DNA from: Helicobacter rodentium ATCC 700285
GTDB lineage: Bacteria; Campylobacterota; Campylobacteria; Campylobacterales; Helicobacteraceae
Reading direction: 5' to 3'
NCBI RefSeq assembly: GCF_000687535.1
Contig: NZ_JHWC01000007.1
Location: 1 to 64,000 of the forward strand
Length of the DNA: 64,000 nt
Shown one piece after another: positions 1-64,000 of the stretch. Every line of letters starts with the position of its first letter. Positions within the stretch are counted from its first letter, which is position 1. Below the pieces are notes generated by a model, which saw only the letters and a list, made by a program, of their open reading frames with translations, was not told the DNA's origin and did no database searches. A program made the translations under genes and the position numbers.

Positions 1-18
1 ATCTAGCATAAAGAAAAA

Positions 19-130
19 TTTTACAATAGAAGCTTTACAAATGAGATTCCACATTATGGATTGCCACGAAAATTTTTCAAATTTTCTCGCAATGATGAAT
101 CCTGCTTTGTCATTGTAAATGCGACAAAGC
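19..130. repeat. Palindromic intergenic repeat, copy 1
   Basis: This stretch shares long segments with intergenic DNA near 21.2, 34.95, 42.2 and 63.8 kb. The core runs 'attatggattgccacgaaaa', a short spacer, then 'ttttctcgcaatgatgaatc', so TTGCCACGAAAA and its near-complement TTTTCTCGCAA can fold into a hairpin. There is no open reading frame. It resembles a REP- or MITE-like non-coding element. The rest of positions 131-237 shows no gene. Confidence 0.7.
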
Positions 131-237
131 AATGCAATTCTACAAAATATACAATCTTGATTCACAAGATTCTCAATACAAATCTAGGATTATTTTCTAT
201 GCAGAGGATAGGAAGTCAATTAAGACTTTATTAAAAA

Positions 238-256
238 TTAGCTATAATGAAGCTAA
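238..256 (+). promoter_or_regulatory. Promoter with inverted repeat across the -10 box
   Basis: A perfect -10 hexamer TATAAT lies at 243-248. It sits inside a perfect 6-bp inverted repeat, TTAGCT at 238-243 and AGCTAA at 251-256. The following gene encodes a Crp/Fnr-type DNA-binding protein, so an autoregulatory operator overlapping the promoter is a reasonable inference. The half-site spacing (7 bp) is wider than the usual Fnr box, so this is not certain. Confidence 0.45.
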
Positions 257-279
257 AAGTAAAATAATTTGGAGCAAAA

Positions 280-921
280 TTGCATACAATTTTTAAAGAA
301 CTAATGGATTCTTGGGGGGTTTCTAGTATAGATCAAGAAGTTTATCTGCAAAGTGCTTATACTAAAAACTTCCCCAAAAATTACAAAATCTTTAGCGGTG
401 AGCAAGAATGTCGTGGGCTTGTATTGATTTTAGATGGTGCCTTGCGTAGTTTCATTGTCTCTCCAAGCAACAAAGAAATTAATCTTTTTGTTTTAAAAAG
501 TGGTGAATTTTGTATTCTTTCTGCTTCGTGTATGTTGAAAAATATCCGCTTTGATGTCAATTTAGAGTTTATTCAAACTTCTAATGTATTGATTTTGCCA
601 AGCAAAACCTTTAATAAATTAAGCTTAAAATATCCAATCGCTAAGCAATTTCAAACCAACCTTGTAAGCGATCGACTAAGCCGAGTCGTTTCTTCTTTAA
701 ATTCTCTTGCCTTTGATTCGCTTGAAAACAGGATTCTAAATTTTTTGTATAACAATGCGCCCAAAGAATCTAAAATTCTTTATATTACGCACGAGGAAAT
801 TGCGAATGCGCTAGGAAGTGCAAGAGAAGCAATTTCAAGAGTGCTAAAAGATCTCGAAAAACAAGGAAAGCTAAAAACTAAACGTGGGTTAATTGAATTG
901 GTAGATTTCCCAGATTCCTAA
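280..921 (+). CDS. Crp/Fnr family transcription regulator
   Basis: A 213-aa protein with an N-terminal cyclic-nucleotide-binding-like beta-barrel (about residues 25-120), a dimerisation helix, and a C-terminal winged helix-turn-helix (about 165-205; motif THEEIANALGSAREAISRVL). The recognition helix is typical of the Crp/Fnr superfamily. There is no N-terminal cysteine cluster, so it should not bind an Fe-S cluster as Fnr does. The start is TTG at 280, supported by GGAG at 271-274 five bases upstream. The stop overlaps the convergent metallo-hydrolase by 4 bp. The effector is unknown. An inverted repeat over its own -10 box suggests autoregulation. Confidence 0.85.
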   Translation: MHTIFKELMDSWGVSSIDQEVYLQSAYTKNFPKNYKIFSGEQECRGLVLILDGALRSFIVSPSNKEINLFVLKSGEFCILSASCMLKNIRFDVNLEFIQTSNVLILPSKTFNKLSLKYPIAKQFQTNLVSDRLSRVVSSLNSLAFDSLENRILNFLYNNAPKESKILYITHEEIANALGSAREAISRVLKDLEKQGKLKTKRGLIELVDFPDS

Positions 922-1667
922 ATGCGCGTAAGCCAATAAGGAATATTTGCTTGTTCTTGTGCGATTTCTGTTTTGTCGCCGTGTCCGGGTAAAATAAGCA
1001 TATTTTCTTGAATCTCCATAAATTTCTCTAAACTTGCCCTCATTGCCTTGCTTGAAGAATAAGGAAAATCACTGCGCCCAATGGAGCGATGAAAGATAAA
1101 ATCTCCACTAAACATTAACTTATGTTTAGATATTGGCATATTTTGATTTTGTGTTAATGCAGAATCCTCCTTTGCGAGTTTATGGCTAAGCACAATTACG
1201 CTACAACCGGGTGTGTGTCCGGGATAACAAGAAAATTCTACAATAAAATTGCCCAATTCATAACGATTGCGTCTGCCCAAATTACTCGTATTTGAGGTTT
1301 TTGGTGTAATGGTATCCTCCTGTGTTCCACCAACAAGAACGCTTGGGGTAGAACCAGGCAATCCTGTGCTAAAGCAATCTTGTATCAACATAAAAGCATC
1401 TTCTAAAGGGCAAAGGAGTGCAATTTTATCAAAATAAGCAGTTAGCTCTGCATTGCTCCATACATGGTCAAAATGTCCGTGAGTATTTAAAATAGCCAAA
1501 GGCTTTGTGTCTTTTAGCTCCTCTATCACCCAAGCACTCGCACCAATTCCCGGATCTATGATTAAAGATTCTTTGCTTTGCTTATCAATCGCCAAATAAC
1601 AATTTGTTTGGTATTCTCCGAATGCTTTACATAAAATTTTAAAAAAATCATTTTCAAAAATCATCAT
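918..1667 (-). CDS. MBL-fold metallo-hydrolase (glyoxalase II-like)
   Basis: A 249-aa protein of the metallo-beta-lactamase superfamily, closest in pattern to the YcbL/glyoxalase II group that hydrolyses thioesters. All metal ligands are visible: HGHFDH at residues 63-68, His151 in PGHTPGC, Asp189 in SGDF and His229 in PGHGD. This predicts a binuclear zinc or iron site and a cytosolic enzyme. Two low-complexity insertions (about 115-137 and 163-182) make it longer than the roughly 210 residues usual for YcbL. It converges with the Crp-family gene, overlapping it by 4 bp. The substrate cannot be told from sequence. Confidence 0.85.
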   Translation of the reverse strand: MMIFENDFFKILCKAFGEYQTNCYLAIDKQSKESLIIDPGIGASAWVIEELKDTKPLAILNTHGHFDHVWSNAELTAYFDKIALLCPLEDAFMLIQDCFSTGLPGSTPSVLVGGTQEDTITPKTSNTSNLGRRNRYELGNFIVEFSCYPGHTPGCSVIVLSHKLAKEDSALTQNQNMPISKHKLMFSGDFIFHRSIGRSDFPYSSSKAMRASLEKFMEIQENMLILPGHGDKTEIAQEQANIPYWLTRI

Positions 1668-1718
1668 CTATTTTCCTTAAATTTCTCAAAATTTCTGTGA
1701 ATCTTAACGCAAAGTCGC

Positions 1719-1724
1719 TAAAAT
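1719..1724 (+). promoter_or_regulatory. -10 box of the dGTPase-like gene
   Basis: TAAAAT preceded by GC, about 22 bp before the ATG at 1747, matches the usual Campylobacterota housekeeping -10 element. A purine-rich AAAAAAGG at 1732-1739 serves as ribosome binding site. Confidence 0.45.
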
Positions 1725-1746
1725 AACGCCTAAAAAAGGCAAACAA

Positions 1747-2853
1747 ATGGCACAAAACAGAATGTTACCTAGCGAGAGATTTTATCCCTCTATTCAAGAT
1801 TTTCGCGATTCTTTTGGGCGTGATAGAGATAGAATCATTCATAGCTCCTATTTTAGGAGATTGGAATACAAAACACAAGTGTTTATTAATCATAGTGGAG
1901 ATTATTTTCGCACACGTTTAACGCATTCTCTTGAAGTAAGCCAAATTGCACGAACATTAGCTAAGAATTTAGGTTTAGATGAAAATCTTGCAGAAGCTAT
2001 TGCGTTAGCACATGATTTAGGGCATACGCCCTTTGGACACGCAGGAGGAGATGAGCTAGATAAAATTATGCGACATTCTGGCTATCATCACGGATTTGAC
2101 CACAATTTTCAGTCTTTTCGTGTAGTAACAAAGCTTGAAAAACGTTATAAAGATTTTGCGGGTTTGAATCTTTCTTTTGCTACTCTTGAGGGGATTTTGA
2201 AACATTCTTATCCTTACGATAAATCCTTTTTACAAGGAAACTTAAAGGATTTATTTTGCCTAGAGTTCCACCCAAGTCTTGAAGCAATCGTTGTAGATTT
2301 GTCTGATGAAATCGCTTATATTAGCGCGGATATTGACGATGGTATTAAGTATGGTTTAATCAGTTTTGAGTCCCTTAAAGAGAGTGCATTGGTAGCTAAA
2401 GCCATAGAATTTGTAGAACAACAAGAGCAAATAAAGCGTCAGGATTCTATCTTCCGACATCGTTTCACTTCCCGATTAATCACAATGCTAGTTTATGATA
2501 TTTTAGAAAACAATCAACCTTTCACACAAAGTTCTCCACAATGTTTTACTTATCTAGCTAAAGAATCTTTGCCAATTTCTCATACCAAAACAATGGCGGA
2601 CGAGATAAAAGCACTTAAAAAGATTCTTTTAGTGCGTCTTTATCGCCACGAGGAAATCGTGAAAAAAATGTTTATGGGCAAACGTTGTGTGCGTAAGCTT
2701 TACGACTGCCTAAACAATGAGACAAACCTGCTACCAAAAGACTTGCAAACAAGAATCCAAAAAGGTGAAAAAACTCATCGTGTTTGCGCAGATTATATTG
2801 CCTCTATGACAGACCGCTATGCGATTGCACTTTATCGTGAGCTAGGATTTTAA
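1747..2853 (+). CDS. dgt: dGTP triphosphohydrolase-like HD-domain protein
   Basis: A 368-aa HD-superfamily phosphohydrolase of the dGTPase family, which cleaves dGTP to deoxyguanosine and triphosphate and so controls dNTP pools. The metal-binding H...HD...D motif is present: His60 in RLTHSLEV, His89-Asp90 in ALAHDLGHTPFGHAG, and a distal Asp in VVDLSDEI. The N-terminal signature (PSERFYPS...RDRIIHSSYFRRLEYKTQV) is typical of the shorter dNTPases (370-440 aa), so the enzyme may have a broader substrate range than E. coli Dgt. It is transcribed away from the MBL gene from its own promoter. Confidence 0.85.
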   Translation: MAQNRMLPSERFYPSIQDFRDSFGRDRDRIIHSSYFRRLEYKTQVFINHSGDYFRTRLTHSLEVSQIARTLAKNLGLDENLAEAIALAHDLGHTPFGHAGGDELDKIMRHSGYHHGFDHNFQSFRVVTKLEKRYKDFAGLNLSFATLEGILKHSYPYDKSFLQGNLKDLFCLEFHPSLEAIVVDLSDEIAYISADIDDGIKYGLISFESLKESALVAKAIEFVEQQEQIKRQDSIFRHRFTSRLITMLVYDILENNQPFTQSSPQCFTYLAKESLPISHTKTMADEIKALKKILLVRLYRHEEIVKKMFMGKRCVRKLYDCLNNETNLLPKDLQTRIQKGEKTHRVCADYIASMTDRYAIALYRELGF

Positions 2854-2903
2854 GTCCTTGAATCTTAATATGCATACCACTGCGTCAAACCCCATTTGCA
2901 ATA

Positions 2904-2984
2904 TTATTTCTTTTGTTTTTTGTCATTGCCATAGACGATTCCACCAAACAATAGCCCTATGATGCATAGAATCTTTTTTATCAT
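2904..2984 (-). CDS. Possible 26-aa signal-peptide-like microprotein
   Basis: An ATG at 2984 opens 26 codons (MIKKILCIIGLLFGG..., ending in a lysine-rich tail). The product looks like a bare signal peptide or a single membrane helix. AGGAG lies just upstream but only two bases from the ATG, which is tight. The ORF overlaps the 3' end of the broken MFS gene in another frame. It could be a tiny membrane protein, or chance. The function is unknown. Confidence 0.3.
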   Translation of the reverse strand: MIKKILCIIGLLFGGIVYGNDKKQKK

Positions 2985-4198
2985 TTCTCCTAATCCCACT
3001 ACTCTTTAAGATTCTAAAGGAGATACTCCAAAGTAACAATCCCGCAAAGGCAACACAAGAGAGGGCGATATACGCATAAAAATATCCATAATATTGCGCG
3101 ATAAATCCCCCCAAACTCCCGCTTAGTGCTGCGCCTATACTGCCAAGCGTCATTACACAAGCAAGGGCGGCGTTGATATGTCCGCTTCCACGCAACATTA
3201 TCGCTACCAAAATGGGTAAAATCACGCCTGTAATCCCTGTTCCCACGCCATCAAGAATCTGTGTAGCAACCATTCCTGCAAGATTTTCAAAATGTGCCGC
3301 TATGCCTCCGCGAATGATAAGAGCGATAAAGCAAAGTGCCATTAAGATAAAATACACTTGAGAAAAGCGAGGATCAGCCACAAGAGAATGAGGGCGCGTG
3401 AGAATCTTCATACACACAAGCGAAACTACAATCATCGTGCTTTGAGCGATAAGGATTGTCGCTGCTGCATACGCCCCGCTAGAATCAATGCCAAGCGTGT
3501 GCGCCCTAAGCCTTAAGCAAAGGCAACATATACGCATTGCTAAGATGGAAGCAAAACATTGCTGTGCCTAAAATCAGCACAGATTTATCACTTAAGGCTT
3601 CCCATAGAGACACACTTGTTTCGCCCTCTTGTCCCCTTGCAACTTTGTGATTAATGCTATCGCTGCGAATAAGGCTAAGAAATAAAAGCGAGAAAACACC
3701 CATAAGTGCAGTAATCACAAAAATCGCGCCGATTCCATAATAAAATGCGAATCCAAGACTAAGCAATGCGCTAAAAGCTGTTCCTGCGTGTTTGTAGGCT
3801 TCATTGAGGCTCACTTGTCTGCTATAACCGCTTAACTCCACGATTCCAAGCGTGAGGGCTGCAAATGCAGGAGCAAGGCACACTCCGCACAGAGCCACGC
3901 TCATTTGCGCTAAAAGTGTAAAGCCAAAATGCGGGTAGAAGTAGTTTGCCAAAGTCGCAAAGACGATGGTGAGGATACAAAAGGCTATGAGGGCTTTTTT
4001 GTGCGGTGTCTTGTCTATGAAAACCCCTAAAGGAATCGCGAAAACTAACGCACAAAGCGAGGCAATCGTGGAGATAAGCCCAATTTGGGATTCCATAAAC
4101 GCGTGTTGCTTCAAAAACACGCCTAGATACGCACCCAAGCCATCTTGCACATCGGCTATAAAGAAATTCAACCAAGCAAGCGTGTTGTGCGGATTGAT
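2923..4198 (-). pseudogene. MFS transporter, frameshifted and lacking a normal start
   Basis: Two overlapping frames together make one Major Facilitator permease of about 400 aa with 12 predicted membrane helices. The first part (to the TAG near 3507) ends ...NAYMLPLLKA. The second continues the family sequence as RAHTLGIDSSGAYAAATIL after a net +1 change of frame near 3507-3530. The first half contains the MFS loop motif IDKTPHKK. A strong AAGGAGG at 4209-4203 is followed four bases later by ATC (4198-4196), in frame with NPHNTLAWLNFF, where an ATG would be expected. The only other start is a TTG at 4171 without a ribosome site. Both defects point to a dead or dying exporter, unless they are sequencing errors. 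It follows the coiled-coil gene, whose stop overlaps its Shine-Dalgarno. Confidence 0.75.
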
Positions 4199-4207
4199 AA
4201 AACCTCC

Positions 4208-4633
4208 TTAATATCCTAAAATCTTGTTAATCTTGCTAATTGCGCTTTGTTCCATTTCAGCAATCATTTGCTTTTCTTTAGATTTTTCTTGTGCAATCTT
4301 TGCTTCTTGTTGCACAATTTGTGTTAAAGTCGCGTTGATTTTACCTTCATCTCTTGTCGCCTTTGCCTCTTGCAAGTCGATTTCTAGGATTTTTTTCTCT
4401 AACTCTAGGGCTTTGATTTTGCCTCTTAGCTCCTCTCGTTTTTTATCAATGGCTTCTCTCTCTTTGAACTCCGTCCTTAAAGCCTCGCGCTTTTTATCAA
4501 AACTTGCATTATTAAAGATTTCTGGCAAAACACCCTTGATATGTGGCTGTGGCTTTGGAGGGGCTGGTGGCGCGGCAAAGAGGGTGCTGGATAAGGCTAA
4601 CATCAGTGCTGAACTCACAACTTTTGCTTTCAT
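4208..4633 (-). CDS. Secreted periplasmic coiled-coil protein
   Basis: A 141-aa protein with a clear Sec signal peptide (MKAKVVSSALMLALSSTLFA, cleavage after AFA or AAP), a proline-rich spacer, and a charged helix from about residue 50 to 130 rich in E, K, R and heptad leucines. No enzymatic motif is visible. It should be exported to the periplasm and form a helical coiled coil. The start is ATG 4633 with GGAGAAACG upstream. It lies directly upstream of the broken MFS gene on the same strand. I do not recognise the family. The lack of an OmpH/Skp-type core argues against a Skp chaperone. Confidence 0.7.
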   Translation of the reverse strand: MKAKVVSSALMLALSSTLFAAPPAPPKPQPHIKGVLPEIFNNASFDKKREALRTEFKEREAIDKKREELRGKIKALELEKKILEIDLQEAKATRDEGKINATLTQIVQQEAKIAQEKSKEKQMIAEMEQSAISKINKILGY

Positions 4634-4766
4634 CGTTTCTCCTTTTTATCTTTATAAAAACCATAAATTTTAATAAAAATTACTTTTTAGAATCGCTGAA
4701 TTGCAAAAAGGACTATTCCTAAACCAAAGAGGGCAAGGGGGCTTTAGGGGTTTGACAGATATGCGG

Positions 4767-4772
4767 TATAAT
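4767..4772 (+). promoter_or_regulatory. -10 box of the ybaK-like gene
   Basis: A perfect TATAAT stands 40 bp before the ATG at 4813. A TTGACA at 4752-4757 is only 9 bp upstream, too close to act as its -35 element. Confidence 0.55.
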
Positions 4773-4812
4773 TCTTTTACTAACACAGATTTTTGTATGC
4801 AAAGGAGTGCAA

Positions 4813-5280
4813 ATGTCTTTAGCAAAGGCAAGGGAGCATTTAGCAAAGTATGGCTTGGAGGGCAAAATAATGGAGTTTTCTACCTCATCGGCTTCAGTGG
4901 TAGAGGCAGCAAACGCAATTGGTTGCAAAGAAAGAGAGATTGTCAAAACGCTTTCCTTTATGCTAGGAGAGAATCCCATACTGATTGCAGTTGCAGGGGA
5001 TTATAAAATCAATAATGCAAAGTTTAAAGAAGCATTTGGCGCAAAGGCAAAGATGATTCCTTTTGAGGAAGTGGAATCACGCATAGGACACGCAGTGGGC
5101 GGTGTGTGTCCTTTTGGTGTGAATGCAAATGTTAAAGTGTATTTAGATGTTTGTTTGCAAAACCTTACCACACTTTATCCCGCTTGTGGAAGCGCAAATA
5201 GCGCGGTTTGTATGACTTTAGAGGAGCTAGAAAAAGCCTCTTGCTTTGAAAAATACATTGATGTATGTATTGAATCTTAA
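4813..5280 (+). CDS. YbaK/EbsC-family aminoacyl-tRNA deacylase
   Basis: A 155-aa stand-alone editing-domain protein of the YbaK/EbsC/ProX family, which hydrolyses mischarged aminoacyl-tRNA (typically Cys- or Ala-tRNAPro). Family signatures are visible: an EREIVKTL segment with the catalytic lysine, then VGGVCPFG and a C-terminal ACGSAN segment. ATG 4813 is preferred over the in-frame GTG at 4807, because AAGGAG at 4802-4807 is then correctly spaced. The product is cytosolic. It is a single gene with its own promoter, followed by decayed sequence. Confidence 0.88.
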   Translation: MSLAKAREHLAKYGLEGKIMEFSTSSASVVEAANAIGCKEREIVKTLSFMLGENPILIAVAGDYKINNAKFKEAFGAKAKMIPFEEVESRIGHAVGGVCPFGVNANVKVYLDVCLQNLTTLYPACGSANSAVCMTLEELEKASCFEKYIDVCIES

Positions 5281-5299
5281 ATCCGCTAGGCTACTTCTT

Positions 5300-5622
5300 C
5301 TAGCATAAGTCCGCCATTATAAATATGCCCTGCTTATAGGAGGCACAATAACCAAAAACGTTCGTATTGCGCTTAAGATAGGGCAAAGAATCCCCATAAA
5401 TATTTCCTCTACCTTGTTTTTATGCTTGGGGGCAATGCGCTTTGGATTCTAGGCATTATGATGTGTGTGGGGCAGAGTATCAGTGGGTTTAGAGGCGAGA
5501 CTTGCCATAAAGCACGGGGCAAAGATTATCCGCCCGATTGTAATATGTGTATGCTTCGCTCTCTCAACGCAATTACTTATCAGGGAGTTTTTTGGAATCT
5601 CTCGTTGCAATTTCATCCATAA
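5300..5622 (+). pseudogene. Remnant of a TauE/SafE-family membrane exporter
   Basis: Three frames carry consecutive pieces of the C-terminal half of a TauE/SafE (DUF81) permease: NISSTLF near 5399, then VFMLGGNALWILGIMMCVGQ from about 5416, then ARLAIKHGAKIIRPIVICV from about 5480. The last is the family's characteristic GA-LAIKHGAKLIRP ending. The N-terminal half is missing and at least two frameshifts separate the pieces, so it cannot make a functional permease. It explains most of the gene-free stretch 5281-5622. Confidence 0.65.
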
Positions 5623-5634
5623 ATGCTTTTATGC

Positions 5635-5640
5635 TATAAT
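5635..5640 (+). promoter_or_regulatory. -10 box of the SMR/MATE operon
   Basis: A perfect TATAAT (in ATGCTATAATGC) is the best promoter before the SMR genes. It lies 182 bp before the first SMR start, giving an unusually long leader that contains a short ORF and a hairpin. Confidence 0.55.
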
Positions 5641-5680
5641 GCACGGCTTTAAAAATCTTTGAATCAGGAGAGAAAGGCTA

Positions 5681-5752
5681 ATGATTTGGGATCAAGGCTA
5701 TTTTTCATATTCCCTTTTAGTGTGTTTTTTCTCCACAACCTCTAGATTCTAA
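5681..5752 (+). CDS. Candidate 23-aa leader peptide of the efflux operon
   Basis: An ATG with AGGAG ten bases upstream (5666-5670) opens 23 codons, beginning MIWDQGYFSYS and ending TTSRF before TAA. It lies between the -10 box and the hairpin in front of the SMR genes. Short translated leaders are known to control drug-resistance genes by ribosome stalling, and this layout would fit. The peptide is not one I recognise, and regulation is inferred only. Confidence 0.4.
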   Translation: MIWDQGYFSYSLLVCFFSTTSRF

Positions 5753-5762
5753 ACATCGTATT

Positions 5763-5785
5763 TTAGGCTTTAGGCAAAGCCCTAA
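5763..5785 (+). promoter_or_regulatory. Hairpin in the SMR leader
   Basis: GGCTTT (5766-5771), a 4-base loop, and AAAGCC (5776-5781) form a perfect stem. It is extended by TTA/TAA with one bulged C. No U-run follows, so it is not a standard terminator. A further GGCTTT at 5645-5650 near the start of the transcript could pair with the same AAAGCC, giving two alternative folds. It may be an attenuation or translational switch. Confidence 0.4.
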
Positions 5786-5822
5786 GCCACAAAATACACA
5801 AACAAAATGCAAAGGAAATCAA

Positions 5823-6245
5823 ATGCAAAGCATAAAGCTTACCCCAAATTTGGCGTGGGGATTGGTTATTTTGGGTGGCATTGTAGAATGCTTTTGGGCA
5901 AGTGGGCTGAAGTATAGCGATAATTTGTTTGCTTTTACTCTCACGGGCATTGGGATTTTTATCTCCTCTATTTCTATGATTCTAGCGGTGAAGGTGCTAG
6001 AAATTGGCATTGCATATAGCGTATTTGTGGGCATTGGCACAGCAGGGATTACACTCGCAGAGATTCTTATTTTTAATGAGCCTTTCTCACCGCTTAAGAT
6101 TCTCTTTATTGCTACTTTGCTCGTTGGCGTGATTGGCTTAAAGCTCTCTAGCAGTGAGAAAGAAGAAGCGCAAGAGGAAAAGCTTGTCTCAAACTTCTCA
6201 CACGATTTAGGGCTTGATACAATACTTGAGGAGGAGCAAAAATGA
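5823..6245 (+). CDS. SMR-family exporter subunit, YkkC-like
   Basis: A 140-aa small multidrug resistance protein with four transmembrane helices and the membrane-embedded glutamate of the family in GGIVECFWASGLKY (helix 1). Sequence order and the ending VGVIGLKL resemble the YkkC subunit of Bacillus YkkCD. Paired SMR proteins work as heteromers and export toxic cations or guanidinium in exchange for protons. A charged cytoplasmic tail of about 35 residues is longer than usual. Its stop overlaps the start of the partner gene (ATGA, 6242-6245), which argues for coupled translation. The substrate is unknown. Confidence 0.88.
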   Translation: MQSIKLTPNLAWGLVILGGIVECFWASGLKYSDNLFAFTLTGIGIFISSISMILAVKVLEIGIAYSVFVGIGTAGITLAEILIFNEPFSPLKILFIATLLVGVIGLKLSSSEKEEAQEEKLVSNFSHDLGLDTILEEEQK

Positions 6246-6556
6246 GTTGGGTGTATTTACTTCTTGCAGGGTGTATGGAGATTGTAGGCGTAATTACGAT
6301 GAAAAAATATTCCCTAAGTGGGCGCAATATTTTTTTACTCGCTATTTTAGTGCAGTTTATGCTAAGTTTCGCACTGCTTTCTTTGGCAATGCAAGAGATT
6401 GCTATGGCGACAGCCTATGCGATATGGACAGGAATCGGTGCGGGAGGCGGTGTGCTTGTGGGCGTGGTGTTTTTTAAAGAAAGCAAAAATATCAAAAAGT
6501 TATTTTTTATCACGCTCATCATCGCTTCCGTCATTGGGCTTAAGGCGATAGGCTAA
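6242..6556 (+). CDS. SMR-family exporter subunit, YkkD-like
   Basis: A 104-aa SMR protein with four transmembrane helices, the conserved glutamate in AGCMEIVGVITMKKYS, and the WTGIGAGGG segment of helix 3. It resembles YkkD, the partner of YkkC, and starts inside the stop codon of the upstream subunit. The two likely assemble with opposite membrane topology into one inner-membrane proton antiporter. The MATE gene follows 14 bp later, so a small efflux operon is likely. Confidence 0.88.
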   Translation: MSWVYLLLAGCMEIVGVITMKKYSLSGRNIFLLAILVQFMLSFALLSLAMQEIAMATAYAIWTGIGAGGGVLVGVVFFKESKNIKKLFFITLIIASVIGLKAIG

Positions 6557-6570
6557 ACTCTAGGAATCCT

Positions 6571-7890
6571 ATGTCCAATCTTTTCACAAAGCACCCTTTG
6601 TATTTACTCGTGCGTTGTGCATTGCCACATTGCATAAGTGGCGTGTTTCTTTCTTTATGTTACATTATTGATGGTATCTTTGTAGGCAAGTTTTTAGGCA
6701 ATGAAGATTTAGCAGTTATGGGGCTTATTATGCCCTTTGTTATCATTAGTTTTGCGCTCACAGATATGATTGCCATTGGCTCTTCTGTGCTCATTAGCCT
6801 TTCTTTGGGCAAAGGGAAGTCAAAAGAGGCTTCCATTCTGTTTAGCACTTCTTTAGTTGTTACCTTTGTTTTCTCTTGTTTTATAGCAATGTGCGCCTTT
6901 TTTCTCGCGCCCTTTTTGATAGATTTGCTAGCAATTAGCGAATCCTCAAAAGTAAAGGCAAAAGAATTTGTGAGCATTTTTGTCTATTTTACACCGCTTA
7001 TTATGTTTTATTTTGCTTTGGATAATTATTTGCGAATTTGCGCTAAGAATCTATATAGTATGTTTATCAATATTTTTATGGCACTTTGCAATATCTTTTT
7101 GGATTATTTGTTTATTGTAGTGTTTGGCTGGGGGTTGTTTTCATCAGCACTTGCTCTTTGTATAGGTTTAGCTTTGGCTACAATTTTTGGATTTTTGCCT
7201 TTTATTTTTGGCAATGTGGAGCTAAAATTTAGCAGGATTCTTTTTAAGCTAAAAACCTTTTTAAATATTTTTTACAATGGAAGTTCTGAATTTTTGGGAA
7301 ATATTTCAGGCTCCATTCTAACGATTGTTGCAAACTTTTTATTGCTGAAACTCGCCGGAGAAAGTGGTGTGGCGACATTTTCTATTATACTTTATATTGA
7401 TACTTTCATCATTGCTTTTATTATGAGTCTATGCGAGGGTATGCAACCCGCGCTAAGCTATAATTATGCGAAGAAAGACAAAGCAAGGCTAAAATCTCTC
7501 ATTTTCTATATTTTTGCCACTGCTTTTTTGCTTTGTTTTGGGGTGTTTATAGCCATTATGCTATGGAGTGAAAGCCTCATTACGCTTTTTGTAGAAAAAA
7601 CGAATCAAGATTTTATCATCTTTAGTGCCTTTGCGTTGAGCTTATATGCGCTCAATTATTGTATCACTTGGTTTAATGTATGCGTAAGCTCTTTTCTCAC
7701 CGCCTTTAATAAACCCTCTTATTCTCTCTTGATTACTTTGGTGCAAGGTTGTTTTGCGCCACTTTGTAGCCTCTTTGTTTTAACTTATCTTTTTGGGCTT
7801 AATGGAATCTGGTGCGCTGCTTTTGTGGGTGATTTGCTCTGTGTTGCTTTAAGCTTTGCACTGCTCAAAAGGGCTTCGTGCCATATTTGA
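6571..7890 (+). CDS. MATE-family efflux transporter
   Basis: A 439-aa inner-membrane protein with about 12 hydrophobic helices in two homologous halves, typical of the multidrug and toxic compound extrusion family (length 430-460). The helix 1-2 segment CISGVFLSLCYIIDGIFVGK, with GNEDLAVMGL after it, is characteristic. Members export cationic drugs or metabolites using sodium or proton gradients. It starts 14 bp after the second SMR subunit and probably shares its transcript and leader control. The substrate is not predictable. Confidence 0.85.
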   Translation: MSNLFTKHPLYLLVRCALPHCISGVFLSLCYIIDGIFVGKFLGNEDLAVMGLIMPFVIISFALTDMIAIGSSVLISLSLGKGKSKEASILFSTSLVVTFVFSCFIAMCAFFLAPFLIDLLAISESSKVKAKEFVSIFVYFTPLIMFYFALDNYLRICAKNLYSMFINIFMALCNIFLDYLFIVVFGWGLFSSALALCIGLALATIFGFLPFIFGNVELKFSRILFKLKTFLNIFYNGSSEFLGNISGSILTIVANFLLLKLAGESGVATFSIILYIDTFIIAFIMSLCEGMQPALSYNYAKKDKARLKSLIFYIFATAFLLCFGVFIAIMLWSESLITLFVEKTNQDFIIFSAFALSLYALNYCITWFNVCVSSFLTAFNKPSYSLLITLVQGCFAPLCSLFVLTYLFGLNGIWCAAFVGDLLCVALSFALLKRASCHI

Positions 7891-7920
7891 GCGTTTTGCA
7901 TTCATAGAATCTGCTTTGTT

Positions 7921-9678
7921 TTAAGGTTTGAGATAATTTTCTTTAATAAGAAGATTAACAACCTCCCTAAAGAGTGGCACGGCAGTGCGTGCGGCAAAAT
8001 AAGCCTCTGTTTCATTGGGTTCAAATACGCTAATGCCAATCGTCCATTCATTGCCTTTTTCATCTGCCGCAAAGCCAAAAAAAGAACTATTGTATTTGCG
8101 CACATATTTTCCGCCTTGTGCAATGTGTGCTGTGCCGGTTTTTCCGCCAATCGTAACACCTTTAACTTGAGCAGTTTTACCTGTACCCTCATTGACAACT
8201 TTTACCAAGGTGCTTTTTACTTCTTTTGCAGTTTTGTCACTTAAGATTCTAATGGGTGCTTGGTGTTTAAGTTTGTAGCGAATGGATTTAGAATCTTGTA
8301 GATATTCTACTAAATAAGGCTCATAAGAGATTCCATAATTGGTGATGATATTGTAGGCTTTGAGCATTTGGATAAAAGTTGTGCGCAATCCATAACCATA
8401 CGAGGCAGTTGCACGATAAACTTCACTCTGGAATCGTTTTGCATCTGGAATAACGCCTTTACCCTCATAAGGCAAATCAATGCCGCTTAGATTTCCAAAA
8501 CCAAATGCTTGTAAAGCGGCATTATATTCTGGAGGGCTTAAACGTTGGGCTATTTTTGCCATACCAATATTGCTTGAGTAAAGCAATATTTCCTCTGCGG
8601 TAGAGGATTCTAGCTTGTGCGTATCGGTAATGGTAAAGTTATGGAGTTTGAAGCGACCATTCTCCAAATTAATGGTTTCTTGAGGGCTGATTAGATTCTT
8701 ATCTAATAAAATCGCATAAATGATAGGCTTGATAATGCTTCCGGGCTCGTATGAATACTCAATGGCATTGGCATTAAGTTTGGAATAATCGTTTTTAGTG
8801 ATGAGGTTTGGATTAAATCGCGCACTACTTGCGAGGCTCAAAATTTTGCCGCTTTTGCTCTCCATAATACCAACAAGAATCTCTTTAGCACCAAGTTGCA
8901 TGGCATTTTCGTCTGCAAGTCGTTCAATCTTTTTTTGCAACTTCAATGGAATGGAGCTAATAATGTCATAACCATCTATGCGTTCTTTAAAGGTGGAATG
9001 TTTGTTTAAAATGACATTAAATCCAATATCACGTTGTCCAATCATCAATAAATCACTCATCGGCTCTAATTCATTATCAAAGCTTTTTTCTATTCCCTTA
9101 ACGCCTTGCACACGCGTAATATTGGTTTCATTTTGTTTGTTGATATAACCTAGAATGGGCTCCATCGCATCTTGATAGAGGTAGTCCCGAGATTCTCCAC
9201 TCTCCACGACAGATAAGCCATACTTGAAGATATGCCCATTTTCATCTTCATAGCTTTGAAAAACATCAAGTTGGTTTAGCTTTAAATTGAGTTGTTTTAG
9301 ATAACTAGCACTTTTGGAATCAATCGCATAAGAAAGCGTTATATTGCCCTTTTGTTCAAGCTTTTTGCGGATTTCTTGCTTGGGGATTTTGCTATAAATA
9401 CTGAAAAGATTGACAAAAAGCTCTTTTTTTTGGGGGTTGATATTGTAGGTATTTACGACTGCTTTATAAACTTTTTTACTTGAGGCAAGCAAGAATCCAT
9501 CACTACTATAAATATTTCCTCTAATTGCGCTTTCCACGCGCTTGGCTTGGAAGTTTGGAAGTTGGCGGGAAGTAAAATTATGATAAAAAATTGTCCCTAA
9601 GAAAATACAGAATCCTATTCCTATAATGAGGAATAGAAGCAGAATCTTACCTGCTTTTTTGGATTGTGCGTCATTCAT
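7921..9678 (-). CDS. ftsI: Penicillin-binding protein, FtsI/PBP2 class B transpeptidase
   Basis: A 585-aa class B penicillin-binding protein that cross-links peptidoglycan during septation. It has an N-terminal membrane anchor (about 9-31), a dimerisation or pedestal domain, and a transpeptidase domain. All three active-site motifs are present: SIIK near residue 314 (catalytic Ser), SSN in LLYSSNIG, and KTG in GGKTGTAH near 513. It lies 13 bp downstream of fliE on the same strand, the order also found in H. pylori. It may therefore be cotranscribed with flagellar basal-body genes. Division FtsI is the most likely role. Confidence 0.88.
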   Translation of the reverse strand: MNDAQSKKAGKILLLFLIIGIGFCIFLGTIFYHNFTSRQLPNFQAKRVESAIRGNIYSSDGFLLASSKKVYKAVVNTYNINPQKKELFVNLFSIYSKIPKQEIRKKLEQKGNITLSYAIDSKSASYLKQLNLKLNQLDVFQSYEDENGHIFKYGLSVVESGESRDYLYQDAMEPILGYINKQNETNITRVQGVKGIEKSFDNELEPMSDLLMIGQRDIGFNVILNKHSTFKERIDGYDIISSIPLKLQKKIERLADENAMQLGAKEILVGIMESKSGKILSLASSARFNPNLITKNDYSKLNANAIEYSYEPGSIIKPIIYAILLDKNLISPQETINLENGRFKLHNFTITDTHKLESSTAEEILLYSSNIGMAKIAQRLSPPEYNAALQAFGFGNLSGIDLPYEGKGVIPDAKRFQSEVYRATASYGYGLRTTFIQMLKAYNIITNYGISYEPYLVEYLQDSKSIRYKLKHQAPIRILSDKTAKEVKSTLVKVVNEGTGKTAQVKGVTIGGKTGTAHIAQGGKYVRKYNSSFFGFAADEKGNEWTIGISVFEPNETEAYFAARTAVPLFREVVNLLIKENYLKP

Positions 9679-9691
9679 TTTGAAATAAAAA

Positions 9692-10009
9692 TTAAATTTG
9701 CGTTTTAATTAATTCTTTATAGGCACTGATAGCTTTGTTGCGCACTTCAAGCATTAGCTTCATACTATTTTCGGCTTTTCCGATGGCAATAGCGGCTTGA
9801 TGTAAGTCTTTAATTTGTCCTGTTGCCATATCTGCCATTGCCTGTTCGGTTGTTTTTTGGTAAGCATTGACTTCATCTACTGCATCTTTTAGCATACTGC
9901 CAAAGCTCTTAGAAGGCGGATTCAAATCGTGATTGGGCGCAATATTTGGAACATCTTGGAGTTTAGAATTTAACTTTTCTAAATCTACCCCATATTTATT
10001 AATTTCCAT
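9692..10009 (-). CDS. fliE: Flagellar hook-basal body protein FliE
   Basis: A 105-aa rod adapter that joins the MS ring to the proximal rod of the flagellum. The C-terminal half carries the family signature (ATGQIKDLHQAAIAIGKAE...SMKLMLEVRNKAISAYKEL). It has no cleavable signal and is exported by the flagellar type III system. It is the third gene of flgB-flgC-fliE, ten bp after flgC, downstream of a sigma-54 promoter. Confidence 0.95.
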   Translation of the reverse strand: MEINKYGVDLEKLNSKLQDVPNIAPNHDLNPPSKSFGSMLKDAVDEVNAYQKTTEQAMADMATGQIKDLHQAAIAIGKAENSMKLMLEVRNKAISAYKELIKTQI

Positions 10010-10019
10010 TTACAATCCT

Positions 10020-10520
10020 TTATGCTTGAAACATTGAAATCGCTGTTGTTGCCATATTTTTAGCACTTTGAAACACAGCTACATTGGCTTGATAAGCTTT
10101 GGAAGCCTCAATTAGATCTGCCATTTCTACAACAGCATTAATGTTGGGATATGCAACATAGCCCTCAGAGTTTGCGTCTGGGTGATTGGGTTCATACTTC
10201 ATTTTAGGTTGGGTGTCATCACGCACAATCTTATCAACATAAACACTCATCAGCGTAGGCTTTGGCTTTCTTTGCTCATCAAATCCGTCCATTTCGTCTA
10301 ATGGATCTTCATATTCTAGCAAATTATTGCTGTTTTCATACTTTTGATTTAAAACTTTATCAAAATCAAATGCTTTTAGCACAAGTTCTCTTCTTCTATA
10401 AGGTCCGCCCTCATCGGTGCGCGTGGTATTTGCATTCGCAATATTGCTTGAGATTAAATTAACTCTTTGTCTTTGTGCGGATAGCCCATAACCGCTAATA
10501 TCAAAACTAGATAAAAACAT
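10020..10520 (-). CDS. flgC: Flagellar basal-body rod protein FlgC
   Basis: A 166-aa proximal rod protein. It has the N-terminal rod signature (SGYGLSAQRQRVNLISSNIANANTT) and the C-terminal helix common to rod, hook and filament proteins (ADLIEASKAYQANVAVFQSAK). Both termini form the coiled-coil D0 domain of the rod. It lies between flgB and fliE with gaps of about ten bp, as in other Campylobacterota. Confidence 0.95.
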   Translation of the reverse strand: MFLSSFDISGYGLSAQRQRVNLISSNIANANTTRTDEGGPYRRRELVLKAFDFDKVLNQKYENSNNLLEYEDPLDEMDGFDEQRKPKPTLMSVYVDKIVRDDTQPKMKYEPNHPDANSEGYVAYPNINAVVEMADLIEASKAYQANVAVFQSAKNMATTAISMFQA

Positions 10521-10530
10521 TTAAGCCTCC

Positions 10531-10965
10531 TTAGATGTTTCTTGAGGATTCTATTGCATAGGTGTAGATTCCACCTTGCTTACGCAATGCGCCGACAATA
10601 GCTTGGTACATAATATCGTTTTTCCCCATTTCGCTTGTTTCAATATCTACATCTACACTATTGCCATCATTTCTTGCTAAATGTCCATCACGATAAAACA
10701 TTGTTGGACGCTTTAGGCTCATATCCTCAACGGGCAGTAGGTGATTTTTGTTAGTAATGGCGACATCAAGCTCCAATTTGCGGTCGCGATTGAAAATATC
10801 ATCGGCTTTTTGCGCCATCATTTGTTCAAAATTTACATCTTTTGGGCGATACATTGGAGTAGAGACATTGGCAATATTACTAGCAATCATATCCCTGCGC
10901 AACGCTCTATGGTCTAATGCTTCTTGTGCCAATGCGCGTGCTGGACTATAACTAAAAATGCTCAT
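10531..10965 (-). CDS. flgB: Flagellar basal-body rod protein FlgB
   Basis: A 144-aa proximal rod protein with the signature LRRDMIASNIANVSTPMYRPKDVNF near the N terminus. It assembles with FlgC, FlgF and FliE into the rod and is exported through the flagellar type III apparatus. It is the first gene of flgB-flgC-fliE(-ftsI) and is preceded by a canonical sigma-54 promoter about 36 bp upstream. This places it in the RpoN-dependent middle class of the flagellar cascade, probably under the FlgSR system. Confidence 0.95.
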   Translation of the reverse strand: MSIFSYSPARALAQEALDHRALRRDMIASNIANVSTPMYRPKDVNFEQMMAQKADDIFNRDRKLELDVAITNKNHLLPVEDMSLKRPTMFYRDGHLARNDGNSVDVDIETSEMGKNDIMYQAIVGALRKQGGIYTYAIESSRNI

Positions 10966-11000
10966 ATCAAACTCCTAAAATTGAATCTTATTTCAAGAGT

Positions 11001-11018
11001 AAGCAAGTTTTGTTCCAA
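11001..11018 (-). promoter_or_regulatory. Sigma-54 (RpoN) promoter of flgB-flgC-fliE
   Basis: On the minus strand the sequence TTGGAACAAAACTTGCTT is a near-perfect match to the -24/-12 consensus, with GG and GC separated by ten bases. The predicted transcript start near 10991 gives a leader of about 25 nt before flgB. This regulation of flgBC is known in Campylobacter and Helicobacter. Confidence 0.92.
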
Positions 11019-11158
11019 AAATTAATTTAAATAAGGATTGAAAAGCCTTTTTATTGCATCAAGAAAGTAAAGAGGCGACAATCTTTGGCTTGATTGCGCC
11101 TCCATTGTGCAGAATCTATTTTTTGCGGATTGATTCAATTTGGTTCAAGGTGCAAATT

Positions 11159-12250
11159 TTATTCCTTTAAACTACTCATATCAATCACATAGCGGAATTT
11201 TGCCTTGCCACTCGTAAGATTCTCATAAGCCTCATTGATTTGCTCCACAGAGATGACTTCTGTTTCGGGATAAATTTTGTGTTTGAGTGAAAAATCAAGC
11301 ATTTCTTGCGTTTCTTTCATTCCGCCAATCAAAGAACCATAGACTTTTTTACCTGCCGCAAAGACAAGCCGTGTTACATTAACACTAAGATTCTCATTTG
11401 CTGGTGGCAAACCTACAATCGCCATTTCTCCGCCAAATTTGAGCAATTCCGCGTAGGCATTCACATCATACGCGGTTGGAATCGTAGAGAGGATAAAATC
11501 AAATTTCTCCTTTACGCCCTTTGTATCGGTATAGAGTGCCTTTGCCCCTAGCTCTAGTGCCTCTTTTTCTTTGTTGCGATTCCGCGCAAAGACGCTCACT
11601 TCCGCACCCATTTTGATTGCGTATTTTAATGCCATCACGCCTAACCCACCAAATCCAGCCACCGCGACTTTATCTCCTGCTTTGACATTGCTAAATTTAA
11701 TCGGTGAATAGGTGGTGATTCCCGCACAAAGCAAAGGAGCGACTTTTTCAAGCGGTGCATCTTGTGGGACATTGACTGCAAATTTCTCACTCACCACGAT
11801 ATTATTGGAGTATCCGCCATAAGTGGGTTCATTATTGTGGAAACAATCGTGGCAATCATAGGTAAAGACGCATTTGCCATTTTCGCAAAATTGCTCTTGA
11901 CTTCTTTTGCACGCCTCACATTCGCCACAAGAATTTACCATACAGCCTACCCCTGCATAATCGCCCACTTTGAATTTGCTCACCTTGCTCCCTACTGCAA
12001 CCACGCGTCCAGCAATTTCGTGTCCGGGCACCATTGGGAAAATGCCTTTGTGCCATTCCTCCCGCGCACTATGAATATCGCTATGGCAGATTCCAGCAAA
12101 TAGAATCTCAATCAAAATATCATTTTCTCCAAGTGCGTGACGTGAAAAAGAAAAGGGCTTAAAGGTATCGCTTTTATGCGCTACTGCGTAACCTTTTGCG
12201 GTGATTCTCTCTCCCGTGTTTGCTTGTGTCAAATTCTCTTTTAATAGCAT
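11159..12250 (-). CDS. Zinc-dependent NAD(P) alcohol dehydrogenase, cinnamyl-alcohol type
   Basis: A 363-aa medium-chain dehydrogenase/reductase. Catalytic zinc ligands are Cys and His in GICHSDIH and GHE in MVPGHEIAGRV. The structural zinc site is a four-cysteine cluster (CMVNSCGECEACKRSQEQFC). The Rossmann motif GFGGLG is followed by FARNRNKEKEAL, whose basic residues suggest NADP(H). This fits the YahK/CAD group, which reduces aldehydes. ATG at 12250 is preferred over the TTG at 12253 because AAGGAG (12262-12257) is then properly spaced. It is a single gene behind a promoter with MerR-type geometry, which would fit induction by aldehydes or electrophiles. Confidence 0.9.
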   Translation of the reverse strand: MLLKENLTQANTGERITAKGYAVAHKSDTFKPFSFSRHALGENDILIEILFAGICHSDIHSAREEWHKGIFPMVPGHEIAGRVVAVGSKVSKFKVGDYAGVGCMVNSCGECEACKRSQEQFCENGKCVFTYDCHDCFHNNEPTYGGYSNNIVVSEKFAVNVPQDAPLEKVAPLLCAGITTYSPIKFSNVKAGDKVAVAGFGGLGVMALKYAIKMGAEVSVFARNRNKEKEALELGAKALYTDTKGVKEKFDFILSTIPTAYDVNAYAELLKFGGEMAIVGLPPANENLSVNVTRLVFAAGKKVYGSLIGGMKETQEMLDFSLKHKIYPETEVISVEQINEAYENLTSGKAKFRYVIDMSSLKE

Positions 12251-12301
12251 CAATTACTCCTTTTAAATATATTTTTGAATCTAAAAGATTCTATGAATGC
12301 A

Positions 12302-12332
12302 ATTATAAAACCTGATACCTAGTATTTGTCAA
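12302..12332 (-). promoter_or_regulatory. MerR-type promoter (19-bp spacer with dyad) of the alcohol dehydrogenase
   Basis: Reading the minus strand, a perfect TTGACA (12332-12327) and a perfect TATAAT (12307-12302) are separated by 19 bp. An inverted repeat ATAC-3-GTAT (12315-12325) lies in the spacer. An overlong spacer holding the operator is the hallmark of promoters activated by MerR-family proteins. A consensus -35 is itself rare in Campylobacterota. No MerR gene is present in this window. Confidence 0.6.
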
Positions 12333-12394
12333 GAGAAAAGATGAAATTCTTATTGCTTTTGTAGAATAGTTAAAGAATGTAAAAGGGTTAAGAA

Positions 12395-12575
12395 GTTGTG
12401 GCAATCTATCATCAAGCAAAAATTAGATTTAACAATGGAATCTTAAAGTGGCGCGTTATTATGGATTTGCGTGAAAGCGTGTGAGTTGCTAACTCAACAC
12501 GCGCCACAATTCCGCTAACACAGAATCTTACAGGGACGAATCCTGCGCAGTCATTGCAAGAGCTAGTGAAGTGAT
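12395..12575. repeat. Palindromic intergenic repeat, copy 2 (diverged)
   Basis: The gap between the alcohol dehydrogenase and the DMT permease contains fragments of the repeat family: 'gtggcaatctat', 'caatggaatctt', 'gcgcgttattatggattt' and 'gtcattgcaagagctagtgaa'. It is more degraded than the other copies. With the promoter at 12302-12332 it accounts for this gene-free stretch. Apparent reading frames here are weak and overlap the repeat. Confidence 0.5.
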
Positions 12576-12602
12576 TTTTGCACACTAGAGATTCTCTCCA
12601 CT

Positions 12603-13514
12603 TTACCTTTGGCTTAAGAACAGCCCAAGAAGCGTAAGGATTCCGCCGATAATAATATACACACTTAGTGCCTCGCCCAAGCTCACACACGCAGCTATCA
12701 CACCAATGACAGGCACACTATAAATATATGCACTTGCTTTGAGAGAGCCGAGTAGTTTTAAAGAAGCATTCCACGATAAATAGCACAGCCCAGAGGCGAT
12801 AAGCCCAAGAAAAAGCAGGTTAGTAAGATTGCTTACTTTAAGATAACGCGCGGAATCTTGTAATGTGTGAAAATCCCCCTGCAAAATACCTGATTGATAC
12901 AAGGTAAAAGGCAGAGTGAAAAGCAGCCCATAAAAAAAGATTCTTTTGAGAATCACAAGATGTGAAATCCCCTTAAAACGCACAAAAATCATCTCTAAGA
13001 CAAGTGTATAAACAGACCAAATGATACCCGCTAAGATACAAAGCAAATCACCAATAGGATAGATTTGCAAATTCAATTCACCCTGAAATATCACTAAAAA
13101 AATCCCTACAAATGACACAAAAAAGCCTATAATAAAGAATCTACTTAGTTTTTTACCATAGACAAAGGCAAAGAGCAGTCCTGTGAAAAAGGGATTGATA
13201 GCCACAAGCAATGAGGCATTTGAAGCGGTTGTATAGAGCAAAGCGACATTTTCGGCGAGAAAATACAAGCAACCCCCGCTAAGCCCTGCAAGGATAAAGA
13301 GAATCTCATTAGAAAGGCTTGTTAAGGCAATGCGTTGTGTGTGTAATTTGACGCACAAGAGGCTTAAGAACGCATAGGCAATAAAAAAGCGGATAAAGAG
13401 AATCTCCGTAGGGGCAAAGTCGGGCAATAAAAGCTTCGTGGAGCTAAAGGTAACACCCCAAACAAGGATTGTAAAAATAGCAAGTAAATGTCCTTGTGCA
13501 GGATTAGAAAGCAT
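12603..13514 (-). CDS. EamA/DMT-superfamily permease
   Basis: A 303-aa inner-membrane protein with ten predicted helices in two EamA repeats (about 10-140 and 155-300), the standard size for the drug/metabolite transporter superfamily. Signatures include FTILVWGVTFSSTKLLLPDF in repeat 1 and YIYSVPVIGVIAACVSLGE in repeat 2. Such proteins export amino acids or other metabolites. The substrate cannot be inferred. It is a single gene on the minus strand. ATG at 13514 begins MLSNPAQGHLLAIF. Confidence 0.85.
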   Translation of the reverse strand: MLSNPAQGHLLAIFTILVWGVTFSSTKLLLPDFAPTEILFIRFFIAYAFLSLLCVKLHTQRIALTSLSNEILFILAGLSGGCLYFLAENVALLYTTASNASLLVAINPFFTGLLFAFVYGKKLSRFFIIGFFVSFVGIFLVIFQGELNLQIYPIGDLLCILAGIIWSVYTLVLEMIFVRFKGISHLVILKRIFFYGLLFTLPFTLYQSGILQGDFHTLQDSARYLKVSNLTNLLFLGLIASGLCYLSWNASLKLLGSLKASAYIYSVPVIGVIAACVSLGEALSVYIIIGGILTLLGLFLSQR

Positions 13515-13817
13515 TGTGTTTATCCTTTGTCTTTGATTTTCAAACCCCGCATTTTATCAAAAATCGTAAGAGAGTTTTTTGATGTCTTTTTTCTGAATCT
13601 ACCCATTTGCTACTTTTATGAAATCTGCTAAATCTCATATCTACAAAGATGATAGAAAAGAATGCCAAAAGAATAAAAATCGCATATAGTTTGTGTCTAA
13701 AAAACGCAATAGAATTTGTGAATATGAGAGCAATTTTTTGATGCACACATTGCATAGTTTAATTGTATAGGCAAAGACTATACCAAATTTATTAGAATCT
13801 CGTTTGTCTTTAAGGCT
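13515..13817. other. Gene-poor gap with a short inverted repeat
   Basis: No convincing gene is present. A 71-codon minus-strand frame (13540-13755) would encode one hydrophobic segment, but it lacks a ribosome binding site and family resemblance. GTATAG-7-CTATAC (13765-13783) is a perfect inverted repeat about 35 bp after the cca stop. It has no U-run, so it is at most a weak terminator or processing signal. Confidence 0.4.
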
Positions 13818-15110
13818 TTATTGTAAATTCTTATAAAATACAGAATCTAAGATTTTTAGTTTTTCTTTTAAAATATGTGCTTGGATTGCTTCGTTTTTTG
13901 GTTTTATTGTCTGCGATTCTAGCCAAAGCTTTGGAGAATAAGCACTCAAGGCATTAAAAGTGTCCCATAAACGCTTTTGAAAAGTTTGACCAATCTCAAA
14001 AGAATCGCAAGATTCCAAGCCTTGTTGGCTAATGCGCCCCTTTCTATCTGCGATAAGCAAAGCAATTTGTAGCTGGAACAACGCGAGATTTTTGTGAAAG
14101 GAATCAAAAAAATCTACCACTTTGGAGGGGCGTATTGTGGCTAGTTGATAGATTTTTGTATGGTTTTTGATGAGTTGCAACATAGGCTTTTGGATATATT
14201 TTGGAATCAAAATATCTATTGCGGGTAAAATATACTCTAATTTATCGTGTCCGCTAGAATTTCCAAAGGTGCGGTAACAATGGGGCTTGGCAATATCGTG
14301 GTAGAGTGCGGCAAATTTCAAAATTAAAACTTGCTTCTCAAAGTCGGATTCCCTATTTACTCTCTTTGAAGTTTCCAACAGCGATTCTGCAACTCTTAAT
14401 ACTTCCATTGTGTGTGAGAAAACAGAAGCCTCTAAATGGTATAAATTACCCTCTTTTAATGTAGTAAGCGCATAGATGTGGGGAAAAATGGAATCTAAAA
14501 CTCCCAATTCAAAAAGCGTTTCAAAGAACAAGGGGGAATGAGAATATTTCAATGCAGATTCCACTTCCTTATATACGCGGTTTGGTTCTAAGAATCTTAA
14601 TTCCTCCCGCATTTTGTAGATAAGCACTTTTGTGCTAGGGTGGATTTTCCAATAGATTCCAAAACGCGCACGGAATCTTGCAATTCTAAGCACACGCAAA
14701 GGGTCTTCACAAAAAGATTCGGAAGTGTGTCGCAAAATCTTATTTCGCAAGTCTTGTATTCCATTAAAAGGGTCGTAATACTCATTTTTTGCTTCATCAA
14801 ATGCAATAGAATTGATTGTTAAATCTCGCCGTTTCAAATCCTCTTGCAGTGAGACTTGATATGTTTGTATGCTAAATCCATTATAGCCTACGCCAACCTT
14901 TGTTTCCTTTCGCGCTAGAGCAATTTGCGAACCATCTTCACATAAAAAAACAGGAAAATTTTTGCCAACTTGTGGCAAAGAACTGAAGTCTTCTTGTGTG
15001 TAACCAACTGCTACATAGTCTTTGTCGCTAATGGGCTGATTTAAAAGTCTATCACGGACAGCACCGCCGACTAAATAAATCCCTTTAATACAATCCGTAT
15101 TTGCCATCAA
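13818..15110 (-). CDS. cca: CCA tRNA nucleotidyltransferase
   Basis: A 430-aa class II nucleotidyltransferase that builds or repairs the 3' CCA end of tRNAs. Visible motifs are YLVGGAVRD (residues about 12-20), the catalytic carboxylates in DKDYVAVG, RRDLTINSIAFD, and DPLRVLRIARFRARFG. A C-terminal HD-type region (ALYHDIAKP near 275) resembles the E. coli enzyme. The second ATG (MANTDC) is an equally possible start. Its 5' end overlaps hpf by 26 bp, so the two are probably cotranscribed. Confidence 0.92.
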   Translation of the reverse strand: MMANTDCIKGIYLVGGAVRDRLLNQPISDKDYVAVGYTQEDFSSLPQVGKNFPVFLCEDGSQIALARKETKVGVGYNGFSIQTYQVSLQEDLKRRDLTINSIAFDEAKNEYYDPFNGIQDLRNKILRHTSESFCEDPLRVLRIARFRARFGIYWKIHPSTKVLIYKMREELRFLEPNRVYKEVESALKYSHSPLFFETLFELGVLDSIFPHIYALTTLKEGNLYHLEASVFSHTMEVLRVAESLLETSKRVNRESDFEKQVLILKFAALYHDIAKPHCYRTFGNSSGHDKLEYILPAIDILIPKYIQKPMLQLIKNHTKIYQLATIRPSKVVDFFDSFHKNLALFQLQIALLIADRKGRISQQGLESCDSFEIGQTFQKRLWDTFNALSAYSPKLWLESQTIKPKNEAIQAHILKEKLKILDSVFYKNLQ

Positions 15111-15645
15111 TCCGCTTATAAATTACGCGCATTTTAGAATCTTTATCATTAAAGACAAAAAATTGTTGAGAACTTCCTTTGAGTCTCTCTAATGCGTCTT
15201 CAATATCCAAAGGCTTGTGCAAATCCAAATCCATTGGCACAATCTCATCTTCGCCCTTATGTGCTAATGCTTCATCACGCAAAATTGCATTTGCCATAAT
15301 TGCTTCGCTAGGGATAGTGTGTTTATGATTAATTTTATCGTGGTAGCGGCGCAAAATTTTGTGCATACGCCCCATTGCAAGGTCTGCTGCAGCATAAAGG
15401 TCTTTATCGTTTTGGCTTATTACCACCGTGTTGGTATGCGCTAGAGAAACCGAAAGGTCAATCGTCCAAAAATGTTTTTTCTTTTTTTCTCCTTTTTTGC
15501 TACCCCTTTTTTCTTGGTGAGAAATCACAACACGCATATTTAAAATATCTAAATTATACTTTTCCAACCCCTCTGCTAGATGGCAAATATAATCTTTGAT
15601 AGAATCTGTAAGCTCAAAATGTCGCGAAGTAATGATGATGTGCAT
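15085..15645 (-). CDS. hpf: Ribosome hibernation promoting factor, long form
   Basis: A 186-aa ribosome-associated protein. The N-terminal RaiA/YfiA domain (about 1-105) starts MHIIITSRHFELTDSIKDYI and includes KDLYAAADLAMGRMHKIL. The C-terminal domain (about 130-186), with the IVYKRIDGKYGLY ending, is typical of long HPF. Long HPF dimerises 70S ribosomes into inactive 100S particles in starvation. It overlaps the start of cca by 26 bp. Confidence 0.92.
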   Translation of the reverse strand: MHIIITSRHFELTDSIKDYICHLAEGLEKYNLDILNMRVVISHQEKRGSKKGEKKKKHFWTIDLSVSLAHTNTVVISQNDKDLYAAADLAMGRMHKILRRYHDKINHKHTIPSEAIMANAILRDEALAHKGEDEIVPMDLDLHKPLDIEDALERLKGSSQQFFVFNDKDSKMRVIYKRIDGKYGLY

Positions 15646-15684
15646 TTGGAATCCTTTATTTTAGAATTAGGCTATTTTAGCATA

Positions 15685-16470
15685 TTAAAGTGCGGTTTGC
15701 ATACTTTGACGCAAAATTGTTTTATCCACAGAAATATTTTGAGATTCCATAAAAATTTCAAAAGCCAAAATTGCTTGATTAATCAACATTTGCTTCCCAT
15801 CACTATGGGCAACATTGAGACTTTTTGCTAGATTAAGAAAAGGCGTTTGTTTGCCATAGACTAAATCAAATGCAAATTTAGATGCTTTTAAAAGAGGTGT
15901 GAGGACTGCAGAATCCATAGGAAGCGAAGAGTCTGTTAGCCCTGCGGGTGTCGTATTGATAAGGATTTCATATTCTTGTAAGACAAAGTTTTCAAAAGTT
16001 GAACTTTGGAATCCTGCTTGGGTGAAGTGATTTAGGCGTTCTTGTGAGCGGTTGGTAATTGTTACAGATAAGCCCTTTTCTTTTAAAATATACGCAAGTG
16101 CTTTTGCCGAGCCACCTGCCCCAATAATCAAAGCATTCTTGGGGTTTAGGGATTCTACACATTGATAAAATCCTAGTGCGTCTGTGTTGTATCCTAATAT
16201 TTTGTCCTTTTGGAATACAATAGTATTCACTGCTCCAATTTCACGCGCAATTCCAAAAACTTCATCGCAGGATTGAAAAGCAATTTCTTTAAAGGGGACG
16301 GTGATATTTGCACCTTTTAAATGCAAATCTTTCAAGATAGAAAATGCCTGATTTTGTTCTAGTAAATAACGTCCATAAAAGCCTTTGATTCCTAAAGCTT
16401 TATAAGCAGAATTGTGTAAAATGGGAGATAGAGAATGATGAATCGGATTGCCAACCACTGCAAATTGCAT
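15685..16470 (-). CDS. aroE: Shikimate dehydrogenase
   Basis: A 261-aa cytosolic enzyme reducing 3-dehydroshikimate to shikimate with NADPH in aromatic amino acid synthesis. Substrate-binding HHSLSPILHN, the catalytic lysine in GANITVPFKE (near 65), the nucleotide motif GAGGSAKAL (near 117) and the NRSQERL loop, which favours NADP, are all present. Length matches the family. The SH3b gene lies 41 bp upstream on the same strand, an association also known from H. pylori. Confidence 0.94.
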   Translation of the reverse strand: MQFAVVGNPIHHSLSPILHNSAYKALGIKGFYGRYLLEQNQAFSILKDLHLKGANITVPFKEIAFQSCDEVFGIAREIGAVNTIVFQKDKILGYNTDALGFYQCVESLNPKNALIIGAGGSAKALAYILKEKGLSVTITNRSQERLNHFTQAGFQSSTFENFVLQEYEILINTTPAGLTDSSLPMDSAVLTPLLKASKFAFDLVYGKQTPFLNLAKSLNVAHSDGKQMLINQAILAFEIFMESQNISVDKTILRQSMQTAL

Positions 16471-16511
16471 AGAATTCCTTTTGCTTGTTTTTGAGCTTTG
16501 GTTTTCTTATG

Positions 16512-17612
16512 CTATGGGCGCAAAGTAAGTGAGCGGCGAATGACCCAACCATTTTTAACAGAGGGAGTGTTGGCATCTAGGATTCTAACCCAAACATCTT
16601 GTGTCTCTACGATAATCACGGAATCATTAGGTGTGAGTTTGCCAATTATAGGCGTATCTGTTGAAGGTAACTGACGGATATTTAAACTAGGAACTCTAGA
16701 AGTATAAAGTGGTGCTTCTGGAGTGCTTTGCGCCACTTCTAATGGTTTGTTTTCTTCAGTTTTCTGTATTTGGGCTTCATTTTGCGTTAAAGATTGCTCT
16801 GGAGCTGGAAGTTGAGGTATTGTATTTGTTGGTATTGTAGGCTCAGTAGAAATAGTAACTTCTTGCGGAATCTCTTGACTAAATCTTTTGAGTATCCACC
16901 CCAAAACTTTATTGTCCTCAAATGTGCCAATAAGTATCCACTCTCCTCGTTCTTCTAGTATTGTAGCTTTATGGGAAGGAGTGAGTTTTCCAATTACATC
17001 GGAAGTTGTGTTTGGTTCTTGACGAATATTTAAAGAACGCACACTAGAGGTAACAAGAGGTTTTTGAGCGGTAGTTGGTGTTGGTGTAGCAAACAATTCT
17101 TGCGATTCCATATTTTGCTCGGGAATCTCAATTTCCTTGCTAAACCTTTTCATAATCCATCCTAATGGCTTTTCGCTTGTAGCATCGGCGATAAAAATCC
17201 ACTCCCCTTTTTCTTCCAAAAGAATGGTTTCGTCTGCAGGTGTAAGCTTACCAACGATTGCGGAAGTTGTGTTTGGTTCTTGACGAATATTGAGAGATTT
17301 TGTATTAGAGGTAATATAGGTTTTTGGTGTTTGTATTGGCTCGTCTTGTGGCTCTTGTGGTTTTTCAATAACATCGGGTTGAGGTTGATTGGGTTGAATA
17401 TCTACTGGTTCTATGTTATTGGTTGCAGTTTGTATGGTTTGATTGTTTTTATTAAACATAGAATCCACTTCAGTTTGTGGCATAGCAGAATCATTTTCTT
17501 TTTTGCGCAAAAGCTCAAAAGCAGAATAGTAAATTACAAAGCTAAGCAATAGCACAAAGATCGGTAAAGGATAGACTTTTAAAAATTTCTTTAAACTCTC
17601 AAGCATTCTCAC
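16512..17612 (-). CDS. Membrane-anchored protein with three tandem SH3b domains
   Basis: A 366-aa protein with an N-terminal membrane anchor (about 12-34, LPIFVLLLSFVIYYSAFELL), a proline/glutamine-rich linker, and three bacterial SH3 domains (about 98-160, 188-250, 303-366). Each has the pattern SLNIRQ-P-T...IGKLTP...W...GW. Such domains bind peptidoglycan or peptide stems, so a periplasmic cell-wall role is likely. Domains 1 and 2 share an identical 30-bp DNA segment (17001-17030 and 17262-17291), which shows recent duplication. It lies upstream of aroE. Confidence 0.85.
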   Translation of the reverse strand: MRMLESLKKFLKVYPLPIFVLLLSFVIYYSAFELLRKKENDSAMPQTEVDSMFNKNNQTIQTATNNIEPVDIQPNQPQPDVIEKPQEPQDEPIQTPKTYITSNTKSLNIRQEPNTTSAIVGKLTPADETILLEEKGEWIFIADATSEKPLGWIMKRFSKEIEIPEQNMESQELFATPTPTTAQKPLVTSSVRSLNIRQEPNTTSDVIGKLTPSHKATILEERGEWILIGTFEDNKVLGWILKRFSQEIPQEVTISTEPTIPTNTIPQLPAPEQSLTQNEAQIQKTEENKPLEVAQSTPEAPLYTSRVPSLNIRQLPSTDTPIIGKLTPNDSVIIVETQDVWVRILDANTPSVKNGWVIRRSLTLRP

Positions 17613-17679
17613 TCTTTTTAAAGTTAAACTTAATCATAAATAAGGTTAAACTTTTTATTATACTATAATTTTCTTAAAA

Positions 17680-18672
17680 TTAAACAAAATTTACAATCTT
17701 TTCTCCCCTTGCTAATTCACCTAAAATATAGCCACCTGCTTCACGCGCAATGGAATCTGCATTAGCAGAATCGCAAACAAGCACCATTCCTACACCCATA
17801 TTAAAAGTGCGGTATTTGTCGGAATCTTGCACATAGTGGCAAAGCATATCAAAAATTGGCAAGTGTTGAATGTTATGCTCTCGCACATTTGCGCAGATTC
17901 CATCTGGGAGTGCGCGCGGTAAATTTTCTACCAACCCACCTCCTGTAATATGCGCTAAGGCTTTAATTTTGTTGGAAAGTTTTTTGAAGGTTTTAACATA
18001 AATTTTAGTCGGTTCTAACAGCGTTTCAATGAGTGGTTTTCCCTCAAACATAGAATCTAGCGTAATATGATGCGCAGAAAGAATCTTGCGCACCAAAGAA
18101 TAGCCGTTGGAGTGGATTCCGCTACTTGGAAGCGCAATCAATACATCGCCCACTTGTGCTTGTGAGGGACGCTCTATAATTTCTCTTTCTGCGATTCCAA
18201 CTGCAAATCCCGCTAAATCAAAGTCATTGTTTTGATACATTCCGGGCATTTCTGCACTTTCTCCGCCAATGAGTGCGCATTCTGCTTCTATGCAACCTTT
18301 TGTGATTCCGCTAATCACTTCTAAAGCTGCATTTTTATCTAGTTTGCCTGTGGCGTAATAATCTAAGAAAAATAAAGGGGTGGCAAAATTGCAAATTAAA
18401 TCATTTACGCACATTGCAACTAAATCAATTCCAACGCTATTGAGGATTCCGCTATCAATGGCAAGTTTTAATTTTGTCCCCACGCCATCGGTTGCTGCTA
18501 ACATCACCGGTTCTTTATAGCCACTTGGCAGCAAAAACGCCCCGCTAAATGAGCCAATTCCACCCAAAACATTTGCATTAAAGGTTTGCTTCACAAGTCC
18601 TTTTAGATTCTCCACAAGCGCATTGCCCTCCGCAATATCTACACCAGAATCTTTGTAATTTAATTTTTTCAT
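17680..18672 (-). CDS. purM: Phosphoribosylformylglycinamidine cyclo-ligase (AIR synthetase)
   Basis: A 330-aa enzyme of de novo purine synthesis converting FGAM to AIR with ATP. The N-terminal YKDSGVDIAEGNALV motif, ATDGVGTKLKLA, CVNDLICN, IGGESAEMPGMY and HITGGGLVENLPRALPDG are all family hallmarks. It is cytosolic and active as a dimer. It is a single minus-strand gene, apart from purC-purS-purQ at 52.7-54.4 kb. Together they show that this organism makes purines, unlike H. pylori. Confidence 0.95.
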   Translation of the reverse strand: MKKLNYKDSGVDIAEGNALVENLKGLVKQTFNANVLGGIGSFSGAFLLPSGYKEPVMLAATDGVGTKLKLAIDSGILNSVGIDLVAMCVNDLICNFATPLFFLDYYATGKLDKNAALEVISGITKGCIEAECALIGGESAEMPGMYQNNDFDLAGFAVGIAEREIIERPSQAQVGDVLIALPSSGIHSNGYSLVRKILSAHHITLDSMFEGKPLIETLLEPTKIYVKTFKKLSNKIKALAHITGGGLVENLPRALPDGICANVREHNIQHLPIFDMLCHYVQDSDKYRTFNMGVGMVLVCDSANADSIAREAGGYILGELARGEKIVNFV

Positions 18673-18771
18673 ATTGATAGTCCCAAGATAAATTTAAAGC
18701 AAATAATACAAAATTGCAACTTAAACCTTATTGTTGCGTATTTTTCAAGGTAAGTTTTATGCGAATTTTAC

Positions 18772-18777
18772 TATAAT
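18772..18777 (+). promoter_or_regulatory. -10 box of ppk
   Basis: A perfect TATAAT lies 34 bp before the ppk ATG. AAGGAG at 18800-18805 is well spaced. Confidence 0.6.
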
Positions 18778-18810
18778 AGAAAGGATAATTTAGGCAAAAA
18801 AGGAGAAAAA

Positions 18811-20916
18811 ATGGCACAAAATGTTTTCAATAAGCCAGCAAATTTTATCAATCGCGAGTTGTCTTGGTTGCGTTTTAATACGCGCGTATTGAGTGAGGCA
18901 CAAGATTCTAACAATCCACTTTTAGAGCGACTTAAATTTATCGCAATTTATGGTACGAATTTAGATGAATTTTATATGGTGCGGGTTGCAGGATTGAAGC
19001 GATTATATAGTGCTAGAATCACAGAGAGCGGTCCTGATAGACTAACACCAAAGGAACAATTAGATGAGATTCGCAGTTATCTTAAATTGGAAAAACAAAG
19101 ATTAGAGGCGTGTTATCTTGAAATTAAAGGTGAGCTAAGTAAGCTTGGTTTGTGTATTAAAACTTATAACGAAGCGGACAAAAATCAAAAAAAGGAATTG
19201 CAAGAATATTTTATTAATCACCTTTATCCTATTGTTGTGCCAATCGCAGTAGATGCAACACACCCATTTCCACACTTGAATAATCTAAGTTATGTCTTAG
19301 CATTAAAGTTGCAAAGCATAGACAATCCAAGCGAAATTAAGTTTGGTATGACAAGAATCTCAAGAATGTTGCCCGGATTTGTGCGCTTAGGCGATACCTA
19401 TTTTCACACAGATTCTATTGTGGCAGAATTTACTAACGAACTATTCCCCGGATTCAAAGTGCTGAGTTGGACATCATTTAGGGTAACTAGAAATGCAGAT
19501 ATGGAGATTGAAGAGGAAGAGGGCGATGACTTTATGGCATTGATGACAGAGGGGTTAAAGTCGCGCCGTAAGGGAGAAATTATCCGCTTAGAAATCAAAA
19601 AAACCGATGATTTAGAGCTTAAAAACTTTGTAGAACAATACATTAAAGTAACTCCTGAAGACATTTATGAATGTGAAGCTCCAATGAATTCTAATATTCT
19701 TTGGGAGATTGTGGGCAATAAAAATTTTGCAAAATTAACTTTTCCAAATTATACTTCTAAGGTTTTGCCACCGCTAGATTCTAATGCAAATATTTTCTCT
19801 GTGCTTGATTCTCAAGATATTCTTTCATTCCAACCTTATGAGAGTTTTGATCCTGTGGTGAATTTTATCCAAAGTGCGGCGAAAGACCCCGATGTATTCT
19901 CTATCCGAATGACACTTTATCGCGTGGGCAAAAATTCTCCTATTGTTAAGGCATTGATTGAGGCTGCAGAAAATGGCAAACAAGTAACTGCGCTAGTAGA
20001 GCTTAAAGCGCGTTTTGATGAGGAGAACAACCTGCATTGGGCTAGAGCTTTAGAATCCGCAGGTGCGCACGTGATTTATGGAGTGCCCGGGCTTAAAGTC
20101 CATGCCAAAATTGCGCTTGTGATTAAGAGTATTGGGCGTGAATTGCGAGAATATGTGCATTTAAGTACAGGAAATTATAACCCAAGTACAGCCAAAATCT
20201 ACACCGATATTAGCTATATGACTTCTAAACGCGAATTTACGCAAGATGCAACAAAGCTTTTTCACAATCTTTCAGGATTCTCACACAAATCCAAGCTCAA
20301 TACTCTGTTGGCAGCTCCATTGCAAATCAAGCCTAAAATTTTAGAACTCATTGAAAATGAAACAAAAGCAGGAAAAGAAGGTCATATTATTTTAAAAGCA
20401 AATTCCATTGTGGATACCGATGTAATTTTAGCACTCTATAAAGCTTCAACTGCAGGAGTGAAAATTGATTTAATTGTGCGTGGAATTTGTTGTTTGAGAC
20501 CGGGTATTAAAGGCGTAAGTGAGAATATCCGCGTCATTTCTATTGTTGGAAAATATTTAGAACACGCGAGAATCTATTACTTCAAACACTCTGAAGTACC
20601 AATTTATTTTGCAAGCGCGGATTTAATGCCAAGAAACCTAGAGCGTCGCGTGGAGCTTATGACTCCTATTTTTGAGGATAATTTGGCAGATAAACTCTTT
20701 GGAATTATTAAGATTCAAAGTGAGGATAATGCTAAAGCACACGAACTTCAAAAAGATGGTGAATACATTAAATTAACACCAAAAGAGGGGGAAAAGCCAA
20801 CAAATAGCCAAAAAATGCTAGAAGACCACACCAACACTCTTTATGCTTCTTTGAAACGCGAAGCAGAAGAAGTGAAGGCTAAAAAACTCGCAAGACGAAT
20901 GCTTAAGGAGAGCTAG
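18811..20916 (+). CDS. ppk: Polyphosphate kinase 1
   Basis: A 701-aa PPK1, which polymerises the gamma-phosphate of ATP into inorganic polyphosphate. It begins with the N-terminal helical domain (FINRELSWLRFNTRVL), then the head domain and two phospholipase-D-like C domains. The autophosphorylated histidine is His431 in GLKVHAKIALV. The second conserved histidine is His585 in LEHARIYYF. ATP-binding and Mg-binding segments (RMTLYRVG, LSTGNYN) are intact. A lysine- and glutamate-rich tail follows the core. It has a strong promoter and is followed by a 540-bp repeat region. In Campylobacterota PPK1 supports stress survival. Confidence 0.96.
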   Translation: MAQNVFNKPANFINRELSWLRFNTRVLSEAQDSNNPLLERLKFIAIYGTNLDEFYMVRVAGLKRLYSARITESGPDRLTPKEQLDEIRSYLKLEKQRLEACYLEIKGELSKLGLCIKTYNEADKNQKKELQEYFINHLYPIVVPIAVDATHPFPHLNNLSYVLALKLQSIDNPSEIKFGMTRISRMLPGFVRLGDTYFHTDSIVAEFTNELFPGFKVLSWTSFRVTRNADMEIEEEEGDDFMALMTEGLKSRRKGEIIRLEIKKTDDLELKNFVEQYIKVTPEDIYECEAPMNSNILWEIVGNKNFAKLTFPNYTSKVLPPLDSNANIFSVLDSQDILSFQPYESFDPVVNFIQSAAKDPDVFSIRMTLYRVGKNSPIVKALIEAAENGKQVTALVELKARFDEENNLHWARALESAGAHVIYGVPGLKVHAKIALVIKSIGRELREYVHLSTGNYNPSTAKIYTDISYMTSKREFTQDATKLFHNLSGFSHKSKLNTLLAAPLQIKPKILELIENETKAGKEGHIILKANSIVDTDVILALYKASTAGVKIDLIVRGICCLRPGIKGVSENIRVISIVGKYLEHARIYYFKHSEVPIYFASADLMPRNLERRVELMTPIFEDNLADKLFGIIKIQSEDNAKAHELQKDGEYIKLTPKEGEKPTNSQKMLEDHTNTLYASLKREAEEVKAKKLARRMLKES

Positions 20917-20984
20917 AATTAGGAGGAGCAAAAGGGCTAATAAAATAGTCTTATTTTGCGTGGTTAAAATCTTGAATGGATTGT

Positions 20985-21330
20985 CAAAAGCTAACCTTCT
21001 CGTCCTTGCAAGGAATGAAATGACAAAGCAATCTATAGTCTTGTAAATAGAAAAATTCGCCACTTAGTCATTGCGAGAAGTCGTAAGGCTTCGTGGCAAT
21101 CTATAATTTTACACACCAAAGATTCTACCATTTTGTCCTTGCAAGGAATGAAATGACGGAGCAATCCATAATCAAGCATACAGAAAACTTTACAATGGAG
21201 GTTTTACAAACGAGATTCCGCATTATAGATTGCCACAAAAATCAAAGATTTTCTCGCAATGACAGAGCGGAAGCGTGGATTGCCACGATTCCACAAGCGG
21301 AATCTTGCAAGGATGAAAAATAAAACACTC
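20985..21330. repeat. Palindromic intergenic repeat cluster, copy 3 (several units)
   Basis: This gap holds several units. The segment 'tccttgcaaggaatgaaatg' occurs twice (about 21001 and 21136). 'gtcattgcgagaa' pairs with 'gcttcgtggcaatc' near 21078-21106. The best match to copy 1 is 21188-21272 (TTTACAATGGAG... to ...TTTTCTCGCAATGA). Apparent ORFs here are repeat translations. The rest of 20917-21455 holds only a TACAAT box (21421-21426) for the next gene. Confidence 0.75.
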
Positions 21331-21455
21331 TGTTTGCATTATTGTAGATTGCTTCGTCTCTCGCTACATTCTCTCCTTGCAATGATAAAGCGCACAAAGA
21401 TAAATTTAGTCGCTTTTTGCTACAATTTATTTTTATTTGCTTTAAGGGTTAAGTT

Positions 21456-21767
21456 TTGAAAATTAAAAAAATAGATGATAACACTTTTATTTTGCGCGGT
21501 AAAATCAAAGAAATAAGTGATTACCACGATATAAAAATGCTTTTAGAAAAGCGCAAAAATGAACCTAATGTGGAAATTCACTTTGAGATTCCGCAAGCAA
21601 GAGAGGTTAATTTTTACATTCTTGGCTACTGCTTAAAATTGGCGCGTAAGAATGGGTTTAAATTTCACTTTTACATCGCAAATCCTTATTTATACGATAC
21701 CTTTGTGCGCTTGGGATTGCATCAGTTTTTTGAGGTAGTCAATGATAGTATGGAACTCTATTTATAG
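21456..21767 (+). CDS. Small STAS-like protein upstream of lgt
   Basis: A 103-aa cytosolic protein starting at TTG 21456, with AAGGG seven bases upstream. The predicted order is strand, strand, helix, strand ([15 protein letters not shown]), helix ([14 protein letters not shown]), strand (FHFYIAN), helix, then GLHQFFEVV. This strand/helix rhythm and the final 'GL..FFEV' resemble STAS domains such as anti-sigma factor antagonists, but I see no clear phosphorylatable serine. Its 3' end overlaps lgt by 26 bp. A small conserved gene at this place is known in Helicobacter. The role is unknown. Confidence 0.65.
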
Positions 21768-22569
21768 CCATTTTAATCCCATTGCGTTTTCTGCATTTGG
21801 AATCCCTGTGCATTGGTATGGCATTATGTATGTTTTGGCACTGCTTGTGGCATTGTTTGTCGCAAAATGGATTGCAAAACAAGACCATTATCCCATTTCA
21901 AACGCGCTCTTGGATAGCTATTTTGTTTGGGTGGAAATTGGCGTGATTTTGGGAGCACGCTTAGGATATATTCTATTTTATGATCCCTATACGAGTTATT
22001 ATTTAAGCCACCCTTGGGAGATTTTTAATCCTTTTGATAGGCAGGGGAATTTTGTTGGTATTCGCGGAATGAGCTATCACGGGGCAGTGATTGGGTTTTT
22101 GGTTGCTTCTGTATGGTTTGCAAGGGTGAAAAAAGTAAATTTTTGGCTTTTTATGGATTTAGCGGGGCTTAGTATTCCGCTAGGCTATGTGTTTGGGCGC
22201 ATTGGAAACTTTCTCAATCAAGAATTAATCGGGCGCGAGACAAGCAATGGAATCGGAATCTATGTAGAGGGAATCTTGCGCCACCCCAGCCAACTTTATG
22301 AGGCATTTTTAGAAGGAATCGTGGTGTTTGTGATTCTATATTTTTGGCGCAAACGCGCGCGTTTTGTCGGAGAGATTGGAATCCTCTATGGCGTGTTGTA
22401 TGCGTTAATGCGCTTTGTTGCAGAGTTTTTTAGAGAACCCGATGCGCAACTTGGATTTATCGCCTTTGGTTGGCTAACACAAGGGCAATTACTCTCCTTG
22501 CTCATTGGAGGATTTTGCTTCGTGCTGTGGCTGTATAAGGGCGCACAAAATAAGGCAAACAATGGCTAA
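21742..22569 (+). CDS. lgt: Prolipoprotein diacylglyceryl transferase
   Basis: A 275-aa inner-membrane enzyme with seven transmembrane segments that transfers diacylglycerol from phosphatidylglycerol to the lipobox cysteine of prolipoproteins. The Lgt signature [16 protein letters not shown] is present near residue 152, with the conserved histidine in [12 protein letters not shown] and RHPSQLYEA further on. It overlaps the STAS-like gene upstream and ends within the first codons of the ABC-F gene, so the three are likely one transcript. Confidence 0.95.
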
Positions 22570-24523
22570 TATTTCGTTACAAAATATTTCTAAACAATAC
22601 GATTATAAGGCGATTTTGCAAGATATTTCCTTGCATATTGAGGAAAATGAACGCGTGGCGATTGTCGGGCGCAATGGAGCGGGAAAATCCACTTTACTTA
22701 AGATTCTAAGCGGGGATTTAGAGGTAGATGAGGGGAGTAGAATCGTAGAGGGGGATTTAGAAATTAAACATCTAATCCAAAAACCAAGCTTCAAGCCCAC
22801 CCAAACCACCAAAGAAGCAATCATTGAAGCACTAAGTGAGCAAACAGAGGCGCGGAATCGCTATTTTGAAGTGGCAAAACTCTTGCAAGATTCCCCGCAG
22901 GACAAGACGCTTTTAAGTGAGTATGCACAACTTACGGGATTCCTTGATTATCACAATGCGTGGGATTTGGATTCCAAAGTCAAGCAAGTGCTAGAGACTT
23001 TTAAGTTAGAATCCCTGCAAGATAAGTTTGTGAATTTGCTAAGCGGTGGGGAGCAAAAACGCGTGGCATTGGCGTGTTTGCTACTACATAAACCGAATAT
23101 TTTGCTACTTGATGAGCCAACAAACCATTTAGATGTGCAAATGGTAAAGTTTTTGGAATCTATGCTTTTGGGGGCAAATTGGACATTGGTTTTTATCAGC
23201 CACGACCGCTATTTCATTGACAGAATCGCAACGCGCGTGGTGGAGGTAGAGGAGGGAAAGATCCGCAGTTTCAAGGGCGGATATAGTGATTATCTACGCC
23301 AAAAGGAAGCTTTGCTCCTAAGCCTTGCCAAAAGCCACGAAACCTTGTTAAAGCATTTAAAGGCAGAGGAGGAGTGGTTAGCGCGTGGGGTTCGTGCGCG
23401 GGTAAAGCGCAACGAGGGGCGCAAGGAGCGCATTATGGAAATGCGTAAAATGGCTAGAACTAATCCTTCTATTATCCGCAAAATGACTTTGGAGCTAGAG
23501 CGAGAGCGCAAAAATTTCAACCAAGAGGAGGGTAGCAATCGCAAAAAAATGCTTTTTGAGACGAAAAATCTCTGTGTGGAAATGGATAATAGGGTTTTGA
23601 TTCAGGACTTTACAACAAGAATCTTACAACGCGATAAAATTGCGATTGTCGGGCGCAATGGAGCGGGAAAATCCACTTTGCTAAAAATACTTTTAGGACG
23701 CATTGCTCCAAGCAGTGGAAGTGTGGAGAGGGGTGATGTGAAAATCGGGTATTTTGACCAGCACAGAGAAATGCTAGAGGATTCTAAAGACTTGTTAGAG
23801 ACTTTTTGTCCTTTTGGCGGAGACCATATTGAGGTGCGTGGCAAGAGTATGCATATTTTTGGCTATTTAAAGAATTTTTTGTTTCCTAAGGAGTTTTTGG
23901 ATAAAAAAATTGGCGCATTAAGTGGCGGAGAAAAGAATCGTGTTGCCCTTGCTTTGCTTTTTACAAAGGCTTATGATTGCCTTATTTTGGACGAACCAAC
24001 CAATGATTTAGATATTCCCACGATTAATATTTTAGAAGAGTATTTGCAAAGCTTTGAGGGGGCGATTCTTTTTGTAAGCCACGATAGATATTTTGTGGAT
24101 AAAATCGCCCAAAGACTCTATGTTTTTAGAGAAAATGGCACAATTATGGAATCGCATACGAGCTTTAGTGAGTATTTGGAGATTGAGCGTGAGTTGCGCG
24201 AATATGAAGCTTTTGCTAAAGAATTAGAATCGGATTCTAAAAATGCGACCCAAGAGGCGGATTCTAAAAACACCAAAGAATCCAAAGAATCGCAAAAGAA
24301 AATGAAGCTTAGCTACCAGCAAAAGAGACTTTTAGAGATTCTACCCCAAGAGATTGAAAGCCTAGAAATGGAAATAAAAGAGCTTGAAAAGTTGCTATTT
24401 AGCGGGAGTTTAAGCACACAAGAGTTGCAAGAAAAGTCTTTAGAATTTGAAAGCAAAAAGGCGATTTGTGAAGAAAAAATCACGCAATATTTGGAGTTGG
24501 AGGAGTTGAATGCAAAGGGGTAA
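22562..24523 (+). CDS. ABC-F family ATPase (Uup/YheS-like)
   Basis: A 653-aa soluble protein with two ATP-binding domains and no membrane segments. Walker [10 protein letters not shown] occurs near residues 37 and 364. Signature [15 protein letters not shown] and [15 protein letters not shown] and Walker [12 protein letters not shown] and [11 protein letters not shown] are intact. An arginine-rich linker and a C-terminal coiled coil (about 585-650) resemble Uup. ABC-F proteins act on the ribosome or on DNA branches. ATG 22562 is chosen because family homology begins at [13 protein letters not shown]. It overlaps the lgt stop. Its stop directly abuts that of the convergent gene. Confidence 0.92.
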
Positions 24524-25609
24524 TTAGAGTTTTGTTGGGAATACAAGTAGCATTTGAAATGCAATTTCAATGTCTGCACAAGTGATATTGGATAGTGCAG
24601 TGTGCATTCCATAGGATAAAGGATTCTCTTTTGTATTAAAGTGCTGTGGTTGCCAAGAGATTTTATATCCATTGGTTTCTAAGGAATTGGGTTCTAAATA
24701 AAAGGATAAAATATTCGCAATGGAATCCGTGATTTGTTCTTGCTCTTCATCAGAGAATCTCTCCGCGACTGATGCAAACAATTTGTGTCCCGTAGCTTCT
24801 ATTTTACGCTCTCTGTAAAAATTGATATTTTCTTCAATCCTTTTTAGGGTTTGCATATCCACTTCTTTGTTGTCAATGGAGTTTTTTAGTGCCATAGGTA
24901 TTGCGCTCAAGAAACACTTAAGTTTATCCTCTAAATGGATAGATTCAGTTCGGATTCCATATTCTAGCAAAAGAGAGGAAATTTTTTCATTTTCTTTTAA
25001 AACCTCATTGCTACTTATTGATGTATTATCTGTATAATAATAATTTTTGTTTATTATTTCTTGTATTATTTGGGGATTCTCTTGATAGATTTCAAGCATT
25101 ATTTTATCCATTTTTGATTCAAGGAATCTTTGGGATTCGTTCGCTTCTTGGAATGTAATTGTTCGGGTTGCATTGGGTTTTAATTTGGAATCAATTTTTT
25201 TAATAAACTCTTTTCTGTCTAAATTTCCACCATAATCACAGGATTGAATATTTAATTCTTTTACGAGATGCTTAAGGTTCTGCCTGTAACGATAGCTATA
25301 ATTTGTGATTTCTTGTAAAATCTCCTTTTCACTAGAGGAGAGACTTTTAAATTCTTGATGGATAGGGTTTTTGGTTTGATTTTTATCCAAAAGATTGGCA
25401 TAAATATTGATAGGATTCTTGGGTACATGGGTGCTTGTGTTAGAAAAATGAATCTTTGGCTCAAGTGCGGTTTGCAAGAACCAATCCATTGTCTTTTTGT
25501 CAGAAAGATTTTTTGTTTTGTCAAGGTGTTGCGAGGTTTTGTCTGTTTTATGTTGCTGTGGTTTGCAAATTTCGTAAGATATTTTCGGTAAAGAATCCCA
25601 AATAAGCAC
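24524..25609 (-). CDS. Unrecognised 361-aa protein with a sigma-54 promoter
   Basis: I do not recognise this protein. It is hydrophilic, rich in N, K, E and S, with predicted helices from about residue 80 onward (including SLSSSEKEILQEI and VDMQTLKRIEENINFYRERK). It has no signal peptide, membrane segment or catalytic motif. GTG at 25609 is preferred over a TTG at 25645, because AGGAG lies at 25622-25618 and the TTG would lie inside the sigma-54 promoter at 25640-25657, upstream of the predicted transcript start. Sigma-54 genes in Campylobacterota are almost all flagellar, so a motility role is inferred. Its TAA abuts that of the ABC-F gene with no gap. Confidence 0.7.
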   Translation of the reverse strand: MLIWDSLPKISYEICKPQQHKTDKTSQHLDKTKNLSDKKTMDWFLQTALEPKIHFSNTSTHVPKNPINIYANLLDKNQTKNPIHQEFKSLSSSEKEILQEITNYSYRYRQNLKHLVKELNIQSCDYGGNLDRKEFIKKIDSKLKPNATRTITFQEANESQRFLESKMDKIMLEIYQENPQIIQEIINKNYYYTDNTSISSNEVLKENEKISSLLLEYGIRTESIHLEDKLKCFLSAIPMALKNSIDNKEVDMQTLKRIEENINFYRERKIEATGHKLFASVAERFSDEEQEQITDSIANILSFYLEPNSLETNGYKISWQPQHFNTKENPLSYGMHTALSNITCADIEIAFQMLLVFPTKL

Positions 25610-25639
25610 TGCCCTATCTCCTCTTGTTTGTAAAAAAAT

Positions 25640-25657
25640 AAGCAAATTTTATTCCAA
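25640..25657 (-). promoter_or_regulatory. Sigma-54 (RpoN) promoter of the 361-aa gene
   Basis: On the minus strand TTGGAATAAAATTTGCTT has the invariant GG and GC of the -24/-12 elements at the required ten-base spacing. It resembles the flgB promoter in this window (14 of 18 or more bases). The predicted start near 25630 leaves a leader of about 20 nt with AGGAG and then GTG, which is consistent. Confidence 0.78.
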
Positions 25658-25815
25658 AGTATCCTTACAATATAGATTTGTATTTTTCAGTGAGCATTTT
25701 CAATAAAACATAGAAAGTTTTTAATCCACCCCTTGACAAACACCGAGAAAACAGGATTGTTCTAAACTTTGTTAAATCTTAACAATTTCCCCATTTTTTA
25801 TTTACAAGTCTTTTT

Positions 25816-25821
25816 TATAAT
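25816..25821 (+). promoter_or_regulatory. -10 box of the small lipoprotein gene
   Basis: A perfect TATAAT lies 28 bp before the ATG at 25850, with AAGGAT at 25838-25843 as ribosome binding site. Confidence 0.45.
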
Positions 25822-25849
25822 TCTTAACAAAAGATTTTAAGGATTTAGA

Positions 25850-26044
25850 ATGAAAAATTTAATTTGTATTGTATTTGCGTTTTTGGTTTTAATATTTGGT
25901 GGTTGTGAAAGTAGAATTTTAATCACAGAAAATCAAATCCAACCAGCTTCGGAATACAATATTGTAAAATTTGGGAATTTAAACTATTTTAGCATACAAT
26001 CTATCTATCAAAGCCATTTTAAAAGAGCCTTTATTTTTCATTAG
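25850..26044 (+). CDS. Small putative lipoprotein
   Basis: A 64-aa product with a lysine-containing N terminus, a hydrophobic stretch (LICIVFAFLVLIFGG) and a lipobox-like FGGC at about residue 19, so it could be lipidated by Lgt and LspA. The mature part is about 45 residues with no recognised motif. Promoter and ribosome site are present. Its end overlaps the convergent glycosyltransferase stop by 14 bp. It could be a truncated remnant of a longer lipoprotein. Confidence 0.5.
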   Translation: MKNLICIVFAFLVLIFGGCESRILITENQIQPASEYNIVKFGNLNYFSIQSIYQSHFKRAFIFH

Positions 26045-27140
26045 GCGTTTTGTTTAAGCAATCAAGAATGAGTTGTTGCCATTTTTCTAACACAACTTTA
26101 GAGGAAAAGCGTTCGTAAGCTAATGCGGTATTCTTTGCATAATCTTTTCTGTTTTGTGCCATTTTAACGAATGCAGCCACAAGGGATTCCACTCTTTTTT
26201 CATTCATTTCCACCAAGATTCCATTGCGTATAGAGGAATCACAACCGATAATCTCTTTTGGTCCATAAGGACAATCATAGCTCACCACAGGCGTTCCACA
26301 CAAAAGCGATTCAATTAAAACATTGCTTAAGGCTTCTCTATGACTTGCAAGGGCAAAAAATTCGGCATTGGCATAATAAGGTATTAAGGATTCTATTTTG
26401 CCCAAGAATTTACATTTTAATCCTTTGGCTTGTTCTTCTAATGCTTTTCTTTGGATTCCATCTCCTGCAAGTAGCAAAGTGTATTGCGGAAACTGCGCAC
26501 TAAAAATTCTAAAGGCGTCTATTAATTCATCAAAGCCTTTTGAAGCAATCATTCGTCCCGCAGTTAAAATGTAGGGTTTGAAAGAGTTTAGATTCTCTAC
26601 TAAAGCGTGGGGATTGGGGGTTATTTCCACGGGATTTGGCAAAACATAGACATTTTTAACAAAAGAATAATGCTTCAAATCTTGTTGTGTAAGGGTGGTA
26701 ACGCAATTTGCTAAGGGATAGGTTAAGTAGCGTAAAATGCGCCAAAATTTAGATTCTAAAGCATTAAAAATACTATGCTCTGTTGCAATGCAAGGAATCC
26801 TAGCCATTTTGGAAGCAAGAATCGTTAAAATATTGGTTTGATGTATAAAGCCAATGCTTAAATCCACCTTTTGTGCCCTGAATGCTCTCCAAAGCTTAAA
26901 AATGCGCAGGATATTGCCAAGCACCCCACGCTTTTTGGTTGCAAGGATTCGGATTTCCACATTAGGGTTTAGAGGATAGAATCTCTCTTTGTCATTCCAT
27001 ATAAAAAGCAAGATTCTATATTGACTAGATAGTTCGTTTGCTATAAGACTTGCTACGCGTTCCGCTCCTCCCATTCTAAGAGAGGAAATTACAAAGGCTA
27101 AAGTATGGCGTTTGGAATCACTCATTTCTGTGCTAAGCAT
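26031..27140 (-). CDS. GT4-family glycosyltransferase, PglH/PglJ-like
   Basis: A 369-aa GT-B glycosyltransferase of family GT4. It has the N-terminal SLRMGGAERVASLIANEL loop, the mid-protein TAGRMIASKGFDELIDAF, and the donor-binding EALSNVLIESLLCGTPVV with the E-x7-E pattern. The EHS...FWRILRYLTYP segment resembles C. jejuni PglH, and GGAERV is common to PglH and PglJ. These add GalNAc to the undecaprenyl-linked N-glycan precursor at the cytoplasmic face. It overlaps pglF by 8 bp at the end of the pglD-pglE-pglF operon. The exact sugar and acceptor are inferred only. Confidence 0.85.
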   Translation of the reverse strand: MLSTEMSDSKRHTLAFVISSLRMGGAERVASLIANELSSQYRILLFIWNDKERFYPLNPNVEIRILATKKRGVLGNILRIFKLWRAFRAQKVDLSIGFIHQTNILTILASKMARIPCIATEHSIFNALESKFWRILRYLTYPLANCVTTLTQQDLKHYSFVKNVYVLPNPVEITPNPHALVENLNSFKPYILTAGRMIASKGFDELIDAFRIFSAQFPQYTLLLAGDGIQRKALEEQAKGLKCKFLGKIESLIPYYANAEFFALASHREALSNVLIESLLCGTPVVSYDCPYGPKEIIGCDSSIRNGILVEMNEKRVESLVAAFVKMAQNRKDYAKNTALAYERFSSKVVLEKWQQLILDCLNKTPNEK

Positions 27141-28971
27141 TATGGTTAAACTCCACTACAATTTCTTTAAGCTTTGCAATTCGCTCTTTGGAGTTTTGAG
27201 CTTTCATTAGCTCTAAAATATCTGTATTGAGTTTGTGAATGTCGTATTTTGTAGGACGAGCAACTTGTATAGAAGGATATTTTGTTTTGCCCTCACTCTC
27301 GCTAAGCAATAATTCCTCATAAAGTTTCTCTCCCGGACGCAATCCGCTAAATTCAATAGAGATTTCATTTTCTTTACCATAAAGTCGCAACATATTTTTG
27401 GCTAAATCCACAATCTTAACCGGTTCTCCCATATCCAAAATAAAAATTTCTCCTCCTTTGGCTATCGCACCTGCTTGAAGCACAAGCCGACAAGCCTCTG
27501 GAATCAACATAAAATAACGCGTAATTTCTGGGTGCGTAACGGTAATAGGACCTCCTGCTTCTATTTGTGCTTTAAATTTTGGGACAACCGAACCGCTACT
27601 GCCTAGCACATTACCAAAGCGGACGGCGACAATTTCACTATTCTTAGATTCCACATTTTGCGCATAGAGTTCTACAATCCGCTTAGTTGCACCCATAACA
27701 TTTGCTGGGCGCACCGCTTTGTCCGTAGAGATAATGACGACTTTTGGCACACAAGATTCAATCGCGCTATCTAGCACATTCTTGCTACCGATAATATTGT
27801 TTTCAATCGCGCTTTTTTGATTGTATTCACAAAGTGGCACATGTTTGTAGGCTGCTGCATGGACAATAATGTCTGGTTTTTCTTCTTGGATTAATGCTTG
27901 GAATCTTTCTTTTTCCAAAATACTTAACAAACAAGGGCGAAGCAGGGCTTTAGAATCCATATTTTGCTGTAAGCATTTTTGATTTAATTCCTCTAAAATC
28001 GCATACAAATTAAACTCGCTATGTTCTACTAGCACGATTCTTTGTGCGCCAAATTCTACACATTGCCGCACGATTTCACTGCCAATACTTCCACCTGCTC
28101 CTGTGATAAGCACTTTCTTGTCCTTTAAGAATGCGCCAATAACCTCTTTGTCTAAATCTTTGCTTGGGCGAGAGAGTAAGTCCTCAATAGAAATGCTTTT
28201 GAGCGGTTCTGTAACGCTTTTTTGTGTATCGTCTTTTAATAGATTTGCAATTTTGATTTCATCTATGCCTAATTGCGTGAGTTGGTTGAAGATTTCTTCT
28301 AGTGGGGGTTTTGCAAAAGGGCGCGTAAGAATCGCGGATTTAATTTTGTGTTTTTGTATTAATTCTTTTAATGCACTTTTGGGATAGATTTTAAGGTTTG
28401 AAATATAATTTCCTATCGTTTTTTCATCTTCTTCAATGATGGCAAGAGGGTAGAATGGAATCTCACTATTTAGTGCAGCCTTGATGAGTGTTGCGCTTTG
28501 TGTATTTGCGCCAAAGATAACGGCGGGTTTGGGAGAGTTCTTTGGGGAGTTTTCTAGGTAAATGCGTTTAGAGATTCTAATAGCTCCTATAAAAATGCTA
28601 GAAATAACAAAATCAATCCCTATGACACTTAAAGGGAAGTTTCCAAAGATTCCTCCAAAGAATGCAATAGCGCAAAAAACTCCATAGGCTAGGATATGCG
28701 CATAAAATATTTTTAATGCTTCTAATAATCCAAAGAATCTCCAAGGCACAAGATAGATTTTAAAGAGGCTTAAGAATAAGATTTTTAAAGAAATCAACAC
28801 ACAAAAAGCAAGTGCAACAGAAAAATTAAACTCTAAAGGCACTTGAAAGCTAAAGCGCAAATCATAGGAGAGAATCAGTGTGAAGTAAGAGAGAAATAAG
28901 TCTATACAGACAAAAAATATAATACGCTTAGCATTACTTGGGCGAAATAAAACAGATTGTAACACTAGCAA
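27133..28971 (-). CDS. pglF: UDP-GlcNAc C4,C6-dehydratase
   Basis: A 612-aa membrane-bound dehydratase, first step of UDP-bacillosamine synthesis. It has four N-terminal transmembrane helices (residues about 12-110), a CoA-binding-like middle region, and a Rossmann domain with GAGGSIGSEIVRQ near 290. The catalytic region STDKAVRPANVMGATKR has Met in place of the usual SDR tyrosine, as in the PglF/FlaA1/WbpM group. It overlaps pglE by 7 bp and the glycosyltransferase by 8 bp, indicating translational coupling. Confidence 0.93.
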   Translation of the reverse strand: MLVLQSVLFRPSNAKRIIFFVCIDLFLSYFTLILSYDLRFSFQVPLEFNFSVALAFCVLISLKILFLSLFKIYLVPWRFFGLLEALKIFYAHILAYGVFCAIAFFGGIFGNFPLSVIGIDFVISSIFIGAIRISKRIYLENSPKNSPKPAVIFGANTQSATLIKAALNSEIPFYPLAIIEEDEKTIGNYISNLKIYPKSALKELIQKHKIKSAILTRPFAKPPLEEIFNQLTQLGIDEIKIANLLKDDTQKSVTEPLKSISIEDLLSRPSKDLDKEVIGAFLKDKKVLITGAGGSIGSEIVRQCVEFGAQRIVLVEHSEFNLYAILEELNQKCLQQNMDSKALLRPCLLSILEKERFQALIQEEKPDIIVHAAAYKHVPLCEYNQKSAIENNIIGSKNVLDSAIESCVPKVVIISTDKAVRPANVMGATKRIVELYAQNVESKNSEIVAVRFGNVLGSSGSVVPKFKAQIEAGGPITVTHPEITRYFMLIPEACRLVLQAGAIAKGGEIFILDMGEPVKIVDLAKNMLRLYGKENEISIEFSGLRPGEKLYEELLLSESEGKTKYPSIQVARPTKYDIHKLNTDILELMKAQNSKERIAKLKEIVVEFNHNA

Positions 28972-30092
28972 GTCTTTAAGAATTTTTGAATAAGGCTTAC
29001 AATCTCATCAATATTGCATTTTTCTAATGCTCCACCGCTTGGCAAACAGATTCCGCTTTCAAAGAGCCTCTGGCTTGTGCCATCAACAAAAGAAGTGGAA
29101 TCTCTAAAGAGTGGTTGCAAATGCATAGGTTTCCATAATGGACGCGATTCTATTCCTTCTTTAGCTAGGGATTCTACAAGAGCTAGAGGATTGACTTTAG
29201 GGCTTAAAAAGCGTAGGGTTGTTAGCCAACGATTGCCCCTTGAGTTTGGAATCTCAGGCATAAATTCTAAGATTTCAGATTCCACTTCTTTGCGTAAAGC
29301 CTCACTATACCATTCAAAAATTTCTCGTCTTTTAGCAACTTTATCCTCAATTTGTTCTAGTTGTCCTACGCCAATAGCGGCGCAAATATTGCTTAAGCGG
29401 TAGTTATAGCCATAGTCTAAATGCTCATAAAAGGGTAAATTTTCACGCGCTTGAGTAGAGTAATAACGAGCCTTTTCTAACTTTTCTTGGTTTTTACCAA
29501 GCAACATACCACCACCACTTGTAGTAATAATCTTGTTGCCATTAAAAGATAAAACGCCAAATTCTCCAAAGGTCCCGCTATGTTTGTTGTCATAAAATGC
29601 TCCAAGCGATTCTGCGGCATCTTCAATCAATAGGATTCCATATTGGGAGCAAATTTCTGCAATTTCTGCAATTTTAGCACATTGCCCATAGAGATGTGTA
29701 ACAATGAGGGCTTTGGGCTTTTGGGGTAGGGATTCTAAAGCGTGGATTAGTAAATTTGGGTTTAGATTCCAAGAATCCAAATCGCTATCAATAAAGATTG
29801 GAATCGCACCTTGATAAAGAATCGCATCAATAGAACCAATGAAAGTGAAACTGCTTGCAAGCACAAAATCGCCTTGTCCAATCCCGCTTGTGCGTAATGC
29901 TAAATGTAATGCCGCTGTACCAGAATTGAGTGCTAAGGCATTAGGAGAGGCTGTGTAGGATTTAATATTTTCTTCTAAGGTATTGACAAATGCGCCAAGT
30001 GGGGCGATAAAGTTGCTTTCAAAGGCTTCGTAGATATATTGTTGTTCTTTGCCACTCATTTGCGGAGGAGATAAAAAAATTCTAAATCCCAT
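28965..30092 (-). CDS. pglE: UDP-4-keto-6-deoxy-GlcNAc C4 aminotransferase
   Basis: A 375-aa PLP-dependent aminotransferase of the DegT/DnrJ/EryC1 family, second step of bacillosamine synthesis. The start FLSPPQMSGKEQQYIYEAF is typical of PglE. LNSGTAALHLALR binds PLP phosphate, EDAAESLGA carries the PLP-nitrogen aspartate, and the Schiff-base lysine lies in SFNGNKIITTSGGG. It is the middle gene of pglD-pglE-pglF with a 9-bp gap to pglD. Confidence 0.93.
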   Translation of the reverse strand: MGFRIFLSPPQMSGKEQQYIYEAFESNFIAPLGAFVNTLEENIKSYTASPNALALNSGTAALHLALRTSGIGQGDFVLASSFTFIGSIDAILYQGAIPIFIDSDLDSWNLNPNLLIHALESLPQKPKALIVTHLYGQCAKIAEIAEICSQYGILLIEDAAESLGAFYDNKHSGTFGEFGVLSFNGNKIITTSGGGMLLGKNQEKLEKARYYSTQARENLPFYEHLDYGYNYRLSNICAAIGVGQLEQIEDKVAKRREIFEWYSEALRKEVESEILEFMPEIPNSRGNRWLTTLRFLSPKVNPLALVESLAKEGIESRPLWKPMHLQPLFRDSTSFVDGTSQRLFESGICLPSGGALEKCNIDEIVSLIQKFLKTC

Positions 30093-30101
30093 AATTTCTC
30101 C

Positions 30102-30722
30102 TTATTCTAATTCTTTTTTTGCTGGATTACCGACAACTTTTTTATATGATGGTATATTGCTAACCACTACGCTTCCTGCACCAATAAAACAATGCTTTCC
30201 AATGTTTTTTCCCTCAATGACGACACTTTTAGCCCCAATATGTGTGCAATCCCCAATATGCACATTGCCACAAAGGGTTGCACTAGGCGCAATATGTGAA
30301 AAATCTCCAATATTGCAATCGTGTTCTATAATACTTCCACTATTGACAATAACTCCAGCACCAATTTGAGCGTGGGCGTTGATGATAGCATTTGGCATAA
30401 TGACACTCCCATTGGCAATTTTTGCTGATTTTGAGATTATAGCACGACAATGGGCAACAAAAGGCAAACGGAATTGATTTTCAGTAAAAAAATGATAAAG
30501 TCTTTGTCTTACAAAGTTGTCTCCAATAGCTAAAATAATGCCAAACTCTTTTGCATTTGGGAGATTAAGAAACTCGTCTCTTGTGATAGCGGCGATTCCA
30601 TTAAGTGTTTTGCCTTGTGGATTGTCATCAATGAGAATCTTAAAAGATAAATTTTGAGATTCTAAAATATCTGCAACAACTGCACCATGACCACCAGCAC
30701 CAAATATTGCTAGTTTTTTCAT
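30102..30722 (-). CDS. pglD: UDP-4-amino-sugar N-acetyltransferase
   Basis: A 206-aa acetyltransferase, third step of UDP-diNAc-bacillosamine synthesis. The N-terminal Rossmann-like UDP-binding domain starts KKLAIFGAGGHGAVVADIL. A left-handed beta-helix of hexapeptide repeats follows (about 95-190), with the catalytic histidine in SIIEHDCNIGDFSHIAP. It is the first gene of the pgl operon, with a TATAAA-type box about 35 bp upstream. Confidence 0.93.
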   Translation of the reverse strand: MKKLAIFGAGGHGAVVADILESQNLSFKILIDDNPQGKTLNGIAAITRDEFLNLPNAKEFGIILAIGDNFVRQRLYHFFTENQFRLPFVAHCRAIISKSAKIANGSVIMPNAIINAHAQIGAGVIVNSGSIIEHDCNIGDFSHIAPSATLCGNVHIGDCTHIGAKSVVIEGKNIGKHCFIGAGSVVVSNIPSYKKVVGNPAKKELE

Positions 30723-30787
30723 TTGTGTCCCTGTTTGAATGAATTTGATTTTATAGGGGCATTAAAAGGTTTATGTAATATCAAGTT

Positions 30788-31393
30788 TTAACCTTTAAAT
30801 ACAATTTTTCCTTTTTGTGTGCTTAGAATCTTTTGCGCCTTGAGTTCTCTTAAAATGCGTGAAAGCGATTCGGCACTCGTATTAAGTCTTTGTGCTATTT
30901 GACGTTGCGTTAGGTTGGAAAGTTCAGCTTCATTGGCGCGTAAAAATTCCACTAAACGTTCCTTTAGGCTTAAAGAATTTTGTGCGATATGGGATTCTAA
31001 AACCTTGATTTTATTGCAGAGTGAGGCGATAAAAGTATGACAAAACGATGGGTTTTCTATGCAATGTTTCTGAAAAGTGGAGAGGCTGATTTCTAAGACT
31101 TCGCATTCCTCTTCACATGTAGCACTAGCGGGAAAAGCTTGGTTTAGAAAACTTGGCATTTCTGCGATGAAATTTGGGGCGCAAATACAATGCAAAGTTT
31201 GTTCTCTCGCTATTTTTTTAGTGTTTTTGCCTCTTATTTTTTGGGTTTCTTCTATGGTTTTATAAACCCTTACTTTCCCGCTTAAAAGCACAAAAAGTTG
31301 TTTTGGGATTTCACCCTCAAAAAACAAAATTTCCCCTTTTTGATAAAAGCGTTTATAACCCAAAGAAATTAACATTTTCAAGTAATCTTGCAT
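30788..31393 (-). CDS. Crp/Fnr regulator, NssR-like
   Basis: A 201-aa Crp/Fnr-family protein with an N-terminal sensory barrel (about 15-120) and a C-terminal winged helix-turn-helix (TQRQIAQRLNTSAESLSRILREL). It is divergently placed from a group III truncated haemoglobin gene. In C. jejuni the regulator NssR lies beside ctb (Cj0466/Cj0465c) and activates the globins under nitrosative stress. The neighbourhood and family make NssR the best guess. How NO is sensed is unknown for the family. The shared 130-bp intergenic region carries a candidate operator. Confidence 0.75.
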   Translation of the reverse strand: MQDYLKMLISLGYKRFYQKGEILFFEGEIPKQLFVLLSGKVRVYKTIEETQKIRGKNTKKIAREQTLHCICAPNFIAEMPSFLNQAFPASATCEEECEVLEISLSTFQKHCIENPSFCHTFIASLCNKIKVLESHIAQNSLSLKERLVEFLRANEAELSNLTQRQIAQRLNTSAESLSRILRELKAQKILSTQKGKIVFKG

Positions 31394-31436
31394 AAAAACT
31401 CCCTCCTAAAGCGTGGATTTTAAAGTTTTATATATT

Positions 31437-31462
31437 TTAACAAAAGCATTAACGATTATCAA
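31437..31462 (+). promoter_or_regulatory. Candidate NssR/Fnr-type operator
   Basis: TTAAC-GATT-ATCAA at 31449-31462 has Crp/Fnr half-site spacing (5-4-5) and a perfect right half of the Fnr box. A second TTAAC starts at 31437. The known NssR motif in C. jejuni is TTAAC-N4-GTTAA. It lies between the divergent regulator and the haemoglobin operon, 60 bp before the GTG at 31523. Confidence 0.5.
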
Positions 31463-31522
31463 CTTTTTTGTTTAAAAAATTAGTTAGCATTGCACAAATA
31501 AAATATTTACAAGGAATCTAAT

Positions 31523-31960
31523 GTGGATAATTTATATCCTGTTATTTTGATTATTCATCTATTTTGTGCTATTGTCTTTGTAGGCTATCTCTTTTGTGAT
31601 GTAGTGTTTCTTAGCCCGATTCGTAAGGTTTTGGGGGAGGAATTTGCAGATAAAATGTTTAGTATTATTGGTAGGAGAAGCAAATGGATTCCTCTATGCT
31701 TTATGATACTTTTTGTAACAGGATTGATAATGTTAAGTCAATATGTTGGAAAAGAAATGGGATATTTTACTACAACTTTGCAGCAACTTTTAATTATCAA
31801 AAGCTTTTTAGCATTTGGAATTGCATTGATGATAATTGTTTCTTTGGTGTTTTATTATGGGCTTAAAAAACCAAGCCCTTTACAGAGAGTAATTCACCCC
31901 ATTGCTTTGGTTTTGGGAGTACTGATTGTTGTTTTGGCAAAACTTGCATTTTATATTTAA
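31523..31960 (+). CDS. Four-helix membrane protein of the NssR/Ctb module
   Basis: A 145-aa inner-membrane protein with four transmembrane helices (about 5-25, 52-72, 82-108, 122-144). The layout recalls CopD/HemJ-like four-helix proteins that hold haem or copper. Histidines lie in helix 1 (IIHLFCAIVFVG) and at the start of helix 4 (VIHPIALVLG), suitable as metal or haem ligands. The start is GTG 31523, with AAGGA seven bases upstream. An ATG at 31521 is out of frame. The ctb gene follows 11 bp later, so both share the promoter. I cannot assign a function. A haem-linked role in NO defence is inference. Confidence 0.7.
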   Translation: MDNLYPVILIIHLFCAIVFVGYLFCDVVFLSPIRKVLGEEFADKMFSIIGRRSKWIPLCFMILFVTGLIMLSQYVGKEMGYFTTTLQQLLIIKSFLAFGIALMIIVSLVFYYGLKKPSPLQRVIHPIALVLGVLIVVLAKLAFYI

Positions 31961-31971
31961 AGGAGCAAAAT

Positions 31972-32358
31972 ATGGAAAAATATAGTGAAATTTGCGTAGA
32001 AGGCATTGATTTGTTGATGGATATTTTTTATGCAAAGATTCGTGTAGATAAAAGTGGCGTGGGAGATATTTTTAATAACCAAATTGGCACAGAGGATATA
32101 TTGTGGGAAAAACATAAACGCAAGATTGCAAATTTTTGGTATGGAATGTTGCTAAATATTGGAGATTATAGTGGTGCTCCATTGAAAGCGCATTTGGATT
32201 TACCTCCCTTTCCGAGAGAATTTTTTACTATTTGGTTGGAATTGTTTGAGGAGAGTTTGAAACAAGTTTTTTGCGATGAGGTGGCAGCGCAAGTTCTACA
32301 AAGGGCGCAAATGATTGCAGCAAGATTCCAATTTATGCTTTATGAAAGCAGACATTAA
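31972..32358 (+). CDS. ctb: Group III truncated haemoglobin (Ctb-like)
   Basis: A 128-aa globin, close to C. jejuni Ctb. Key residues are Tyr20 (B10), His48 (E7), the proximal His74 (F8) in KAHLDLPPFP, and Trp88 (G8) in FFTIWLELFEESL. Ctb binds O2 very tightly and is induced by nitrosative stress. It is thought to moderate oxygen and NO chemistry in microaerobes. AAGGAG lies at 31960-31965. It is the second gene after the membrane protein, divergent from the NssR-like regulator. Confidence 0.93.
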   Translation: MEKYSEICVEGIDLLMDIFYAKIRVDKSGVGDIFNNQIGTEDILWEKHKRKIANFWYGMLLNIGDYSGAPLKAHLDLPPFPREFFTIWLELFEESLKQVFCDEVAAQVLQRAQMIAARFQFMLYESRH

Positions 32359-32437
32359 CATAAGTTATTTTATTGCACAAATGATGCTTTTTGAGTATAA
32401 TTTTATCAATAGAATCATTTTGCTAGGAATTAATGCA

Positions 32438-32653
32438 ATGCTAAGAAGTTTAAAGTTTGTTGTTTTTGTGATTGGGGCGGTCTTGTGTGGTGGTTGTTAT
32501 CAAAATGCTTGTGGAATCTCGTCTTCGTATTGGGACGAAAAGGGCTATTATTATGATGCGCAGGGTAATTATCACGAAACTTGCCCGGAGAATTTGATTT
32601 ACAAAGAAAAAGCTTTGCAGCAACGAGAACAAGAGGCGTTGGAATCTTTTTAA
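32438..32653 (+). CDS. Small putative lipoprotein upstream of cmoB
   Basis: A 71-aa product starting at ATG 32438, with AGGA nine bases before. It has a hydrophobic leader (LKFVVFVIGAVLCGGC) with a lipobox-like LCGGC, then a tyrosine-rich mature part (SSSYWDEKGYYYDAQGNYHE) and a charged tail. It would be a lipidated periplasmic or outer-membrane protein. Its TAA overlaps the ATG of cmoB. I do not recognise the family. Confidence 0.65.
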   Translation: MLRSLKFVVFVIGAVLCGGCYQNACGISSSYWDEKGYYYDAQGNYHETCPENLIYKEKALQQREQEALESF

Positions 32654-33588
32654 TGCAAACATTGCACCAAAGTTTAGAGCAGAGAAGAATAGAGCATCAA
32701 CGCGCTTTAAACTTCAAACATATTGCGCCCTTGTCTGCACAAATAGAAAGTTTAAATACGATTCCAAAGCCTGAATTAGAGGGGATAAAGGTTGTTTATG
32801 GCGATATGGTGGAGATTTGGGTTCCAAACCTTAGTGTAAAATCTTTTGAAATCGTTTGTGAAGTCGCAAAAGCTTTGATTCCTTGGCGCAAAGGTCCTTT
32901 TAAGATTAACCATTTGGAAATAGAGAGCGAATGGAATAGTGCAATCAAATACAATCTACTTGCGCCGCATTTGAATTTGGAAAATAAGATTGTAGGGGAC
33001 ATAGGGTGCAACAATGGTTATTATATGTTTAGGGCTTTAGCGCAGAATCCTGCTAAAATAGTAGGGTTTGACCCTATGCCCCTATGCTTTTTGCAATACC
33101 AATTTTTGCAATTTTTTGCCCTTGAAAATCGCTTAAGCTTTGAAATGCTTGGCATAGAGGAATTGCTTTATTTTGAGAAAAATTTTGATGTGCTACTTTG
33201 TCTTGGGGTATTGTATCATCGCAAAAGCCCATTAGAAGCGATTAAGCTTGTCTATAATGCTTTAAAAAGTGGTGGCGAAGCAGTTTTTGATAGCTTGATT
33301 CTTGAGGGGGAGCAAGAGATTGCGCTTTGCCCCAAAGGAAGTTATGCGAAAATGTCAAATGTCTATTTTGTCCCCACGCTTTGCACTTTTAAGGGTTGGT
33401 TGGAAAAATGTGGATTTAGAGAAATTACGCATATTGCAACGCTAAAGACTACACTAGAGGAGCAACGCAAGACAAAATGGAGCAGTGGAGAATCCTTAGG
33501 GGATTTTTTAACCCCCAGTGGTGAGCAGACGATTGAGGGGTATCCTGCTCCTAGACGCGCATATTTAAAGGCTAAAAGGATTCATTAG
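32653..33588 (+). CDS. cmoB: tRNA U34 carboxymethyltransferase
   Basis: A 311-aa class I methyltransferase that uses carboxy-S-adenosyl-methionine to convert 5-hydroxyuridine-34 to cmo5U in tRNA. The CmoB features are the WRKGPF...EIESEWNSAIKYN segment, the motif DIGCNNGYYMFR near residue 117, FDPMPLC, and LCLGVLYHRKSPLEAI. ATG 32653 is chosen over longer in-frame starts because it overlaps the stop of the small lipoprotein and homology begins there. The matching hydroxylation step may involve the U32 protein at 39.7 kb. Confidence 0.92.
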   Translation: MQTLHQSLEQRRIEHQRALNFKHIAPLSAQIESLNTIPKPELEGIKVVYGDMVEIWVPNLSVKSFEIVCEVAKALIPWRKGPFKINHLEIESEWNSAIKYNLLAPHLNLENKIVGDIGCNNGYYMFRALAQNPAKIVGFDPMPLCFLQYQFLQFFALENRLSFEMLGIEELLYFEKNFDVLLCLGVLYHRKSPLEAIKLVYNALKSGGEAVFDSLILEGEQEIALCPKGSYAKMSNVYFVPTLCTFKGWLEKCGFREITHIATLKTTLEEQRKTKWSSGESLGDFLTPSGEQTIEGYPAPRRAYLKAKRIH

Positions 33589-33616
33589 ATTTGCCATCAA
33601 ACACATTGATATAAAA

Positions 33617-34162
33617 TTAACGCACAAAAGTGATAAAATGTATAAAACCAGCAACCAATACCATTGCAAAGGCAAGAGCGCAAAGCCTCCTTTTGTGTGC
33701 ATAAAGCGCAACAAGCCCCCCAAAACTTGAAAGCATTGAAAAAGCAACTATACTCCTATAAAGATAGATTTCGTCCTCCTCCACAAAAGACATTTTGCCT
33801 CTAGGCACTTCGTCAAATAAAGAAAAGAGACTGCTTACAAGTATTACAACAAAAAAGCAAGTGTAGGGGTATAAAATCCAAAATCGTGGAAATCTCTGAT
33901 GGGATTTAAGGCTTACCAATCCAATAACACAAAGGATAAGTGTTGAAGAAATTATAAGCAAATCTCCTAGTCTAGGCTTATGCAATGACAAAGTATCCAA
34001 TGACACAAGGGATTCTAAAAACATATAGACAAAGAAGTTAAAGCAAAGAATCCAAAACAGCCAAAGCAGAATCCTAGCAGTTTGATTTTGAAAATAAATT
34101 GTGAAAGTGCCACCTATAGCAAAAAAGAATAAAAAAGCAAAAAACAAGACAATAAAATTCAT
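33617..34162 (-). CDS. Unrecognised five-helix membrane protein
   Basis: A 181-aa protein with about five transmembrane helices (about 2-24, 30-52, 66-84, 93-112, 134-178 in two spans) and short charged loops (FDEVPRGKMSFVEEDEIY). No motif is recognised. ATG 34162 has AGAGGGA upstream. It converges with cmoB and diverges from the next small membrane gene, with a TATAAT-like box in the shared region. The function is unknown. Confidence 0.55.
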   Translation of the reverse strand: MNFIVLFFAFLFFFAIGGTFTIYFQNQTARILLWLFWILCFNFFVYMFLESLVSLDTLSLHKPRLGDLLIISSTLILCVIGLVSLKSHQRFPRFWILYPYTCFFVVILVSSLFSLFDEVPRGKMSFVEEDEIYLYRSIVAFSMLSSFGGLVALYAHKRRLCALAFAMVLVAGFIHFITFVR

Positions 34163-34262
34163 ACCGATTCCCTCTGAAGTCTAAAATTTGTGTATCTTAG
34201 CAATGTAATCAAAGATTATAATATTATTCTGCTAAAATGCGGAATCCTATTGGGAGGAGATA

Positions 34263-34836
34263 ATGAATCTTAAAAAACTAAAAGAACAAGAAGTTGAGTT
34301 TTACAAAAAAATTGGTTTATATTGTGGTGTGGAGTTTAATAGAACACAAAAAATATGTAAATATCTTTCTGTGATTCTTGCATTTGCATATTTTTTGATT
34401 TTTGCGGTATATGTCTTTTATCTTGTGAATCATACTATTATTCAAATACTTAATAGGAATGGGTTTTGGGCTTTATGTTTTTAAAAGAGATTCGCTTAAA
34501 ATTGGATTGCTTATGCTTTATTTCGCCTTTGGAAGTGTTTGTCTGCTTGGTGTGCTATTTTTTCAAGAGATTGTGGTAGAGAGCTATCCTTTAAGCTTAC
34601 AAGAACTTCTCGCAATTCTTGCAGAAAACGATGAGGATAATCTCTCTCCTCGCCAAATAGGTTTATTGATGACTTGGAGTTTTGCGCTACCACTCTTTTT
34701 TACACTATTAGCAGTCTTAAGCGTCTTTATGCGTCGATTTGAAAGCAAACTTCCTGCTTTATTTTACTCTATTTACTTCTTTTGCCCTTTGCATTTTGTA
34801 TGGCTTATTGGCTGTATATATTGTGGGTATTTATAA
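34263..34836 (+). pseudogene. Small membrane protein, apparently split by a frameshift
   Basis: Two frames overlap. The first (34263-34484) begins MNLKKLKEQEVEFYKKIG after GGGAGGAG and has one membrane helix ending ...TIIQILNRNGFWALCF. The second (34459-34836) continues as YLIGMGFGLYVFKRDSLKIGLLMLYF and has three more helices, but its ATG at 34459 has no spaced ribosome site. A +1 shift near 34440-34460 would join them into one protein of about 185 aa with four helices. It could also be two coupled genes. The family is not recognised. The break may be a sequencing error. Confidence 0.5.
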
Positions 34837-34869
34837 TATCTTTGTAATGGGTTAAAGCGCAACTCAAAC

Positions 34870-35027
34870 CGCCGTCATTGCAGATACTAGTGAAGCAATC
34901 CAACAATGTATAATCTTGCCATTAAAGATTTGTTGAATCCAATTTTTTTTGATTATGGATTGCCACGAAAATCAGAGATTTTCTCGCAATGACAGAATCC
35001 CGCTACGTCATTGCAGTGCGTAAGCCT
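34870..35027. repeat. Palindromic intergenic repeat, copy 4
   Basis: 'gattatggattgccacgaaa' (34951-34970), then 'atcagagattttctcgcaat' (34971-34990), give a hairpin with arms TTGCcacGAAAATC and GATTTTCtcGCAA around a 3-base loop. It is followed by 'gacagaatcc' and 'gtcattgcagtgcgtaagcc'. It lies between convergent genes, where it may also terminate transcription. Confidence 0.8.
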
Positions 35028-36264
35028 TAAACTTCTCACCCCTTTCCTTATAGGAGCTAAATTGGTCTAAACTCGCCGCAGCAGGAGAAAGCAAGGCGAC
35101 TGCATTGGTTTGTGTGCGAAAGGAATCTTTCATCTTTGCAACAGCATTTTCTAGCGTATAACACGCACAATGTGGAGTTTTTGTTTCTTTTGCAAGAGTG
35201 CAGAGCTTATCGGTGTTGCTCCCAATGGCAAAAATCTCCACATCGCATTGCGCAATCAAGTCAAAAAGCGGAGTCAAATCCGCCCCCTTATCATCGCCGC
35301 CTAGCACAAGCAGAATCTTTTTCTCCTTGTAGCATTTAATTGCCTCCATTGTCGCATCAAGATTCGTTCCCTTGCTATCATCTACCCACAAGTTGCCATT
35401 TTTATCGTGAAATTCCTCCATTTTGTGCGCACCGATTTTAAAGGTGTTTAAAAGCGCGTAATCTTGAATAGAAAATAGAATCTCACACGTGCTAAGAGCA
35501 AGAGTGGCGTCTAGCAAAAAAGGCTCTTTAAAGGCAATCGCACTTAAATTAAGGCGAAAAATATCCGCTAAATCTTGTGAATTTTGATAAAAAATGAGAT
35601 TTGCAAGAGATTGTTTGCACAAAGGGTGTGATTCCAAATTCTTAGGCAGAATCGCTATTTCTTTCTCGCGCAAAAGGAGGATAGGCTTTAGTTTGTCTGC
35701 AATATAGTTTTCATAACTTCCGTGCCAACTAATGTGGTCTTGCGAGAGCGGTAAAAGTAAATAGAGAATCGGCTTTGCGATTTGTGTATAATGCAGAGTA
35801 AAGGAGCTAGTCTCCAAGATCCAAAAAGGCGCATTGGGATTTAGCTTTGCTAAGGGTGTGCCGATATTGCCACCACTTTGTGCGCCATAGGATTCTAATA
35901 AATGTGTGAGCATTTGCGTGGTTGTAGTCTTGCCATTTGTGCCACTAATCCACACAGAGGGTGGCATTTTAGAAAGTGTGGTTGCAAAAAAATCATATTC
36001 ACTGCAAAGCTTTGCTTGAGGGTGTGTGGCGATAAATTCTAGTGCGGTTGTAATCATCGCATTATTAGGTGGAATCCCGGGACTTGTAACAATGGAGGCT
36101 TCGGGATTCTGCGCCAAGACTTCGCTTAGATTTTTGCTTGGAAGCAAAAGATTGCCTAAATCATCTTGACTTTTTTCTGTGAAACTATCATCTAACACAA
36201 TGCAAGGGGCAAAAGATTCCGCAATCGCGCGATTTGTCCCGCCAAATCCTAAGAGTATTAACAT
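35008..36264 (-). CDS. murD: UDP-N-acetylmuramoylalanine--D-glutamate ligase
   Basis: A 418-aa cytosolic Mur ligase adding D-glutamate to UDP-MurNAc-L-Ala in peptidoglycan synthesis. The ATP-binding ISGTNGKTTTTQML lies near 110, and the central and C-terminal domains carry HKMEEFHDKNGNLWVDDSKGTN and LVLGGDDKGADL. It lies nine bp downstream of mraY on the same strand, the usual pairing. The repeat overlaps its last codons. Confidence 0.95.
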   Translation of the reverse strand: MLILLGFGGTNRAIAESFAPCIVLDDSFTEKSQDDLGNLLLPSKNLSEVLAQNPEASIVTSPGIPPNNAMITTALEFIATHPQAKLCSEYDFFATTLSKMPPSVWISGTNGKTTTTQMLTHLLESYGAQSGGNIGTPLAKLNPNAPFWILETSSFTLHYTQIAKPILYLLLPLSQDHISWHGSYENYIADKLKPILLLREKEIAILPKNLESHPLCKQSLANLIFYQNSQDLADIFRLNLSAIAFKEPFLLDATLALSTCEILFSIQDYALLNTFKIGAHKMEEFHDKNGNLWVDDSKGTNLDATMEAIKCYKEKKILLVLGGDDKGADLTPLFDLIAQCDVEIFAIGSNTDKLCTLAKETKTPHCACYTLENAVAKMKDSFRTQTNAVALLSPAAASLDQFSSYKERGEKFKAYALQ

Positions 36265-36273
36265 AGCAGTCCT

Positions 36274-37332
36274 TTAGCGAAGTTTTAATGTAAGAAGCGC
36301 AATGAGATTGCTCATCAACGCCACAATCCAGAATCGCACGATAATTTTACTTTCACTCAAGCCTTTTTCCTCAAAATGGTGGTGCAAGGGTGCCATTAAA
36401 AAAATCTTTTTGCCGCGCGTCTTGTAGCTTCCAATTTGCAAAATTACAGACAATGCCTCCACGACAAAGATAAAGCCGATTAAAAAAAGTAGAATCTCAT
36501 TTTTGGAGACAATCGCCATATACGCGATAAACCCGCCAAGACTTAAGCTTCCGCTATCTCCCATAAAAACTTGCGCGGGGTGGCAGTTATACCACAAAAA
36601 GCCAATGAGCGCACCAATGAGCGCGGCAGAGAGAATCACAAGCTCCCCACTATCTAGCACTTTAGGATAAAGTAAATAAGAGCTTAAGCCCGAGTGTCCC
36701 GCGACATAAACAAACACGCTTAAGGAAGTCAGCGCATAAATAGAGGGAATCGCAACCAATCCATCTAAGCCATCGGTGAGATTTACTGCATTGCTTGTTG
36801 CAACAAAAACAAGTGTCCAAAACAAGATACCAAAGAGATTCCAATCAAACATCGCATTTTTTAAAAATGGTAGATAAAATTCCGTGTTTAGTCCCGCAAA
36901 ATACAGCCCAGAGGACAAAATAAGGCTAATAAGAATCTGCAATAAAAACTTTGTTTTTGCCCGCATTCCAGCATTCTTGCATTGCATAATTTTAGAATAA
37001 TCATCGCTCACGCCAAGCAGGGCAAAACAAAGCAAAGTGAGAATCCCAAGCAACACATAAGTGTGCGTTAATTTCGCGCAAAACAAAGTCGCAAGCAGGG
37101 TTGTGCCAACAAACACGATTCCACCCATTGTGGGCGTATTGACTTTTTGTTGGTGGTTTTTGGGGGCAAATTCTGAAATGGGCTGACTTGCTTGTTTCTT
37201 ACGCGCCCAGAGAATGTAATGGGGCATTAAAAAAATATTTAATAAAAATGCCATAAAAAAGGCAATGGCAGCCCGAACGGTAATGTATTGAAAGATATTA
37301 ATATCCAAAAAAGCGTATAAATAATAAAGCAT
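36274..37332 (-). CDS. mraY: Phospho-N-acetylmuramoyl-pentapeptide transferase
   Basis: A 352-aa inner-membrane enzyme with ten helices that makes lipid I from UDP-MurNAc-pentapeptide and undecaprenyl phosphate. Hallmarks are the [11 protein letters not shown] loop, GVSDDYSK with the aspartates, the [10 protein letters not shown] active-site segment, [13 protein letters not shown], and [11 protein letters not shown]. It is the first gene of mraY-murD and diverges from gpmI. Confidence 0.96.
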
Positions 37333-37370
37333 AAACTAGCACTTATAAATGAAATTTTAGGAAAAATTTA

Positions 37371-37384
37371 GGTAGGATTCTACC
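37371..37384. promoter_or_regulatory. Inverted repeat in the mraY/gpmI divergent region
   Basis: GGTAG-GATT-CTACC is a perfect 5-4-5 dyad in the 83-bp gap between divergent mraY and gpmI, 32 bp before the gpmI start. It could be an operator or an RNA hairpin in the gpmI leader. No regulator is known for it. Confidence 0.3.
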
Positions 37385-37415
37385 CAAAATAACTTTAAAA
37401 ATTAGGAAAATTTCA

Positions 37416-38885
37416 ATGAAAGCGGTTTTAGTGATTACAGATGGAATCGGATATAGTAGCAGACAAGAGTATAATGCTTTTTTTCACGCTAAAAAGCCAA
37501 CTTATGATAAGTTGTTTGCGGAAGTGCCTTATGGAATGATTCAAACTTATGGGCTTTCTGTTGGTTTGCCAGAGGGACAAATGGGAAATTCTGAAGTGGG
37601 GCATATGAGTTTGGGGAGTGGTAGAATCCTTTATCAAGACCTTGTAAAAATCAACAAGGCGATTGAAAGTGGAATCCTAATGCAAAATCCAGCACTTGAT
37701 TGTTTAAAGTCAAGTAAGCGTATTCACATTATAGGATTAATGAGTGATGGAGGTGTGCATTCGCATTTAAACCATATTTTGGCACTTGCATTAGGATTGG
37801 AATCTCAATGCGAAGTTTTATTGCATTTGATTACAGATGGTCGCGATGTGCCACCTAAAAGCATGTTGAAGTTTTTAGAGCAAACACAAACAAGTATTGA
37901 GGGCAAAAATATTCGCATTGTAAGTCTTAGCGGACGCTATTATGCAATGGATAGGGATAATCGTTGGGAGCGAGTGGAGAGGGCATACAATGTAATTGCC
38001 TTAGGGGAGAATCCACAAGCAACTTCTCCACAAGTTTATTTGCAAGCGCAATTTGAAGAGGGGATTTCTGATGAGTTTATTGTCCCTGCGTGTTTTAATA
38101 ACTACAACGGAATCCAAAAAGACGATGGAATCATTTTTGCAAACTTTAGAAGTGATAGGGCAAGAGAGATTGTAAGGGCTTTGGGTTATGAGGACTTTAA
38201 TGCTTTTGAGAGAAAAAAATTTACAAAGATTCCGCTTGTTACGATGACAATGTATGATAAGACCTTTCCTTTTCCGATTCTTTTTCCTAAAGAAAGTCCT
38301 AAAAATACCCTAGCGCAGATTTTAGCTCAGCATAATTTGCGTCAATTCCATACTGCAGAGACTGAAAAATATGCACATGTAACCTTCTTTTTTAATGGTG
38401 GAATTGAAGAGCCTTATCCAAACGAAACGCGTCTTTTGGTGCCTTCTCCACAAGTTGCAACTTATAATTTACAACCACAAATGAGCGCAAAGGAAGTGGG
38501 CAATGCAGTATTATTAGCCATTGATGAAGGCTATGACTTTGTTGTGGTAAATTTCGCAAATGGTGATATGGTGGGACACACGGGCGATTATGAAGCTGCA
38601 ATCCAAGCCGTAGAGGCTGTGGATAGTGAATTGGGTAGAATCTACGCAAAGGCGCAAGAGAAAGGTTATGGGTTGTTAATTACAAGCGACCACGGAAATT
38701 GTGAGGAGATGAAAGACGAGCAAGGCGAACCTTTGACGAATCACACAATTGGCGATGTGTGGTGTTTTGTTGCGGCTAATGGTGTAGAATCTGTGCGAAA
38801 TGGGGGCTTAAACAATATTGCTCCAAGTATTTTGAAGTTAATGGGAATTGCGATTCCACAGGAAATGGATGAGCCACTTTTTTAG
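37416..38885 (+). CDS. gpmI: 2,3-bisphosphoglycerate-independent phosphoglycerate mutase
   Basis: A 489-aa cofactor-independent mutase interconverting 3- and 2-phosphoglycerate with two manganese ions. The metal Asp lies in VITDGIG (Asp9), the catalytic serine is Ser59 in [17 protein letters not shown], and [33 protein letters not shown] and [10 protein letters not shown] provide the remaining ligands. It belongs to the alkaline phosphatase superfamily. It is a single gene divergent from mraY. Confidence 0.96.
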
Positions 38886-38912
38886 GAATTGTATGCGTTT
38901 AAACAAAAATAT

Positions 38913-38944
38913 AAAAATTAATCGTATAATTACGAGTAATTTTT
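38913..38944 (+). promoter_or_regulatory. cheZ promoter inside a long inverted repeat
   Basis: A TATAAT at 38925-38930 lies in the 8-base loop between two 12-base arms (38913-38924 and 38933-38944: AAAAATTA-a-TCG and CGA-g-TAATTTTT, one mismatch). The structure could be an operator for cheZ or the A/U-rich hairpin of a gpmI terminator. AAGGGG at 38955-38960 precedes the ATG. Confidence 0.4.
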
Positions 38945-38965
38945 AACTTACTTCAAGGGGTAAGA

Positions 38966-39676
38966 ATGACACAAGAGGAATTGGATTCATTGTTGGGTAG
39001 CGATATGGACGATATTGCACAAGGGAATCAAAAGCAAGAAGCTGGAAGTGAAAATCAAGAGGGTTCAAGAGTTGCTTTAGAAGATCCTACAATTAAAGAT
39101 GAAGCAAAAGCGGAAGATTTTCTTATTGAACAAGATGTGAGTTGGCCCCCACCACCGCCAACTGCGGAACATAAAGTGGTGCATCAACTAGACGATGTAA
39201 CGCGTGATTCTGAAATTAAAGCCACAGAGATGTTTGATAAGCTAGAAAAAATCAACAATCTTGATGCGGATGTAGAAGAAGCCTTTGCAGAGATTCAAGA
39301 ATTCATCATTTCTCAAGAAGAGCTTTTGCAAAAGCTCCATACTAAATTTCCAGATTTTCACACATTTAATGAGCAACTAGAAAAAGCAACAAAAGTCAAG
39401 GCAAATGTGCAGACAATTTCAGATTCCCTACAAGAAATCTCTAATATTTCATTGGACGCAATGGAGGCAATGCAATACCAAGATATTCATCGTCAAAAGA
39501 TTGAGCGCGTCATTAACATTATGCGCGCACTCGCAAGGTATATGAGCTCACTCTTTGAGGGCAAAATTGATGATAACAAACGCGTAAGCTCCGCAGTGCA
39601 TATTCAAGGGGATAAAACAGAGAATGTTGTCAATGAAAGCGACATTGAAGCTTTAATTGCAAATTTTGGCAAATAG
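38966..39676 (+). CDS. cheZ: CheZ-type chemotaxis protein (Campylobacterota form)
   Basis: A 236-aa cytosolic protein with a charged N-terminal linker, PPPPP, a long helical hairpin (about 75-200), and the phosphatase-like motif AMEAMQYQDIHRQKIERVI near 165-183. The glutamine and aspartate of QYQD correspond to CheZ catalytic residues. It matches the remote CheZ of H. pylori (HP0170), which dephosphorylates CheY and also lies next to a U32 peptidase gene. Both ends carry similar short motifs, MTQEELDSLL (1-10) and SDIEALIANF (225-234). They recall FliM/FliN EIDxLL sequences and probably bind CheY or a switch protein. Confidence 0.88.
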   Translation: MTQEELDSLLGSDMDDIAQGNQKQEAGSENQEGSRVALEDPTIKDEAKAEDFLIEQDVSWPPPPPTAEHKVVHQLDDVTRDSEIKATEMFDKLEKINNLDADVEEAFAEIQEFIISQEELLQKLHTKFPDFHTFNEQLEKATKVKANVQTISDSLQEISNISLDAMEAMQYQDIHRQKIERVINIMRALARYMSSLFEGKIDDNKRVSSAVHIQGDKTENVVNESDIEALIANFGK

Positions 39677-39681
39677 TCTGA

Positions 39682-40998
39682 ATGCGGATTCCAGAATTAC
39701 TCTCTCCAGCAGGGAATCTTAAAAAACTAAAAATCGCTTTAGAATATGGTGCGGACGCTGTTTATGGAGGGGTGAGCCATTTTTCATTGCGCAACCGCTC
39801 GGGCAAAGAATTTGATTTTGATTCTTTCCAAGAAGGTGTGGAATACACACACCAAAAGGGCAAAAAGATTTATGTAACCATTAATGGATTCCCTTTTAAC
39901 TCTCAACTTAAACTATTGGAATCCCATATTGAAAAAATGGCTTCTTTAAAGCCCGATGGATTCATCATTGCAACACCGGGTGTTGTGAAGCTATCCCGCC
40001 AAATTGCGCCACAGATTCCAATCCACCTCTCCACACAAGCCAATGTGCTAAATGTCCTAGACGCACAGGTATTTTATGAGCTTGGAGTGAAGCGTATTGT
40101 TGCAGCTAGAGAATTAAGCTTAAAAGACGCCATAGAGATTAAAAAAGCCTTACCAGATTTAGAATTGGAAATTTTTATTCACGGCTCAATGTGTTTTGCA
40201 TTTTCCGGACGCTGTTTGATTTCTGCATTGCAAAATGGACGCGTGCCAAATCGTGGGAGTTGCGCGAACGATTGTCGGTTTGACTATGAATATTATGTGC
40301 GTGATGAGGAGAGCGATAAGCTTGTGCGCTTTAATGGAAAGGAATTTTACGCAAAGAATCCGGACAATGGTGTAATGATGCGCCTAGAGGAGCAAGAGGG
40401 CGTGGGAACGCATATTTTTAATGCGAAAGATTTAAATTTGTCCGCACATATTCCTACGATTCTGCAAAGTGGTGTGATTGATTCGCTAAAGATTGAGGGA
40501 CGCACAAAATCAAGCTACTATGCAGGAATTACCGCTTTAGCATACAGACGCGCATTGGAGGATTATGTCAAAGGCGATTTTGTAGAATCGCGCTATGTGC
40601 GTGAGCTAGACACACTAAAGAATCGCGGTTTTAGTGATGGCTATATCATTCATCGCCCTTATGAGAAGTTGAATACACAAAACCATCTCACCGCCATTAG
40701 CGAGGGGAGCTATCAAGTCAATGCCGAAGTGAGTGAAGATGGCAAGAGTGCGCTTTGTCGCCACACAATCCGCCCTAATGAACCAAAAGAAATTGTGAGT
40801 GCGCATTGGGATTCTATTCCAAGTGGCAAAAACGAAATAGGGGAGATTTTTGAAAAGAATGGCAAAAAATATTTGCAACTTTTTAAGATTCTGCTCGTGA
40901 ATGGCAAGGAATTAGAATCTATCCATAGTGGCAATGAAAACGCCTTTCTCTTGCCCTTTACTTTGCCGCCTTTTAGCTTTTTACGACAAAAGATTTAG
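39682..40998 (+). CDS. U32-family peptidase-like protein, TrhP/YegQ type
   Basis: A 438-aa protein of the U32 family. It opens PELLSPAGNLKKLKIALEYG. It has the signature ELEIFIHGSMCFAFSGRC, followed by cysteines in RGSCANDCRFDYEYYV likely to hold an Fe-S cluster, and then SLKIEGRTKSSYYAG. Members include the H. pylori 'collagenase' PrtC and E. coli TrhP, which is needed for 5-hydroxyuridine-34 in tRNA. With cmoB in the window, a tRNA-hydroxylation role is more likely than proteolysis. It starts five bp after cheZ. Confidence 0.88.
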   Translation: MRIPELLSPAGNLKKLKIALEYGADAVYGGVSHFSLRNRSGKEFDFDSFQEGVEYTHQKGKKIYVTINGFPFNSQLKLLESHIEKMASLKPDGFIIATPGVVKLSRQIAPQIPIHLSTQANVLNVLDAQVFYELGVKRIVAARELSLKDAIEIKKALPDLELEIFIHGSMCFAFSGRCLISALQNGRVPNRGSCANDCRFDYEYYVRDEESDKLVRFNGKEFYAKNPDNGVMMRLEEQEGVGTHIFNAKDLNLSAHIPTILQSGVIDSLKIEGRTKSSYYAGITALAYRRALEDYVKGDFVESRYVRELDTLKNRGFSDGYIIHRPYEKLNTQNHLTAISEGSYQVNAEVSEDGKSALCRHTIRPNEPKEIVSAHWDSIPSGKNEIGEIFEKNGKKYLQLFKILLVNGKELESIHSGNENAFLLPFTLPPFSFLRQKI

Positions 40999-41061
40999 GC
41001 TGCTTATAGTTGTTTATTGGATTCTTGCAGACTAGAGAATAGATAAGGAGGAAGCAACCAA

Positions 41062-42069
41062 ATGGAATCGCAAAGCTTTGGTGCGTTTATGCAAGAATGG
41101 CTTTATGGAGAAAATGGATACTATCGTGCGGTACGTGTGGGCAAAAAGGGGGATTTTTATACCAATGTGAGTGTGGGAAAATTTTTTGGTTTCACTCTAG
41201 GAATTTATTTGCAAGGGATTCTAAAATCTTTAAAGGGCAGAATTGCAATCATAGAAATTGGAAGCGAAAAGGGTGATTTGATTGCAGATATAGCGAAATT
41301 TTTGAGTTTAAACGCGGTAGAGAATGTAGAGTTTTGGACATTAGAACCCTTGAAAACTCTACAAGAAGTGCAAAAGAAAAACTTTCAAACAAGACTGCAA
41401 AAAGAGTTAAAAACTGCTCTGTGCTTAGAAGATTTGGGCAAGCTTGATGTTGCGTTATTTGTGAGTAACGAGCTTTTGGACGCCTTTGCTTGTGAGCTAG
41501 TTTTTAAAGGAGAAATGGCGTTTATAGAGGGTGGGGAGTTGGTATTCAAGGAAGCTAATGCGGAGGTTTTAGAACTTGCAAAGGCTTTTAATGTAGAAAT
41601 TGGAGAGATTCCGCTTGGTGCGTTTGATTTTGCAAATCAGCTTTCTAAGGTTGCTCCAAAATGGCTTTTTTTAAGCTTTGATTATGGTGCATTGGAGGCA
41701 AGAAATTCTTTTTCTTTGCGGCTTTATTTACGACACGAAACACATAATTTTTTCTTAAATCCTACCTCTAAGCTTTGCGATTCCGCACTTTTAAATTTGT
41801 TTGGTCAAGCGGATTTGACTTACGATGTAAATTTCACTCTTTGGAAAGAGGCATTTTTGCGCACAGGAGCTAAGGAGTGTTTCTTGTCTCATCAGAATCG
41901 CGCACTCGTGGATATGGGATTGGATAAAATGTGCGAATGGTATATTGCGCATTTTGGATTAGAAAATTATATGGCACAGAGTGCTAAAGTGCGCACTTTG
42001 ATTTCTCCCGGGTCTTTTGGTGAGCGATTCTTTGGAATGTGTTTTGCAAATTTTGAAATTTCTAAGTAA
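41062..42069 (+). CDS. SAM-dependent methyltransferase, MidA/DUF185 family
   Basis: A 335-aa protein of the MidA/NDUFAF7 family. It begins SFGAFMQEWLYGENGYY, then has KGDFYTNVSVGKFFG, the SAM-binding AIIEIGSEKGDLIADIAK, and LFVSNELLDAFACE. The family's eukaryotic member methylates an arginine of complex I subunit NDUFS2. The bacterial role is uncertain. AAGGAGG lies just upstream of ATG 41062. It is cytosolic and probably cotranscribed with the U32 gene 63 bp upstream. Confidence 0.8.
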   Translation: MESQSFGAFMQEWLYGENGYYRAVRVGKKGDFYTNVSVGKFFGFTLGIYLQGILKSLKGRIAIIEIGSEKGDLIADIAKFLSLNAVENVEFWTLEPLKTLQEVQKKNFQTRLQKELKTALCLEDLGKLDVALFVSNELLDAFACELVFKGEMAFIEGGELVFKEANAEVLELAKAFNVEIGEIPLGAFDFANQLSKVAPKWLFLSFDYGALEARNSFSLRLYLRHETHNFFLNPTSKLCDSALLNLFGQADLTYDVNFTLWKEAFLRTGAKECFLSHQNRALVDMGLDKMCEWYIAHFGLENYMAQSAKVRTLISPGSFGERFFGMCFANFEISK

Positions 42070-42129
42070 AGCAGACTAAACGATAGAATCTTGCAAAGAT
42101 TCAAGTGGCAGACGCTTTGGTTTTCTGTT

Positions 42130-42400
42130 GTTGCGCGGAATAAACAAAGTGAGACAAAGCAATCTGTAATTAAGCAAAAAGTAAATCAATGGAATCTTCA
42201 AGGAAGCGCATTATTATAGATTGCCACGAGATTCTAACGAATCTCTCGCAATGACAGAATCCCACCGCGTCATTGCGAGGCGTTAGCCGAAGCAATCCCA
42301 ATCTTGCATAAAGCAACCTCTACAATGGAATCTTTAAAACCATTTCATATTATAGATTATCACGATTCTTTATAAAATCTTGCAAGGATGTGGGGTGAAA
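42130..42400. repeat. Palindromic intergenic repeat, copies 5 and 6 in tandem
   Basis: Two units fill the gap between the convergent MidA and mutS2 genes. The first has 'attatagattgccacgaga' then 'cgaatctctcgcaatgacag' (42211-42256). It is followed by the classic word 'cattgcgaggcgttagccga' and 'agcaatccc' (42270-42299). The second, diverged, has 'atattatagattatcacgat' near 42347-42366. Nothing else is seen in this 360-bp stretch. Confidence 0.8.
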
Positions 42401-42429
42401 TTCTTGTAATGAAACGGAATCGCATTGTT

Positions 42430-44649
42430 TTAGAGTTTTACAATTTTCGCGCCAAAACCACCCATTTTTGCGGGGGCGTCTGTGAAATCCACCACTTTTG
42501 GGTGGGATTTTAAAAAATCCCGAACGATTGATGATAGTCTCCCTGTGCCGATTCCATGATAGATTAACACTTCATCAAATCCCGCAATGAGGCTATTGGA
42601 GATAAACTCTTCTAATTTTTCTATTGCTTCATCAGCCCTTAATCCGTGCAAATCAAGCACAACATTAGCATTTTGCGGGGTTTGAATTTGGATTTTTGTT
42701 TGAGGAGGTGTTGGCAAATTACCATAATGCTTGATTTCTTTTGTGGAGACTTGCAGTTTGATTCCATCTTCTAGCTGAATGAGTGCCTTGTTTTTGTTTA
42801 AATTTAAAATGATTCCGCGATGATTGCGGTATTTAATGCGCTCATTGATTGCAAAGACTCTTGTTTCTTGTTGGTTTTGTGGCTCTTGATGGTTTGTGTT
42901 TCTCGCCTCGTTTAAAAGTTTGTTTGCTAGGCTGATTTGGCGATGAATGTTTTGAGGAGATTGCTCTTTGATTGCTTTTTTGGCTGCATTAATCGCTTCT
43001 GCATAGGCGGATTCTAGCTCGTTTTTAGATTTTAAAAATGCCTTTTCTAGCTCCAATTCTTTGTCTTGTAAATGAATAATTTTTTGTTCTAAATGCGCAC
43101 TTTTTTCCTCTGCTTTTGAAATTTCATTTTGTAGTTTCATTTCTAATCTTGAGGAATTTTCAATCAATGTATTAAGTTTCTCTTTGTCTTCACCATAAAG
43201 GATTTTTGCCTCATTGATAAGTGATTTTGGGATTCCATAACGCAAGGCAGTTTCAAAGGCATAGCTTTTTCCAATCGTTCCGCTAAGAAATTTGAAAGTC
43301 GGCATTTCGCGTTCCTCATCAAATAAAGCGGCAAGCAGCTGCACACGAGAATCTCCAGCCATCAATGCGGCAAGACGCTTATGGTGTGTTGTGATGATGA
43401 TTTTATTGCCTTTTTGCATAAGGTTTTCTAGTAGAACCTTAAACAAACTTGCAGCTTCATCGCTGTCTGTGCCTAACTCTATTTCATCTATGCCAATAAT
43501 TCCCTCTTTTTCTCTTAGGATTTGGCTAAATTGCAGCATTCTGCCACCAAAGGTGGAGATGTCATTTTTGCTATTTTGCGGATCTTCTAAGATAAGGTTT
43601 AGGTGTTTGAAATTGCCAATGCTAGATTTGTGCGCGTTAATTGGAAGCGGAATGAGGTGCTTAGAGAGAAATACTGCGCTTAAAATGGATTTTAAAAGCA
43701 TTGTTTTACCGCCCGCATTCACACCGGTTATCATTAGGACTTGTTCTTTAAAGGCTAGGGTAATAGACTTTGGATTCTTTAATGCAGGGTGGCGGAACTC
43801 ATTTAAAATAATGGAGGAATCGCTTGTTTTGGGAGTGAGAAATTCTAAGTCATAGGAACGCGCAAAAAATAGCCTTGCTTGGTAATTGTCTAAGCGGTCA
43901 AATTCTTTGTTGATGAAGTTTAAAAAGAGAAAATGTTTAGTAAAAGTGCTAGAAATTTCACGCGAGATATTGAAAAGCTGCTCCTCTTTCTTGTTATTTA
44001 GCTCATTGTATTTATCCTTGAGATTTGCAATGCTTTGGGGCAACACATAAAAGAATCCTGTGGCGGAGCGGTTTAGGATTTGCCCTTTTAAAATATGGTG
44101 GAATCCCGCTTTTAGCAACAAACATTCCTCATCATTGATTAAATGGATTTGCCTATCCACCAAATAGGAGTTTAGTTTATTTTGGTTAAGGATTTGGCTT
44201 AGGACTTGTGAGATTTCTCTTTTGGTTCGCTCCATTCCTGCATTAATGGAATCTAACTCTAAATAGATTCCCTCTTTTAAATTTCCATTTTCTAAAAAAG
44301 ATTTTGAAATCTCCAAGATTGCTTCGGGGATTATAATTTGATTCAACCACTCCCCTAAGATTCCTTCGCATTTTAGGCTTTTAAAATAGTGAAAATAGCG
44401 GATAATCTTTACAAATTCAAAGATTTCATCTAGTTTTAAATAGCCAAATTTTTTTAAAAGCGCAAGAGCGGAATCCAAATTTTGAATGGATTTTGGAGGA
44501 GTAAAAAGCACCGATTCTAAGGCTTGAATGTAACGCAAGTGGATTTTACTATCCCCTTGCAAGAATAAGTCTTTTGGTCGTGCCAAAAAGCTTTCAAAAG
44601 TCCTTAAAAAGTCTTCTAAATCTAGTTGTTTAATGAGATTTTGTGTCAT
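42430..44649 (-). CDS. mutS2: MutS2-family ATPase/endonuclease
   Basis: A 739-aa MutS2 protein without the mismatch-recognition domain. It has core and clamp helices, the ATPase domain with Walker A TGVNAGGKTMLLKSIL near 305, GIIGIDEIELGTDSDEAA (Walker B) and ITTHHKRLAAL, then a coiled-coil linker, a KOW-like segment and a C-terminal Smr domain (DLHGLRADEAIEKL, IYHGIGTGRL). In Helicobacter MutS2 suppresses recombination and helps oxidative DNA repair. Elsewhere it rescues collided ribosomes. It overlaps the upstream small membrane gene by 20 bp. Confidence 0.93.
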   Translation of the reverse strand: MTQNLIKQLDLEDFLRTFESFLARPKDLFLQGDSKIHLRYIQALESVLFTPPKSIQNLDSALALLKKFGYLKLDEIFEFVKIIRYFHYFKSLKCEGILGEWLNQIIIPEAILEISKSFLENGNLKEGIYLELDSINAGMERTKREISQVLSQILNQNKLNSYLVDRQIHLINDEECLLLKAGFHHILKGQILNRSATGFFYVLPQSIANLKDKYNELNNKKEEQLFNISREISSTFTKHFLFLNFINKEFDRLDNYQARLFFARSYDLEFLTPKTSDSSIILNEFRHPALKNPKSITLAFKEQVLMITGVNAGGKTMLLKSILSAVFLSKHLIPLPINAHKSSIGNFKHLNLILEDPQNSKNDISTFGGRMLQFSQILREKEGIIGIDEIELGTDSDEAASLFKVLLENLMQKGNKIIITTHHKRLAALMAGDSRVQLLAALFDEEREMPTFKFLSGTIGKSYAFETALRYGIPKSLINEAKILYGEDKEKLNTLIENSSRLEMKLQNEISKAEEKSAHLEQKIIHLQDKELELEKAFLKSKNELESAYAEAINAAKKAIKEQSPQNIHRQISLANKLLNEARNTNHQEPQNQQETRVFAINERIKYRNHRGIILNLNKNKALIQLEDGIKLQVSTKEIKHYGNLPTPPQTKIQIQTPQNANVVLDLHGLRADEAIEKLEEFISNSLIAGFDEVLIYHGIGTGRLSSIVRDFLKSHPKVVDFTDAPAKMGGFGAKIVKL

Positions 44650-45010
44650 CTTTTAGCTTACAGGCTTTGAGTGGAATTGTTTTGCGATAATAATTGCTTT
44701 GTTCTTTTCCCATAAGGGTGAGAGTGCCGCTGATAAAATTAAAAGTCGTGCGATTTGCTTCAATGCTTTGCGTGCCAACTTGACAGATTAAATCTTTGCC
44801 TTGCAAGAATAATTGCGCTAAATCGTTAATCTTGTCTTCTTTTTTATCTTGAAAAAAGGTAAAGATTCCAATACTTGCGGCAATTACAAGCAACAAAATA
44901 CCAAAATAGATACGCGTTTTGCGCTGGATAACATTAAATTTGGAGAGGATTTGTGCTAGGAAGGCTAAAAGCGCAACAATTAAGATAAAAAGAATCCAAA
45001 AGCGCACCAT
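44630..45010 (-). CDS. Small two-helix membrane protein between murC and mutS2
   Basis: A 126-aa protein with two N-terminal membrane helices (about 3-22 and 33-51) and a soluble C-terminal beta-rich domain (DLICQVGTQSIEANRTTFNFISGTLTL). It matches in position the hypothetical gene between murC and mutS2 in H. pylori. It abuts murC and overlaps mutS2, so it is cotranscribed with both. I do not recognise a function. Confidence 0.75.
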   Translation of the reverse strand: MVRFWILFILIVALLAFLAQILSKFNVIQRKTRIYFGILLLVIAASIGIFTFFQDKKEDKINDLAQLFLQGKDLICQVGTQSIEANRTTFNFISGTLTLMGKEQSNYYRKTIPLKACKLKDDTKSH

Positions 45011-46348
45011 TTAGATTCCCCCTCTTAATGCGTAGGTAAGATTACCTGCATTAAATCCAACAACGATTCCATTCTCTAAACGCCCTATGGTTTGATGTTC
45101 TTTCATAAGGAGCAAAGTGTTTTCTTGACGCACGATAGAATCTGCAAAAATGGGTTGGTATTTAGCGAAAAGCTTTTGAAAATCTATTGGGATTGCGCTT
45201 TCTCCCACCGCATATACGGGCAAAATAATTAACTTATCTACGCCCTCAAAACAATTGATGAACCCTTGCAAGTTATCTGCAATGCGTGAGTATTTATGCG
45301 GTTGCCAAATAGCAGTGAGTGGCTTGATACAAGTTAATTCTTGGTATTTTTTGAGGGATTTTAAGGTTGCGGTGATTTCTGTGGGGTGGTGTGCGTAATC
45401 ATCAATAATCACACACTTATCATAGGATAAAATATCAAATCGCTTCTTGATTCCACAATAGTCTTGTATATTGTTTTGAATTGTATTTAAAGGTAAAATT
45501 TGCGCGGCTGCAAGTATTGCTAAAGAAGCGTCAATCGCGATATGCTCTCCCAAACCATACACGCTAAATTTGCCATAATCCTTTCCCTCGCAACGAAGGC
45601 GGAATTGAGTTTTTGGGATTCCATTTTCTACCAAATAAGAAATTTCACTCAAATCTTTGCTGGGATAAAATCGGATACAAGTATTTCCTAAATCTCCTAA
45701 GGAGCTTAAAAAGGAATCCTCTGCATTAATGACACAGATTTTAGAGAATCGCAAAAAGTCTTCATAGGCTTTGTGGAATTGCGCTAAGTCGTGGGCATAA
45801 GTTTCCATATGCTCGGGTTCTGCATTGGTAACGATTGCGCAAGTAGGATTACATTCTAAAAAACTCTTGTCGGATTCATCGGCTTCAAACACCACACGAT
45901 TCCCGCTTAGTGCGCGTGTGTTAGAGTGAAACTCTTTACTCTCTGCGCCAATGAGCGCACTTGCGTCTTTTAAGATTGCGCTTAAGATTGCAGTAGTCGT
46001 GCTTTTGCCGTGCGCTCCCGCAACTGCAAAGACTTCTTTGTCCCCTAGAATCATCTTGAGGGATTCTTTGCGAGAAAGCACAGGAATCCCTTGCTTATGG
46101 GCTTCTTGCACTTCAATGTTGTCGGGCTTGATGATTGCGGAGTGAATGACTAAATCTTGTCCGCAAATGGCTTCTTTTGCGTGAGGAATGCTCACTTTAA
46201 TCCCCATAGCCTTTAATTCTTTTGTAATACAACCCTCTGCAACATCTGAACCGCTTACTTTTGCGCCTTGTGCAAGTAAGAATTTTGCAAGAGCAGAGAT
46301 TCCAATCCCGCCAATACCGATAAAATGGATTTTTTTATCTAAAGCCAT
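45011..46348 (-). CDS. murC: UDP-N-acetylmuramate--L-alanine ligase
   Basis: A 445-aa cytosolic Mur ligase adding L-alanine to UDP-MurNAc. The N-terminal HFIGIGGIGISALAKFLL binds the nucleotide, VAGAHGKSTTTAIL is the ATP P-loop near 112, EADESDKSFL and the DDYAHHPTEI loop complete the active site. It overlaps the aminotransferase by 10 bp and abuts the small membrane gene, so the four minus-strand genes form one operon. Confidence 0.95.
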   Translation of the reverse strand: MALDKKIHFIGIGGIGISALAKFLLAQGAKVSGSDVAEGCITKELKAMGIKVSIPHAKEAICGQDLVIHSAIIKPDNIEVQEAHKQGIPVLSRKESLKMILGDKEVFAVAGAHGKSTTTAILSAILKDASALIGAESKEFHSNTRALSGNRVVFEADESDKSFLECNPTCAIVTNAEPEHMETYAHDLAQFHKAYEDFLRFSKICVINAEDSFLSSLGDLGNTCIRFYPSKDLSEISYLVENGIPKTQFRLRCEGKDYGKFSVYGLGEHIAIDASLAILAAAQILPLNTIQNNIQDYCGIKKRFDILSYDKCVIIDDYAHHPTEITATLKSLKKYQELTCIKPLTAIWQPHKYSRIADNLQGFINCFEGVDKLIILPVYAVGESAIPIDFQKLFAKYQPIFADSIVRQENTLLLMKEHQTIGRLENGIVVGFNAGNLTYALRGGI

Positions 46349-47478
46349 TTTTGCAACCTTAAAAGTGCGTCTTGGATAATGGGTTCTTCATAAACCAAAG
46401 CTAAGCGCACAAAGTTATTGCCGGGATTCTCTCCGTTTTTTTCTCTTGAGAGAAAACTGCCGGGTAGCACTAAAATGTTTTCATTTTGTAGTAAGGTTTT
46501 TGTCCATTCTAAATCGTTGGTTACAGGTAGCCACACATAGAAAGTATCCTGTGGAATCCGTAAATTTGGGATTTTCTCTCTTAGAATTTCTGCGGCTAAT
46601 TGTAAGTTTTTTGCATATTGTGCGCGTGAATGTTCTGTGTGTGTATCCTCACTCCACGCGACACTTGCGGCTTTTTGCAAAGGTAAGGGAGAGGCGCAGC
46701 CTATATAGGTGCGGTATTGCAAATAAGGCTTTAAAATGGTGGAATCTCCCGCAATAAATCCACTTCTTAAACCCGGAGCGGAGGAGCGTTTGGAGATAGA
46801 ATTAAGGGCTAGAATATTTTTAAATCTCGTATTGCCCACCGCGACACTTGCTTCTAGGATAGAATGTGGCTTAGAATCACTATAAATTTCACTATAACAC
46901 TCATCGTTTAGGAGTAAAAATCCAAATTCTAATGCGCATTCCACCCAATACTTTAACTCCTCAAGGCTTAAAGTAGCACCTGTGGGATTGTTTGGAGAGT
47001 TTAGAATCACCAAATCGCATTCTTGCATTTGTTCTTTTGTGAGTTTGGGTTTAAAGGCGTTTGTGGAATCCAAATTCATATAAATACTCTCTGCCCTTGC
47101 AGCAATGGCTGCTCCCTCATAGATTTGATAAAACGGATTTGGGTGCGCTAGGGTAGGATTTGCTTTATCAAATAAATAAAACTGCGGGAAGTTAAACAGC
47201 ACTTCGCGTGTGCCAAAAGTTGGGATTAATTCATTGGGTTGTAATTCCACATTGAAGCGACGTTGGATAAAGCCTAGCATTGCAGTTTTTAAGAAGTCCT
47301 CTCCCGCGGTTTTAGGATATTTATTTAAGGATTCCACATTCTGCTTTAAGGCATCACAAATGCACTTTGGCGTGGGGAATTGTGGCTCACCAATCGTGAG
47401 AGAAATGCGCCCTTCTTTTTGTGGAATGTCTTGAATGAGGGCTTGGAGTTTTTCAAAAGGATAGGGTTGGAATTCCAT
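46339..47478 (-). CDS. dapC: PLP aminotransferase, likely succinyldiaminopimelate aminotransferase
   Basis: A 379-aa class I/II aminotransferase. It shows ISLTIGEPQFPTP, the PLP-stacking region, NSPNNPTGATLSLEEL, NDECYSEIY, and the Schiff-base lysine in LNSISKRSSAPGLRSGF. It lies next to murC. The H. pylori equivalent (HP0624) has been proposed as DapC of the lysine/meso-diaminopimelate pathway, which feeds peptidoglycan. Substrate specificity is inferred from context. Its start abuts the helicase stop at 47478. Confidence 0.75.
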   Translation of the reverse strand: MEFQPYPFEKLQALIQDIPQKEGRISLTIGEPQFPTPKCICDALKQNVESLNKYPKTAGEDFLKTAMLGFIQRRFNVELQPNELIPTFGTREVLFNFPQFYLFDKANPTLAHPNPFYQIYEGAAIAARAESIYMNLDSTNAFKPKLTKEQMQECDLVILNSPNNPTGATLSLEELKYWVECALEFGFLLLNDECYSEIYSDSKPHSILEASVAVGNTRFKNILALNSISKRSSAPGLRSGFIAGDSTILKPYLQYRTYIGCASPLPLQKAASVAWSEDTHTEHSRAQYAKNLQLAAEILREKIPNLRIPQDTFYVWLPVTNDLEWTKTLLQNENILVLPGSFLSREKNGENPGNNFVRLALVYEEPIIQDALLRLQKWL

Positions 47479-49148
47479 TATCGCTTCCTTTGTTGCTTAG
47501 ATTGCGCTTTTTGTGTGTTGGGTTTTGCATTTTTTGCACCCTTTTTGGTGCTTTCTTTGGGATTCCTTTTGCCGTTTCTTTTAGATTCCTCTTTAAAGTT
47601 GCCTTTGCGTGATTCTTTTTTAGAATCCCTAAAGTTTCTTTGAGGTTTCTTGGATTCTCTCTCGTTATCATTTCTACTATGTTTTCTGCCGCCTCTATTC
47701 TGTGTATCTTCTAATTGCAGTTGCAGTTGGTTTAAATCCTTTTTGTTTAATCCAATTTTATTAGGTCCTAACACTTTAGAATCTTGCAACACCATTGAGA
47801 GTAATTTACACACAAGTTGCGTCATATCGGCATTTCCGCGTATTTGCTCATATACACGCAACGCATCATCGCTAATGGCGTGTTTTAGGATTCTATCTAG
47901 CAGGTTGGAATCTTGTTTGTCCATTGTATCTTGAATGTTTGGAATCTCGTAGAGTTCAATACTTGCTTTTGTGTTTTCTTTGATTCTTCTAATTTCTTTA
48001 AACTCTAAAGGCGTGGCAAGTGTAATGGCTATGCCTTTTTTCCCTGCTCTACCTGTTCTTCCGATTCTATGCACATAGGATTCTGGATTCAGCGGAATAT
48101 GGAAGTTAAAGACATGGCTAACTCCGCTAATATCAAGCCCTCTTGCGGCAATGTCTGTGGCTACAAGAATGTTAATGCTAGAATCCTTAAAGGCGTTGAT
48201 AGATTTTAAACGTTCTCTTTGCTCCATATCTCCGTGTAAAGCACCTGCTTTATATCCACGCGCTAAGAGGCGTTCCGATAAAATATCTGCTTCCTTTTTC
48301 ATTCGCGTAAAAATGATGGCTTTATTTGGCATTTCGCTATCAATGAGGCGCACAATGGCGTCCTCGCGCTCACTTTCATTGATGATATAGTATCTTTGGG
48401 AAATATCTTGATTTGTAGCGTCCTCTGGAGTTACTTTGATGAGTTTTGGATTATTAAGAATCTTTTGCGCTAAATGCTTAATGGGAATGGGCATTGTTGC
48501 TGAAAACAATAGAGTTTGTCGGGTGTTAGAGAGGTAGGTAAAAATCTCCTCAATATCATCTAAGAATCCCATATCTAGCATTTCATCGGATTCATCAAGC
48601 ACAACAACATTTGGAGAGAAATTTTTAAGCCTCTCATTCCTTAAATGATCTAGCAGACGACCGGGTGTTGCAATGATGATTTGAGGATGTTTTTCTAGCA
48701 ATTCAAGTTGTCGGCGAATCGGTTGCCCACCAAAGAGTGAGACGGTTTTGACTTTGCTGTATTTGCCTAATTTAAAAATTTCATCGCCCACTTGCATTGC
48801 TAATTCTCGCGTAGGCGTAATGACTAAGACTTCAATTTCACCATTGTGTTGCAAATTGTTAATTAAAGGTAAGCCAAAAGCGGCGGTTTTGCCCGTGCCT
48901 GTTTGGGCTTGTGCAATAACATCTAAGCCATCTAAAATAAGCGGAATCGCTTCTTGCTGAATCGGACTAGGCTCGGTAAAACCGGCTTCCTTAATGCCTC
49001 TTAAAATATTTTTTTTAAAGCCAAAGCATTCAAAGCCGCTGATAAAACCTTGTCCATTATCCATTTTAGAAGTATCAAGATTGTAAGAATCTCGTCTGCT
49101 GGACTTTTGTTTTTTGGTGGAGGGTTGTTGTTTTTTTGTTCTATCCAT
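47478..49148 (-). CDS. rhpA: DEAD-box RNA helicase, RhpA-like
   Basis: A 556-aa ATP-dependent RNA helicase. Motifs in order: Q motif (GFTEPSPIQQEAIPLIL), I AQTGTGKTAAFG, Ia PTRELAMQ, II DESD in place of DEAD, III SAT, IV IIFTRMKKEA, V ATDIAARGLDIS, and VI HRIGRTGRAG. A basic, repetitive tail (about 460-556, rich in K, R, N, E) should bind RNA. H. pylori RhpA, which partners RNase J in mRNA decay, has the same DESD as I recall it. The gene 60 bp upstream encodes a cold-shock-like protein. Confidence 0.92.
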   Translation of the reverse strand: MDRTKKQQPSTKKQKSSRRDSYNLDTSKMDNGQGFISGFECFGFKKNILRGIKEAGFTEPSPIQQEAIPLILDGLDVIAQAQTGTGKTAAFGLPLINNLQHNGEIEVLVITPTRELAMQVGDEIFKLGKYSKVKTVSLFGGQPIRRQLELLEKHPQIIIATPGRLLDHLRNERLKNFSPNVVVLDESDEMLDMGFLDDIEEIFTYLSNTRQTLLFSATMPIPIKHLAQKILNNPKLIKVTPEDATNQDISQRYYIINESEREDAIVRLIDSEMPNKAIIFTRMKKEADILSERLLARGYKAGALHGDMEQRERLKSINAFKDSSINILVATDIAARGLDISGVSHVFNFHIPLNPESYVHRIGRTGRAGKKGIAITLATPLEFKEIRRIKENTKASIELYEIPNIQDTMDKQDSNLLDRILKHAISDDALRVYEQIRGNADMTQLVCKLLSMVLQDSKVLGPNKIGLNKKDLNQLQLQLEDTQNRGGRKHSRNDNERESKKPQRNFRDSKKESRKGNFKEESKRNGKRNPKESTKKGAKNAKPNTQKAQSKQQRKR

Positions 49149-49208
49149 TGTTTTACTTTTGTTTAAATTAATTTGTGATTATAGCATTAAAACAAGCAAT
49201 CGTATCTT

Positions 49209-50675
49209 TTAAAATCCAAAGCGATTTCCTGAAGTGTTCTTTGAAAGAATCTCAAAGGGGGTGTTTGCGTTGATTTTAAAAGATTTTGCCTCTTCTATTA
49301 ATGTTTCTGGGCTTTCCCAAATATTCATACTATCAATGTAGATTTTCTCAAAGGCAATTTCATTGATAAGAGAAAAATAAAGTGTGCGTTTATAGGCAGT
49401 TTTGACAGAATAAAGCTCATTTTCACAGAGAATCTTTAATTTTAAATTGGTGGATTCTTGTTCGCTAGTTGTTACAATAAGAAAATATTTTCGGTCTTTT
49501 TTCTTAATTTTATTGATATAATGATAGAGGCGAGTGTCTAGATCGTTTAATCTATCCTTGTTTAAATGCTCCAAATATTGTTCAATAAAATAAAGCATTG
49601 TTGGCACACGATCGTTTTCTGGATTCTTAAAAAAGCTTTTTTGCAAACTGACAGATTTTAAGATTTTATGGTAAATTTTATCGTTTAAAATTGTAATACA
49701 AATATCCAAACCACTTTTAATTTTTTTATAAATTCTTTCGTGTGTTTTTTTGTAAAGGTTAGTAAAGACTTTGTGATAATGTTCTTCAAAATGTGTTTTT
49801 AATTGCAAAAGTTGTTTGCAAAGGTTGCTGTTGTAACGCTCACTTTCTACCATTTTGCTTAATTCTGATTGCACCTTTTGGAGTTTTTGGGAATTTTTTT
49901 CTAAATCTACTTTGGCTTGGATTCTACGTTCAAGCAAAAGCGTATCACTTTTGAGCGCATTAATTCTTTTTTGGCATAGATTGATGGTGTCTTTTGCGTT
50001 GTTAATGGCTACAATTAGAGCTTGGTAATGGCATTGTTGAGATAAAAAATTTTCCTTAAATGCGCTATCAATATTGATATTTTGGTAACGCATAAGGTCT
50101 GAATAAGCAGATTCTAGGCGAGTCATAATCCCAAGTTCCTCAATAAAATCATCTTTGGGGATTGTTTTATCGCTATAAAGCAAGTTGTCTAGGGTTTTGG
50201 TGCTAAAACGTTTCAAATGTGTGTAATCATATAAATCTTTATCTTTTGGCAAATGTAAATCGTTTAAAAATGCGATGGCTGAAAATTCTTGTTGAAAATA
50301 TATTTTTAATGCCTCCATAGGTTTTATATCTATGGGAATTGTTTTTAGTGTTTGATAATTCGTTGTTTTATAGATTTTTTGGATTGTAAGGTCGCGCTTG
50401 TTGCTTAAGAGTGTTTCTAATTGCTCATCTGTGTCGTGATGCCAAAATTCAGATTCTGAAATCATAGAGCTGCTTCCAAAATCTTGGAATTTGGAAGCTT
50501 TACAATCTGTAATTTGCCCCGCTTCATTACAACGAAACTCCACAAACATATCCACTGCAGGAATTACTTTTTTGTCGTGCCAAGTTTCTTTGGTAAATTC
50601 AAAGAGTTTTCTTGATAAATTAATCACTGCGCCTTTGCCATTGCTGCTTAAATAGCGAACGATTTTTCCGTGCAT
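49209..50675 (-). CDS. Cold-shock-like N-terminal domain fused to a large unknown helical region
   Basis: A 488-aa protein. Residues 1-65 (MHGKIVRYLSSNGKGAVIN..., with FEFTKETWHD and VEFRCNEAGQITD) follow the pattern of a cold-shock/OB domain. The next about 320 residues are helical with a coiled coil near 225-270. The C-terminal about 90 residues form an alternating alpha/beta region (KYFLIVTTSEQESTN...FEKIYIDSM). No catalytic motif is seen. It lies between plsC (1-bp overlap) and the RhpA-like helicase, as the hypothetical neighbour of the helicase does in H. pylori. RNA binding is inferred from the first domain. Confidence 0.7.
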   Translation of the reverse strand: MHGKIVRYLSSNGKGAVINLSRKLFEFTKETWHDKKVIPAVDMFVEFRCNEAGQITDCKASKFQDFGSSSMISESEFWHHDTDEQLETLLSNKRDLTIQKIYKTTNYQTLKTIPIDIKPMEALKIYFQQEFSAIAFLNDLHLPKDKDLYDYTHLKRFSTKTLDNLLYSDKTIPKDDFIEELGIMTRLESAYSDLMRYQNINIDSAFKENFLSQQCHYQALIVAINNAKDTINLCQKRINALKSDTLLLERRIQAKVDLEKNSQKLQKVQSELSKMVESERYNSNLCKQLLQLKTHFEEHYHKVFTNLYKKTHERIYKKIKSGLDICITILNDKIYHKILKSVSLQKSFFKNPENDRVPTMLYFIEQYLEHLNKDRLNDLDTRLYHYINKIKKKDRKYFLIVTTSEQESTNLKLKILCENELYSVKTAYKRTLYFSLINEIAFEKIYIDSMNIWESPETLIEEAKSFKINANTPFEILSKNTSGNRFGF

Positions 50676-51370
50676 TACTGACCTTTAGATTCCAAATACA
50701 TTTTAGAATATTCTGTTTGCATTTGTTCTTTTAATTCCTCAAACCATTGCTCTCCTTGTGGAGTGAAAGAGGGTAAAACTTTGAGGCTAAAAGGAGTGTT
50801 GTTAAATTTTAATGCTCCAATATCAAGGCATTTGCGTGTGCCACAAAAAACAATGGGTTGGACTTTGAGATTGAAATGTTCAATTAAGAATTTTGCTCCA
50901 CTTTTAAAGGGTAAAAATTTTTCTTCACCTTTACTTCTTGTGCCTTCGGGGAATATACATAAGGTGCGTCCGTGTTCTAATCTATCCTTTGCTTCTTTTA
51001 ACAAAAATACAACTTCCTTTTTGCTTTCGCGATTGATGAGTATCATTTTAGGAGCTTTGAGTGCGTGTCCATAAAGAAAGGGTTTGCCAAGCTCTTTTTT
51101 TGCAATCCAACAAAGATTGTTAGGGTGGATTGCTTCTAAATAAATGACATCCATAAAACTTTGATGATTCATAATTAAAATTTGTGCGCTTGGGTCTAGC
51201 TCCCCTTCAATCTTTGCTTGAACCCCAAAAAGCGTGATAAAGCCTTTTGCGGTTATTTGCCTAATTTTGCGTTGTGCATTTTGGAAGCAATACATCAAAA
51301 GAATTGTAAAAGGAATGACAAGTAGAGTATAAAATACTCCACTTAAAGCTCTAATTTTGGAGATCATCAC
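50675..51370 (-). CDS. plsC: 1-acyl-sn-glycerol-3-phosphate acyltransferase
   Basis: A 231-aa membrane-associated acyltransferase that converts lysophosphatidic acid to phosphatidic acid. The catalytic NHQSFMD (HX4D) lies near residue 70, followed by KKELGKPFLYG, the substrate-binding FPEGTRSKGEE near 142, and VQPIVFCGT. An N-terminal helix (about 8-27) anchors it to the inner membrane. It overlaps the SH3 gene by 20 bp and the next gene by 1 bp. In C. jejuni plsC likewise follows this gene order. Confidence 0.93.
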   Translation of the reverse strand: MMISKIRALSGVFYTLLVIPFTILLMYCFQNAQRKIRQITAKGFITLFGVQAKIEGELDPSAQILIMNHQSFMDVIYLEAIHPNNLCWIAKKELGKPFLYGHALKAPKMILINRESKKEVVFLLKEAKDRLEHGRTLCIFPEGTRSKGEEKFLPFKSGAKFLIEHFNLKVQPIVFCGTRKCLDIGALKFNNTPFSLKVLPSFTPQGEQWFEELKEQMQTEYSKMYLESKGQ

Positions 51371-52742
51371 GTTTTACCCACCCTATGCGGTCATCTTTTA
51401 AAAGCACTTTATAATAATTGCTTCGTTGTGCTAGAATCTCAACTTGCATTGGTTCTTGTGTGGTTAAAATAATAGTAGAGTTAAAGGTAGGCTGGATTCT
51501 AAGGGAAGCATTAGCTTTTAATGTTGCAGAAGTTTTAAGCGTTAGGGAATAAAGGAGGATTCCAAGTGCAAGGATTCCAAGTATAATAAAAATGATTTTT
51601 CTCTTATATAAATAAAAACCAAAAAATAAAAGGACAAAGAAAATCATTGCAGAAATTTTAAAGAACTGGTGGTTGTTTTTAGGCTTTATATCGCTTTGTG
51701 TGCTGACGCGATCCTCAATTGCAATATTGTCTATTTGCAATTCTGTATATTTGGCTGTTGTAAGGTTAAAGTAGTCAAAGCGGATTGAGTTTAAATCTTT
51801 TGGCACAATCGCATAATAAAACGCTTCCGCCTGTTTATAATCGCCGCTTTTGCTTTCAATCCCTTGTTGTGCATAGGGTTCTAAATAAAAATCAAACAAA
51901 TTGCCCATTACGCTTTGGAGTTGAAAAACCGCTAGATTGTGGCTGGTATCATAACTTGTGATTTTAGTATCCAAAACTTTTAAGTCTTGGGCTAATACTT
52001 GGGAAAAATTCCCTTTGCGATCTAGTTTGATAGCTCTGCCATTCATGCTTTGCGTGCTTTCGCTTGCTGTTCCTTCGCTTGTATGGACGCTCACTTTGAT
52101 TTGTGGAATCGTATAGTTTGGTTGTTTAACCTTGAGATAAAAAGTATTTCTTAAGCTAGAATCCTCTGTGTGAATACTCCAATTTTCTTCTTTGTTTAGA
52201 ATCTCTATGCTTCCCTCTTGGACACTATTTTCAAAAATAAATTCTGTTTTGATTGTAGAATAATCCGATAACACAAGGAGCTTTAATTCTAAAGGAACGA
52301 TTTGATGAACATATAAAATATCTAAAGGGGGATTGAGAAGCTCCAAATATACATTTTTAACTATTGGATTAAGGGAATAATTCTTATCTAGCATTTGTGA
52401 AGCGTCAAGGGATTCTAGCTCTTGCGATTCTATTTTTGGAATTGGAGATTCTTGTGGAGATGTAAGATTAGTGTTGGAATCTTCATTGAAAGGGGCTAAG
52501 GTGGAGTTGGATTCTACAATAGCTTCTTCTTGCAAATTTTCCTCTATCACAACATTGGGCAAAGTTTGCTCTAAGGCGGTATCGGGCATTGTTTGTTGTG
52601 GATTGGAATCTTTATTGGTGTCCTCTATGCTCTGCGGAAACATTCTTGTTTCTCCAGAAGCGGTATCATCAAAATCTCCTACTTGTGCGATTCCATAGAC
52701 GCATAGTCCTAAAATAAATGCTAATTGGGTAAAAATTCTCAT
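51351..52742 (-). CDS. Secreted/membrane protein with C-terminal SH3-like domain
   Basis: A 463-aa protein with a signal peptide (MRIFTQLAFILGLCVYGIAQ), an acidic low-complexity stretch (about 25-115), a beta-rich domain (about 120-350), two adjacent membrane helices (about 361-378 and 382-401), and an SH3-like C terminus (about 405-463: SLRIQPTFNSTIIL...GWVKRDDLQ). It corresponds by position to the periplasmic protein between purQ and plsC in C. jejuni (Cj0515). A role in envelope assembly is inferred. It overlaps purQ by 4 bp. Confidence 0.75.
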   Translation of the reverse strand: MRIFTQLAFILGLCVYGIAQVGDFDDTASGETRMFPQSIEDTNKDSNPQQTMPDTALEQTLPNVVIEENLQEEAIVESNSTLAPFNEDSNTNLTSPQESPIPKIESQELESLDASQMLDKNYSLNPIVKNVYLELLNPPLDILYVHQIVPLELKLLVLSDYSTIKTEFIFENSVQEGSIEILNKEENWSIHTEDSSLRNTFYLKVKQPNYTIPQIKVSVHTSEGTASESTQSMNGRAIKLDRKGNFSQVLAQDLKVLDTKITSYDTSHNLAVFQLQSVMGNLFDFYLEPYAQQGIESKSGDYKQAEAFYYAIVPKDLNSIRFDYFNLTTAKYTELQIDNIAIEDRVSTQSDIKPKNNHQFFKISAMIFFVLLFFGFYLYKRKIIFIILGILALGILLYSLTLKTSATLKANASLRIQPTFNSTIILTTQEPMQVEILAQRSNYYKVLLKDDRIGWVKRDDLQN

Positions 52743-53395
52743 AAAATCTCTAAAAATCCTTCTAGCATTTTTAAGCCTACATCTTCACCTAGCACTTTCT
52801 CTACGGCTCTTTCTGGGTGTGGCATAAGCCCAAAAACATTTTTTTGCGCATTGCAAATCCCGGCAATATTGCGCACAGAACCATTAGGATTCTCAACATA
52901 TTCTAATAAAATCTGCCCGTTTTGTTCTAGTTGTTGTAAGCCTTGCGCATCAATGTAATAATTGCCATCGGCGTGGGCGATTGGAATCCTAGCCACTTCA
53001 TCTTTTTGGAATTTTTTGAGAAAAATATTCTCATTATTGATGACTTTAATTCCGCAAGTTTTGGAGATAAAATGCAAGTTTGTATTGCGTTTCATTGCCC
53101 CGGGTAACAAGCCACTCTCAAGTAATATTTGGAATCCATTGCAGATTCCAAGCACATATCCGCCCTTATTTGCAAACTCAATGACAGATTGCATAATGGG
53201 CGAGAATCGCGCAATCGCCCCACTACGCAAATAATCCCCATAGCTAAAGCCACCCGGAATCACAACGAGTTTCGTGTCTTTTGGTAGGGAAGTTTCTTTA
53301 TGCCACACAATTTGTGTTGGTGCTTTTAAAAGCGAAAAGGCATATTCCATATCGTATTCGCAATTTGTGCCTAGGAATTGTAGAATCGCAACCAT
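52739..53395 (-). CDS. purQ: FGAM synthase, glutaminase subunit PurQ
   Basis: A 218-aa class I glutamine amidotransferase that supplies ammonia to FGAM synthase. The catalytic cysteine lies in GICNGFQIL, His and Glu in MPHPERAVE near the C terminus, and the oxyanion region in IPGGFSYGDYLRSGAI. It forms a complex with PurS and PurL. PurL is not in this window. It follows purS with a 2-bp gap in purC-purS-purQ. Confidence 0.95.
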   Translation of the reverse strand: MVAILQFLGTNCEYDMEYAFSLLKAPTQIVWHKETSLPKDTKLVVIPGGFSYGDYLRSGAIARFSPIMQSVIEFANKGGYVLGICNGFQILLESGLLPGAMKRNTNLHFISKTCGIKVINNENIFLKKFQKDEVARIPIAHADGNYYIDAQGLQQLEQNGQILLEYVENPNGSVRNIAGICNAQKNVFGLMPHPERAVEKVLGEDVGLKMLEGFLEIL

Positions 53396-53397
53396 TG

Positions 53398-53634
53398 TTA
53401 TATCTTTATGGAATAATCTTCAATCACGGTGTTTGCTAAAAGTGTATCACACATAGATTCCACTTTTTTTTGAATATCCGCTTTATCATTTCCTGCGATT
53501 TCTAATGTGATGATTTTACCCACTTTTACACTTTCCACCCCTTGGTAGCCTAAGGATTCTAAAGCGTGATGAATCGCTTTGCCCTGCGGGTCTAAAACCC
53601 CTTCTTTTAACCTTACGATAACTTCCGCTTTCAT
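53398..53634 (-). CDS. purS: FGAM synthase subunit PurS
   Basis: A 78-aa protein that bridges PurQ and PurL in the three-part FGAM synthase. The sequence VIVRLKEGVLDPQGKAIHHALESLGY is diagnostic. The remaining ferredoxin-like fold ends in TVIEDYSIKI. It lies between purC and purQ with gaps of 8 and 2 bp, so all are cotranscribed. Confidence 0.95.
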   Translation of the reverse strand: MKAEVIVRLKEGVLDPQGKAIHHALESLGYQGVESVKVGKIITLEIAGNDKADIQKKVESMCDTLLANTVIEDYSIKI

Positions 53635-53642
53635 TTTTTTTC

Positions 53643-54359
53643 CTAGCTCAAAATTCTTTTTAAAATCTCTTCATACGCCATTTTAACATTGCCTAAATCT
53701 TGTCTGAATCGGTCTTTATCTAATTTTTCTTTTGTCTCTTTATCCCAAAATCTGCAAGAATCTGGTGTGATTTCATCAGCAAGTAGAATTGCGCCTGTTT
53801 TATCCACTCCAAATTCTAATTTAAAATCTACCAAAGTAAGATTCTTTTTGTCAAAAAATTCTCTTAAAACCTCATTGACTTTTCGTCCAATTTTGCGTAA
53901 TTCCTCTAGTGCTTCCACAGATTTAACGCATTGGAGGATTAGTGCGTGTTCATCGTTGATGAGAGGATCGCCAAGTGCATCATCTTTGTAATAAAATTCC
54001 ACAAGCGTAAAGGGCAGAGCCTCCCCCTCTTTGATGCCTAATCGCTTTGTCAAAGAGCCTGTTGCCACATTGCGCACCACCACTTCAATCGGAATGATTT
54101 TAACAAGCTTACAGAGCATTAAATCCTCGCCTATGGTTTCTACATAGTGCGTTTTTACGCCATTTTTCTCCAAAAGTTTAAAAATCTCCGTAGAAATTTT
54201 ACAATTTAGGATTCCTTTGCCTTGCTCACTTCCCTTTTTCTCTGCATTAAAGGCGGTTAAATCGTCTTTAAATTGGGAAATAACTAGATTCTCATCGTTG
54301 GTTTTATAGAGCTTTTTACCTTTGCCCTCATACATCATCTCTTTTTGTGTTACTTGCAC
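53643..54359 (-). CDS. purC: SAICAR synthetase
   Basis: A 238-aa enzyme joining aspartate to CAIR with ATP in purine synthesis. It shows [37 protein letters not shown] (the SAICAR signature), LVDFKLEFG, and [14 protein letters not shown]. Length is normal for the bacterial single-domain enzyme. It is the first pur gene after ctp, eleven bp downstream. Confidence 0.96.
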
Positions 54360-54370
54360 TTTTGCTCCTT

Positions 54371-55651
54371 TTATAAAACTTTAAAGATTTTTAGCACATC
54401 AATCGCGCTTTTTAGTTGAATATCTTGCAACACTTGTTTGTGTGTAATAGTGTTTTTGGAATCTTTAGTTTTTTTGTCTTTGTGGGATTCCACTTTTGCC
54501 AATTCTCCCTCTAAATGCTTTTGTAAATCCGCCTCCTTAATACTAAATCCGCTATTCTCATCAGGAACCGCGCCCGGAGCTACTTCAATATCTGGCGTTA
54601 CACCCACTGCTTGAATCGTGCGCCCACTTGGGAGGTAATAACGCGCAATCGTTAAGCGCAATGCCTCCTTTTTCTCTGTAGGGAGAATCACTTGCACACT
54701 GCCTTTGCCAAATGTTCCCTCTCCTACCAACACGCCCCGCTTGTTGTCTTGAATTGCACCTGCAACAATCTCACTTGCACTCGCACTTCCATTATTGACT
54801 AATACAACAAGCGGGATTTTTGCGTAAGGTGTGCGATTTGTAGCGTGATAGACAATATTTTCATCTTTGATTCTGCCCTTTTGCGATACGATAATTCCAT
54901 CTTTGATGAATAAATCGCTTAATTCCACTGCTTGATTTAATAATCCGCCCGGATTGTTACGCAAATCTAACACGATTCCGTCAATGTTTTTAAATTTTTT
55001 TAGTTCTTCTTCTACGCGTTTGCTCACATTTTTGTCAAAAGAAGTTACGCGTAAATAAACATAATTGCTTTCTTCAATGCCTTTTGCATAGACAGATTCC
55101 ACCTTAATATTGTCGCGCACAATGTTAAAAATAAGCGGTTTTGGTTCATTTTTGCGCACAATGGTTAATTGCACTTTTGTGTTAGGTTTGCCACGCATTC
55201 TATTTACCGCATCATCAATGCTCATATTGAGGGTGCTTTCTTCGTTGATTTTTAAGATAATATCCCCACTTTTTAATCCTGCTTTATCGCCCGGAGTGCC
55301 TTCAATAGGAGCAATAATCGTAAGCGCACTTTCTTTTAATCCAATTGTGATTCCAATCCCTCCAAACTGCCCATCGGTTTGAATCTTTAAGTCTTCAAAT
55401 TTTTTTTCATCTAAATAGGCAGAATGCGCATCAAGATTTGTCAGAAGCCCATCAATGGCTTTATCTATAATTTCGTTAAGACTTAGCTCATCTACATAGT
55501 ATTTTTCAACCGTTCCGATAACTTTGCGTAGTTTGTTATAAGCATCTAATCGGGATTCATCTTCGGCAAATGCTGTATTTTGAAAGCCTAAATTAAGCAA
55601 TAAACTCACAAGAAAAACATAAACAAAGTTTTTAAAGTTAAATTGTTTCAT
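54371..55651 (-). CDS. ctp: Carboxy-terminal processing protease
   Basis: A 426-aa periplasmic S41 protease with an uncleaved or cleaved N-terminal signal ([20 protein letters not shown]), a PDZ domain (about 90-170: [26 protein letters not shown]), and the Ser/Lys catalytic site in [16 protein letters not shown] and GTFGKGSVQ. It trims C termini of periplasmic proteins and peptidoglycan hydrolases. A GTTAAAAT box (minus strand, 55684-55690) lies about 35 bp upstream. It heads the ctp-purC-purS-purQ cluster, as in C. jejuni. Confidence 0.93.
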
Positions 55652-55862
55652 AAAATCAACCTAAAATAAAGTTTAAATGTGCGATTTTAACGCATTCTCA
55701 TTAAAACTAAAATAAAACAATAGATTTTGCTTGTGGAATCGTCTCTTGTAAGGCATAAGCCAAAAACACATAAGGTGCGCGGTATTTTATTATGAGGCGC
55801 GAAAGCGGTGAGAGACGAATCTTATATTGATAAAACAGAAAGCATTCCTAAGAATACAGCGG

Positions 55863-57758
55863 TTAGCTTTTACTACGCAAATGGATATAAAGTTGCAAAA
55901 CCTCTAAACTCGCAGGAGTTACGCCGCTAATCTCACTTGCTTCAAAAAGACTTTTGGGGTTGAATTTCTTGAGTTTTTCAATCACTTCCAAGCTCAAACC
56001 CGGAATCCCGTCAAACACGAAATCTTGCGGGATTGTAATGCTTAGCATTTTGTCCATATTGTCAATGAGGTTTTGCTGCTTTTGGATATAGTTAGAGTAT
56101 TTTGCCTCCACCAAAATCTCCTCTAGTGCGCGGGTAGAATAGTGCGCAAAAGGAGCATTGGTAATTGCGCAAATTTTAAGCAATTTTTGCAAATCAAAAC
56201 TACGCCGACCCACAATCACGCCCCAAGTTGTTTTGTCGCTAATTTTTTCCTCTTGTATGGAATCCAAAAACTTCAAAACCTCATTTGTTGGCGTGATAGG
56301 AGTTTGGTTTAGCCACTCTAAGCCCTCTTTTATCTCTTGTTTGTCGCGCATTAACTCTATAAAATCAGATTCCTCCATTAAGCCTAGATTGTGTGCTAAT
56401 TCCCCAAGCCTAAAAATCGCATTTCCCTCACGCAAGAGGAGGCGATATTCTGCGCGGGAGCTAAACATACGATAGGGTTCTTTTGTGCCTTTGGTTACCA
56501 AATCATCTACCATTACACCAATATATGCTTCATTGCGCTTGAGTGTGATTTGCTCCTTATTCTGCGCACTTAATGCCGCATTGATTCCCGCAAAGATTCC
56601 TTGCGCTCCCGCTTCCTCATAACCCGTTGTGCCATTAATCTGCCCCGCACAATAGAGATTCTTAATTTTTTTAGTCTCTAGTGTATGTTTTAGTTCGGTT
56701 GGATTCACATAATCGTATTCAATCGCATAGCCATAACGCACAATTTCGGCATTTTCTAAGCCCTCAATGCTATGAATCATTGCCTCTTGCACATCAAAGG
56801 GAAGTGAGCTAGTTAAACCATTGATATAATATTCGTTTGCCTCTAAAGTTTGGGGTTCTAAGAAAAGCTGGTGCCTTTCTTTATCGGCGAAGCGATTGAC
56901 TTTATCCTCAATGCTAGGACAATAGCGCGGACCTATACCCTCAATCTGTCCTGTAAATAAGGGTGCGCGATGAAAGTTTGCGCGGATAATAGCGTGTGTT
57001 TTGGCGTTTGTATAAGTTACATAGCAGGGAAGTTGTGTGGGGTTAAAGGGATTCTCTCCCAATTCCCTTTGTGTTTGTCTGCTGAAAAAGGGCGCGGGGG
57101 TATCGCCATAGTGTTTTTCTAGGCTTGCAAAGTTAATACTACTTGCTTTGATTCTTGCGCAAGTTCCGGTTTTTAGCCGCCCAACTTCAAGCCCAAGTGT
57201 GCGCAAATCCTCTCCTAATTGCATTGCTGGTGGCTCTCCCGCGCGTCCATTATGAGAAGTGCTTTCACCAATATGGATTTTACCGCGCAAAAATGTGCCT
57301 GTGGTTAAAACAATTTTTTTAGCATAATAGGTTTTACCAATAGAAGTTTTAAGCCCAATCACCGCATTTTTGCTTTCATTAAGCAAAAGCGAATCCACCA
57401 TTTGTTGCGTGATTTCTAAATTTTGCGTATGGTAGCAGAGATTACGCGCAATGATTTTGTATCTATCCATATCAATTTGTGCGCGTGTTCCTCGTACCGC
57501 AGGACCTTTTGAGGCGTTTAGCACTCTAAATTGGATTCCACTTTTATCGGTGATATAACCCATTACGCCACCTAGCGCGTCAATTTCTTTGATTAAATGC
57601 CCTTTGCCAAGCCCACCCATAGCAGGATTGCAACTTGCCGCACCGATTTGTTCTACAAGCATTGTGATAAGCAGGGTTTTACAACCCATTTTCGCAGCAA
57701 CCACAGAGGCTTCAATTCCCGCGTGTCCGCCACCCACTACAATAACATCATAATCCAT
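55863..57758 (-). CDS. mnmG: tRNA uridine-34 5-carboxymethylaminomethyl enzyme MnmG (GidA)
   Basis: A 631-aa FAD-dependent enzyme that with MnmE places cmnm5 at U34 of tRNAs. The FAD motif [10 protein letters not shown] starts near residue 8. [56 protein letters not shown] and [17 protein letters not shown] are family signatures. Length is typical. It is a single gene, with repeat DNA upstream. No mnmE is in the window. Confidence 0.96.
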
Positions 57759-57844
57759 TTTTTACCTTATAAGATAAATTTTTGCGCAATTATAGCTTAA
57801 ATGAATGGAATTTGTTGTTCCTTGTTTTGTAAAGACGCAGTAGC

Positions 57845-57995
57845 AAATGCTTTGGTTTTTTGCCATTGCGAGAAATTGTTAGGCTTCGTGGAAATCCATA
57901 ATCTTAAGTTGTTTTAAACTTCCATTGTAAAGTTTTTGTATATTTTTGATTGTGGATTGCTGTGGCTAATGCCCCACAAAGGAGGCAATGGTTAG
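57845..57995. repeat. Palindromic intergenic repeat, copy 7 (diverged)
   Basis: 'gccattgcgagaaattgttaggcttcgtgg' (given here as the two arms around TTAGG) pairs 'cattgcgaga' with a later 'gattgctgtgg' and 'ggcaatgg'. It also has 'tccattgtaaagttttt'. It lies between mnmG (upstream side) and the chemoreceptor gene (downstream side), both on the minus strand. It is a weaker match than copies 3 to 5. Confidence 0.55.
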
Positions 57996-58012
57996 TTTTT
58001 GTAGGATTGAAG

Positions 58013-60130
58013 TTAGAATTTCTTTTTATGCACATCGTTTAAAATGTCTTGCGCAATATCATTAACATTTTTTGTTATATCGTTCGTGATATTAGCAACG
58101 CTAACATTTTCATTGGTGATATTTTCTACTTGCGCAATTGCTTCATTGATTTGTGAAATCCCTAGGCTTTGCTCTTTGATGGATTCGCTCATTTCGCTTA
58201 CGCTTTGCACTAGCACATTCACATTGGCTTCAATTTCGCCTAAAGATTTTCCGGTGCGTTCGGCTAGTTTTCGGACTTCATCAGCAACAACCGCAAAGCC
58301 TCTGCCGTGTTCTCCAGCTCTCGCCGCTTCTATTGCAGCATTTAAAGCAAGCAAGTTTGTTTGGTCTGCAATATCTTTAATCACTCCCACGATTCCTTTA
58401 ATGTCCTCTGCTTGTTTTGTTGCATCACTTGTTTTGTTACTGACATTTTCCATAGATTGACTGATTTGCTCTACTGCTGCTGCGGATTGTTGAAGGGAGC
58501 TTGCTTGAGTTTGCGAACCCGCCATTAATTTTTCCATAGATTTTTCTAATTCAGAGGATTGTGAAGAGAGATTTTGGGCAAATCCTGCACTAGCCATTAG
58601 CATTTGTCGGATTTCCTCACCAAGCGTATTGGTTGTTACCTCTACGCTACCTTTAGCGTCTTTAACTTCTGTTGCAAAATCTAGTTGTTTATAAGATTCA
58701 AAGACGCGGTGGATTTCATTCATATCACTACCAACTTTAGATTGCAAAACATCTAGCATATTGTTAAGGACATTTTTTAGCTCTACTAATTGTGGGTTGC
58801 TTGGTTGTTTTACGATTCTTGCAGTTAAATCCCCATTTTCAACTGCTTTGGCAGTTTGAGAGGATTGTTCAATTGCTTCTTCATCAATCTTTAAAGAATC
58901 TTGTGTGCGTTTAATGTTTTCATTGATAAGTTTTCCCATAGTGCCTAATTCATCATTGGCGCGAATCCTAATTAAATGCACATCTTTGCTTTCGTGATTG
59001 ATAAACTTAAAGAAAGAGTTGAGAGTGCTTACAAGAATCGGCAAACGACTTCCTAGATTTCTTTGAATGTATAAGTAAATCAAAACCATCGCAATAGCCA
59101 CAAAGACAAGAGAAGCAATCGCAATTAAGGTTTGCAGTTTATACAAAGGGGCTAACACAGAGTTTGTTGGAACGCTCACGATAACAGAGTAATTTGCCAT
59201 TCCTCCTTTCACAGGAAAGCTATCTATCCCAGTCAAGCTATCTACTGCCATAGAAGTTGTATATTCTAGTGTTTCTGTTCTTTTCTCCTTAACGGCTTTA
59301 ATGACTTTGTCTGCATTGTGTCTTGGATTGATGCTGTCCAAGTTTTTTAAGAGAAGTTCCGGATTTGGGTGAGAGATGATATACCCATCACTATCTATAA
59401 GAGCTTTTATGCTTCCTTCAAAAATCTTAAACCGATTGTCGTTCAACACATTGTTAATGGAATCTTCACCATTGAGGATAAACCCAACTGCCCCCACTAA
59501 ACGTTGTTGGTGATCAAAAATAGGCATAGCCATTGCAAAACCGATAAATATGTCGTTTTCAATCGTAAATCTCCTTGCCTTTCCAAAGAATACTTTATTG
59601 TCTCCATATTTGCCTTGTGTTAAAGCATTTTGAACACTTGCCATTTCTTTAATTAAAGAATCTCTTGCTTGTTTTTGAACTACACCACCGAAATTTTCCG
59701 TATCTGTATCATAAAGCAATAGCATAAATTCATCCTCTTGTGTAACATTCAGAGGATTTGTTTTAAAGTGTGCGGGAGCGTCTTTAATGTAAAGAAATCC
59801 ATAATCCGCAAAAGATGAACTATCAAAGAATCCCTCCATTACACTATAAACATCTTGAGCATTGAGATTTTGAATGTTTGTGCTTTCAAAGATATAATCC
59901 AGTGCCTTAGCACTTCCTTGTGTAATTGTCCCTAATTCATTCATCATACCTCTAATGCGTTCAGCATCACTTTCTGCAACCTTTGCAATGATTGTTCTAG
60001 CATTTGCTTGCATATTTTCGCTTACCTGTTGGGTGATGATAACGCTAAGAACGAGTATGCCTACGATAAAAATCACTCCAATGGCGCAAACTAATTTTGT
60101 TTGCAACTTAAGATTGTTTAAAAATCCCAT
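58013..60130 (-). CDS. Methyl-accepting chemotaxis protein with dCache sensor
   Basis: A 705-aa transmembrane chemoreceptor: helix 1 (about 10-32), a large periplasmic double-Cache domain (about 35-325, including [20 protein letters not shown] and [17 protein letters not shown]), helix 2 (about 330-353), HAMP, and the cytoplasmic signalling hairpin with [20 protein letters not shown] and [19 protein letters not shown]. It ends DVHKKKF without a CheR-binding pentapeptide. The ligand is unknown; dCache sensors usually bind amino acids or small acids. A TATAAT (minus, 60176-60181) lies about 45 bp upstream. Confidence 0.92.
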
Positions 60131-60244
60131 TATTGTTTTTTCCTTTCTTTAAATTTTAAATAAAGCTTATATTATATTATACAAAAAATAAAGAAAAATA
60201 AAAATAAATTTTAGCTAAAACACAAGATGGATAGAACGAAAAAC

Positions 60245-60320
60245 CTAAAAACAATCCAAATTTATAGATTGCCTCGTTGCGCTTCACATCACCTTGCAAT
60301 GACAATGATAGTTTGCATAA
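60245..60320. repeat. Short repeat fragment, copy 8
   Basis: 'tttatagattgcctcgttgc' then 'cttgcaatgacaatgatag' repeats the ends of the intergenic element with a changed centre. It lies between the 5' end of the chemoreceptor gene and the 3' end of pstB. Confidence 0.5.
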
Positions 60321-60354
60321 GAATAATGTCCTGCAAAGGTGTAAGGATTGACTC

Positions 60355-61095
60355 CTAGCGATTCAAATGAGCCTCTAGTACCTCTCTGTTTTTTGGCACT
60401 TTTATGATTTGACTTCCGCCCTCTTGGATTTGCATAATGGCTAAAGAATCCGCGATTCTTAAAGCTTGGTCAATGTTGTGTGAAACCATTATTAATGTAT
60501 GTGTTTTGGCAATTTCAAGCAGCAAATCCTCAATCACTCTTTGGGAATGCAAATCTAGCGCACTTGTTGGTTCGTCCAAAAGCAGAATCTTTGGGCTTAA
60601 GCTTAGGATTCTAGCTAAAAGTAGTCTTTGTTGCTCCCCACCAGAGAGGCGCAATGCGTTTTCTTTCAAACGATTCTTTAAAGAATCCCAAAGCCCCACT
60701 TGCTTTAAGGATTCGCAGATCTTAGCCTCTATGGCAGTTTTATCTAGGTTTGTCAAGAGAGAAAGTGGCAAACTCAAGTTTTTTTCAATGCTTAGGTTAA
60801 AGGGTTGGGGAGCTTGAAAAAGCATACCGATATTTTTGCGCAAAATCTCTAGCGGGAGACTTTGAATCTCCACAAGAGAATTAGATTCTAAATTTACATA
60901 AATTTCGCCTAAAACCTCTCCGCCCATTTCCTCGCAAAGCCGATTAATGCAGCGTAAAAAAGTGCTTTTGCCACAACCAGAAGAACCCAAAAGCGTAAAG
61001 ATTCCATATTGTTGGATTTCTAAATTAAGATGAGAAAAAATCTGTTTTTGCCCAAAACGCACGCCAAGATGATTGATTTTAAGACTTAAAGACAC
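60355..61095 (-). CDS. pstB: Phosphate ABC transporter ATP-binding protein
   Basis: A 246-aa ABC ATPase. Walker A GSSGCGKSTFLRCINRL near 36, the Q loop LFQAPQPFNLS characteristic of PstB, signature LSGGEQQRLLLARIL near 151, and Walker [13 protein letters not shown] are intact. It powers high-affinity phosphate import at the inner membrane. Its start overlaps pstA by 17 bp. No phoU or two-component genes follow, as far as this window shows. Confidence 0.92.
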   Translation of the reverse strand: MSLSLKINHLGVRFGQKQIFSHLNLEIQQYGIFTLLGSSGCGKSTFLRCINRLCEEMGGEVLGEIYVNLESNSLVEIQSLPLEILRKNIGMLFQAPQPFNLSIEKNLSLPLSLLTNLDKTAIEAKICESLKQVGLWDSLKNRLKENALRLSGGEQQRLLLARILSLSPKILLLDEPTSALDLHSQRVIEDLLLEIAKTHTLIMVSHNIDQALRIADSLAIMQIQEGGSQIIKVPKNREVLEAHLNR

Positions 61096-61963
61096 GCAAC
61101 CCCCTTTTTGAGATTCCTTTTAAAAATGCACCCAAAAGTAACAAAAATCCACAAAGCAAAAGTAAAACCAAACTCGCTCCCATTGCGTTTTGCAATTCTA
61201 ATTGTGTTTGATAGTTTTGGGAATTGTAATAGATATAAAACGACAGAGATTCAAATTTGCCCCAAAGCCCATTGGGCAATCCTGCGTTTGCAACCGCACC
61301 GACAAACATTACCACCGCCGTATCCTCTGCAACCCTCCCTAATGCTAAGATTGCGCCACTTAGGATTCCATTTCTTGCTTCAGGCAGCAAGAAATGCCAC
61401 AGAATTGCTCCTTTTTTTAATCCTAGCGCACTTGCATTGAGTATTAAGTCGTTTGGAACGGATAAAAGTGCTTCTTTGGTTGTGGCAATGAGTGTGGGCA
61501 AAACAAGCAAAGCAAGGCAACAAGCAGCGAGTAAGAGGCAGCTGTTTGCATTGGGCAAAAAGTGATTTTTTAGCCATAAAATACTTAAAAATCCAAATAG
61601 TCCCATAATTACGGACGGAATCCCGGCAAGAATATCTACCATTGCATTTAAAAACCACTTTTGGGAGGGTGAGGCATAGAAGCTTAGATAGATTCCACAG
61701 CCAATCCCCGGCGCAATCGCAAGTAAAAGGCTTAAAATTACAAGCCAAAAAGTCCCAACGATTGCAGGAAAGATTCCATTAAATACTGCAGCTTGTCCAA
61801 GGATTGCTAATAAGGGTGCGGTAGAACCAAAGAAAAGTTGCGAGTCTAGCGCATTAAAACCGCGCCAAAACACCCAAACAAGCAAGGATAATACAGCTAA
61901 ACTGACACCAATCGTGCCAACAAGGCTTAAAAGATAGAGAAAACTTGCAATCTTGCGCCGCAT
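61079..61963 (-). CDS. pstA: Phosphate ABC transporter permease PstA
   Basis: A 294-aa inner-membrane permease with about six helices. The binding-protein-dependent loop (EALLSVPNDLILNASALGLKKGAI...LGRVAEDTAVVMF) couples to PstB. The IPSVIMGLFGFLSI segment is typical of PstA. It lies nine bp after pstC and overlaps pstB. Confidence 0.92.
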   Translation of the reverse strand: MRRKIASFLYLLSLVGTIGVSLAVLSLLVWVFWRGFNALDSQLFFGSTAPLLAILGQAAVFNGIFPAIVGTFWLVILSLLLAIAPGIGCGIYLSFYASPSQKWFLNAMVDILAGIPSVIMGLFGFLSILWLKNHFLPNANSCLLLAACCLALLVLPTLIATTKEALLSVPNDLILNASALGLKKGAILWHFLLPEARNGILSGAILALGRVAEDTAVVMFVGAVANAGLPNGLWGKFESLSFYIYYNSQNYQTQLELQNAMGASLVLLLLCGFLLLLGAFLKGISKRGLRVFKS

Positions 61964-61972
61964 TTTGAATCC

Positions 61973-62815
61973 TTAAAGGGTTTTGGAATCTTTTTGCAAG
62001 ATTCCACGCGCAAGAAGGGCTAAAAATGCGTTAATGACAATGAGCAAAAAGCCCGATACAAAAAGCGCATTGTATGCCCCCCCAACACTTTCATTTGCAG
62101 TAATAAGCGCAATATGCGCACTTAAAACGCGCAAAGGATCTAAAAGAGAAGTAGCGAAATTTAAGGCATTAGAGGAGAGCATTAATGCAATCATTGTATC
62201 GCCAAAGGCTCGTCCAAAGCCTAGTAAAAACGCTCCGATTAAGACATTTTTTGCCTTTGGAATCACAACAAAGATAAGCGTTTCAAAATCACGCATTCCA
62301 AGCGCAAGGGCGTTTAAGTGCTGATGATAAAAAGGCTTTTTGATTCCAGATTCCAAAAGTAAAACCATTGTAGGCAAGATAACTAGACTTAAAACACAGA
62401 TACAAGCAAGGAGATTCCTCCCACTTCCTCCAAAGGCTTCCCGCAAGAGTGGTACAAGCAAGAATAATGCACCAAAGGCATACAAAATGGTAGGAATAGA
62501 ACCCATTAAACGCACAAGAAAGCTTAGGGTGGCTTGTAAAAGTTTGCCTATTTTGGATTTTTTGGGCAAAATCAACGCACAGACGATTCCTAGACTACAA
62601 GGAAATGCGACAAGCAGTGTGCTAAAACTTAGAATCAGTGAATTTCCAAGCATCGTTAAAATCCCAAATTCATTCGCTTTGGGATTCCAACTAAAAGTAA
62701 GCGTCAAGCTAGGATTGAGCGCAAGTGTTTGCAGTCCAAACCCGCCAATGACGATAAAAAGCAGACAGATTCCAGTTAATGCTATGATTGTCGCAAAAGT
62801 CGCGACAAGTTTCAT
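61973..62815 (-). CDS. pstC: Phosphate ABC transporter permease PstC
   Basis: A 280-aa inner-membrane permease with six helices. It has the segment MGSIPTILYAFGALFL, the coupling loop NALALGMRDFETLIFVVIPKA, and LGFGRAFGDTMIALMLSSN, the PstC-type version of the EAA motif. It overlaps pstS by 4 bp (62812-62815) and pairs with PstA. Confidence 0.92.
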   Translation of the reverse strand: MKLVATFATIIALTGICLLFIVIGGFGLQTLALNPSLTLTFSWNPKANEFGILTMLGNSLILSFSTLLVAFPCSLGIVCALILPKKSKIGKLLQATLSFLVRLMGSIPTILYAFGALFLLVPLLREAFGGSGRNLLACICVLSLVILPTMVLLLESGIKKPFYHQHLNALALGMRDFETLIFVVIPKAKNVLIGAFLLGFGRAFGDTMIALMLSSNALNFATSLLDPLRVLSAHIALITANESVGGAYNALFVSGFLLIVINAFLALLARGILQKDSKTL

Positions 62816-63696
62816 TTTGGAAGTGGAATATAACCGGATTGTTCAATAAACTCTGCGCCATCACTAGAATAAATGTAATCCACAAAAAGCTTTGTAAGTC
62901 CTTGTGGCTCACCTTTTGTATTCATATAGAGAAGGCGGCTGATTGGATAAGTTCCTTCTTTGGTGTTTTCTTGGCTTGGTGTAACGCCCTCAAATGCGAT
63001 TCCCTTAATACTATCATCTAAATGCCCGATTCCAACATAGCCAATCGCATTTTTATCTTGTGCAATGGCAATTTTCATCGCCCCATTAGAACTTACAACA
63101 TTTGCGGTTTGTGTAATCTCTGTGCCTTTGTCCAAACCTTTGGATTCAAAAGTGTCGCGTGTCCCGCTACCATCTTCGCGGACATAAAGGTTAATTGCAC
63201 CCTCGCTTCCGCCTAGCTCACTCCAATTTTTAATCGCACCGCTAAAGATTTGACTTGCTTGTTCTTTTGTTAGATTTGCAATAGGATTTTCTTTATGCAC
63301 CGCAATAGCAACGCCATCTACTGCAAAAGGAAAAGAAACTAAGCCATATTTTTCAATTTCTTGGGGTTTGAGTGCGCGTCCCGTGTTGCCAATATGCACC
63401 AAGCCTTCTCCAACTTTTGTGATTCCAGCACCTGTGCCACCGCCTGTAATGCTGATAATGATTTGAGGATTCGCTAGGCTAATCGCTTCTGCTGCCTTTT
63501 TCATTACAGGGATATGCGCTGTGCCTCCTGCGATGTCAATCTTGCCTTGCTGATTTGCAAAAACTGCTAAATTTTCACTTGTATTAGAAGTGTTATTGGA
63601 TTCCGCAGAATCTTTAGAATTAGACCCACAACCGGTAAATGCACCAAATGTGAGCAACAAAACTGAAGCCGATAAAAGCGTAGAAACTTTTAGCAT
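62812..63696 (-). CDS. pstS: Phosphate-binding lipoprotein PstS
   Basis: A 294-aa periplasmic binding protein. The signal peptide ends in a lipobox (FGAFTGC), so it should be lipid-anchored through Lgt and LspA. The phosphate site is visible in ITGGGTGAGI, IGNTGRALK and REDGSGTRDTF. The size fits the short PstS family. It is the first gene of pstS-pstC-pstA-pstB. AAGGAG is well placed before ATG 63696 and a TACAAT box lies 34 bp upstream. Confidence 0.93.
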   Translation of the reverse strand: MLKVSTLLSASVLLLTFGAFTGCGSNSKDSAESNNTSNTSENLAVFANQQGKIDIAGGTAHIPVMKKAAEAISLANPQIIISITGGGTGAGITKVGEGLVHIGNTGRALKPQEIEKYGLVSFPFAVDGVAIAVHKENPIANLTKEQASQIFSGAIKNWSELGGSEGAINLYVREDGSGTRDTFESKGLDKGTEITQTANVVSSNGAMKIAIAQDKNAIGYVGIGHLDDSIKGIAFEGVTPSQENTKEGTYPISRLLYMNTKGEPQGLTKLFVDYIYSSDGAEFIEQSGYIPLPK

Positions 63697-63729
63697 TATG
63701 TTCTCCTTTTGTGAAGTTTAAAAGCTTGT

Positions 63730-63735
63730 ATTGTA
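63730..63735 (-). promoter_or_regulatory. -10 box of pstSCAB
   Basis: TACAAT on the minus strand (63735-63730) lies 34 bp before the pstS start. I could not find a convincing match to the C. jejuni PhosR box (GTTTC-N-AAAA-N-GTTTC) around it. Confidence 0.5.
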
Positions 63736-63754
63736 GCAAAATTTCTTTGAAAAA

Positions 63755-63912
63755 TCTGTTTGTTCTTGCGCGAAAATTTTAAAAATTTTCGTGGCAACCT
63801 GATAAGGCGGAATCCCATAAGGCATTTTCTGTCTTGTCTTTGTGAGATTCCGCTGAAGGAATCGTGGCAATCTATAATGTAAAATCTTGCTTGTAAAGAT
63901 TCCATTGCTTTA
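63755..63912. repeat. Palindromic intergenic repeat, copy 9
   Basis: 'gcgaaaattttaaaaatttt' followed by 'cgtggcaacc' (63769-63798) is a hairpin unit in the opposite orientation to copy 1. A second unit has 'gaatcgtggcaatctataat' (63859-63878) and 'aaagattccattg'. It sits between the divergent pst operon and the gene entering at the right edge. Confidence 0.7.
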
Positions 63913-63942
63913 TTTTTCGTAATAAAATCTGTAAAAATGCGT

Positions 63943-63948
63943 TATAAT
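63943..63948 (+). promoter_or_regulatory. -10 box of the right-edge gene
   Basis: A perfect TATAAT in GCGTTATAATCT lies 26 bp before the ATG at 63974. Confidence 0.55.
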
Positions 63949-63973
63949 CTTGATAAATTTCTATTTAGGTTTT

Positions 63974-64000
63974 ATGAGTGAAATTAAAAATCCCAACGAG
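63974..64000 (+). CDS. Start of a gene cut by the window edge
   Basis: ATG at 63974 opens MSEIKNPNE and runs off the window. A strong -10 box lies upstream and a weak AGGT precedes the ATG. Nine residues are too few to identify a product. Confidence 0.5.

What the first reader, a model, noticed from the sequence alone, without database searches (positions are those of the whole stretch)
24524..25657. Unknown 361-aa protein driven by a sigma-54 promoter: candidate new flagellar-regulon member
The minus-strand sequence at 25657-25640 has GG-N10-GC at -24/-12 and looks like the flgB promoter in the same window. The predicted transcript start, AGGAG and GTG line up with a leader of about 20 nt. 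This also corrects the gene start from an upstream TTG that lies inside the promoter. In Campylobacterota sigma-54 is used almost only for flagellar genes (established). The protein matches no flagellar family I know and stands alone.
Basis: partly seen in the sequence, partly recalled or inferred. Interest (0 to 1): 0.65.

Follow-up and report, generated by a model that had tools for sequence, protein, structure and literature searches.

The report
Flagellum-coupled protein family, probably exported
A gene of unknown function in a Helicobacter carries a genuine flagellar-type (sigma-54) promoter and belongs to a previously unnamed, fast-multiplying protein family that is switched on with the flagellum and may be exported through it, rather than being a standard part of the flagellum itself.

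Summary
Window 25657-25640 (-) carries TTGGAATAAAATTTGCTT (GG-N10-GC), 31 nt before the GTG start of a 361-aa ORF (24524-25609). Orthologues confirm the start codon. All five subfamily-A genes have an exact GGNAYN4TTTGCTT 41-72 nt upstream of the start, although the bases between and around the elements have changed. Among 159 ORFs in the window and related loci, ten carry it: nine family members and one other unknown. The genome has one RpoN and one true sigma-54 activator, a FlgR. Most other matched promoters with a recognisable downstream gene drive flagellar genes. The protein is not unique. It belongs to an unnamed family (no Pfam, NCBIfam, PDB or fold match), essentially confined to one Helicobacter clade, with up to seven hits per genome and many decayed. 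The paralogues lie after Sec-exported, double-glycine-leader precursors and before a periplasmic C39 peptidase. The NCBI 'Cj0814 flagellar-dependent secreted protein' family fills that same slot elsewhere. Patchy distribution, absence of an obvious signal peptide and a disordered polar N-terminus argue against a conserved structural part. I favour a sigma-54/FlgR-timed cargo of the flagellar export apparatus. Regulation about 0.9; export about 0.55. No experiment was possible.

The parts
25640..25657 (-). sigma-54 promoter, -24/-12 element TTGGAATAAAATTTGCTT
   Evidence: exact core conserved in 5/5 subfamily-A genes
25618..25622 (-). Shine-Dalgarno AGGAG, 8 nt before the GTG
   Evidence: sequence
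24524..25609 (-). CDS, GTG start, 361 aa; query member of the family described here (subfamily A)
25583..25609 (-). codons 1-9: short conserved N-terminus (ML-[IT]-x-[DN]-S), candidate export signal together with the disordered stretch behind it
   Evidence: mean pairwise identity 0.41 in residues 1-10 against 0.12 and 0.11 in residues 11-30; export role inferred
25349..25582 (-). residues 10-87, mostly low confidence (pLDDT under 50 in 10-12, 14-35, 50-87), variable polar linker
24647..25348 (-). residues 88-321, helical core shared with the paralogues, ending in two strands (308-312, 315-321)
11001..11018 (-). comparison: flgB promoter TTGGAACAAAACTTGCTT (flgB CDS 10531-10965)

Best explanation
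The gene is transcribed by sigma-54 RNA polymerase under FlgR, in the middle (hook-basal-body) class of flagellar genes. It encodes a non-structural accessory protein that is probably exported by the flagellar type III apparatus. It has a short conserved N-terminus, a disordered polar linker that would thread through the export channel, and a helical core that would act outside the cell. Shown by computation: the promoter, its conservation, the single RpoN and FlgR, and the new family with its paralogues in a slot shared with the Cj0814 'flagellar-dependent secreted' family. Inferred: export through the flagellum, and an accessory role towards host or competitors rather than in motility. The export inference is weaker for this member than for its paralogues.
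For: Promoter: exact GGNAYN4TTTGCTT 41-72 nt upstream in all 5 subfamily-A genes and upstream of most paralogues; those without it are mostly downstream genes in a tandem or lie directly behind a GG-precursor gene. Only 1 other ORF of about 149 has it. The -24/-12 bases are invariant while spacer and flanks vary. Regulator: one RpoN; one strong sigma-54 activator, E=2.5e-72, next best 1e-7, whose best NCBIfam match is FlgR. Regulon: matching promoters precede FlgH, FlgF/G-like, FlgL, FlgB, HP1233-family and the fliK-flgD-flgE and flgM-flgN-flgK loci. Family: of 14 double-glycine precursor genes with a following ORF, 7 are followed by this family and 4 by the Cj0814 family. The N-terminal 25 residues are polar (N,S,T,Q,Y): 0.38 subfamily A, 0.64 B, 0.50 Cj0814 family, against 0.24 in 47 control ORFs. 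A distant homologue in a second Helicobacteraceae genus also has the sigma-54 motif about 48 nt upstream and a double-glycine precursor gene next door. Literature: the C. [quoted passage not shown] C. jejuni also has sigma-54 genes of unknown function that are dispensable for motility, cj0428 and cj1650 (PMC4626219).
Against: No expression or secretion data exist. The window protein's N-terminus (MLIWDSLPKISYEICK) is less like a flagellar-substrate N-terminus than those of the paralogues: polar fraction 0.32 against 0.44-0.76. There is no detectable homology to Cj0814 (hhalign probability 0.2%), so the shared slot shows association, not kinship. Passage through the flagellum was itself questioned for one large C. 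jejuni candidate (PMC5223770). Several paralogues in double-glycine operons lack their own sigma-54 motif. The orthologues are related to one another, so 5/5 is not five independent observations.
Confidence: 0.57

Rival explanations
1. A lineage-specific structural or assembly component of the flagellum (rod, hook, cap or motor accessory) needed for full motility.
For: sigma-54/FlgR promoter shared with hook-basal-body genes.
Against: Subfamily A is in 5 of 19 genomes of the genus although FlgH is in 19/19. The family is multicopy, with truncated and frameshifted copies. No flagellar family, PDB or fold match.
Confidence: 0.13
2. A component of the double-glycine-precursor / C39-peptidase / outer-membrane-barrel system: the family assists, processes or protects against the secreted precursor, and the window gene is a detached copy that keeps the flagellar timing.
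For: Paralogues sit between precursor and C39 peptidase in own-genome contig C5 and in G014 and G002. Precursor-paralogue pairs occur repeatedly.
Against: The window gene and its orthologues have no precursor or peptidase next to them. G010 carries subfamily A but no C39 hit at E<=1e-6. The same slot can hold the unrelated Cj0814 family.
Confidence: 0.12
3. A cytoplasmic protein merely timed with flagellar assembly (regulator, chaperone or immunity protein), never exported.
For: No obvious signal peptide or transmembrane segment by inspection; export rests on composition and association only.
Against: Conserved N-terminal tip followed by a disordered variable linker; composition of the wider family resembles flagellar substrates.
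Confidence: 0.15
4. The promoter match is a chance hit in AT-rich DNA and the gene is expressed otherwise.
For: The exact pattern occurs at least once in 5 of 100 shuffles of the window.
Against: Conserved at the same place in all orthologues and in most paralogues that lead their own transcript, and in a homologue from another genus.
Confidence: 0.03

Closest known systems
Cj0814 family flagellar-dependent secreted protein (NCBIfam NF046095)
   Same: sigma-54 motif upstream of several members; no obvious signal peptide; polar N-terminus; several copies per genome; sits behind double-glycine precursor genes in the same genomes and same operon slot
   Different: No sequence homology: no HMM hit for any of 15 family members, hhalign probability 0.2%
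Campylobacter Fed (flagellar co-expressed determinants) and Cia proteins
   Same: Non-structural proteins expressed in the flagellar programme and reported as secreted through it (PMC5223770)
   Different: Feds are sigma-28 dependent; this gene has a sigma-54 promoter; homology to Fed/Cia proteins was not tested separately
Unknown sigma-54 genes of C. jejuni (cj0243c, cj0428, cj1650)
   Same: sigma-54-dependent genes without known function; deletion of cj0428 or cj1650 left motility intact (PMC4626219)
   Different: Sequence relation not tested directly; the family was not found beyond Helicobacteraceae in 399 genomes drawn from the order
Fap amyloid system (FapD C39 peptidase, FapF barrel), for the neighbours of the paralogues
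   Same: Periplasmic-type C39 peptidase, best NCBIfam matches FapD and FilB; barrel candidate with a marginal FapF match, E=0.019
   Different: All scores far below the curated cut-offs; precursors have a bacteriocin-like LNxxEMxxVVGG leader, whereas Fap proteins lack canonical C39 sites; the window gene has no such neighbours

Membership tests
sigma-54/FlgR (middle-class) flagellar regulon | -24/-12 promoter GG-N10-GC at proper distance from the gene | tested here: met
sigma-54/FlgR (middle-class) flagellar regulon | genome encodes RpoN and FlgR, with no competing sigma-54 activator | tested here: met
   (FlgR is the best NCBIfam match at 638.7 bits, below that model's 750-bit cut-off)
sigma-54/FlgR (middle-class) flagellar regulon | expression lost in rpoN and flgR mutants | not testable with these tools
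   needs RNA data
Cj0814 family (NF046095) | HMM score at or above 80 bits | tested here: not met
   no hit for any of 15 family members; hhalign probability 0.2%
Flagellar-apparatus cargo (Cia/Fed type) | co-expression with flagellar genes | tested here: inconclusive
   promoter evidence is strong but no expression data
Flagellar-apparatus cargo (Cia/Fed type) | no Sec signal; N-terminal export signal | tested here: inconclusive
   absence of a signal peptide judged by eye; composition test moderate for subfamily A (mean 0.38 against 0.24, resampling p=0.001) and strong for B
Flagellar-apparatus cargo (Cia/Fed type) | secretion lost in a flagellar export mutant | not testable with these tools
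   needs a secretome experiment
Structural flagellar protein | match to a rod, hook, filament, cap or motor family | tested here: not met
Structural flagellar protein | present wherever the flagellum is | tested here: not met
   family in 15/19 and subfamily A in 5/19 genomes; FlgH in 19/19
Fap/Fil-type C39 system component | next to C39 peptidase, barrel and Sec-exported precursor | tested here: not met
   met by paralogues, not by the window gene or its orthologues

The most novel reading that the evidence does not exclude
Helicobacter of this clade run a two-route secretion programme timed by the flagellum. A variable Sec/double-glycine/C39-processed protein and a partner from one of several unrelated flagellum-exported families are encoded as interchangeable pairs, and the window protein is a solo descendant of such a partner. 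This would be a new kind of variable secreted-protein system wired to FlgR/sigma-54.
Probability: 0.25. Interest if true: 0.85.

Novelty: new variant of a known kind. Interest (0 to 1): 0.55.

Why it matters
Outside the structural genes, few sigma-54-controlled products of Campylobacterota have a known function. This adds a whole family, unnamed in Pfam and NCBIfam, to that regulon, and links it by genome context to a proposed class of flagellum-dependent secreted proteins and to a double-glycine/C39 secretion operon that I found no description of. If the proteins leave through the flagellum, enterohepatic Helicobacter species would have a variable secreted repertoire that the usual family searches do not see. 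It can be tested with single-gene deletions and a secretome comparison.

Tried and rejected
Pfam and NCBIfam scans of the protein and 14 relatives: only chance-level or low-complexity hits. PADLOC: nothing. PDB sequence profile: best E=0.033, unconvincing. AlphaFold models of the window protein (pTM 0.69) and a paralogue (pTM 0.65) against PDB, and of the window protein against viral models: no match at E<=0.001, so no function from fold. Homology to the Cj0814 family tested by profile-profile and rejected. The list with up to two mismatches (574 hits) is mostly noise in AT-rich DNA and was not used; one of the eight exact hits (L030, C12:31884-31901) lies in front of no convincing gene start. 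Weak search hits L009, L011 and L012 lie in ORFs that look like NADH dehydrogenase and MiaA (judged by eye) and were set aside.

Full report
Checking the observation. The minus strand at 25657-25640 reads TTGGAATAAAATTTGCTT: GG at 25655-25654, ten bases, GC at 25643-25642. Twelve bases downstream lies 25630, then AGGAG at 25622-25618 and GTG at 25609. The ORF from that GTG is 361 aa and ends at 24524; the upstream TTG start (25645) lies inside the promoter. Orthologues begin at the equivalent residue and share the MLI-DS start, so the corrected start is right. The flgB promoter at 11018-11001 is indeed similar, with one mismatch, and the gene behind it is FlgB.

Is it more than chance? On its own only just: the exact pattern is expected 0.05 times per window. 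Comparative evidence settles it. All five subfamily-A genes (window, G017, G011, G016, G010) have an exact GGNAYN4TTTGCTT 41 to 72 nt upstream of the start. The alignment shows TTGG-A and TTGCTT invariant while spacer and flanks have diverged. In 159 ORFs of at least 150 aa from the window and eleven other loci, ten have this element within 150 nt upstream. Nine of these are listings of family members (some loci overlap, so the same gene can appear twice) and the tenth is another unknown (L085, 187 aa). The orthologues are related, so this is not five independent trials.

Regulator and regulon. The genome holds one RpoN and one strong sigma-54 activator domain, E=2.5e-72; the next is 1e-7, at a level expected of generic AAA proteins. 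That activator has receiver and AAA domains, and its best NCBIfam match is the Campylobacter FlgR model (638.7 bits, below that model's 750-bit cut-off); gyrA- and asd-like ORFs flank it. The eight exact pattern hits include promoters of FlgH, an FlgF/G-like protein, an HP1233-family protein, and the ORF preceding flgD and flgE in fliK position. Three lead unknown ORFs, one of them ours, and one has no convincing gene. One-mismatch hits include flgL, flgB and the flgM-flgN-flgK locus. The names FliK, FlgM, FlgN and the identity of L136 flgD/flgE rest on position and appearance, not on an HMM hit. In C. jejuni the sigma-54 regulon is described as almost exclusively flagellar (PMC7677240).

The protein family. 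Sequence search finds significant relatives in the same genus only. A profile search of 121 Helicobacteraceae genomes finds the family in 15 of 19 genomes of this genus and in none of the other twelve genera. In 399 genomes drawn from the order, one further weak homologue appears in a second Helicobacteraceae genus. That homologue also has a sigma-54 motif about 48 nt upstream and a double-glycine precursor gene beside it. Contig lengths and names tie the genus to Helicobacter pullorum, H. valdiviensis, H. burdigaliensis and unnamed strains; the window's own species was not identified. Up to seven hits per genome occur, some truncated or frameshifted. Two groups can be told apart. Subfamily A (the window gene) is a single gene in 5 of 19 genomes and ends in a conserved FQ[MIV]L..FPT motif. 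Subfamily B is multicopy, with an N-terminus such as MASISNxYxNY and a C-terminal coiled region ending in a motif like DSIMQTLLKES.

Neighbours of the paralogues. In the own genome (contig C5, L091) and in G014 and G002 the order is: a protein with a Sec-like signal and an LNxxEMxxVVGG leader, then a subfamily-B gene, then a C39 peptidase with a signal sequence, then in some a barrel-like protein. The peptidase is Pfam C39 at E=1e-20 and resembles FapD and FilB; the barrel's FapF match is marginal (E=0.019). Of 14 distinct double-glycine genes with a following ORF, 7 are followed by this family, 4 by the Cj0814 'flagellar-dependent secreted protein' family and 3 by other unknowns (own-genome example L142). 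The two families are not homologous by profile comparison. Many hits match only the leader part of the precursor (about residues 1-55), which points to conserved leaders and variable mature parts. The window gene and its orthologues lack these neighbours, and G010 has subfamily A without a C39 relative at E<=1e-6. Subfamily A therefore probably acts alone.

How it most likely works. Shown: sigma-54/FlgR-type promoter, GTG start, family, conserved core, no known fold. Inferred: export by the flagellar apparatus. Supporting features are the short conserved N-terminal tip (identity 0.41) followed by a variable linker (0.12, 0.11) predicted largely disordered to residue 87, the polar N-terminal composition, the patchy distribution against universal flagellar genes, and the shared slot with the Cj0814 family. 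The window protein's own N-terminus is the weakest of these points, and nothing here measures secretion. A precedent for dispensable sigma-54 genes exists in C. jejuni (cj0428, cj1650; PMC4626219), and a caution on flagellum-dependent secretion of a large protein is given in PMC5223770.

Verdict. 'Unknown and alone' is right about annotation and operon, but not about homology: this is one member of an expanding family. The likeliest role is an accessory, probably exported, product of the flagellar programme (0.55-0.6), not a conserved flagellar part.

Noticed in passing
L091 (own genome contig C5) 133-2946; L097, L093: Operon of a Sec-signal protein with bacteriocin-like double-glycine leader, a family member, a C39 peptidase with a signal sequence and a barrel-like protein; leaders conserved, mature parts variable, many copies per genome.
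   Followed up: partly
L142 (own genome contig C4): Double-glycine precursor genes paired with Cj0814-family genes, a third unknown family (MFGGLTSVANSL...), a C39 peptidase and a barrel.
   Followed up: partly
L110, L112, L116, L120, L121, L122: Cj0814-family (NF046095) genes in this and another Helicobacteraceae genus often carry the same sigma-54 element 34-71 nt upstream of their start.
   Followed up: partly
L024 (C1:213511), L027 (C2:172942), L085 7572-8135: Three further unknown ORFs (166, 451, 187 aa) directly behind strong sigma-54 promoters, no convincing family match; L024 has the same 18-base promoter as the window gene.
   Followed up: no
G000:C12, C20, C5 contig ends; G015:C25; G011:C7: Paralogues often lie at contig ends or on short contigs, so copy numbers are probably underestimated.
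   Followed up: no
window 25850-26044 (+): 64-aa ORF with lipoprotein-like N-terminus (MKNLICIVFAFLVLIFGGC) between this gene and the upstream glycosyltransferase; possibly a remnant.
   Followed up: no
L016/L020 (G017:C6), L095 8629-9712, L010: Decayed copies of the family with frameshifts or several stops.
   Followed up: no
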